This document shows positions 1 through 33,894 of a stretch of 33,894 bases of DNA, piece by piece. The notes below the pieces were generated by a model. The model had not been told where the DNA came from and did not search any database. It saw only the letters and a list, made by a program, of their open reading frames with translations. Each line of letters opens with the position of its first letter. Position 1 is the stretch's first letter. This stretch comes from an uncultured Clostridia bacterium (GTDB lineage Bacteria; Bacillota; Clostridia; Christensenellales; Aristaeellaceae): the NCBI GenBank assembly GCA_946411525.1, contig CAMKEI010000023.1, positions 1 through 33,894 of the forward strand, written 5' to 3'. The position numbers were made by a program, and so were the translations under genes.

Positions 1-1493
1 TCGTAGGAGCGCTCCGCCTGTTCGATCTCGGCGTTGACGCGCTCGATTTCCTCCCTCAGGCCGGTGACCTTCGAGATCGCTTCCTTTTCGGCTTCCCAGC
101 GGGCTTTCATGGTATTGAACTGATCCCGCTGTTCTGCCAACTCCTTCTGGACCTCTTCCAGATGGGCGCGGGAGAGGGGATCGTCGTCCTTCTTCAGGGC
201 GGCCTCTTCGATTTCCAGCTGCATGATATGGCGGCGGATGTCGTCCAGCTCGGTCGGCAGGGAATCAATCTCCGTGCGGATCAGCGCGCAGGCTTCGTCC
301 ACCAGGTCGATGGCCTTGTCCGGCAGGAACCGGTCGGTGATGTAGCGGTTGGACAGGGTGGCGGCTGCGATCAGGGCGCTGTCCTGGATCTTTACGCCAT
401 GGAAGACTTCGTACCTTTCCTTCAGGCCCCGCAGGATCGCAATGGTATCCTCCACGGTGGGCTCGGCGACCATGACCGGCTGGAACCGGCGTTCCAGGGC
501 GGCGTCCTTTTCGATATACTGGCGGTATTCGTTCAGGGTCGTGGCGCCGATACAGTGCAGCTCGCCCCTGGCCAGCATGGGTTTGAGGATATTGCCGGCG
601 TCCATCGCGCCGTCTGCTTTGCCGGCACCGACGATGGTATGCAGTTCGTCGATGAACAGGATGATCCGGCCGTCACTCTTTTTGATTTCCGCCAGCACGG
701 CTTTCAGCCGTTCTTCAAATTCGCCACGGAATTTGGCGCCGGCGATCAGACTGCCCATATCGAGGGAGAAGACGGTCTTGTCCTTCAGGCTGTCCGGTAC
801 ATCTCCGCGGACGATTCGCTGGGCAAGCCCCTCAGCGATGGCGGTCTTACCGACACCGGGTTCGCCGATGAGCACCGGGTTATTCTTGGTTTTCCGGCTC
901 AGGATCCGGATCACGTTCCGGATCTCGCTGTCTCTGCCGATGACCGGATCGAGCTTCTGTTTCCGGGCGAGATCCACCAGGTCGGAGCCGTACTTCTTCA
1001 GCGCGTCGTAGGTGCCCTCCGGACTGTCGGAGGTTACGCGGGCAGCGCCGCGCACTTCGCTCAGCGCTTTCAGGAAGGCGTCGTCAGTGTAGCCCAGGGA
1101 CTTCAGCAAGCGTTTTACATTGGCGGACGCTTTGGCGCACAGGCCCATCCAGACATGTTCCACGGACAGGTACTCGTCCTTCATCCGCCCGGCGGCTTTT
1201 TCCGCCTCCAGCAGGGCCTGCTCCACGTCGTTCGCGATATAGACCTTGCCGGGTTCCCGGCCGGAACCGGAGACGCGGGGAATGCGGTTCAGGTTTTCCT
1301 TCAGGCCGCTGACGAGCGCGGGAACAGACAGGCCGCACCTAGTGAGCAGCTGGGGGATCAGCTCGTTGGCGTCCTCGGTCAGGGCGAGCATCAGGTGTTC
1401 CTGCTCAACATTCATATGCTGATATTCGATGGCGAGGGACTGCGCCCGCTCCAGCGCGGCCACGGTCTTCTGCGTAAACTGATTCATATTCAT
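1..1493 (-). CDS. clpB: ATP-dependent chaperone ClpB, N-terminal 497 residues (cut by window start)
   Basis: Translation of the minus strand gives a ClpB/Hsp100 disaggregase, which in the family works with DnaK to pull apart aggregated cytoplasmic proteins. Visible in order: the Clp N-terminal repeat domain (about residues 1-145); the first AAA+ domain with Walker A GEPGVGKT at 210-217; Walker B around [10 protein letters not shown] (about 275-283); the conserved [13 protein letters not shown] segment; an ERRF arginine-finger region; and the start of the coiled-coil middle domain. The rest of that domain and the second AAA+ domain lie outside the window. I place the start at the ATG at 1491-1493, because an AGGAGGA ribosome site (1501-1507) lies 7 nt upstream. 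The ATG at 1498-1500 is in another frame. A CtsR operator and a consensus promoter precede it. Long plus-strand open frames across this gene are shadows. Confidence 0.95.
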
Positions 1494-1517
1494 GGGTCAT
1501 TCCTCCTCAGAAGGCAG

Positions 1518-1534
1518 TTTGACTAACTTTGACC
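1518..1534 (-). promoter_or_regulatory. CtsR operator upstream of clpB
   Basis: The minus strand reads GGTCAAAGTTAGTCAAA: two direct RGTCAAA heptamers separated by 3 nt. This matches the known CtsR operator of Gram-positive clp and groE genes. It lies just downstream of the -10 box, where bound repressor would block initiation. Heat-shock control by CtsR is inferred, since no ctsR gene is in the window. Confidence 0.85.
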
Positions 1535-1543
1535 TTCAAGATC

Positions 1544-1571
1544 ATTATATCCTTTTCAAGTCGCTTGTCAA
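1544..1571 (-). promoter_or_regulatory. Consensus sigma-A promoter of clpB
   Basis: On the minus strand, TTGACA (1566-1571) and TATAAT (1544-1549) are separated by 16 nt. Both hexamers match the consensus exactly. A very strong promoter held down by a CtsR site fits a heat-shock gene. Confidence 0.85.
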
Positions 1572-1625
1572 GAGGAATCCGGAAGAAAAAAGCGAAACAG
1601 TCCGTTATTTTGGAGAATCCTGTTT

Positions 1626-1655
1626 TTGGACAAGCAGGAGGAAATATGGTAATAT
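1626..1655 (+). promoter_or_regulatory. Possible promoter of the penicillin-binding protein gene
   Basis: TTGGAC (1626-1631) and TAATAT (1650-1655) are separated by 18 nt, upstream of the gene starting at 1714. An alternative -10 is TATACT at 1655-1660. This is a pattern match only. Confidence 0.4.
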
Positions 1656-1713
1656 ATACTGTCTTGGTATTGGCTTTTTGAGCCGGGACGAGCGAGCAGA
1701 CCGGAGGAACACC

Positions 1714-4596
1714 ATGTTCGGAAAGAAGAAGCGCGAGGATAGTCCGGAGGAATACGAAGCATATTCCGCCGACGAAGGCTACACCCCGCTTTTCACAGAC
1801 GCGGAGGAACCTGAAGAGGAATACGGCGCCGCAGAGGACGGGGCCTGGTCCGACGCGCCTGAATATGAGGAATATGACGAGGCGTACGACGAACAGGAAC
1901 AGGGCTGGGGAGCGGACGACGAAGACGAATACTATGACGAACCGGAAGAAAAACCGGAACCCAGGAGTATCTTCCGTCCTGAAACCCGGAAGCCGAATTT
2001 TGTCGTCAGCGTGCTGCTGAATACGATCCGGGTGCTGATTGTCCTCGCGGTGCTGGCCGGCGTCGCCGGACTCGGCGCGCTGGCAGGGATCGCCAAGGGT
2101 TATGTGGACACGGCTCCGGAGCTGAACCTGGTCGCGCTGGACAGCCAGGCGCAAACGTCCTTTATCTACGACAGCAACAATAACCTGATTACCGAGTACA
2201 AGGGTACGGAGAACCGCGTGCTGGTTTCCCTGGACGCGATGCCCAAGCGGCTCCGCAACGCGTTCATCGCGGTGGAGGACGCGCGCTTCTATTCCCACAG
2301 CGGTGTTGACCTGAAACGTATCGTCGGCGCTTTCGTCTCCAACCTGACTTCATCCGGAACCCAGGGCGGTTCGACGATTACCCAGCAGCTGATCAAGAAT
2401 ACCCTGCTCTCTTCGGAGCAGAGCTACAAGCGGAAAATCCAGGAAGCCTATCTCGCCCTGCAGCTGGAGAGCAAATACACCAAGGACCAGATTCTGGAGA
2501 GCTACCTGAATACGATCTACCTGGGTGAAAACTACTACGGCGTCCAGGTAGCGGCCCAGGGCTATTTCGGCAAGGATCTGGGGGAACTGACCCTGCGGGA
2601 ATGCGCGATCCTGGCCGGCGCCACCAATAACCCGTATTACTACAATCCGCGGCGGAACCTGTATACCCGCAAGAGTGACGACAGGGATTACGCGGCAGTG
2701 ACAAACAACCGGACGAACTACGTACTCCGGTGCATGTATGAAAACCAATTCATCACCCGGGAACAGTATGAGGAAGCGCTGGATCCGGCAACGGCGAACG
2801 TGCTGCGGGAGGCGCCCGCGTCCGGCGACGGTATGTACAAGTATCCCCATTACGTGGAATATGCCGTGAAGGAAGTCGTCAGCATCCTGCTTGAACTGAA
2901 CGGGCTGGAAGACAACCCGGCCAACCGCGCCCTGATGGAAACCAAATTCCGGACCGGCGGATACAGCGTGAAGCTGGCCATCGATCCGGCCATCCAGGAG
3001 ACTGTGGAGAGCACGCTGCAGAACTGGAGCAAGTATCCTTCCCTGAGGGATCCTTCAGACAAGATATACCGGACCAAAAACTCTGACGGAACGTATACCG
3101 AAACGATTCAGCCGCAGGCAGCCTGCGCAGTGCTGGACTACCGGACGGGCGAGCTCAAGGCGATTGTAGGCTCGCGGACCGAGGTTACCGCGAAGAAGAC
3201 CCTGAACCGGGCCACCGACATGAGGATGCCGGTGGGCTCCTCCATTAAACCGATCGCGGTATACGCGCCTGCGCTGGAGCTGGGCAGGAGCCCGGCGTCA
3301 GTGGTTTACAACATGCCCCTTCCCATTGCCGGCTGGAAGGACGCCAGGGGCAACGATTCCTGGCCGAAGAATTACGGCGGCGGGGGTTACACCGGTCCGG
3401 AAACCCTGCGGACCGCCATGGCCAAATCGCATAACACATCCGCGGCATCTGTGCTCATGTCCATGGTGGGTGTGGACCGGAGCGTGGATTTCCTGCACAG
3501 GATGGGGATTGACGACGGGCATATCGACGCGACGCCCTTCGGTCTGAGCCTGGGCTCCTCCGGCATCACGCCGCTGCAGATGACCGTCGCCTTCGGCGTG
3601 CTGGCCAACGGCGGTGTTTACCAGGAACCGATCTCGGTGCTTGGTATTTCGGATTCCGCCGGGCATGTGGTCTGGGACGGGCATCAGCATCAGGACCGCC
3701 GCCGCGTGTTTTCGGACAGCACGTCCTGGATGATTGTGGATATGCTGAAGACGGCTGTCCAGAGCGGTACAGGCACAAGCGCGAAGATCAGCGGCCAGGT
3801 TGTCGGCGGTAAGACCGGCACCAACTCGGACCAGAAGGGCGTCTTCTTCTCCGGGATTACGGGGTATTATTCTTCCGCCCTGTGGGTCGGCCACGACAAC
3901 TATAAGGCGCTTTCTTCCAAATCAACCGGTTCGGGCGCAGCAGCACCGCTGTGGCAGGCTTATATGAGCAAGATTCACCAGGGCCTGGCGAAAAAAGAGA
4001 TTCTGGACGGGAATCCGACTGATTACGGCCTGATCAGAGTGACTACCTGCGTGGTCAGCGGCCAGCTGGCGACAGAAGCATGCCGCAATGACGCGATGGG
4101 TTACGGCGTGGTTACGGACTGGTGGGCAAAAGGAACAGAGCCGACCGTCAGCTGCCAGATGCATACCACCCAGATGATCTGCAGCGAAACGAAAATGCTG
4201 GCTTCCGCCTATTGTCCACAACCGGAACAGCATGGCGTAATCACGATTCCCAGCGGGCATCCGCTTTATAATCTTCTGAAACAGTATCCGGACGTGATCG
4301 AGCAGTATCTCGGATCAGCCGCGGCATACAGCAACACGGTCTGTACGCTGCACGACGAGTATTACCAGGCACCGGAGCCGTCCTATCAGGATCCCCAATC
4401 CTATGCAGAAGCGAAGCAGGTGCTTTCGATGGCGGATACCATGCTGGCCTCTATGGATCCGGCCAGTCCGAAGTATCAGGCCGTGCAGAACGCGGCAGAC
4501 TACCTGCGGATGCTGATCGGTTCGGGATACGCTGAACAGGCGGAGATTATGGCCGCCATGGAGGCCCTGACCAGGGCGATGGGCGGAATATATTAG
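1714..4596 (+). CDS. Class A penicillin-binding protein (PBP1A family)
   Basis: A bifunctional peptidoglycan synthase of 960 residues. It polymerises glycan strands (GT51) and cross-links peptides (transpeptidase). Residues 1 to about 95 form a cytoplasmic tail very rich in Asp, Glu and Tyr. A membrane segment follows at about 98-130. The GT51 domain shows the VEDARFYSHSGVD motif with Glu188 as likely catalytic acid, then GSTITQQLIKN. The transpeptidase domain carries SxxK at Ser509-Lys512, SHN at 572-574 and KTGT at 700-703. A Cys-containing C-terminal extension of about 120 residues ends in a helical tail. I chose ATG 1714 over the upstream in-frame ATG at 1492 because GGAGG (1703-1707) sits directly before it, and because residues encoded upstream show no family similarity and would overlap the clpB promoter. 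The likely monocistronic transcript runs into two hairpins. Confidence 0.95.
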   Translation: MFGKKKREDSPEEYEAYSADEGYTPLFTDAEEPEEEYGAAEDGAWSDAPEYEEYDEAYDEQEQGWGADDEDEYYDEPEEKPEPRSIFRPETRKPNFVVSVLLNTIRVLIVLAVLAGVAGLGALAGIAKGYVDTAPELNLVALDSQAQTSFIYDSNNNLITEYKGTENRVLVSLDAMPKRLRNAFIAVEDARFYSHSGVDLKRIVGAFVSNLTSSGTQGGSTITQQLIKNTLLSSEQSYKRKIQEAYLALQLESKYTKDQILESYLNTIYLGENYYGVQVAAQGYFGKDLGELTLRECAILAGATNNPYYYNPRRNLYTRKSDDRDYAAVTNNRTNYVLRCMYENQFITREQYEEALDPATANVLREAPASGDGMYKYPHYVEYAVKEVVSILLELNGLEDNPANRALMETKFRTGGYSVKLAIDPAIQETVESTLQNWSKYPSLRDPSDKIYRTKNSDGTYTETIQPQAACAVLDYRTGELKAIVGSRTEVTAKKTLNRATDMRMPVGSSIKPIAVYAPALELGRSPASVVYNMPLPIAGWKDARGNDSWPKNYGGGGYTGPETLRTAMAKSHNTSAASVLMSMVGVDRSVDFLHRMGIDDGHIDATPFGLSLGSSGITPLQMTVAFGVLANGGVYQEPISVLGISDSAGHVVWDGHQHQDRRRVFSDSTSWMIVDMLKTAVQSGTGTSAKISGQVVGGKTGTNSDQKGVFFSGITGYYSSALWVGHDNYKALSSKSTGSGAAAPLWQAYMSKIHQGLAKKEILDGNPTDYGLIRVTTCVVSGQLATEACRNDAMGYGVVTDWWAKGTEPTVSCQMHTTQMICSETKMLASAYCPQPEQHGVITIPSGHPLYNLLKQYPDVIEQYLGSAAAYSNTVCTLHDEYYQAPEPSYQDPQSYAEAKQVLSMADTMLASMDPASPKYQAVQNAADYLRMLIGSGYAEQAEIMAAMEALTRAMGGIY

Positions 4597-4606
4597 TTCT
4601 GCGATC

Positions 4607-4685
4607 GCTGTTACCAAAGCTCTTTCAGAGCTTTGACAGCTGTAGCATGGCAGCTGTTACCCAAATCATAGATTTGGACAGCTGC
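4607..4685. repeat. Tandem pair of related bulged hairpins
   Basis: Two neighbouring stem-loops share one frame: an outer stem (GCTGT/ACAGC in the first, GCAGCTGT/ACAGCTGC in the second), a TAC bulge on the 5' side, then an inner stem with a 3-nt loop. The inner arms differ: CAAAGCTCT/AGAGCTTTG (4615-4623/4627-4635) and CCAAATC/GATTTGG (4661-4667/4671-4677), each perfectly self-complementary. The pair directly follows the PBP stop codon and could be a 3'-end structure. No T-run follows either stem, so these are not ordinary intrinsic terminators. An interspersed structured repeat is possible. Confidence 0.7.
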
Positions 4686-4691
4686 TCAACA

Positions 4692-4725
4692 ATTCAGAAT
4701 TCTGAATAAGTGCATACTTCGGTAT
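4692..4725. other. 16-bp perfect palindrome followed by a UUCG hairpin
   Basis: ATTCAGAATTCTGAAT (4692-4707) is a perfect palindrome. ATAC-TTCG-GTAT (4714-4725) then forms a short stem capped by the stable C(UUCG)G tetraloop. Both lie between the PBP gene and the L,D-transpeptidase start. They could be an operator and a leader hairpin, or part of the adjoining repeat. No function is assigned. Confidence 0.4.
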
Positions 4726-4771
4726 CATCCTGAACGAAACATAGGAATTTAACTGAGTAACCGGAGGAAAC

Positions 4772-6550
4772 ATGAGGAAACTGGCTGCGGCAGTAATGAT
4801 CTGCCTGGTGCTGATGGCGGGGATCGCTCTTGGTGAGGGATCCGGCTTGAGCATTGGCGCGCCCCGGGAGGAGATCCGTCCCGGGCGCCCGGTTGTCGTT
4901 TCCTTTACGGTTCCCGAAGACGGCACCTGCAGCATCGGCCTGCGCAACAGTTCCGGTAATGCTGTTCTGACCGTTGCCGAGGAGCGGGCCGTGAAGGCCG
5001 GATACAATTCCATGTACTGGAACGGGACCTGCGATGGAGTACCCGTGCCGGAAGGCGCCTGGATCATGACGATCTGGATGAACGGCGAGACCGCGGAAAC
5101 GGAAATCACGGTCGGCCGGATGATCCCCTGCCTGATCTCTGTCAGAACAGAAAGCGGTACGGTGGAGGAAGGCGATACGGTCCTGCTCAGCTTCCACGCG
5201 ACGGAGGGAGGCACCCTGCTGCTGCAGGAGGAAGGGGATATTGAACCGCTGTACTGGGAGAACGTGGCGGCCGGCCCGGGAGAGGCGGGTTTCCAGGCGG
5301 AGATGACGCCCGGTTTCCATGAACTGACCCTGACGCTGGCCGGGGAGGACGGTACGCTTTCCGAACCGGTCCGGATCACGCTGGAGGTCCTTGAAAAGGT
5401 GGATCCCAATATCCTTCCCACTCCGGAACCGCTGCCGGATTACCTCCGGGAAAAAGGAGAGAAGGGATTCACGCCGCTCCATACCAGTCCCCGCCGGGGA
5501 GAAGACCGGACCCTGAATTACTGGACGCTGCCCATGGACATCACGGATGAGGAAGCGATCTGGAAAGTACTGACCGCACCGATTACCGTGCTGGACAACG
5601 GGAAGAAGAACGCGGAGAAGATGCAGGTGATTATCCGGTCCGGGCCTTCGGAGGAAAGCGACGGGGTCGGCGTGGCAACCTGCATCAGCCAGGGTGTCCA
5701 TGTGCTGGAACGCGGCGAGGAGTGGTCCCTGATTGAATGCTACTCTTCCTCCTTCCATGACAGCGCGATCCTGAACTGGAACGCGCTGGTCCAGGGATAC
5801 GTCCCTACGGCTTTCCTGAAAGATGTGAAGCCAAACCAGGAGATGGGTCTGGTGGTGGACAAGCTGACCCAGCGTCTGTATGTTTTCCGAGACGGGAAGC
5901 TGTTCTCGACACTGCTGGTTTCCACGGGCGTCGCCAATGCAAAGCAGCCATACAACGAAACCCGGTCCGGCGAATTCCTGCTGACCAGTAAGGTGGGCGA
6001 ATTCGCCTCGGACAATCTGCGCTGCGCCATGGCGCTGCGGTTCAACGACGGAGACCTGCTTCACGAGGTACCCTACATAGCCAGCGAATACGGCAAGGAT
6101 TACAGCGTCAATGAACCGAAACTTGGGACGAAGGCCAGCCACGGCTGCATCCGGGTTCAGCGGCAGCCGTCCCCGGAGGGAGTCAGCCAGAAATGGCTGT
6201 GGAACTACTATAAGAAGAATACCCGGATCCTGATCTGGGAAGACTGGCAGGGAAGGCAAATCCCGGTACCCGGCAGCGATATGCCCCTGTATTGCGTAAA
6301 GAAACGGACCGGCAATTATCACACGACGGATCAGTGCGCTTCGATCCGGGGAAAACGGGTGGAGGAACTGACTTACGGACAGCTGGATGAGGACGCTTAC
6401 AAAAAGCTGAATCCCTGCCCGATCTGCGCCGCGCCGCAGAGGAAGGAAACGATTCTGGCCATCAACGAGACCTATGCCGAAGGCGGCGATCACGATCCGG
6501 TGATGACCGAAGCCCGGAAAAACTGTCCGCGGAAGCTGAAAGGGAAATAA
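4772..6550 (+). CDS. Secreted L,D-transpeptidase (YkuD family) with SH3-like and Ig-like domains
   Basis: A 592-residue exported protein predicted to form 3-3 peptidoglycan cross-links or anchor proteins to the wall. It begins with a signal peptide (about 1-21). About 200 residues of beta-rich sequence follow, resembling two FlgD/Ig-like domains. An SH3-like segment comes next (about 265-350). The YkuD domain (about 360-490) ends in the signature SHGCIRV, with His457 and nucleophile Cys459. The C-terminus adds a small element with His517, Cys522, Cys549 and Cys552 (C-P-I-C), which may bind a metal. ATG 4772 is preceded by GGAGG at 4763-4767. It sits between a class A PBP and a CvpA protein, consistent with an envelope role. 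Substrate is inferred from family only. Confidence 0.9.
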   Translation: MRKLAAAVMICLVLMAGIALGEGSGLSIGAPREEIRPGRPVVVSFTVPEDGTCSIGLRNSSGNAVLTVAEERAVKAGYNSMYWNGTCDGVPVPEGAWIMTIWMNGETAETEITVGRMIPCLISVRTESGTVEEGDTVLLSFHATEGGTLLLQEEGDIEPLYWENVAAGPGEAGFQAEMTPGFHELTLTLAGEDGTLSEPVRITLEVLEKVDPNILPTPEPLPDYLREKGEKGFTPLHTSPRRGEDRTLNYWTLPMDITDEEAIWKVLTAPITVLDNGKKNAEKMQVIIRSGPSEESDGVGVATCISQGVHVLERGEEWSLIECYSSSFHDSAILNWNALVQGYVPTAFLKDVKPNQEMGLVVDKLTQRLYVFRDGKLFSTLLVSTGVANAKQPYNETRSGEFLLTSKVGEFASDNLRCAMALRFNDGDLLHEVPYIASEYGKDYSVNEPKLGTKASHGCIRVQRQPSPEGVSQKWLWNYYKKNTRILIWEDWQGRQIPVPGSDMPLYCVKKRTGNYHTTDQCASIRGKRVEELTYGQLDEDAYKKLNPCPICAAPQRKETILAINETYAEGGDHDPVMTEARKNCPRKLKGK

Positions 6551-6575
6551 ACGGAGCGTCCCGAACAAAACAAAA

Positions 6576-6601
6576 GATCTTTCTGAATGAAGTGAAAGAT
6601 C
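6576..6601 (+). other. Hairpin between the L,D-transpeptidase and cvpA genes
   Basis: GATCTTTC (6576-6583) and GAAAGATC (6594-6601) form an 8-bp stem with a 10-nt loop, ending just before the AGAGGA ribosome site of the next gene. There is no T-run, so it is unlikely to terminate. It may be an mRNA processing or stability element. Confidence 0.4.
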
Positions 6602-6620
6602 CTAAGAGGAAAGTGATTCA

Positions 6621-7325
6621 ATGAACGCAGTAGACATCGTGATCCTGGCGATCCTGGGACTGAGCGTCCTCGTCGGACTGTACCGGGGGTTTATTTCTTC
6701 GGTTGCGTCCATGGGCGGCTGCCTGCTGTCGCTGGGTCTCAGTTTCTGGCTCAGCCCGAAGCTCACGGCGGCAATCCAGAATAACCCGGATATTCTGAAA
6801 ACGCTTGCATCCTATACCGACGCAGCCACAAAACTGGGCGACCAGCAGCTGGCCGGCAGCAGCGTGACCGCGCTGACAGAGGGCGGTATTGCCGAGATCC
6901 TGAACAAGGTAGCCCTGCCGGCGCCTCTGAGCACGCTGCTGCAGAACAACCTGCAGAACAAGGTCTTCGGGACCGCGGCGGATGTGGGCACCTACGTATC
7001 ACAGACGATTGTCGGCGCCATCCTGAACGTAATCTGCTTCATCGTATGTTTCCTCGCGCTGATGCTGGTCATCCACTTCGTCATCAATTTCCTGAAAGTG
7101 GTCTTCAAGTTCCCTGTTCTTAAACAGCTGAACTCCATCGCGGGCGGCGCTTTCGGGCTGCTCCGCGGCGCGCTGCTGTGCTTTGTGGCTTTCGCGCTGC
7201 TGCCCCTGATCCAGACCCTGCTGCCGGTGCAGGATATCAACAACCTGGTGGCACAAAGCGCACTGGCACCCCTGTTCAACAGCGGGAACCTCATCCTGGC
7301 GATCATGAAGGGACGATTGTTTTAG
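6621..7325 (+). CDS. CvpA family membrane protein
   Basis: 234 residues with four hydrophobic stretches: about 5-20 (VDIVILAILGLSVLVGLYRG), 30-47, 130-160 and 180-205. The N-terminal NAVDIVILAILGLSVLVGLYRG-type opening and the C-terminal F-x-x-x-RGALL segment match the CvpA/colicin V production family. These are small integral membrane proteins often linked to envelope homeostasis in Bacillota; their biochemical role is unsettled. The start at ATG 6621 follows AGAGGA (6605-6610). It lies 70 nt after the L,D-transpeptidase and is closed by a strong terminator, so the two genes may be cotranscribed. Confidence 0.8.
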   Translation: MNAVDIVILAILGLSVLVGLYRGFISSVASMGGCLLSLGLSFWLSPKLTAAIQNNPDILKTLASYTDAATKLGDQQLAGSSVTALTEGGIAEILNKVALPAPLSTLLQNNLQNKVFGTAADVGTYVSQTIVGAILNVICFIVCFLALMLVIHFVINFLKVVFKFPVLKQLNSIAGGAFGLLRGALLCFVAFALLPLIQTLLPVQDINNLVAQSALAPLFNSGNLILAIMKGRLF

Positions 7326-7355
7326 TTTGCAATTCCTTATATCGAAAGCTTTAGG

Positions 7356-7399
7356 ACGGACCGGGGCCGGATCGTTTGATCCGCCCGGTCCGTTTGTTT
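7356..7399 (+). terminator. Intrinsic terminator after cvpA
   Basis: A GC-rich stem (left arm 7356-7373, right arm 7378-7393) with a 2-nt bulge and a GTTT loop, followed by TTTGTTT. It separates the envelope genes from the next transcript, whose -10 box is at 7445. Confidence 0.85.
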
Positions 7400-7422
7400 C
7401 AGCCCGAAGCGGAACAAATGCA

Positions 7423-7450
7423 CTGCATCTCACGTCTATTCAGGTATAAT
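7423..7450 (+). promoter_or_regulatory. Promoter of the secreted protein gene
   Basis: A perfect TATAAT at 7445-7450 lies 22 nt before the ATG at 7472. The -35 candidate CTGCAT (7423-7428) is weak, with 16-nt spacing. Confidence 0.6.
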
Positions 7451-7471
7451 CCGGTGAAAGGATGTGACAAA

Positions 7472-8878
7472 ATGAAACGTCTGGAATACAAAAGATTTTT
7501 CGCGCTGATCATCAGCATGCTTTTCCTGTGCTCTCTGTGCGCAGCCGTTTTCGCGGAAGAAACGTCCGCCGGGACGGAAGACGGAGCCGCTCCGGAAAGA
7601 ACCGATATTGAACTGACAGACCTGGAGCAGGTTGTCAGACACCGGCTGTGGGGTTTCTTCTGCGGATGGGCCGAAGGGGAAACGGACCGGCTGGAAGCCC
7701 TTTGCGCTGAGGAATGGAAAAAAGAAAACGGGGATCCCGTGCAGGCTCTGCAGGAGATCCTGAAAGACGGCGCACCGCATGGCTATAAGCCCGTCGGTTT
7801 TTCCGGAAAGGACGGGGATCCGTTCCTTACAGTCAGCGTGATCATGCAGCGTGAATCAGACAGCGGATATGTATACAGCCGGCATGAGATCGTATACCGG
7901 CGGGAACCGGACGGATACTACGCAATCGATCCGGGAGGAATCAGATCGGGCGAACCCGCGGAAGCCGTTCCGGAGCAGGAGCTGACGCTGCTGACGCCGG
8001 AAGGCATCATCCGGAGCTGTATTGAGCTTCATCAGGAAGAGGGCCTGTATGACCGGCTGATTCCGGTCAACGCCGCCGTTGAAAAGCAGGGCATCCGTGT
8101 GGAGCTGATCTCCGGCCTGGTTCAGGGGGAAAAGACATGGTTCATGATCTCCGTGCAGGATACGGAAGGGAAATACGGCGGATACGACCTCGAACCTACT
8201 TTCAACGACAATGCCGGTTCCTATACATCGGGCGGATGGGGGGAACTGTATCATGACAGGGCGGAGAACAAGAGTACCTATCTTTATTACCTGCAGCTGA
8301 GTCGTCCGCCGCAGCCTGAAGACGGTCTCCTTACCGTAGGCGTTAACCATATCCGGCTGAATGAAACGAAAAGGACAGACCTGGTTCCGCTGCTGAAACA
8401 GTACGGCAGGACGGAAGAGGGCGTTACACCCCCGACGCTTGAGCGCAGGATCTATGAAGGCTCGCCTGCAGTTCCGGATGATGTGAAGATCCTGGATGAA
8501 ACGGAACCTCTGGATATTCCCCTGTTCAAAGGAGTCTGCCTGACCGGAATCGGCTGGATCGGCAATCAGCTGCATGTGCAGTATCGCAACAAGGGCCCTG
8601 AATCCGTACCGATGCGTGACGGCTCAACCGGCGCCTGCTGGATCTGGACGGACGCTTATGTTTACGGCAGGTCGTATAATGAAATTGATGTCGATTACAG
8701 TCCGCTGAGATGGGACATGGATGATGACGGATGGACCGACCGGGATGAATTTATCGCCAGCATTGTGCCGGAGGATACGGACCGGCTGACGCTGGCCGCT
8801 GAAATCACCGTGACGGAGTCTGTCCTGGATGAAGGCTGGTATGTGCAGATCCCGCTGAACACGGTCAGCCGGGAATAA
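7472..8878 (+). CDS. Secreted protein of unknown function with an EF-hand-like loop
   Basis: 468 residues; I do not recognise a named family with confidence. Seen: a signal peptide (about 1-28, ending near VFAEE), then an acidic linker. A region at about 45-150 (one helix then beta strands, ending in DGYYAIDP) could be NTF2-like. A beta-rich region at about 190-310 vaguely resembles DUF4179 ectodomains of anti-sigma factors. A third beta region follows. Residues 415-426 read D-M-D-D-D-G-W-T-D-R-D-E, with acidic residues at loop positions 1, 3, 5, 9 and 12 and Gly at 6, which is a canonical EF-hand calcium loop. The start at 7472 is preferred over the in-frame 7376 because it follows AAAGGA (7457-7462) and begins the signal peptide; the upstream frame overlaps the terminator. 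It has its own promoter and terminator. Confidence 0.75.
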   Translation: MKRLEYKRFFALIISMLFLCSLCAAVFAEETSAGTEDGAAPERTDIELTDLEQVVRHRLWGFFCGWAEGETDRLEALCAEEWKKENGDPVQALQEILKDGAPHGYKPVGFSGKDGDPFLTVSVIMQRESDSGYVYSRHEIVYRREPDGYYAIDPGGIRSGEPAEAVPEQELTLLTPEGIIRSCIELHQEEGLYDRLIPVNAAVEKQGIRVELISGLVQGEKTWFMISVQDTEGKYGGYDLEPTFNDNAGSYTSGGWGELYHDRAENKSTYLYYLQLSRPPQPEDGLLTVGVNHIRLNETKRTDLVPLLKQYGRTEEGVTPPTLERRIYEGSPAVPDDVKILDETEPLDIPLFKGVCLTGIGWIGNQLHVQYRNKGPESVPMRDGSTGACWIWTDAYVYGRSYNEIDVDYSPLRWDMDDDGWTDRDEFIASIVPEDTDRLTLAAEITVTESVLDEGWYVQIPLNTVSRE

Positions 8879-8896
8879 CAATAAGAATAAGAACAA

Positions 8897-8929
8897 CGGC
8901 CTGCCGGTTTGCCGGCAGGCCGCTGTGTT
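8897..8929. terminator. Bidirectional terminator between convergent transcripts
   Basis: CGGCCTGCCGG (8897-8907) and CCGGCAGGCCG (8912-8922) form a perfect 11-bp stem with a TTTG loop. Plus-strand flank CTGTGTTTC and a T-containing minus-strand flank let it serve both the secreted protein gene and the sugar operon ending at 8949. Confidence 0.85.
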
Positions 8930-8948
8930 TCACTTAGAGAGAACAATC

Positions 8949-10076
8949 TCAACTGTCAATCAAACTCTTTTCCGTCGCGGGATCGAACAGGTGCATGACC
9001 TTCGCAGGGAAGGTGATATAGAGCTTGTTGCCGGAGACCAGGCTGGCACGCTGTTCCTTTGTCAGGTCCACGGTGGGGAGCCGGACGATGATCTTGTCAT
9101 TGTTCGCGCTGGACAGGTGCAGATGCAGTTCGCTGCCCATCATTTCGTTGACGTTGATCGTGCATTCGATGGCGTTCTCCGCATTGTCGAACAGGACGGT
9201 GGTGTGTTCCGGACGGACACCGAGGATGATCTCCTGAGAAGCAACTTCCTTTTCTGTCAGGACAGCATTCTGATCCTCATTCAGCGGGATCTTTACGCCC
9301 AGGACATCCACCTCGTATCCTGCGGAAGCCTTAACCAGTTTCGCCTTCAGGAAGTTCATCTGGGGGCTGCCGATGAAGCCGGCCACGAAAAGATTGATCG
9401 GGGTATCGAACACTTCCTGGGGCGTGCCGACCTGCTGGATATAACCGTCCTTCATGATGACGATCCGGTCGCCAAGGGTCATGGCTTCCGTCTGGTCGTG
9501 GGTGACGTAGACGAAGGTGGTATCGACCCGCTTGCGCAGCAGGATGATCTCCGCACGCATCTGGTTACGAAGCTTGGCGTCCAGGTTGGACAGCGGTTCG
9601 TCCATCAGGAACACCTTGGCGTTCCGGACAATGGCTCGGCCGATGGCTACGCGCTGGCGCTGGCCGCCGGACAGCGCCTTCGGCTTCCGGTCCAGGTACT
9701 CGGTGATACCGAGGATATCAGCCGCTTGGATGACCCGGCGATGGATCTCTTCCTTGTCCATTTTCCGGAGCCTCAGGCTGAAAGCCAGATTCTCATAGAC
9801 CGTGATGTGGGGATACAGGGCGTAGTTCTGGAAGACCATGGCAATATCCCGGTCCTTCGGTTCCACGTCATTGACCACCCGGTCGTCGATCTTCAGGGTA
9901 CCGCCGGAAATATCCTCCAGTCCGGCGATCATGCGGAGCGTGGTGGATTTGCCGCAGCCGGAAGGCCCGACAAAGACTACGAACTCCTTGTCTTTGATCT
10001 CCAGGTTGAAGTCGTGAACGGCCACGACGTTTTTGTCATATACTTTTTTGATATGCTCAAGTGTTACGCTTGCCAT
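8949..10076 (-). CDS. msmX: Sugar ABC transporter ATPase, MsmX/UgpC/MalK type
   Basis: A 375-residue nucleotide-binding subunit that powers a carbohydrate importer from the cytoplasmic face. Seen: Walker A GPSGCGKST (37-45), Q-loop Gln83, signature LSGGQRQR (135-142), Walker B VFLMDE (155-160), H-loop His193, and a C-terminal OB/TOBE regulatory region (about 240-375) with the VRPEH motif. Its length is normal for the CUT1 class. ATG 10076 follows GGAGGG (10087-10092) and lies 17 nt downstream of the permease gene stop, so it is the last gene of the operon. MsmX-type ATPases often energise several sugar importers, so its partner set may be wider than the two permeases here. Confidence 0.93.
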   Translation of the reverse strand: MASVTLEHIKKVYDKNVVAVHDFNLEIKDKEFVVFVGPSGCGKSTTLRMIAGLEDISGGTLKIDDRVVNDVEPKDRDIAMVFQNYALYPHITVYENLAFSLRLRKMDKEEIHRRVIQAADILGITEYLDRKPKALSGGQRQRVAIGRAIVRNAKVFLMDEPLSNLDAKLRNQMRAEIILLRKRVDTTFVYVTHDQTEAMTLGDRIVIMKDGYIQQVGTPQEVFDTPINLFVAGFIGSPQMNFLKAKLVKASAGYEVDVLGVKIPLNEDQNAVLTEKEVASQEIILGVRPEHTTVLFDNAENAIECTINVNEMMGSELHLHLSSANNDKIIVRLPTVDLTKEQRASLVSGNKLYITFPAKVMHLFDPATEKSLIDS

Positions 10077-10093
10077 TATTATTTCTCCCTCCT

Positions 10094-11041
10094 TTATCCT
10101 TTAACGGCTCCGCCCGTTACGCCCTCAACATAGTACTTCTGCAGCGCCAGGAACAGCAGGGTGATCGGCACTGCGACGAGTACGCCGCCTGCGCAGAAAC
10201 GGGTGAAATATCCCTGATAGTCATTCACATTGATCCACTGGTAAAGGCCGACCGCCACGTTATAGTTCGGTTTGCTGCCGAAGGCCACATAGGAGGCGAA
10301 GACATAGTCGCCCCAGGGGGCCATGAAAGCCATCAGGACCGTATAGATGACAATGGGTTTGGCCAGCGGCATGATGATCATCCGGAAGACCTGGGCACGG
10401 GTGGCGCCGTCGATCCGGGCGCTCTCATCCAGGGATTTGGGGATCGTGTCGAAGAAACCCTTGGAGATATAATAGCCCATACCGGAAGAAGCAACATAGA
10501 TCAGAATCAGGCCGGGCACCGCGCCTGTCTGGGTCAGGCCCAGCTGGCGGAGCAGGAAATACAGGATGATCATGGTCAGGAAGCCGGGAAACATGCCCAG
10601 CACCAGGACCACGTTCATGATCAGCTTTCGGCCTTTGAACCGCAGGCGGGAGAGCGTATAACTGACAGAGAGGACCATGAAGGTCTGCAGCACGGAGCAG
10701 AACAGCGCGATGATAATGGTATTGCTGTACCAGCGGAGGAAATCACTGCTCGGATCCGTAAGCAGCCAGACGTAGTTGTCAAGGGACCACTGCTTGGGAA
10801 GCAGATAGTTGACCATGGCCCCGGATTCCGTCAGGTAGGAACGGAAGGACTGGAAGACCAGGAACACAAAGGGCGCCAGCCAGACGATGCTGATCAGGAT
10901 CAGCGCCACATAGATGGTGGTGTTGATCCGGCGCTCGTGTCCTTTTTTACTGCGAAGGTTTTCCGGCTTGACTTCACGGATGACACCTGCCGCTTCATCC
11001 ACAACAATGTCAACTTCCGGGATTTTATTCTTGTCGCTCAT
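10094..11041 (-). CDS. Sugar ABC transporter permease, MalG/GanQ type
   Basis: 315 residues with about six membrane segments and a cytoplasmic N-terminal tail of about 40 residues. It is one half of the CUT1 membrane channel. The EAA coupling motif, which contacts the ATPase, reads ESARIDGATRAQVFRMIIMP. The upstream permease stop TGA and this ATG overlap as TGATG (11039-11043), indicating translational coupling. A GTG one codon earlier (11042-11044) is an alternative start, because the ribosome site GGAGG serves either. Substrate is not readable from the permease; GH53 upstream favours galacto-oligosaccharides and the divergent GH13 favours maltodextrins. Confidence 0.92.
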   Translation of the reverse strand: MSDKNKIPEVDIVVDEAAGVIREVKPENLRSKKGHERRINTTIYVALILISIVWLAPFVFLVFQSFRSYLTESGAMVNYLLPKQWSLDNYVWLLTDPSSDFLRWYSNTIIIALFCSVLQTFMVLSVSYTLSRLRFKGRKLIMNVVLVLGMFPGFLTMIILYFLLRQLGLTQTGAVPGLILIYVASSGMGYYISKGFFDTIPKSLDESARIDGATRAQVFRMIIMPLAKPIVIYTVLMAFMAPWGDYVFASYVAFGSKPNYNVAVGLYQWINVNDYQGYFTRFCAGGVLVAVPITLLFLALQKYYVEGVTGGAVKG

Positions 11042-12537
11042 CACTGGAAGTCCTCCTCATTCTTAACGGATGGGATCATGTTGTATACGATCAGGTTAAT
11101 GACCGCGGTCACCACAAACACCAGGATACCGATTACAGCTGCCAGTTTGTAGTTGGTATCGTTGACTGTCATTTTATACAGCCAGGTGATCAGCAGGTCC
11201 GTATGTCCGGCACCGCCCGCCAGATCCAGGGAGAGGGGTTTGCCGCCGGACAGCAGGAAGATCACGTTGAAGTTGTTGATGTTGCCGGTAAAGCTTGTCA
11301 GCAGGTAGGGCCCGGTGACAAACAGCATATAGGGCAGCGTGATCTTCCGGTACATCTGGAAGGCGTTGGCGCCGTCGATCCGGGCGGATTCGTACAGGTC
11401 CGCCGGGATGTTCATCAGGATACCGGTGGCGATCAGCATCAGGTAAGGGATACCGATCCAGATGTTGATCACGATAATCGTGATCCTGGCCCAGACGGGA
11501 TCGGTCCAGAAGGGGAGGGGCTCGGTGATCCAACCCCACTTCATAAAAAAGGTGTTGATCAGTCCATCCGCCGCAAACATCTTACTGACATACAGCAGGG
11601 AGACGAACTGGGGAATGGCGATGGTCATGACCAGGATGGTCCGCCACATCTTTTTCAGCTTGATGCCTTTCTTGTTGATCATAATGGCAACAAACATGCC
11701 CAGGAAATAATTCAGGAAGGTGGCGAAGAAGGCCCAGATCAGCGTCCAGAGCAAAACATGCCGGAACGTGTCGCCGTAACTGGCGGAATCCATGGCCAGC
11801 AGCTGGTTGAAGTTGTCCCATCCGACCCAGGTAAACAGTTTGCCCGGCGGCTGGTGGGTGGCGTCAAAGTTGGTGAACGCCACCAGGATCATGAAAAAGA
11901 TCGGCAGGATGGTGAAGATCGTGACGCCCAGGGTGGGCAGGGCGAGCATGGTCTTGTGGAACTGGGAGTCCCTCAGGGAATCCAGGTCGTCCTTGGTGGT
12001 CTTCAGTTTATGGCCGTTCTTCAGCAGCTCTTCACTGATCTTGTTCTGCTTGATGTTGACCCGCCAGGTATAGATGAGCGCCAGAATAAAGAAAATGGTC
12101 AGCACGCCGTAGAGCAGGATGAAGAAGGAGTTATCCCCGTAAATGGTTTTGCGCCCTTCCTTGTAGGTCTCGATCGTACCCAGGGTGGAGAGCTTGCCCA
12201 GGTAGTAGCAGCCGGAAAACTCCGCATTGGGCATGAACATGTAGACGTTGAATACAGTCTGGAATAGGAAGAACAGGAGGCCGCGGCCCCACTGTCCCCT
12301 GGCAAAGGAACCGAAGCCCATGATCAGATAGCTGAGGCGGGTCTTCCAGTCGCCGTCCCGGAAGGTGGTCACCAGATCGACAAGATTGTTTCCGATCCCC
12401 TTGAACAGGGAAACGAATCCTCCTGCCATTTTTTTCAGTCCGTTTGCGATCCCTTTCGGAAGACGGGTAAAGAAGGAGCCCAGGCCGCGCAGCATCTTCT
12501 GCGGTTTACTGAGTTTGAAATAATCAAGATCGGTCAT
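11041..12537 (-). CDS. Sugar ABC transporter permease, MalF/GanP type with long N-terminal region
   Basis: 498 residues, longer than most single-domain CUT1 permeases. The first 190 or so residues include an amphipathic basic stretch and two extra membrane segments (about 88-105 and 137-160). The canonical six-helix permease follows, with the EAA motif ESARIDGANAFQMYRKITLP. It forms the transport channel with the MalG-type partner, whose start overlaps its stop. The start ATG 12537 follows a GAGGGG ribosome site. An intrinsic terminator-like hairpin separates it from the binding-protein gene upstream, which probably lowers permease expression relative to the binding protein. Confidence 0.92.
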   Translation of the reverse strand: MTDLDYFKLSKPQKMLRGLGSFFTRLPKGIANGLKKMAGGFVSLFKGIGNNLVDLVTTFRDGDWKTRLSYLIMGFGSFARGQWGRGLLFFLFQTVFNVYMFMPNAEFSGCYYLGKLSTLGTIETYKEGRKTIYGDNSFFILLYGVLTIFFILALIYTWRVNIKQNKISEELLKNGHKLKTTKDDLDSLRDSQFHKTMLALPTLGVTIFTILPIFFMILVAFTNFDATHQPPGKLFTWVGWDNFNQLLAMDSASYGDTFRHVLLWTLIWAFFATFLNYFLGMFVAIMINKKGIKLKKMWRTILVMTIAIPQFVSLLYVSKMFAADGLINTFFMKWGWITEPLPFWTDPVWARITIIVINIWIGIPYLMLIATGILMNIPADLYESARIDGANAFQMYRKITLPYMLFVTGPYLLTSFTGNINNFNVIFLLSGGKPLSLDLAGGAGHTDLLITWLYKMTVNDTNYKLAAVIGILVFVVTAVINLIVYNMIPSVKNEEDFQ

Positions 12538-12580
12538 CAGGATCCCCTCTCTAACGGTTGATGATTCGGAAACGCTGATT

Positions 12581-12618
12581 CAAGAAAACAGGCCGGGGAC
12601 ATTGCTGTACCCGGCCTG
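12581..12618 (-). terminator. Partial terminator between the binding-protein and permease genes
   Basis: On the minus strand, CAGGCCGGG (12610-12618) pairs with CCCGGCCTG (12589-12597), leaving a 12-nt loop, and is followed by TGTTTTCTTG. The shape is that of an intrinsic terminator, but no promoter was seen between it and the permease start. It probably lets a fraction of transcripts through, giving excess binding protein. Confidence 0.75.
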
Positions 12619-12630
12619 TGGAAAAACGGA

Positions 12631-13836
12631 TTACTGAGCCATCGCAGCTTCGCAATTGGCAACGAAGGTGTTCAGCACTTCCAGCAGAGCGGCATCATCG
12701 GCATCGTCCAGCTTGTCAGCCAGGATGTCATCGCCGAGGCCTTCCGCCGCTGTCCAGTAGCCGTTGGGATACTGTCCCTGCGGGATGGTGTAGGCCAGCT
12801 GTGCGCCCAGGGCGGCCAGCGCGACGTCTTCCTGAACAGCGGGATCCTGCTGGGCAGCCAGGTTGGAGGGACCCCAGAAGACAGCCTTATAACGGGCAAG
12901 CTGTACATCACCGCTGGTCAGATAAGCAGCCAGCGCGTCGCAGGCGGCGAGCTTCGCTTCGTCCGTCTGGGGCTTGATACCCAGCATCTTGAATCCGCCG
13001 AAACCGCTCAGCTGAACGCCTTTGTAAGCGGGCAGCTTGGTGGCGGCGTAGTTGTCACCGAACAGATCCTTGGCGGCGCCGGCATCCCACACGCCATCCA
13101 CGATCGCGGCCACGTTGGTGGCGGTGGACAGGGAGGAACCATTCTGGAAGGCAGGGCTCTTAGCCGCTTCGATCATGGCCTTCAGGGCGGTAACGCCCTT
13201 ATCGGAATTGTAGTTCGTGTTCAGCTTGACATAGTTGCCATCGCTGTCGGTGTCATAGGTCAGTTCGCAACCATAGGCGAAGAAGAAGGCGACCTGATAC
13301 CAACCGGAGTTGATCTGGAAGTAGAAGCTCTTGCCGGCGGCTTCGCAGTCGGCCAGGACTTTGTCCAGATCGGTCGGATCGGTGACAACGCTCTTGTCGT
13401 AGTAGAGGAAGTAGCCGTTGTCGCTGGTCATCGGGTAGGCGTACATCACATCGCCCATCTTGACGGCGCCGACGGAACCGGCATCGTTCTCAGCTTCAAC
13501 AACCTTGGCATTTTCGGGCTCGACTTCCTCGATGGCACCGGCCTTCACCAGGCGGCCCAGCTGGTCCTGGGCGAAGCCGTAGATGTCGGCAGCGGATTCA
13601 ACGTCGGTGATGACCTTGTTGGCGGCATCGCCTTCGCCGACGGGCTCGACTTTGACGGTCATGTCAGCATACTCGGGATTGGCGACCTTGAAGGCTTCAA
13701 CCTGTTCATTGGTGAAGTCGACCACATTTTCGGCCACCCAGACTTTGATCTCTCCGCTGAAGCCTTCCGCAGAAGCGAAAGACGCCAGGGACAGAACCAT
13801 AGCCACGGTCAGTACGATAGCAAGAATCTTTTTCAT
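12631..13836 (-). CDS. Extracellular sugar-binding protein (MalE/MdxE/GanS type)
   Basis: A 401-residue solute-binding component of the CUT1 importer. It captures oligosaccharides outside the membrane and delivers them to the permease pair. A signal peptide (about 1-23, ending SFASA) is followed by the family opening GEIKVWV. Aromatic residues such as those in SGWYQVAFFF and GYWTAAEGLGDD are typical of the maltodextrin/galactooligosaccharide group. No lipobox Cys follows the signal peptide, so membrane anchoring of the mature protein is not explained by lipidation. The ATG at 13836 follows a GAAAGGAAG site. It is the first gene after its own promoter and a LacI-type operator, downstream of the GH53 gene. 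Sugar specificity is inferred only. Confidence 0.9.
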   Translation of the reverse strand: MKKILAIVLTVAMVLSLASFASAEGFSGEIKVWVAENVVDFTNEQVEAFKVANPEYADMTVKVEPVGEGDAANKVITDVESAADIYGFAQDQLGRLVKAGAIEEVEPENAKVVEAENDAGSVGAVKMGDVMYAYPMTSDNGYFLYYDKSVVTDPTDLDKVLADCEAAGKSFYFQINSGWYQVAFFFAYGCELTYDTDSDGNYVKLNTNYNSDKGVTALKAMIEAAKSPAFQNGSSLSTATNVAAIVDGVWDAGAAKDLFGDNYAATKLPAYKGVQLSGFGGFKMLGIKPQTDEAKLAACDALAAYLTSGDVQLARYKAVFWGPSNLAAQQDPAVQEDVALAALGAQLAYTIPQGQYPNGYWTAAEGLGDDILADKLDDADDAALLEVLNTFVANCEAAMAQ

Positions 13837-13929
13837 GGGGATACTTCCTTTCTATTTTTTTGACGGGCAAACAACAACCAAAGGATGATACCAGAGGTTA
13901 TTCGTCTTGCTCCGTTCAATTTCGGGTTC

Positions 13930-13959
13930 ATTGTATCGCCAATGCCCTGATTTTGTCAA
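13930..13959 (-). promoter_or_regulatory. Promoter of the sugar transporter operon
   Basis: On the minus strand, TTGACA (13954-13959) and TACAAT (13930-13935) are separated by 18 nt. The first gene begins at 13836, leaving a leader of about 90 nt. Confidence 0.75.
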
Positions 13960-13994
13960 CAGGAAATTTTTAACAAACCATTGATTTTACGTAA

Positions 13995-14010
13995 TTGGTA
14001 TCGTTTTCAA
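13995..14010 (-). promoter_or_regulatory. LacI/CcpA-type operator (cre-like) upstream of the transporter promoter
   Basis: The minus strand reads TTGAAAACGATACCAA, a pseudo-palindrome around a central CG. Its inner 14 nt differ from the cre consensus TGWAARCGYTWNCW at one position. It lies about 35 nt upstream of the -35 box and about 20 nt after the GH53 stop. It could be a CcpA site or the operator of a local LacI-family sugar regulator. Which protein binds is unknown. Confidence 0.6.
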
Positions 14011-14032
14011 CATCTTGTGGTCCGGAAGTGTT

Positions 14033-15997
14033 TTATTGCACAGAATTGAGCATCGCATCGTCGATTTTACCCCAGGCTCCATTCCCGGTTCCCTGGCACC
14101 TGATATAGATCCCGACCGTCACTTCACTGCCTGCCGGATGCGTAAATGCCGGGATCACGCCCTCATTCCATTTGTTCCAGCCCGTGATCGGGATCTGGTC
14201 AGAACGCGCGGCTTCCTGCCCGTCGATCTTCACATACGCATAGATATCTGTTTCTCCGCAGTCCCCGCCCATGACGGATACGGAGAACCTGAAGGTCCCT
14301 TCCGGCAGGTCCGGTACAGCCTGCTCCACCGTGAACTCCACGCTGTCCTGCGCGGCGCTCCAGAAATGCATATGCTTTGTACCGGTCAGGGAGTCGGTTT
14401 TCTTGTCCTCAACGTACAGTTCATCCGCTTTTTTCAGATCCGTGCAGCTCCAGCCGGCACCGCCGTCCTCAAAGCTGTAATCCTGAAGGTAATTATATTC
14501 GATCATCGACACATGGCATTTAACTTCCATGCCGCCGGCGTCACCGGTGATGACGTGCTGCGAAGGACCGTTTTCATGCATAGCCCGGTCTTTCGCCTCA
14601 GTCAGGTTCCAGGTGACCGGGACCGGTTGCCGGCTGTCGTCGGTCATGACAGCATTCACGGTTTCCGGCAGTACAAGTGGCATGTTCAGGTCACAGATGA
14701 GCTCTGGCTCTTCCAGCGCATCCGGAACCGGTTCAGTCTCGTTGCCGGTCCGCATCAGGCGGAAGACTTTCAGGGATTCCAGCGGATGCCCTGCCGCGTC
14801 AAAGAAAGCCTGGTTGTCCACGGCGCTGCCGCCGTAGTATTTCCCGGCGTCATCCGGGTCATAGACCGAAGCATAGCTGCTGGCCCATCCGGATCCGTAT
14901 GTTTCCCATTTTTCGTGATTTTCCTCCCAGCTGTTTGTACCGACGGTGATCCAGGCGCCTTCCCAGTAGCAGACGCCGATCCCGGCCGGGGTGCGGTTGA
15001 CGATGGTATCCGTGATGTCCCGAATGCAGTTGGCCTGGCCCTGGGGAGTGAAGGGATAGTTTTTTATGATCCCGCCGGCGTCCCCGACGGTATTCCCGGA
15101 AAAGTCCGAGTCATCCTCTGTCCAGGCGTAGGAGGTTTCCATGACCATGACCTTCTTGCCGTAGGTTTGGGCGATCTCGGTCAGGATCCCGGAGAGATTG
15201 TCCAGCGTGCCGTGCCAGAAAGGGTAATAGGAGGTGGCGAAGACGTCATAATCCACCAGGCCTTCCTTTTCATAATACGCCATCTTTTCGGCATAGGTTC
15301 GGTAATTGTCCGCTTTTTCCGGATTGGCAAAATGGAGTGCAATGAGCGCATCCGGGAACACTTCCCGGCAGGCCTGCGCGCCAGCCTGGAGGATCCAGGA
15401 GATATTCATCCAGGTTTTTTCACCGGCGAGTTTCCCGTTGATCTCGTTGCCGAGCTGAATCATCCGCACTGGGATCCCGGCGTTCTTCAGCCGGTTCAGG
15501 CAGTCCAGCGTATATTCGTAGGCGGCGGCTTTTTTCTGCTTGATCCGCATTCCCGCCCAGGCACGGGGGACCATCTGCTTGGAAGGATCGGCCCAGAAAT
15601 CGGAATAGTGGAAATCAACCAGCAGGCTCATGCCGCAGGCGGCGGCCCGCTTTCCGATCTCCACGGCGGTATTGATATCGCAGTTGCCGCCGCCGAAACC
15701 GTGCCCCTCGTCATCAAAGGGATTGTTCCAGACCCGGACCCGGACCGTATTGATCCCGTTATCGGCGAGAAAGCGGAAGAGGTCTGTTTCGTTTCCTTCA
15801 TAATCATAATACTTTACACCGCTGGCTTCTTCCGACAGCACGCTGGAAATATCCATGCCGAATATGAAATCCTCCGGAAGGTTCTCCACCTTTTTCACAT
15901 AAAGCGCAGCGGAAGAAATCTCTTCCGCCGGGGCAGGGAACGCCAAAACGGACAGCAAAAGCGAAATGATGAGCAGAAAGACCAATGGCGATCTCAT
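14033..15997 (-). CDS. Secreted GH53 endo-beta-1,4-galactanase with C-terminal galactan-binding-like domain
   Basis: A 654-residue enzyme expected to cleave beta-1,4-galactan (pectin side chains) outside the cell. A signal peptide (about 1-25) precedes the GH53 barrel. Barrel hallmarks are FIFGMDISSV, NTVRVRVWNNP, LVDFHYSDFWADP, the acid/base Glu185 in LGNEING and the nucleophile Glu287 in VMETSYAW. A bacterial Ig-like linker (about 455-510) and a beta-sandwich resembling CBM61 (about 515-654) follow. The start ATG at 15995-15997 is preferred over the longer frame opening at 16048: GGGAGG sits 5 nt upstream and the signal peptide starts there. No terminator follows, so readthrough into the transporter operon is possible. 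This gene order recalls the galactan locus of Bacillus subtilis. Confidence 0.9.
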   Translation of the reverse strand: MRSPLVFLLIISLLLSVLAFPAPAEEISSAALYVKKVENLPEDFIFGMDISSVLSEEASGVKYYDYEGNETDLFRFLADNGINTVRVRVWNNPFDDEGHGFGGGNCDINTAVEIGKRAAACGMSLLVDFHYSDFWADPSKQMVPRAWAGMRIKQKKAAAYEYTLDCLNRLKNAGIPVRMIQLGNEINGKLAGEKTWMNISWILQAGAQACREVFPDALIALHFANPEKADNYRTYAEKMAYYEKEGLVDYDVFATSYYPFWHGTLDNLSGILTEIAQTYGKKVMVMETSYAWTEDDSDFSGNTVGDAGGIIKNYPFTPQGQANCIRDITDTIVNRTPAGIGVCYWEGAWITVGTNSWEENHEKWETYGSGWASSYASVYDPDDAGKYYGGSAVDNQAFFDAAGHPLESLKVFRLMRTGNETEPVPDALEEPELICDLNMPLVLPETVNAVMTDDSRQPVPVTWNLTEAKDRAMHENGPSQHVITGDAGGMEVKCHVSMIEYNYLQDYSFEDGGAGWSCTDLKKADELYVEDKKTDSLTGTKHMHFWSAAQDSVEFTVEQAVPDLPEGTFRFSVSVMGGDCGETDIYAYVKIDGQEAARSDQIPITGWNKWNEGVIPAFTHPAGSEVTVGIYIRCQGTGNGAWGKIDDAMLNSVQ

Positions 15998-16029
15998 GGC
16001 AGCCTCCCGTATATCTGTATTTTTGACTT

Positions 16030-16056
16030 CCTGAACGAAATATAGCATGATTCAGG
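16030..16056. promoter_or_regulatory. Inverted repeat over the GH53 -10 box
   Basis: CCTGAA (16030-16035) and TTCAGG (16051-16056) are inverted copies 15 nt apart, flanking the -10 box of the GH53 gene (16039-16044). This is a plausible operator position. No known consensus is matched. Confidence 0.35.
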
Positions 16057-16067
16057 GTGAATGGCAA
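16039..16067 (-). promoter_or_regulatory. Promoter of the GH53 gene
   Basis: On the minus strand, TTGCCA (16062-16067) and TATATT (16039-16044) are separated by 17 nt. The GH53 start is about 40 nt downstream. Confidence 0.65.
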
Positions 16068-16076
16068 CCGGATCTG

Positions 16077-16085
16077 TGATACAAT
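16077..16085 (+). promoter_or_regulatory. Extended -10 promoter of the GH13 gene
   Basis: TGATACAAT is an extended -10 element (TG, one base, TACAAT) 47 nt before the GH13 start. No good -35 is visible. It is divergent from the GH53 promoter, and the two promoters lie close together. Confidence 0.55.
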
Positions 16086-16132
16086 AGGGCCGGAAAGAAA
16101 ACCGGGAGAATAAAACGCAAAGGGGAAGCATC

Positions 16133-17710
16133 ATGAAACGTTTGCTTTGCATCCTGACGGCACTGCTCCTGCTGGCCGCAGCGGCACATGCTGAGGAAAC
16201 GGCAGTCGGCGGAGTGAAGTTTCAGGAGGGATGGGATGTGAAGGATAACCATCGGGTGTTTTATGAGATCTTTGTCGGTTCCTTTTCCGATTCCAACGGG
16301 GACGGCATCGGGGACCTGAGAGGTATCATCAACCGGATGGATTATCTGAACGACGGGGACCCGGCTTCCGGGAAAAGCCTGGGTGTGGAAGGCATCTGGC
16401 TGACGCCGATCTTCCTTTCCCCTTCCTATCATAAATACGACGTGACGGACTATTATCAGATCGATCCGGATTTCGGGACTATGGAAGATCTGCAGGAACT
16501 GATCAGCCTGTGCCACGAACGGGATGTGAAACTGATCCTGGACCTGGTCCTGAACCATACCGGGCGGGAAAACGAATGGTATCTCCGATTCCTGAAAGCA
16601 CACCGCGAAAACCGGACGACAGACCGGTACTACGATTATTATACCTGGTATCCCGAAGGGGAAACGCTGCCGGCGGCCGCGCGGTTCATGCAGGAGAACG
16701 GCGCGGCGGTGGAGGCGAACTTTTCCGACCATATGCCCGAACTGAACTATGACAATCCGCTGGTACGCAGGAGCATGCTGAAAGTCGGGCAGTACTATCT
16801 GGAAATGGGCGTGGACGGGTTCCGCTTTGACGCGGCTAAATACCTGTACCTGAACGACCACGAGAAGAATGCGGAGTTCTGGGACTGGTATATCACCGAA
16901 TTGAAAAAGATCAACCCGGAAGTCTATACAGTGGCGGAAGTCTGGGATTCAGAGAACGCCGCGAACCGGTACACAGGCAGCGTGAACTGTTTCCGCTTCT
17001 CTACAAGCCAGGCGGAAGGCCTGCTGGCCAGCATTGCGCAGGGCGGAAACGTCAATCGCTTTACAGCGGATACCCAGCGGTACCTGGATGAGATCCACAG
17101 CATCCGGCCGGATGCGATGAATATCTTTTTCATCGCAAACCACGATACGGACCGGGCTGCGGGATTCCTGACGGTGGCCAGCTGGCGGATGCAGATGGCC
17201 GCCAACCTGTATATCCTGTCTCCCGGGTCCCCGTTCATCTATTACGGGGAGGAGATCGGCCTGCGGGGTAGCCGCGGAGCCGCAGCGACGGACGCCAACC
17301 GCCGGCTGGCCATGCGCTGGGGAGACGGGGACACGGTCAGGGATCCGGAAGGGAGCGATTACGGATCCCAGACAGAGGACACCGTGGCGGGCATGCTGCA
17401 GAATGATAAGAGCCTGCTGAACTATTACAAGCGGCTGCTGATGATCCGGAAGGCAAATCCGGAGATCGCCCGGGGAACATATACGGCGCTGTCCTTTGAA
17501 GACACCAAGGCAGGCGGTTTCCTCTGCACATGGAACGGACACACGGCCGGCGTGTTCCACAATACGGGCAAACAGGAAGCGGTACTGGATCTGCAGAAGA
17601 TTGAAGGCGTGTCCTTTGAAAAGATCGCAGCGGTCATCGGAAAGAAGGATGCATCCTTTGAAGACGGTATCCTGACCATCGGTTCCCAGACCAGCGTGGT
17701 GCTGAAGTAA
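16133..17710 (+). CDS. Secreted GH13 alpha-amylase family glycosidase
   Basis: A 525-residue enzyme predicted to hydrolyse alpha-1,4 glucans outside the cell. A signal peptide (about 1-20, ending AAHA) precedes a GH13 barrel that opens with VFYEIFVGSFSDSNGDGIGD. The four GH13 regions are present: DLVLNH (Asp137-His142), GFRFDAAKY with nucleophile Asp233, VAEVW with acid Glu269, and ANHDTDR with Asp338. A short C-terminal beta domain ends the protein, with no anchor or carbohydrate-binding module. The N-x-D-G-N/D-G-x-G-D segment near residue 60 resembles the calcium site of oligosaccharide-active GH13 members. The ATG at 16133 follows an AGGGGA site. Whether it acts on starch, maltodextrins or another alpha-glucan is not readable. 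Confidence 0.92.
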   Translation: MKRLLCILTALLLLAAAAHAEETAVGGVKFQEGWDVKDNHRVFYEIFVGSFSDSNGDGIGDLRGIINRMDYLNDGDPASGKSLGVEGIWLTPIFLSPSYHKYDVTDYYQIDPDFGTMEDLQELISLCHERDVKLILDLVLNHTGRENEWYLRFLKAHRENRTTDRYYDYYTWYPEGETLPAAARFMQENGAAVEANFSDHMPELNYDNPLVRRSMLKVGQYYLEMGVDGFRFDAAKYLYLNDHEKNAEFWDWYITELKKINPEVYTVAEVWDSENAANRYTGSVNCFRFSTSQAEGLLASIAQGGNVNRFTADTQRYLDEIHSIRPDAMNIFFIANHDTDRAAGFLTVASWRMQMAANLYILSPGSPFIYYGEEIGLRGSRGAAATDANRRLAMRWGDGDTVRDPEGSDYGSQTEDTVAGMLQNDKSLLNYYKRLLMIRKANPEIARGTYTALSFEDTKAGGFLCTWNGHTAGVFHNTGKQEAVLDLQKIEGVSFEKIAAVIGKKDASFEDGILTIGSQTSVVLK

Positions 17711-17740
17711 TTCATAATTCACAATTCATAATTCATAATT
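17710..17740 (+). repeat. 7-bp tandem repeat after the GH13 gene
   Basis: Four copies of ATTCATA (the second is ATTCACA) followed by ATT, beginning on the last base of the GH13 stop codon. It is AT-rich, unlike its surroundings. A short inverted repeat (CGGAAT 17750-17755, ATTCCG 17766-17771) lies between it and the next gene. No terminator is visible here, so GH13 transcripts may extend into ldhA. Confidence 0.6.
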
Positions 17741-17792
17741 AGTTATGATCGGAATCTGATACTTTATTCCGGACAGTTCAGGAGGAGCGGAG

Positions 17793-18869
17793 ATGAAACA
17801 GGCGATCAGGATCGTATTCTTTGACGCGAAGGATTATGATATCCAATCCTTTGAAAGCGCGCTGCTGGTCTTCCGGGAGGCGCATCCCGATCTGCCGGAA
17901 TGCGAGATGAAGTTCTTTGATACCCGGCTGAGCGCGGATACAGTGAACCTGGCAACAGGCGCGGACGTGGTCTGCATTTTTGTGAACGACATCGTGGACA
18001 GGGCCATGGCGGAAACGCTGGCCGGCATGGGCGTGAAGCTGATTGCCCTGCGCTGCGCGGGCTACAACAACGTGGACGTGGAAGCCTGCTACGGCAGGAT
18101 CCATGTGGTCCGGGTGCCGGCTTATTCCCCCTATGCGGTGGCGGAGCACGCCGCGGCGCTGCTGCTGACGTCTATCCGACGGATCCACAAGGCATACATC
18201 CGGACGCGGGACTTCAACTTCAGCCTGAACGGACTGACCGGTTTCGACCTGCATGGGAAAACCGTCGGCGTAATCGGTACGGGCAAGATCGGCGCATGCT
18301 TTATCGACATCTGCTTCGGGTTCGGGATGAAGGTGCTGGCCTTTGATAAATTCCCGAATGAGAAGCTGAAGGAAAAGGGCGTCCGGTATACAGACCTGGA
18401 GGAGCTGTGGAAGGAGTGCGACATCCTTTCCCTGCACTGCCCGCTGACGGACGAGACGGCGCACATGATCAACCGGGACAGCATCGCGAAAATGAAGAAG
18501 GGCGTGGTGATCCTGAACACTTCCCGGGGCGGGCTGATCGACTCCGAGGATCTCCTGGAAGGGATCAAGAACCGGAAGGTCGGCGCGGCCTGCCTGGATG
18601 TGTACGAGGAGGAATCCAGCATTTTCTTCCACGACTTCTCCGGGCACATCGTGGAGGACGACACGCTGGCGCGGCTGATCTCCATGCCGAATGTGATCGT
18701 TTCCTCCCACCAGGCATTCCTGACACAGGAAGCCCTGGCGAACATCGCGGACACGACCCTGGACAACATCCGCACCTTCCTGGCGGAGGGCACCAGCGTG
18801 AACGAACTGTGCTACAAGTGCGGAAAACTGCAGGAATGCGGCGGGAAGCGCACGGGAAAGTGCTTCTGA
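17793..18869 (+). CDS. ldhA: Fermentative D-lactate dehydrogenase with Cys-rich C-terminal tail
   Basis: A 358-residue NAD-dependent 2-hydroxyacid dehydrogenase that reduces pyruvate to D-lactate to regenerate NAD+. It follows the LdhA pattern closely: VCIFVND, LIALRCAGYNNVD, VVRVPAYSPYAVAEHA, the nucleotide-binding GTGKIG (162-167), catalytic Arg245 in NTSRGG, and catalytic His306 in SSHQAFLT with an acidic partner near DVYEEE. The usual protein ends near the NEL motif. Here about 19 more residues follow, with Cys340, Cys343, Cys349 and Cys357. ATG 17793 follows AGGAGGAG. It lies between an amylase and a dipeptidase and could link carbohydrate breakdown to redox balance. Confidence 0.92.
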   Translation: MKQAIRIVFFDAKDYDIQSFESALLVFREAHPDLPECEMKFFDTRLSADTVNLATGADVVCIFVNDIVDRAMAETLAGMGVKLIALRCAGYNNVDVEACYGRIHVVRVPAYSPYAVAEHAAALLLTSIRRIHKAYIRTRDFNFSLNGLTGFDLHGKTVGVIGTGKIGACFIDICFGFGMKVLAFDKFPNEKLKEKGVRYTDLEELWKECDILSLHCPLTDETAHMINRDSIAKMKKGVVILNTSRGGLIDSEDLLEGIKNRKVGAACLDVYEEESSIFFHDFSGHIVEDDTLARLISMPNVIVSSHQAFLTQEALANIADTTLDNIRTFLAEGTSVNELCYKCGKLQECGGKRTGKCF

Positions 18870-18895
18870 TTAAACCATAAACGGAGGATAACAAT

Positions 18896-20359
18896 ATGCC
18901 CTGCACAACAGTGCTGGTTGGACGGAAGGCAAGCAATGACTGTTCCACAATGATTGCCAGGACAGACGACGGCCATTTTGACGTAAAGAAACTGACGGTG
19001 GTCAACCCTAAAGATCAGCCGAAGAAGTACAAAAGCAAAATATCCCATGTGGAGATTGAACTCCCGGAGAAACCGCTCCGGTATACTTCCTGCCCCAGCG
19101 TTGATCCGAAAGAAGGGATCTGGGCGGCAACAGGTATAAACGAAGCGAATGTCGGCATGACAGCCACTGAGACCATCACTTCCAATCCGCGGGTACTTGC
19201 CGCAGATCCGCTGGTGGAATACAAAAAAGCAAAGTACCGGCATAATAAAGAAGTACCCGGCGGAATCGGTGAAGAGGATATCGTAGTACTGGTACTGCCC
19301 TATATCCGTACAGCCCGGGAAGGCGTATTGCGGCTGGCAGAACTGCTGGAAAAATACGGCACGTATGAATCCAACGGAATTGCTTTCAATGATGTGAATG
19401 AGATCTGGTGGATGGAAACCATCGGCGGACATCACTGGATAGCGCGCCGGATTCCCGAGGATACCGTTGTTATTAATCCGAATCAGTTCGGCATGGATGG
19501 CTTCGATCTGGAGGATGCCTTCGGGAAACAGGAAGCACATCTGTGCTCTAAAGACCTGAAGGAGTTTATCCGAGACAACCACCTGGACCTGAACCAGGAC
19601 GGCAGGTTAAATCCAAGGAACGTTTTCGGAAGCCGGCGGGACATGGATCATATCTACAACACACCCCGCGCCTGGTTCATGGGTCGGTATCTGACACCGA
19701 AAACCTACAGATGGGACGGGCCGGAGGCAGATTTTACCCCTGAGAGCGACAATATTCCCTGGTGCCTGAAGCCGGACCGGAAAGTGGCGGCGGAGGATGT
19801 GAAATATCTTTTGTCAGGCCATTATCAGGGAACGCCCTATGATCCCTATTCTGGCAGGGATACCGGATGCTGCGGCATGTACCGCTCCATCGGGATCAAC
19901 CGGACCGGCGTGACGAGCATCTGCCAGATCCGGCCGGATCTACCGGAAGAGATCAGGGGAATCGAATGGATCTGCTTCGGGTCCACAACCTTCAGCGCGG
20001 CGCTGCCGGTTTATGCGAACGCCAGACGTATGCCGGACTACCTGAGCAAAGTTACACTGGATACCTCCACGGACAACTATTACTGGGGAAGCAGACTGAT
20101 CGGCGCATTGGCGGATCCGCATTACGCGTCCGCCATTCAGAATATCGATCGCTATGAAGAAGCAGTTATGACAAAGGGGAGACAGCTGATCCGGGAATAC
20201 GACCGGAAGATGACGGAGAAAAAGGACTTCTCCCTGACAGAAGAAGCCAACGAAAAAATCTGCGCCATGGCCAGGAAGGAGACAATTTCCACTCTGAATA
20301 AAGTGCTGATGACAGCCAGCGAAAAGATGAGAAACGGATTCAACCTGGCTGATCACTAA
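18896..20359 (+). CDS. pepD: C69 family dipeptidase
   Basis: A 487-residue N-terminal nucleophile hydrolase of the PepD/PepDA group, which splits dipeptides in the cytoplasm. The protein starts MPCTT; in this family the Cys (Cys3) becomes the nucleophile after removal of the preceding residues. Family hallmarks include the CTTVLVGRKAS opening, the ARTDD segment, GINEANVGMTATET, WWMETIGGHHWIARRIPED and DTGCCGMYRS. It has no signal peptide. ATG 18896 follows CGGAGG, 26 nt after ldhA, so the two are probably cotranscribed and end at the strong terminator downstream. Free dipeptides from the adjacent peptide importers would be natural substrates, by inference. Confidence 0.92.
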   Translation: MPCTTVLVGRKASNDCSTMIARTDDGHFDVKKLTVVNPKDQPKKYKSKISHVEIELPEKPLRYTSCPSVDPKEGIWAATGINEANVGMTATETITSNPRVLAADPLVEYKKAKYRHNKEVPGGIGEEDIVVLVLPYIRTAREGVLRLAELLEKYGTYESNGIAFNDVNEIWWMETIGGHHWIARRIPEDTVVINPNQFGMDGFDLEDAFGKQEAHLCSKDLKEFIRDNHLDLNQDGRLNPRNVFGSRRDMDHIYNTPRAWFMGRYLTPKTYRWDGPEADFTPESDNIPWCLKPDRKVAAEDVKYLLSGHYQGTPYDPYSGRDTGCCGMYRSIGINRTGVTSICQIRPDLPEEIRGIEWICFGSTTFSAALPVYANARRMPDYLSKVTLDTSTDNYYWGSRLIGALADPHYASAIQNIDRYEEAVMTKGRQLIREYDRKMTEKKDFSLTEEANEKICAMARKETISTLNKVLMTASEKMRNGFNLADH

Positions 20360-20371
20360 ATCCCATAACAA

Positions 20372-20413
20372 CAAAGCCGCCTGCCTGTTTACAACGGGCA
20401 GGCGGCTTTGTTT
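20372..20413. terminator. Strong terminator between pepD and tldE
   Basis: CAAAGCCGCCTGCC (20372-20385) pairs perfectly over 14 bp with 20397-20410, leaving an 11-nt loop. TTTC follows on the plus strand. It sits between convergent genes and can act for both. Confidence 0.85.
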
Positions 20414-20521
20414 CTGCCGGCAATCGCTGCTGTCAAAAGATCCGGTCGCTTTTCATTCCGGATCGGTGATCACTGCAATATGAAAAGCATACCATGTGAA
20501 GGCGCGGATAAATCTTTCGAA

Positions 20522-21805
20522 TTATGCGCCGGTGATGGTGACGTCCTTCAGCCGGGTGACCGCAGGGATCAGATGGCAGTTGTACTGGTGGCATTCCGAG
20601 GAGAAGCGCATGGCTTTTGCCAGTTCCGGCATGCTCCCGGAGACGGAGCCGCCGCTGACCGGGATCACTTTGTCTCCCTGGTGCAGGTAGGCCAGACGGA
20701 TTTCGCCGGCGATATCTCCGGTGATCTCGTCCACCTGGAAATCCGAGAATTCCACTACTTCCAGATAGTCTCCCGTACGCAGCTCCGCGGCGGATTCAGT
20801 GCCGCCGGAGACAGCAAAGTTATATACGTCAAAGGAGTCTTCCAGTTTCATATACTGGCTGAACTGCCGTGTGCCCCAGTAGCTGGCGGCTTTGCCGTGA
20901 TCGATCAGGGTCAGGTCCCGGAGGGGAGCGCCTTCTGTATCGAAGGAGGTGTTCCAGGATGAATTGGGCAGACGCCGGACAGCCTGCAGCGTCAGATTAT
21001 CCGGTGCGACGGCATCGCCGATTTTCCAATCGGACATACCCCGGTATACCATCGCGGTATCAAGACGGGACACGAAGTAGCAGTACAGCTCCCGCGCCGG
21101 ATCCGTGGAGAAGATAACGTCCGCTCTGCCCAGCGCGGGGGTGTGAGAGGCGATCAGTTTGTCCCGGCCATAGGTCAGCGCCTCAGTCAGTTCCCGGGTG
21201 AGCTGCTCCCGGTCGCAGGTACCGGATTTGAGCATCCGGTACAGTTCGATTTCATGACCGTCCCTACGGGCGTTGACGACTGCCTCCACCATGGAGGACG
21301 GGAATACGGAAATCACATCGATGCCTTCACTGTTCAGGAAGCGGCGCCGGATTGCGCTGACGAAGATCTCATAACTGTTCAGGTCTTCTGTATCCGTTTC
21401 CGGCACGGAAGAGAGCGTACGGATGAAATCACCGCTGACGGTTTTGAGGTCAATCTCTTCCGTATCAGCCCCGACCGAGGCGACCGCAGGCTTGTTCAGC
21501 GTGTAGAGAGGATTCCTGACATAGGAAGCGTCGCTGCAAAGGCCTTCCACTGTTCGGCGCATCTCTTCCGCGGAGGCGTCCGAAGGGATCTTCGCTTTCG
21601 CGGAACCCAGGCAGTCGTCAAATTTCCGGTATACCTTTACGGTGAAAGCACGAAGGTTCCTGGTCCGGTGCTGATCCAGGCTGTGACGGATAAAATAAAA
21701 CTCCCAACCTTTTTCTTCCTCATCCGTGACTTCCCAGGCGTCCGCTTCTGATGCCTTCAGCACATCGAGCAGTGTATGCAGCGCAGTATTATTCATATCA
21801 GCCAT
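20522..21805 (-). CDS. tldE: TldE/PmbA family protein, partner of TldD
   Basis: 427 residues of the TldD/PmbA fold that lack the HExxxH zinc motif, as expected for the non-catalytic TldE subunit. In E. coli the TldD-TldE heterodimer unfolds and degrades peptides, processing the microcin B17 leader and degrading CcdA. Family segments include VISVFPSSMVEAVVNARRDG, ALTYGRDKLIASHTPALG, GAPLRDLTLIDHG and VSGGTESAAELRTGDYLEVVEFSDFQVDEITGDIAG in shorter pieces. The start ATG overlaps the tldD stop as TAATG at 21803-21807, so translation is coupled and the subunits are made together. No RiPP precursor or biosynthetic enzyme was seen nearby, so a housekeeping peptide-degrading role is more likely. Confidence 0.88.
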   Translation of the reverse strand: MADMNNTALHTLLDVLKASEADAWEVTDEEEKGWEFYFIRHSLDQHRTRNLRAFTVKVYRKFDDCLGSAKAKIPSDASAEEMRRTVEGLCSDASYVRNPLYTLNKPAVASVGADTEEIDLKTVSGDFIRTLSSVPETDTEDLNSYEIFVSAIRRRFLNSEGIDVISVFPSSMVEAVVNARRDGHEIELYRMLKSGTCDREQLTRELTEALTYGRDKLIASHTPALGRADVIFSTDPARELYCYFVSRLDTAMVYRGMSDWKIGDAVAPDNLTLQAVRRLPNSSWNTSFDTEGAPLRDLTLIDHGKAASYWGTRQFSQYMKLEDSFDVYNFAVSGGTESAAELRTGDYLEVVEFSDFQVDEITGDIAGEIRLAYLHQGDKVIPVSGGSVSGSMPELAKAMRFSSECHQYNCHLIPAVTRLKDVTITGA

Positions 21806-23250
21806 TATCCCAACCTCACTTTCGCTTTCAGATAGGGACCGCCGTCAGCAACCTTTACCCATTCCTTATGCCCCTTGCCGCAGCCGCCGGCGCCGAAAAT
21901 CTGCCGGTCGGCGGAAACCATGGAGACGGAGCCGAGCAGGTCCGGCACATAACCGGTCATAACCAGCGGGGAAACCACTTTTCCGGTGAGCTTTCCGTTC
22001 AGGATCTCATAACCGCGGTCCAGGATGCACTGGATGCCCCAGTGCTTGGGATCCTCCATACCGGACTGCATGCCTTCGAGCAGATAGCCTTTTTCAATAG
22101 AGGAGATCATCTCCTCGAGCGTGCTTGTGCCGGAATCAAATACAGTATTCGTCATCCGCGTATAAACTTTATGTGCGAAATTCTCCCGCTTTCCGTTGCC
22201 GGTGGGCTTCACGCCCAGGCGCAGCGCGCTGAGTGCGTCGCAGATGCCGCCGCGAAGGATGCCCCGGTCGATCTCTGTGACGTCCCCTGCAGGCGTACCT
22301 TCGTCATCAAAGGCGTAGGACGTGACGTCCACCGCGCAAAGGGCACCTTCATGCATAGTCACGAGGTCGGAGCCGACCCTTTTGCCGATATAATCTGCGC
22401 CCAGCGCACGGCCCTTGACGAACATATCCATCTCCACGCCGTGACCGAAGGCTTCGTGCGCGATCAGACCGGTGACTTCCGGGGAAGTGATGACATCGTA
22501 TTCCCCGGGCTCGACTCGCTCCGCGGAGACAAGATCCTTTGCGATTCTGATGACTTCAGGGATCTTTTCTGCCATACTGTCGAACAGTTCCGGGCCGCTC
22601 CTGCCTGACAGGGAAGTATAGGCGAAATCCGTGCGCTCATCCCCTGCGACCAGCCCGGCGCACATCCCTTCGCTGAATACGTAGGACTGGCGCAGGTCCT
22701 GATGCTCTGTCAGGAACATCTTGCAGATGTGGGTGGAAGAAGCGCGGACCATACAGTCGATCATGTTCAGGCTTTTAGACTTGCCTTCTTCCATGCCTTT
22801 GTCGGAAACAGCGGAAAGTCTGTCCACAAGAGAAGAGATATCTTCTTCCTCGGGCAGGCGGCTGGTTTCCATCTCCACGAACACGGTCCGGGTTTCATCC
22901 GGCAGAATACCGGTTTCGTAAGGTTTTACGCCGGCAGCATTCAGCAGATCAAGCTGGTCATCCAGTTCACCGGCGATTGTTTCGAAGGCTGCCGCAGCGT
23001 TTGCCGGATCAAAGCCGGTAAAAGCGGCTTCGGCATACAGTCCGTTCCGGCAGACACGGACGACTGTGCCGCGCTCGGTAGCCATTGTTTCGCGGGTGAC
23101 GGATTTGGCCCGCTGAGAAATAGAAACGGAGAACCCGGCAGAATCCGAGGACAGTACTGAAACGTAGTCATACCGCTGCCGCAGCAGGCCGATCAGTTCC
23201 TTCAGCCCGGGGGCGATCCGGCGCAGATAGGCAGAAAAAGGTGCTTTCAT
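21805..23250 (-). CDS. tldD: Metalloprotease TldD
   Basis: A 481-residue catalytic subunit of the TldD-TldE metalloprotease. The zinc motif reads HEAFGHGVEMD (HExxxH). The C-terminal GAGGCGKGHKEWVKVADGG contains the conserved Cys expected as the third zinc ligand. The ATG at 23248-23250 is preferred over the in-frame ATG at 23271: AAGGAG lies 7 nt upstream of it, and the residues before it are not family-like. It has its own consensus promoter (23287-23315), divergent from the opp operon. With the C69 and M42 peptidases and two Opp importers it forms a peptide-processing neighbourhood. Confidence 0.92.
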   Translation of the reverse strand: MKAPFSAYLRRIAPGLKELIGLLRQRYDYVSVLSSDSAGFSVSISQRAKSVTRETMATERGTVVRVCRNGLYAEAAFTGFDPANAAAAFETIAGELDDQLDLLNAAGVKPYETGILPDETRTVFVEMETSRLPEEEDISSLVDRLSAVSDKGMEEGKSKSLNMIDCMVRASSTHICKMFLTEHQDLRQSYVFSEGMCAGLVAGDERTDFAYTSLSGRSGPELFDSMAEKIPEVIRIAKDLVSAERVEPGEYDVITSPEVTGLIAHEAFGHGVEMDMFVKGRALGADYIGKRVGSDLVTMHEGALCAVDVTSYAFDDEGTPAGDVTEIDRGILRGGICDALSALRLGVKPTGNGKRENFAHKVYTRMTNTVFDSGTSTLEEMISSIEKGYLLEGMQSGMEDPKHWGIQCILDRGYEILNGKLTGKVVSPLVMTGYVPDLLGSVSMVSADRQIFGAGGCGKGHKEWVKVADGGPYLKAKVRLG

Positions 23251-23281
23251 GAAATCTCTCCTTCTTAACATTTTACGCTGA

Positions 23282-23521
23282 ATGGTATTGTACAGACCGG
23301 AAAACGGAAAGTCAATTCAGGAGGTTCAAATTGTTTTTTTTCTGTTCCTGAATTTGTATACAATCATAGATACTGTTGTTCATATTCAAAAAGAATGCAG
23401 AAAACACAACATCTGGGCTGACAAATCTGAAGTAATCATGCAAGTTGTTTGCATATCAGCAAGCATTATGATATTATCCCTCAGTATACTTATAGCCTGG
23501 AATGATAGATCTGACGGCTGA
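23282..23521 (+). CDS. Possible small two-helix membrane protein
   Basis: An open frame of up to 79 codons between tldD and oppB. Its product would have two hydrophobic segments (about 17-33 and 51-72) joined by a charged link. The ATG at 23282 has no ribosome site and lies just beyond the tldD promoter. A good AGGAGG (23319-23324) precedes an in-frame ATT at 23330, which would give 63 residues from a rare start codon; a T8 run follows. AT content is higher than in neighbouring genes. It may be plain intergenic sequence, since the opp promoter lies inside it. Confidence 0.25.
   Translation: MVLYRPENGKSIQEVQIVFFLFLNLYTIIDTVVHIQKECRKHNIWADKSEVIMQVVCISASIMILSLSILIAWNDRSDG
23287..23315 (-). promoter_or_regulatory. 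Promoter of tldD-tldE
   Basis: On the minus strand, TTGACT (23310-23315) and TACAAT (23287-23292) are separated by 17 nt, about 40 nt before the tldD start. Confidence 0.75.
23449..23477 (+). promoter_or_regulatory. Promoter of the opp operon
   Basis: TTGCAT (23449-23454) and TATTAT (23472-23477) are separated by 17 nt, upstream of oppB at 23581. The leader of about 95 nt includes a small hairpin, TTCCTCC-ATG-GGAGGAA, ending just before the ribosome site. Apart from the tldD promoter and a doubtful small frame, I see nothing else in 23251-23580. Confidence 0.65.
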
Positions 23522-23580
23522 CTGCATCCGTTTTCAGCCTTTTTCCTCCATGGGAGGAAGAACCGAAGGAGTAGCTTGAG

Positions 23581-24660
23581 ATGGACATGACTGAAAGAAA
23601 AAGAAAAGAGCGGCAACTGATTGCCACAACGGTTCTTGCATTGGTAATCTTTGCTGCCGGACTGCTTTTTCTGCCGATTCTGACTGAAAAAATCCTGCTT
23701 GGCGCTGTGCTGGTACTGATCGCCGGTGCACTGTTTTTTACCAACAACACCGGGCGGTATGTCTGCAAGCGTATTCTGCTGGCATTCCTGACTATTTTTA
23801 TCATTGCGGCCATTACTTTCTTTACTATGAATGCAATCCCCGGCGGACCGTTCTCCAAGGAGAAAGCTCCTTCTGCCGCTGTTCAGGCTGTGCTGGAAGA
23901 ACGTTTCCATCTGAACGAGCCGGTTGGTAAACAGTTCCTGCTGTACCTGGAAGGATTAATGCAGGGGAACTTTGGTATTTCCACCAAGACCGGACGGGAG
24001 ATTTCCACAACCATTTTTGATTCTTTCTCCATATCCGCGAAACTGGGCGGCATGGCTGCACTGCTGGCAATCGTCCTGGGTGTGCTGCTGGGCAGCATTG
24101 CCGCTCTTAACCGTGCAAAGGCTGCGGACCGGGTGATCATTTTTTTCACCACCCTGTTTGTGGCTGTGCCAAGCTTTATTATGGCAACGCTTCTGCTGCT
24201 GGTATTCTGTCTGCAATTGAACTGGTTCCCGATTTTCAGTACCGAGAATCAGTCATACGTACTTCCGGTAATCGCACTGATGCTTTCCCCGATGAGCTAT
24301 ATCACCCGGCTGACAAAAACATCCATGCTGGATGTGCTGGGTCAGGATTATATCCGTACTGCCCGGGCAAAAGGGGTAAAACAGTGGCTGGTGATCTTCA
24401 AGCATGCCCTGCGTAATGCGCTGATTCCTGTAATTACTTATGTAGGACCGATGACAGCCTACATCCTGACAGGTTCCATGGTGGTCGAATCCGTGTTTAC
24501 TACGGGCGGGCTGGGTACAAAATTTGTCCAGGGCATCACTAACCGGGATTATCCGATGATTATGGGCACGACAATTTTCCTGGCCATGCTGATGGTAACC
24601 GCGACCTTGCTGAGCGATCTGGTATACAAACTGGTGGATCCCCGGATCGACTTTGACTGA
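23581..24660 (+). CDS. oppB: Oligopeptide ABC transporter permease OppB with extra N-terminal helices
   Basis: 359 residues, about 50 longer than typical OppB. Residues 1 to about 58 add two hydrophobic segments (about 13-31 and 36-53). The canonical permease then begins (RYVCKRILLAFLTIFIIAAITF), with the usual MNAIPGGPF opening of the first periplasmic loop. The coupling motif is YIRTARAKGVKQWLVIFKHA. Together with OppC it forms the channel for short peptides. ATG 23581 follows AAGGAG; an ATG two codons later is equally possible. It is the first gene of the oppBCDF-oppA operon. Confidence 0.92.
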   Translation: MDMTERKRKERQLIATTVLALVIFAAGLLFLPILTEKILLGAVLVLIAGALFFTNNTGRYVCKRILLAFLTIFIIAAITFFTMNAIPGGPFSKEKAPSAAVQAVLEERFHLNEPVGKQFLLYLEGLMQGNFGISTKTGREISTTIFDSFSISAKLGGMAALLAIVLGVLLGSIAALNRAKAADRVIIFFTTLFVAVPSFIMATLLLLVFCLQLNWFPIFSTENQSYVLPVIALMLSPMSYITRLTKTSMLDVLGQDYIRTARAKGVKQWLVIFKHALRNALIPVITYVGPMTAYILTGSMVVESVFTTGGLGTKFVQGITNRDYPMIMGTTIFLAMLMVTATLLSDLVYKLVDPRIDFD

Positions 24661-24677
24661 GAGGAGGCTGCAAGGAC

Positions 24678-25757
24678 ATGAGTGATTATAATCCGAATAT
24701 TCCCCCGAAAAAGAGGCCTTTCAGCCTGCAATTGGATCCGGCGAAGTTTGAACCGGCCACCGATGAGGAAAAAGCACAGCAGGAGGTTATGCGGGAGAGC
24801 ACCACGTTCTTCCGGGACGGTATGCGTAAGCTGTTCCATAACCCGCTGGCTGTCGGTTCCATGATTGTGCTCCTGGTCATTCTTGTGACCATAGTCATTG
24901 CTCCGCTGATTGTTCCTTATTCCTACAGCGGAATGATTACAGTAGACGGAAAACGTGACAAGAGCGCCAAAAACCTGCCGCCTTTTACCTACTCCAAACT
25001 GGAACAGCAGGCGATTGACAACGGTGAAACGGTGTTTCCCCATATTTTCGGGACAGATGAGCTTTGCCGCGACTATTTCATCCGGGTGATTTACGGTGCC
25101 AGGGTATCACTGTCAGTTGGTTTTTTTGCCTCGCTGATTGTGCTGATTATCGGTCTGCTTTACGGTTCCATCGCGGGTTATGCCGGTGGGCGGACGGACC
25201 TGATAATGATGCGGATTGTGGACATCATCTATTCATTGCCGGATACGCTGATGGTGATCCTGCTTTCCGTTGTTCTGGATCAATTGCTGGGCCAAAGCCT
25301 GCAGAATACCGCCTTGGCTAGTATCGGTCCCAATATGCTGTCTATGTTCGCTGTCTTCGGACTGCTGTACTGGGTGGGTATGGCCCGCCTGGTCCGGGGA
25401 CAGATCCTGAGCATCAAGAACAACGAATATGTGCTGGCAGCCCAGGCGATGGGCGCCAAGCCCGGGCGGATTATCCGGAGGCACATTCTGCCCAACTGCA
25501 TGAGCGTTATCATTATTTCCACTGCACTGCAGATCCCGTCGGCCATCTTTACCGAAAGTTTTCTGAGCTTTATCGGCCTGGGCGTACAGGCTCCGATGCC
25601 TTCACTGGGTTCCCTGGCCAATTCGGCGCGCCAGGCCCTGCAGGCCTATCCTTACAAAATGATTTTTCCGGCGGTGGGAATCTGCCTGATTGTTTTGTCA
25701 TTCAATTTGCTGGGCGACGGTCTTCGTGACGCCTTCGATCCTAAACTGAGGAAGTGA
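24678..25757 (+). CDS. oppC: Oligopeptide ABC transporter permease OppC
   Basis: 359 residues: a cytoplasmic N-terminal tail of about 55 residues, a first membrane segment, a large external loop containing FGTDELCRDYF (the usual GTDxxGRD motif, with Cys in place of Gly), then the five-helix core. The coupling motif is YVLAAQAMGAKPGRIIRRHILP. The ending GDGLRDAFDPKLR is characteristic of DppC/OppC. It starts 17 nt after oppB with a GAGGAGG site and pairs with OppB in the membrane. Confidence 0.93.
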   Translation: MSDYNPNIPPKKRPFSLQLDPAKFEPATDEEKAQQEVMRESTTFFRDGMRKLFHNPLAVGSMIVLLVILVTIVIAPLIVPYSYSGMITVDGKRDKSAKNLPPFTYSKLEQQAIDNGETVFPHIFGTDELCRDYFIRVIYGARVSLSVGFFASLIVLIIGLLYGSIAGYAGGRTDLIMMRIVDIIYSLPDTLMVILLSVVLDQLLGQSLQNTALASIGPNMLSMFAVFGLLYWVGMARLVRGQILSIKNNEYVLAAQAMGAKPGRIIRRHILPNCMSVIIISTALQIPSAIFTESFLSFIGLGVQAPMPSLGSLANSARQALQAYPYKMIFPAVGICLIVLSFNLLGDGLRDAFDPKLRK

Positions 25758-25761
25758 TCCC

Positions 25762-26769
25762 ATGAGTGAAATGCCATTGCTTCAGGTGAAGAACCTGCAC
25801 ACCTCCTTTTTTACGGACGCCGGCGAAGTGAAAGCTGTAAACGGTATCTCGTACAATCTGGATGCCGGAAAAGTGCTGGGGATTGTCGGGGAGAGCGGCA
25901 GCGGCAAGAGCGTGTCTGCCTATTCCGTCCTGCGCATTCTGACAGATACCGGCCGTGTGAAAGAAGGGGAAGTCCTTTTCAAGGGCGAGAACATTCTGAA
26001 GTATTCTGAGCAGCAGATGCAGAAGTTCCGCGGAAGCAGGATTTCCATTATCTTTCAGGATCCCATGACTTGCCTGAATCCCACGTTTTCTATCGGCAGC
26101 CAGCTGCGGGAAGCTATCCGAATCCATACGGACCGCAATAAGGAGGAAATCCAGGCAAGAGCCCTGGAGATGCTGCAGCTGGTCGGGGTCAATGAACCGG
26201 AAAAAAGGCTGAAGCAGTATCCTCATGAATTATCGGGCGGTATGCGGCAGCGGGTTATGATTGCCATGGCGCTTGCCTGTGAACCTGACATTCTGATTGC
26301 GGATGAACCGACGACAGCACTGGATGTGACCATCCAGGCGCAGATTCTGGAGCTGATGCAGGACCTGCAGAGGAAACTGGGCATGGCCATTATCATGATC
26401 ACGCATGACTTAGGCGTGATTGCCGATATGTGCGACGAGATTATTGTGATGTACGGCGGCAAGGTCTGCGAACGGGGAACCGCGGATGAGATATTCTATA
26501 ATCCGCGTCATGAATACACAAAAGGTCTGATCCGTTCCATTCCCCGGATTTCGGAAAAGCACGAGAAACTGATTCCGATCTCCGGCTCTCCGGTGGACCT
26601 GCTGAACCTGCCCAAGGGCTGCGCTTTTGCCGCACGTTGTGACCATGCGATGAAGATCTGTCTGGAACAGCCTCCGGAGGAAGTCAGGGTTAATGACTTC
26701 CATATTGCCGCCTGCTGGAACAACGTAAAACAGATGATGGACGAGGCAAAGGATGGTGAGGAAACATGA
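25762..26769 (+). CDS. oppD: Oligopeptide ABC transporter ATPase OppD
   Basis: 335 residues. Walker A GESGSGKS near residue 40, signature LSGGMRQRV, Walker [14 protein letters not shown] and the H-loop ITHDLG are all present. The C-terminal peptide-transporter extension contains [15 protein letters not shown], with regularly spaced Cys residues of the type that bind an Fe-S cluster in some OppD/DppD proteins. It starts 4 nt after oppC, so its ribosome site lies inside the oppC end. It overlaps oppF by ATGA (26766-26769), indicating coupled synthesis of the two ATPases. Confidence 0.94.
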
Positions 26770-27731
26770 GCGGGCAAAAGCATCTGTTGGATGTGCGCGG
26801 CCTCAAGGAGTATTTTCCTGTCAAATCCGGCATGCTGAACAAGATGCTGCTGAAAGCAGTGGATGATGTTTCCTTCACCATAGATGAAGGAGAGACCCTG
26901 GGACTGGTGGGAGAGTCCGGCTGCGGAAAGACGACTGTGGGCAGAACTCTGCTCTATCTGTACAAGCCGACAGCCGGTGAGGTATACTTTGACGGACAGC
27001 TGGTTACAGAAAAGAACATCGGCGACTTCCGCAAGGACATGCAGATTGTGTTCCAGGATCCCTATTCCTCCCTGAATCCCAGGATGACCGTTGCGGATAT
27101 CATCGGTGAACCGCTGGACATTCATAAACTATACAGTTCCAAAAAGGAGAGGGCAGACCGGATTGCCGAACTGCTGACGCTTGTGGGACTGAACAGCGAG
27201 CATGCCAACCGTTATGCACACGAGTTCTCAGGCGGCCAGCGCCAGCGGATCGGAATTGCACGGGCACTGGCGGTCAATCCTCGCTTTATCGTGTGCGATG
27301 AGCCGGTTTCCGCGCTTGATGTATCCATTCAGGCTCAGATTATCAATACCTTTGAAGACCTGCAGCAGAAGCTTGGAATCGCCTATCTGTTTATTGCCCA
27401 TGATCTGCTGGTGGTTCAGCATATGAGCAGGCGAATTGCTGTTATGTATCTCGGGCGGATTGTCGAGATCGGACCGGCGGGTGATATCATTGGCTCCCCG
27501 GTGCATCCCTATACTGAATCGCTGATTTCAGCCATTCCCATGCCTGACCCGGAGACGGCAAGGCATAAACACCGCATTATCCTGGAGGGTGACGTGCCGT
27601 CTCCGCTCCGTATGCCCAAAGGCTGCCCTTTCCGTACCCGGTGCCGCTATGCGACAAAGGAATGCGAGGAAAGCCGCCCCGAACTGAAAGAAATCGCTCC
27701 TGACCGGTTTGTGGCCTGCCACAACCGGTAA
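26766..27731 (+). CDS. oppF: Oligopeptide ABC transporter ATPase OppF
   Basis: 321 residues, partner ATPase of OppD. Walker A is GESGCGKT near residue 45. The signature reads FSGGQRQR, with Phe for the usual Leu, as commonly seen in OppF. Walker B is [13 protein letters not shown], and the H-loop is IAHDLLVV. The Cys-containing C-terminal segment [14 protein letters not shown] parallels that of OppD. Start ATG overlaps the oppD stop. A UUCG hairpin follows before oppA. Confidence 0.94.
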
Positions 27732-27743
27732 ACTGAATATCCG

Positions 27744-27762
27744 CCGGCTCTTCGGAGCTCGG
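27744..27762 (+). other. UUCG-capped hairpin between oppF and oppA
   Basis: GCTC (27747-27750), loop TTCG (27751-27754), GAGC (27755-27758), with weaker outer pairing. A C(UUCG)G tetraloop in the 65-nt gap may mark an mRNA processing or stability site that favours oppA expression. The oppA gene follows a full TAAGGAGG-like ribosome site in an AT-rich leader. Confidence 0.4.
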
Positions 27763-27796
27763 GTCGATATAAATTATTTAAGGAGGAATCTATCCC

Positions 27797-29452
27797 ATGA
27801 AGAAACTGTTAGCTCTTCTGTTGGCTGCCATGATGGTATTCGGCTGCGTTTCCGCGTTTGCCGATGAAGGCAGCGAACCCGACTGGACCGGCTATGATGC
27901 CCGCATTGCGGAGATCAAAGCGACCACAGACTTTGCCGCCCGTGAAAAGCTGCTGCACGAAGCGGAAGACGAACTGATGGCTACCGGTGCTATCGTTCCG
28001 ATCTATTACTACAACGACGTGTACATGGCGAAGGAAGGCTTGACCGGCTACTATTCCAACGCGTATGCCACCAAGTTCTTCATGTATGCCGACTTTGGCG
28101 AAAACACCACCCTGCGCCTCCAGCTGGCTTCGGAGCCGGATAAGCTGGATCCCGCTCTGAACAGTTCCGTGGACGGCGCCTGCCTGGCTGCCAACAGCTT
28201 CGGCGGTCTGTATACCTATGATGCCAACGGCGAGCTGGCTCCCAACTTTGCGACCGGCTATGAAGTCAGTGACGACGGCCTGGTTTACACCTTCACCATC
28301 CGCGACGGACTGAAGTGGTCCGATGGTACCGAACTGAACGCCAAGGACTTCGAGTATTCCTGGAAGCGCGCTGCTGCTCCCGAAACCGCTGCCGACTACA
28401 GCTACATGTTCGACGGCATCAAGGGCTATCCGGATGACCTGCAGGCGATTGCTTCCGAAGACGGAAAGACCTTTACCGTAACCCTGAACGCGCCCTGCGC
28501 CTACATGCTGGACCTGGCTGCATTCCCCACCTTCTTCCCAGTGCAGAAGGCATGTGTTGAAGCTTCCGCCACAGCCGAAAATCCCGGTGCCTGGGCGCTG
28601 GAAGCCGGCTTTGTCTCCAGTGGTGCTTTCGTGCTGGAAAGCTGGGAGCATAACCAGTCCATGGTTTATGTGAAGAACCCCAACTACTGGGATGCCGAGA
28701 ATGTTAAGCTGGAGCGCCTGGAGTTCATGCTGAGCGATGACGATACTGCTATCTTTGCCGCATATCAGAACGGCGACCTGGACTTCACCGATTCTGTACC
28801 TACCGATCAGATCGCTTCTCTGCTGGACAACCCCGAGTTCCATATTGTGGATGAACTGGGCACCTATTATGTGATCTTCAACGTGAAGTCCGACCTGTTT
28901 GCCGGCAAGACCGTAGAACAGGCTGCTGCGATGCGGAAGGCCATGAGCCTGCTGATCGATCGTCAGTATATCATTGATACTGTCGGGCAGACCGGACAGA
29001 AGATTGCCACCTCCTTCATTCCTGCCGGTATGCTGAACGGCAACGGCGGCATCTTCAAGGATGCTTCCGGCTGGAACTATCCGAACGGTGCTGACGGATA
29101 CTATGCTGAAGAGCCCAACGTGGAAGAAGCGATCGAGCTGCTGAAGAGCGCTGGTTTCGAATTTGACGCGAATAACATGCTGTCCGCTTCAACCCCCATC
29201 GCCTTCGAGTATCTGACCAACAACACCTCCGGTCATATCGCGATTGCCGAGTGCCTGCAGCAGGACTTCGCGCAGATTGGCATCAATATGACTATCAAGT
29301 CCATTGACTGGGCTGTGTTCCTCAACGAGCGCAAGGAAGGCAACTTCGGTATCGCCCGTAACGGTTGGATCGCGGACTTCAATGACCCGATCAACATGCT
29401 GGAGATGTGGACTACTGTTTCCGGCAACAACGACGCTCAGTTTGGCCGCTGA
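27797..29452 (+). CDS. oppA: Peptide-binding protein OppA, apparently circularly permuted
   Basis: A 551-residue family 5 solute-binding protein, the extracellular receptor of the adjoining OppBCDF importer. A signal peptide (about 1-22, FGCVSAFA; Cys17 is a weak lipobox candidate) is followed at about 25-100 by a segment that in this family is normally the C-terminus: YDARIAEIKATTD, AAREKLLHEAEDELM, IVPIYYYNDVYMAK, then GYYSN and KFFMYADF. The canonical beginning, TLRLQLASEPDKLDPALN, comes only at about 105. The protein then runs in normal order to WIADFNDPINMLEMW and stops at NNDAQFGR, where the missing module would normally follow. All parts are in one frame, with an intact start, a strong AAGGAGG ribosome site and a terminator after the stop. 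Substrate: peptides, by family and operon. Confidence 0.9.
   Translation: MKKLLALLLAAMMVFGCVSAFADEGSEPDWTGYDARIAEIKATTDFAAREKLLHEAEDELMATGAIVPIYYYNDVYMAKEGLTGYYSNAYATKFFMYADFGENTTLRLQLASEPDKLDPALNSSVDGACLAANSFGGLYTYDANGELAPNFATGYEVSDDGLVYTFTIRDGLKWSDGTELNAKDFEYSWKRAAAPETAADYSYMFDGIKGYPDDLQAIASEDGKTFTVTLNAPCAYMLDLAAFPTFFPVQKACVEASATAENPGAWALEAGFVSSGAFVLESWEHNQSMVYVKNPNYWDAENVKLERLEFMLSDDDTAIFAAYQNGDLDFTDSVPTDQIASLLDNPEFHIVDELGTYYVIFNVKSDLFAGKTVEQAAAMRKAMSLLIDRQYIIDTVGQTGQKIATSFIPAGMLNGNGGIFKDASGWNYPNGADGYYAEEPNVEEAIELLKSAGFEFDANNMLSASTPIAFEYLTNNTSGHIAIAECLQQDFAQIGINMTIKSIDWAVFLNERKEGNFGIARNGWIADFNDPINMLEMWTTVSGNNDAQFGR
27869..28096 (+). other. Displaced C-terminal module within oppA
   Basis: This stretch encodes OppA residues 25-100. 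From Tyr33 it aligns without gaps over 46 residues to residues 711-756 near the C-terminus of the second binding protein in this window, with 11 identities by my count, including D, R, E, M, P and Y anchors. The comparison shows that it is a terminal module placed at the opposite end. Confidence 0.8.
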
Positions 29453-29476
29453 TTGACGGACGACAGAGTATAACAG

Positions 29477-29506
29477 GAGGGACGCCGTCTGGCGCCCCTC
29501 TTTTTT
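29477..29506 (+). terminator. Intrinsic terminator of the opp operon
   Basis: GAGGG-A-CGCC (29477-29486), loop GTCT, GGCG-C-CCCTC (29491-29500), then six T. One A-C mismatch interrupts a 10-position stem. It lies 24 nt after the oppA stop and before the convergent M42 gene. Confidence 0.92.
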
Positions 29507-29517
29507 CGTGCTTCAGA

Positions 29518-30552
29518 TTATTCCGTGATGTATGCCAGTGTCAGGTCGAAGGTGTTCTTCAGGCCGTCGGTATGCGTGCGCTCATAGCCGTGGCTGTTGG
29601 CGGTGCCGGGACCGATGGCGGCATGCCGGATGTCATAGCCGGCCAGGACGGAACCGTCCCCGTCGGAGCCGTAGTGGGGCGTGAAGACGTCCATAACATA
29701 ATCCAGGCCGGCTTTTTTCGCGGTTTCCCGGAGCTCGGCGGTTATGCCGCTGTGATAGGGGAAGCGGCTGTCCTTGGCGAAGATGGAGACCTTATGCTCT
29801 TCGGAATTCTGGTCGGGACCTGTCGGCGCGATATCCAGTGCGAGAATATCCTTCACGCCGTCCGGCAGCCATGTCGTGCCGTGCCCGATCTCTTCGTAGC
29901 AGGCAAAGAAAGCAATGACTTTCCGTTTCAGCGGCAGGCCGTTTTCCCGGACGGCTTTCATGATGTTCAGCAGGACAGCGGCACAGGCCTTGTCATCGAT
30001 AAAACGGCTTTTGATATAACCGCCGGACAGGGTGAAACGCGGTTCCAGCGCGATATAGTCGCCGGTTTCCACGCCGAGGGCCCGGGTATCTTCCGCAGTC
30101 TTTACCGGATTGTCCAGCACGATGCAGACGTTGGTGCGGAAATCCCCCTGCACCGAACGGAGTTCTTCTTCGGTCACATGGATCGAATTCGGTGTGCGGC
30201 AGACAGTGCCGGTCAGAACGTCACCTGCACCGGTGTAAACCCGGACGTTCTCCGTGACGCAGTAGAAGGGATACAGACCGCCCACGGGGCATACATTCAG
30301 GGTGCCGTCCGGGTTGATCCGGCGGACCATGAGGCCGATATCGTCCAGGTGGGCGGTAATCACCAGCGGATCGCCTTCCCCGCCCAGATCCGCGAGCACA
30401 CCGCCCTTGTGGGTGAACGACGGCTCAAATCCAAGCGTCCGGATTAACTCTGCGGTTTTTTCCTGTATGGCCCGGTACTGGCCGGTGGTGGAATCCACCG
30501 CCAGCAGCTGCTGAAAGGTGCCGAGGGTATACTGTTCGTCGAAAAAACTCAT
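29518..30552 (-). CDS. M42 family metallopeptidase (glutamyl/deblocking aminopeptidase type)
   Basis: A 344-residue cytoplasmic aminopeptidase of the dinuclear-metal M42 family, which trims N-terminal residues from peptides. Metal-site motifs are visible: TAHLDDIG (His and Asp), FIDDKA (bridging Asp), CYEEIGHG (catalytic and ligand Glu pair), ALDIAP (Asp) and the terminal NSHGYERTH (His). The PNSIHV and LEPRF segments also fit. The ATG at 30550-30552 follows AGAGG by 7-8 nt and begins MSFFDEQ; in-frame ATGs at 30570 and 30579 are less likely because they lack a ribosome site. It lies between two peptide importers, so imported peptides are the likely substrates. Some M42 members were named endoglucanases, but the peptidase assignment is preferred. 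Confidence 0.9.
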   Translation of the reverse strand: MSFFDEQYTLGTFQQLLAVDSTTGQYRAIQEKTAELIRTLGFEPSFTHKGGVLADLGGEGDPLVITAHLDDIGLMVRRINPDGTLNVCPVGGLYPFYCVTENVRVYTGAGDVLTGTVCRTPNSIHVTEEELRSVQGDFRTNVCIVLDNPVKTAEDTRALGVETGDYIALEPRFTLSGGYIKSRFIDDKACAAVLLNIMKAVRENGLPLKRKVIAFFACYEEIGHGTTWLPDGVKDILALDIAPTGPDQNSEEHKVSIFAKDSRFPYHSGITAELRETAKKAGLDYVMDVFTPHYGSDGDGSVLAGYDIRHAAIGPGTANSHGYERTHTDGLKNTFDLTLAYITE

Positions 30553-30600
30553 ATGCGCGCCTCTTTTCATATTATGCATGGTGCTACCAGTACAGACTTT

Positions 30601-30629
30601 ATTGTACCTGTCAGACGCTTATCCGTCAA
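30601..30629 (-). promoter_or_regulatory. Promoter of the M42 peptidase gene
   Basis: On the minus strand, TTGACG (30624-30629) and TACAAT (30601-30606) are separated by 17 nt. Confidence 0.75.
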
Positions 30630-30749
30630 AGGCTGAAGAAAATTGTTTTTTTACTGTTTTTTGGCCGGTCTATACAATATATTTGAAAAAACACCGGTAA
30701 TATTCCCAATATCTATGCATGAGAGGTGAATATATACATCCGGTACCGT

Positions 30750-30778
30750 TTGCAATTCGCCTGACAATATGTTATCAT
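30750..30778 (+). promoter_or_regulatory. Promoter of the second peptide-binding protein gene
   Basis: TTGCAA (30750-30755) and TATCAT (30773-30778) are separated by 17 nt, giving a leader of about 100 nt. A second candidate lies upstream: TTTACT (30650-30655) and TACAAT (30673-30678), also 17 nt apart. The gene-free stretch 30553-30885 otherwise holds only the M42 promoter and the repeat described next. Confidence 0.6.
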
Positions 30779-30792
30779 GCCATAACACAACT

Positions 30793-30827
30793 TAATACAG
30801 AAAATAAACTGTATTTGTTCTGTATTA
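30793..30827 (+). repeat. Inverted and direct repeats in the leader of the second peptide-binding protein
   Basis: TAATACAGAA (30793-30802) is inverted as TTCTGTATTA (30818-30827). The heptamer CTGTATT occurs at 30809-30815 and 30820-30826, 11 bp apart, and as its complement AATACAG at 30794-30800. This could be an operator cluster or an mRNA stem-loop. A later hairpin, ATCGGG-CCCGAT (30838-30854 region), precedes an AT-rich tract and the AAGGAGG site. Confidence 0.5.
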
Positions 30828-30885
30828 TTTCGATTATATCGGGCGGGTCCCGATTAATAAAATTTTTTAAGGAGGCTCCCAAACC

Positions 30886-33255
30886 ATGAAGAAACTCTTG
30901 GCTCTGCTGCTGACTGTGTGCATGCTCGCAAGCGTGACCGCCGTCTTCGCAGAAGAAGCTGCTGCCGCGGACATCCCGCTGGTTGTGGCGGAAAACACCC
31001 TGTCCCAGAAATTCAGCCCCTATTTTGCGGACACTGCCTATGACCAGGATGTGGTCAGCATGACGCAGATTGGCATGATGACCACCGACCGCGTCGGCGG
31101 AATCATCTACAACGGTATCGAAGGCGAGACCATTCCGTACAACGGAACGGACTACACCTACTACGGCACCGGTGATCTGACCGTCAACTATGACGAAGCC
31201 AGCGACGTCACCACCTACGGATACAAAATGCGTGAAGATCTGAAGTTCTCCGACGGAGAGCCCGTGACGATCGACGACGTCATCTTCACTTATTATGTTT
31301 ATCTGGATCCGGCCTACAACGGCTCCACCACGCTGAAGAGCTACGACATCCTGGGCCTGCAGGCTTACCTGACCCAGATCCCGGAAGCGAACGTGGCTGA
31401 GGTTTCCGCGATTGCCGAAGCCGTGAAGGCAGCTTTCGCCGCCAACGGCGCGGGATACACAGTGGCTGAAGGCGATGCCTTCACCCAGGAAGTGTATGAC
31501 AACTATGCCGCTGCGATCACCGAAGCCTGGAAGGCCGACCTGCAGGGCATCGTGGATTATGTGTACGCCAACTACGGCGAAGCTTATGCCGAGCAGATTA
31601 CCGGCAAGACCTTTGAGGAAGTCGGCGAGTCCGACGCCCTGAAGATCTTCCTGGCTGGCAACCTGTGGGGCTTTGCCATCGAGAATCCGGAATGCACGAT
31701 GGACGACCTGTACGCCTCCGCCTCCACCAAGTACGGCGGAAGCTATGATGCATACCTGGCTGCCGGTGAATCCGCCACAGGATCTTCCGCTGACAGCATC
31801 AATTCCAGCCTGATGAGTGCTGCGGCCGCCGCGGCCGGCGTTGACACCAGCGCGGGCGTTCCCAACATCTCCGGTATCACCCGTGTGGACGATTACACTG
31901 TGGAAGTTAAGGTTAAGGGCTTCAGCGCTCCCGCCGTGTACTCCATCCTGGGCCTGAACATTACCCCCATGCACTACTATGGCGATCCCGCCCAGTATGA
32001 CTACGCGAACAATCAGTTTGGCCATCCCTACGGCGACCTGAGCATCGCGCAGAGCAAGACCGATCTGCCCATGGGCGCCGGCCCCTACAAGTTCGTCAAG
32101 TATGACAACCGTGTTGTATACTACGAAGCGAACGAGAACTACTTCCTCGGCGCTCCGAAGACCAAGACCATGCAGTTCAAGGAAACCAACTCCGCTGAAG
32201 TGGCTTCCGCTGTTCAGACCGGCACTGCCGACGGCGGCGAAATGACCGGTAACAAGTCCAACTTCGAAATGCTGCGCTCCTTCAACGACAACGGCGAAGT
32301 GACCGGCAACGTCGTAACCACCTACAGCGTGGCAAACCTGGGCTACGGCTACATCGGCATGAACGCCGACACTATGAACGTTGCGGGCGAACCCGGCAGC
32401 GAAGCGTCCAAAAACCTGCGCAAAGGTCTGGCCACCATCCTGGCCGTGTACCGCGATACCGCGTTCGACAGCTACTACGGCGACGCCGCGGCTGTCATCA
32501 ACTACCCGATTTCCTCCACCAGCTGGGCTGCTCCGCAGGCCACCGACGAAGGCTATCGCGTAGCGTTCTCCGTGGACGTGGACGGCAATCCCATCTACAC
32601 TGCTGAGATGGGCGCTGAAGAAAAGTACGAAGCTGCCAAGCAGGCTGCGATCGGCTTCTTCAAGGCCGCCGGCTACACCTTCGATGAAGCGGAAGGCAAG
32701 TTCACCGCCGCTCCCGAAGGCGCTTCCATGAGCTATGAAGCGATCATCCCCGGCGACGGCACCGGCGATCACCCGTCCTTCGCGATCCTGACCGACGCCC
32801 GTGAAGCCCTGGGCTCCATCGGCATCGAGCTGAAGATCAACGACCCGGCGGATTCCAACGTGCTGTGGGATGCCCTGGACGCCGGCACCCAGAATATCTG
32901 GTGCGCTGCCTGGGGTTCCACCATCGATCCTGACATGTATCAGGTCTATCATTCCTCCAACATCGTGGGTAAGGGCGGCAGCGACAGCAACCACTACCAC
33001 ATCCAGAGCGAGGAACTGGACAAGCTGATCCTGGATGCCCGTCAGAGTGCCGATCAGGCTTACCGCAAGGAAGTCTACAAGGCTGCTCTGAACGAGATCA
33101 TGGACTGGGCGGTTGAAATCCCCGCCTATCAGCGCCAGAACATCGTCATCGCCAGCACCGAGCGCGTGAACATCGACACCATCACGCCCGACGTCACCAC
33201 CTATTGGGGATGGCTGGCTGAAGTTCAGCTGCTGGAAATGAACGCTACCAAGTAA
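30886..33255 (+). CDS. Large family 5 peptide-binding protein with helical insertion
   Basis: A 789-residue extracellular solute-binding protein, much longer than the usual 500-600. A signal peptide (about 1-22) is followed by the canonical order: YGYKMREDLKFSDGEPVTIDDVIFTY (about 111-136), then an Ala-rich, mostly helical stretch at about 158-326 that I take as an insertion, then GITRVDDYTVEV, MGAGPYKFVKYDN, and a normal C-terminus (708-789) including WAVEIPAYQRQNIVIAS. The insertion has repeated Tyr/Ala/Glu helices and no motif I recognise. A TTAAGGAGG ribosome site precedes ATG 30886. It is followed by a stable hairpin and then an OppB/DppB permease, so it is probably the receptor of a second peptide (or nickel/oligosaccharide) importer that continues past the window. 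Confidence 0.88.
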   Translation: MKKLLALLLTVCMLASVTAVFAEEAAAADIPLVVAENTLSQKFSPYFADTAYDQDVVSMTQIGMMTTDRVGGIIYNGIEGETIPYNGTDYTYYGTGDLTVNYDEASDVTTYGYKMREDLKFSDGEPVTIDDVIFTYYVYLDPAYNGSTTLKSYDILGLQAYLTQIPEANVAEVSAIAEAVKAAFAANGAGYTVAEGDAFTQEVYDNYAAAITEAWKADLQGIVDYVYANYGEAYAEQITGKTFEEVGESDALKIFLAGNLWGFAIENPECTMDDLYASASTKYGGSYDAYLAAGESATGSSADSINSSLMSAAAAAAGVDTSAGVPNISGITRVDDYTVEVKVKGFSAPAVYSILGLNITPMHYYGDPAQYDYANNQFGHPYGDLSIAQSKTDLPMGAGPYKFVKYDNRVVYYEANENYFLGAPKTKTMQFKETNSAEVASAVQTGTADGGEMTGNKSNFEMLRSFNDNGEVTGNVVTTYSVANLGYGYIGMNADTMNVAGEPGSEASKNLRKGLATILAVYRDTAFDSYYGDAAAVINYPISSTSWAAPQATDEGYRVAFSVDVDGNPIYTAEMGAEEKYEAAKQAAIGFFKAAGYTFDEAEGKFTAAPEGASMSYEAIIPGDGTGDHPSFAILTDAREALGSIGIELKINDPADSNVLWDALDAGTQNIWCAAWGSTIDPDMYQVYHSSNIVGKGGSDSNHYHIQSEELDKLILDARQSADQAYRKEVYKAALNEIMDWAVEIPAYQRQNIVIASTERVNIDTITPDVTTYWGWLAEVQLLEMNATK

Positions 33256-33289
33256 GTTCTGACCGGAATCAGCGAAACTGAAATCAACT

Positions 33290-33331
33290 CCCTGGCCGGT
33301 CTCTGTCCTTCGGGACGGGGACCGGTCAGGG
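33290..33331 (+). other. 19-bp UUCG hairpin between binding protein and permease
   Basis: Left arm 33290-33308 and right arm 33313-33331 pair throughout (three G-T wobbles), capped by C(TTCG)G. The flank AAAATTCAACTTTT is not a clean T-run. This is probably an mRNA 3'-end stabiliser or partial terminator that raises binding-protein output over the permease. Confidence 0.75.
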
Positions 33332-33443
33332 AAAATTCAACTTTTCGGGGGGCTTCCGATCGCCTCCCTAACCCCATTGAGCGGGGGAACGGAAAGTCAG
33401 ACCGGGATCGGAATAGATTGCTCTGTCCGGGGAGGACGACAAC

Positions 33444-33894
33444 GTGTGGAAGTTTATTGTACGACGGGTATTCCTGGCCATCATCATCGTGGTCCTGGGG
33501 TCTTTCATTATCTACGGCGTAATGCGCGCCATGCCCACCAGCTTCGTGGAAGCGATGGCCCGGCAGCGGGCTGCCGCCAGCGCCACCACCGGCGGGCCGA
33601 CCTATCAGGAATGGCTGGAACAACTGAACAAATCCTACCATCTGGATACCGACATCATCAGCGGATTTGTCAGCTGGCTGGGCGGCGTCCTGAAAGGGGA
33701 TTTCGGTGTCAGCTGGAAGTATGGCGTCCCTGTAACGCAGAAATTCGGGGAAGTTATCTGGCACTCCGTGATCCTGAACTGTATCACGATCTTCCTGGAG
33801 GTCATCATCTGCCTGCCGCTGGGCATTCAGGCCGCGCGGCATCAGTACAGCGGATTTGACTACGGGATCACCGTGTTTGCCATGCTGTGTATAT
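33444..33894 (+). CDS. Peptide ABC transporter permease, OppB/DppB type (cut by window end)
   Basis: The first 150 residues of a permease. It opens with WKFIVRRVFLAIIIVVLGSFIIYGVMRAMP, the usual first membrane helix of OppB/DppB, then an external loop with YHLDTDIISGFVSWLGGVLKGDFGVSW, which matches the family's L-G-x-x-x-GDFG-x-S motif, then a second helix. The start is GTG at 33444-33446, with GGAGG (33431-33435) 8 nt upstream. No promoter was seen after the binding-protein gene, so it should be cotranscribed. The rest of the permease, its partner and the ATPases are outside the window. Confidence 0.9.
   Translation, partial: MWKFIVRRVFLAIIIVVLGSFIIYGVMRAMPTSFVEAMARQRAAASATTGGPTYQEWLEQLNKSYHLDTDIISGFVSWLGGVLKGDFGVSWKYGVPVTQKFGEVIWHSVILNCITIFLEVIICLPLGIQAARHQYSGFDYGITVFAMLCI

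Follow-up and report, generated by a model that had tools for sequence, protein, structure and literature searches.

A probable circular permutant of the OppA fold encoded behind oppBCDF in an uncultured Clostridia bacterium, and further changes of order among family 5 binding proteins

The gene at positions 27797-29452 (+ strand) of the window, by which we mean the whole stretch of 33,894 nucleotides analysed here, encodes a family 5 peptide-binding protein of 551 residues in which the segment that normally closes such proteins stands at the front. Judging from its sequence and from a predicted structure, we consider it highly probable that this member of SBP family 5 (cluster C) is a functional protein with a circularly permuted OppA fold, peptide binding, delivery and a shift of the tether included. 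Most likely it works as an OppA whose tethering or release involves a different lobe, and presumably it still binds and transports its ligands. The circular permutation itself had been proposed in a preliminary description of this DNA and has gained support: the order recurs in relatives, the fold is predicted with confidence and no refuting result was found. In one respect that description proved too small: the gene belongs to a widespread family that represents one of several separate permutations.

In the scheme that we propose, the ancestral C-end would have been joined directly to the ancestral mature N-end, the chain would have been reopened just before its last roughly 75 residues, and a signal peptide (a lipoprotein signal in many relatives) would have been placed on the new N-terminus, presumably by the tandem duplication, fusion and trimming that the preliminary description had proposed. 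The resulting protein would still bind peptides between its lobes and pass them on to the OppBCDF importer, whose genes lie just upstream. The N-terminus of canonical OppA belongs to domain I, and the new start, at about OppA residue 441, lies, as we assume, in domain III. Since the chain starts at this new opening, the lobe from which the tether emerges (in the window's clade, the free N-terminus) should differ from that of canonical OppA.

Layout and register of the permuted protein

The coordinates, frame and length first given for the open reading frame are correct, according to the ORF listing and the translation, and the features along it, all on the + strand, read as a rearranged OppA. 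A Sec signal peptide (residues 1-22, 27797..27862) ends, by inspection, at a cleavage site AFA/D, where relatives keep (A)LAD. It is followed by the former C-terminal module, now N-terminal (residues 26-100, 27872..28096), which is recognized by matches to OppA and DppE and to the C-ends of same-genus proteins; by the ring-closing junction (residues 97-104, 28085..28108; canonical profile position 548 followed by 25, and seen in alignments A2 and A3), where the former C-end is fused to the former mature N-end with about one extra residue between them; and by residues 102-551 (28100..29449), which correspond to the N-terminal and middle part of family 5 binding proteins. The chain closes with SGNNDAQFGR and the stop (29420..29452), at which point the C-terminal module comes next in the canonical relatives L013-L027. 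Three statements of the preliminary description are thereby confirmed: solved chains and relatives place the closing segment directly behind the signal peptide (residues 26-100), the usual N-terminal part, said to open only near residue 105, begins with a mature N-terminus from residue 102, and the translation and the canonical relatives agree that the chain stops at NNDAQFGR with the closing segment absent there.

Membership of SBP family 5 is evident from PF00496 (SBP_bac_5), which models only the middle of these proteins and matches residues 146-545 over profile positions 1-367/368 (E 3.1e-87; 293.5 bits against a curated cut-off of 32.4). Residues 24-103, searched alone against Pfam, gave no match at E 1. 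When compared with solved chains by phmmer, the same residues match C-terminal ends (best four at E 2.6e-5 to 0.0025), the best being DppE (8ay0, 452-506, E 2.6e-5), and E. coli OppA (3tcf, 446-500) is matched at E 2e-4. For residues 102-551, the matches are to chains of that kind and run from close to their N-terminus to about residue 450, for instance from 18 to 450 in 8are. The separate alignment of the two parts, which had been suggested as a check, assigns the front to the C-terminal ends and the rest to the remainder of OppA/DppE chains.

The same register is obtained with a canonical-order profile of 549 positions, which aligns residues 21-100 with positions 469-548 (103 bits) and residues 102-551 with positions 25-471 (740 bits). 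These scores are inflated and illustrate the register only, because the profile was built from 11 canonical relatives and 12 rotated family members, one of which is the window protein. The profile is spanned once by front module plus core, and the C-segment precedes the rest, in place of the linear order of N-segment, middle and C-segment. The front had also been compared earlier with the second family 5 protein of the window, over 46 ungapped residues with 11 identities; this alignment is found at the right offset (33/34 against 711/712), but an unrelated offset (39 against 195) reaches the same count, so that it carries no weight alone, and the case for permutation is carried by the solved chains and the relatives. 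The second protein (30886-33255) is of canonical order and 789 residues long; its profile match breaks at residue 136 and resumes at 396, so that the N-terminal part is followed by sequence that has either diverged or been inserted as a large block.

AlphaFold2 gives a model (residues 24-551) of high confidence (pLDDT 92.5, pTM 0.88) with an OppA-like fold, with residues 26-100 in blocks of pLDDT 87-96. Among the 50 matches listed by each of Foldseek and VIA-align, both of which match structures in chain order, there are titles of oligopeptide-, dipeptide-, nickel-, opine- and similar binding proteins, types that we take to be cluster C binding proteins. A search of the PDB with the junction profile placed the best stretch in one half of the profile for every match among the best 60 of 72 distinct sequences.

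Relatives with the same order

The search for the same order in related genomes, another check that had been suggested, was successful. A scan of named genomes found 471 relatives, and in the best 80 of these (core identity 58-96%) the segment precedes the core in 80 of 80. Within the genus, five of 45 genomes (the window genome counted) carry the full-length permuted protein at 88-100% identity, and two further genomes of the 45 carry it cut at a contig end; some of the 80 named relatives are the same assemblies as in this set. Among the 80 loci, L108 is spread over two frames, the front is shortened in L083, and L041 and L043 run into a contig end. By their titles, the named relatives comprise rumen and gut Clostridia, Lachnospiraceae, Oscillospiraceae and Chloroflexi/Anaerolineaceae MAGs. 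Nearly all sequences of the window's clade are metagenome assemblies; the permuted order is also carried by a strain genome, that of Proteiniclasticum aestuarii (NZ_JAFNJU010000008). At the level of the family, 26 of 150 genomes match the junction profile A2 in a single stretch along its full length (251-294 bits), and an additional one (G110) has the two halves of A2 on two contigs.

Canonical order is found in fifteen other genomes of the genus (L013-L027), at 35-44% core identity. The closest for comparison are L013-L017 (genomes G016, G017, G040, G010 and G026), with 41-44% core identity and a similar SGN(N/D)D stretch. They share the C-terminal module with the window protein (48-52% identity over its residues 33-98), but, unlike in the window protein, the module stands at their C-terminus, after about 30 more residues.

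The window is one contig (C23) of a 2.45-Mb MAG of 113 contigs, and some relatives (L060, L076, L077) have binding-protein genes in tandem, so that a tandem pair of canonical genes might have been collapsed into one chimeric gene by assembly or binning. We give this explanation practically no credence, and misassembly is very unlikely in general: the order recurs in separately assembled genomes, with 80 of the 80 best named loci and the strain genome NZ_JAFNJU010000008 among them, the members form one clade in which divergence is gradual, and other permutations are seen in one-contig genomes (G377, G824, G1114) and on complete plasmids. Moreover, the median dN/dS among seven close orthologues is low in both parts, at 0.123 for residues 26-100 (19 of 21 pairs usable) and 0.115 for residues 102-551 (21 of 21 pairs), and front module and core are both under similar purifying selection.

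This selection also bears on a second reading, in which the front module would be an added extra domain, a duplicate of the C-terminal one, and the rest a truncated and degrading binding protein. The canonical tail is indeed missing from the protein, and partial duplicates are an expected step on the route of permutation by duplication, according to PMC3320104. Nevertheless, the chance that this reading is right is very slim, given that the two parts are similarly constrained, that together they span the canonical profile once and that, tandem fusions aside, the members examined whose C-end is in view lack the tail and have the front module. Simple truncation was likewise rejected, on the grounds of the order shared by 80 of the 80 best named loci and of the low dN/dS in both parts. 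Among the ORFs examined, we found neither an intermediate in which a single copy begins and ends with the module nor a protein in which the front is an extra domain beside a retained C-terminal module, which the preliminary description had named as the refuting case; a true permutant is the reading that we retain.

The module occurs twice in one ORF, among those examined, only in the tandem fusions L076 (7673-11593) and L077 (9458-13444), from Chloroflexi/Anaerolineaceae MAGs. Each consists of two permuted copies in one frame of about 1300 residues, linked by an A/E/V-rich stretch of roughly 80-100 residues, with a copy-to-copy identity of 92% in L076 and 85% in L077, and in each the stretch from core 1 to module 2 stands in canonical order. 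Permutation by duplication requires in-frame tandem copies (PMC3320104). Since both copies are already permuted, these fusions show that the tandem step is tolerated, not that it was the route, and we read them as later duplications and not an ancestor.

Operon position and export signals

Upstream of the permuted gene, and on the same + strand, lie its operon partners: two permease genes, which by resemblance we take to be of the oppB/dppB type (23581..24660) and the oppC/dppC type (24678..25757), and two ATPase genes, presumably of the oppD type (25762..26769) and the oppF type (26766..27731), the last one ending 65 bases before the binding-protein gene. The gene is in this way part of an oppBCDF/dppBCDF operon, and in related loci, too, the permuted gene is preceded by homologues of the first three partners. 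Among the named loci (best 80 of 471), 79 of 80 have an oppF homologue (>60% identity) on the same strand and <2 kb upstream, a count that includes partial pieces at contig ends; L108 starts at a contig end. In 70 of 80, the full set of oppB, C, D and F is found <7 kb upstream. In eight canonical relatives (L125, L126, L128-L131, L133 and L134), oppF and oppD likewise adjoin the binding-protein gene and share its strand, so that the operon position occupied by the permuted gene seems to be that of an ordinary binding protein.

The N-terminus of the window protein is Sec-like by inspection. At the Cys position of a potential lipobox its clade varies (L038, L041 and L068 have other residues there), and cleavage at a Sec site (ALA/D) is more probable. 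In the family as a whole, the N-terminus was located in 75 of 79 members by a simple rule that is visibly wrong in a few cases (L047, L062, L094). A lipobox pattern is present in 28 of these 75, the pattern being a simple one that misses cases (L075, L086) and may over-call; others have Sec-like signals. Two members of the window family, L081 and L085, have an N-terminal membrane helix and an apparent coiled-coil stalk instead of a lipobox. By eye, the binding proteins of the window (27797-27865 and 12631-13836) and of same-genus relatives seem to have plain Sec signals with no conserved lipobox, which would be unusual for presumably monoderm cells.

With such a signal in the window's clade the protein may be released, and it could then be a permuted protein without a transport role, that is, a secreted peptide sensor or decoy that is no partner of OppBCDF. 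We regard this as improbable in view of the strict linkage to oppBCDF in operon order, of the many members that are lipoprotein-like by the simple pattern or carry an N-terminal membrane helix, and of the eight canonical relatives that adjoin the same two ATPase genes. The function in peptide import together with OppBCDF is the one that we favour.

Other permutations within family 5

A profile of the junction only detects joined ends whatever the cut site. With A2, full-span matches appear in at least 11 of 398 genomes of a phylum sample (window genome included); with A3, which was built with five of the phylum-sample matches, in at least 15 of 201 Chloroflexota genomes (L077's genome included) and in at least 10 of 391 genomes of the class (window genome included). 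At places other than those of the window and L077, the canonical register revealed a permuted order in nine of ten cases in the phylum sample, 14 of 14 in Chloroflexota and nine of nine in the class. One candidate, L137 (G560:C1, ~904660-905145), was rejected as a permutant for an in-frame stop, a TGA inside the junction match that could reflect a broken gene or a sequencing error.

The breaks of the match fall into about five groups of profile positions, the window's own being at ~471. The others lie at 112-148 (L144 at 134/136, and L173-L181 between 112/113 and 133-186), at 281-292 (L169 and L170 between 250 and 296), between 325-376 and 379-411, and at 431/436 (for example L168). Three cases are located in one-contig genomes: L165 (G1114, break 283/291), L162 (G824, between 347 and 383) and L136 (G377, between 345 and 387). 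The Chloroflexota loci L173-L181, cut after position 112-113, have a long junction and adjoining permease homologues. As for plasmids, L144 (4861-6663 of the Subdoligranulum variabile plasmid record OY725879.1, which has no annotation at this place) has a lipobox-like N-terminus and stands directly downstream of oppBCDF. Permuted proteins with a weak match of the first part are encoded on complete plasmids of the alphaproteobacterium Salipiger sp. (L187, 2099-3838) and of the haloarchaeon Halalkalicoccus jeotgali (L189, 2126-3775), both annotated only as ABC transporter substrate-binding protein; three other plasmid candidates turned out to be of canonical order. The permutations observed combine a fusion of the old termini with a signal for export or tethering at the new start of the chain.

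When 69 proteins were brought into canonical register and placed in a tree, the window family formed one clade (25 rows, support 100/100). The sister of L144 is a canonical protein (100/100), and L124 groups with five canonical proteins (100/100, base without resolution). The order changes eight times on this tree, six of them forced by well-supported branches, and none of 200 bootstrap trees permits a single change; the exact number of events is uncertain, owing to the long branches of several distant rows. There is, then, a single origin for the window clade, and there are separate permutations elsewhere in family 5. The different cut sites point in the same direction, that of several events, unless one permutant was permuted again. 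A broader reading, which we offer as possible rather than probable, is that family 5 binding proteins have been permuted repeatedly, in about five cut-site groups and in Bacillota, Chloroflexota, Pseudomonadota and haloarchaea, favoured by the moving of the membrane tether to a different lobe of the Venus flytrap; the OppA fold would then seem to be a ring that was reopened repeatedly in evolution.

Comparison with known systems

Compared with the OppA/DppE type (PF00496, cluster C; B. subtilis OppA 8are, E. coli OppA 3tcf), the last ~75 residues have moved to the front, the old ends are joined almost directly, and the new termini should, as we assume, lie in domain III of the fold. The closest precedent is Tp0684 (TpMglB-2), a glucose protein of Treponema pallidum ('Cluster Bc'), for which PMC4990184 describes a natural circular permutation that occurs in a group of species and whose link to tethering the authors raise; strands that lie near the N-terminus of EcMglB are near the C-terminus there, and the hinge is crossed a fourth time. 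Both are natural permutations of an ABC-importer binding protein that are conserved in a clade. However, as far as that source shows, TpMglB-2 has the sugar-binding Type I/cluster B fold, whereas the window protein is predicted to have the cluster C peptide-binding fold, and the cut site differs, with a segment moved to the front here and several separate cut sites in family 5. Permuted constructs of the ribose-binding protein are mentioned in PMC10601554.

No natural permutation of a family 5 binding protein was found in the literature searched, which consisted mostly of non-subscription papers and included passages of PMC4990184, PMC8276074, PMC10601554 and PMC3320104; the preliminary description had likewise known of no natural Opp-type permutation. 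NCBIfam holds no model for the permuted order among the 11, 12 and 11 families matched by three proteins at E 0.001, every listed bit score being below the curated cut-off. As far as searched, the protein family and the phenomenon are known and their combination on this scale is new.

Biological meaning

Family 5 proteins are common among the binding proteins of gut and rumen bacteria. In annotated plasmid records their permuted members bear the ordinary name of a substrate-binding protein, and the change of order is hidden by a match to the Pfam middle part alone. The family supplies naturally tested permutation sites for the design of biosensors, and it allows the direct question of whether a moved anchor alters docking on the importer. 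If the permutations were several and separate, they would constitute a natural experiment on fold, chain order and membrane tethering in a large nutrient-transport family.
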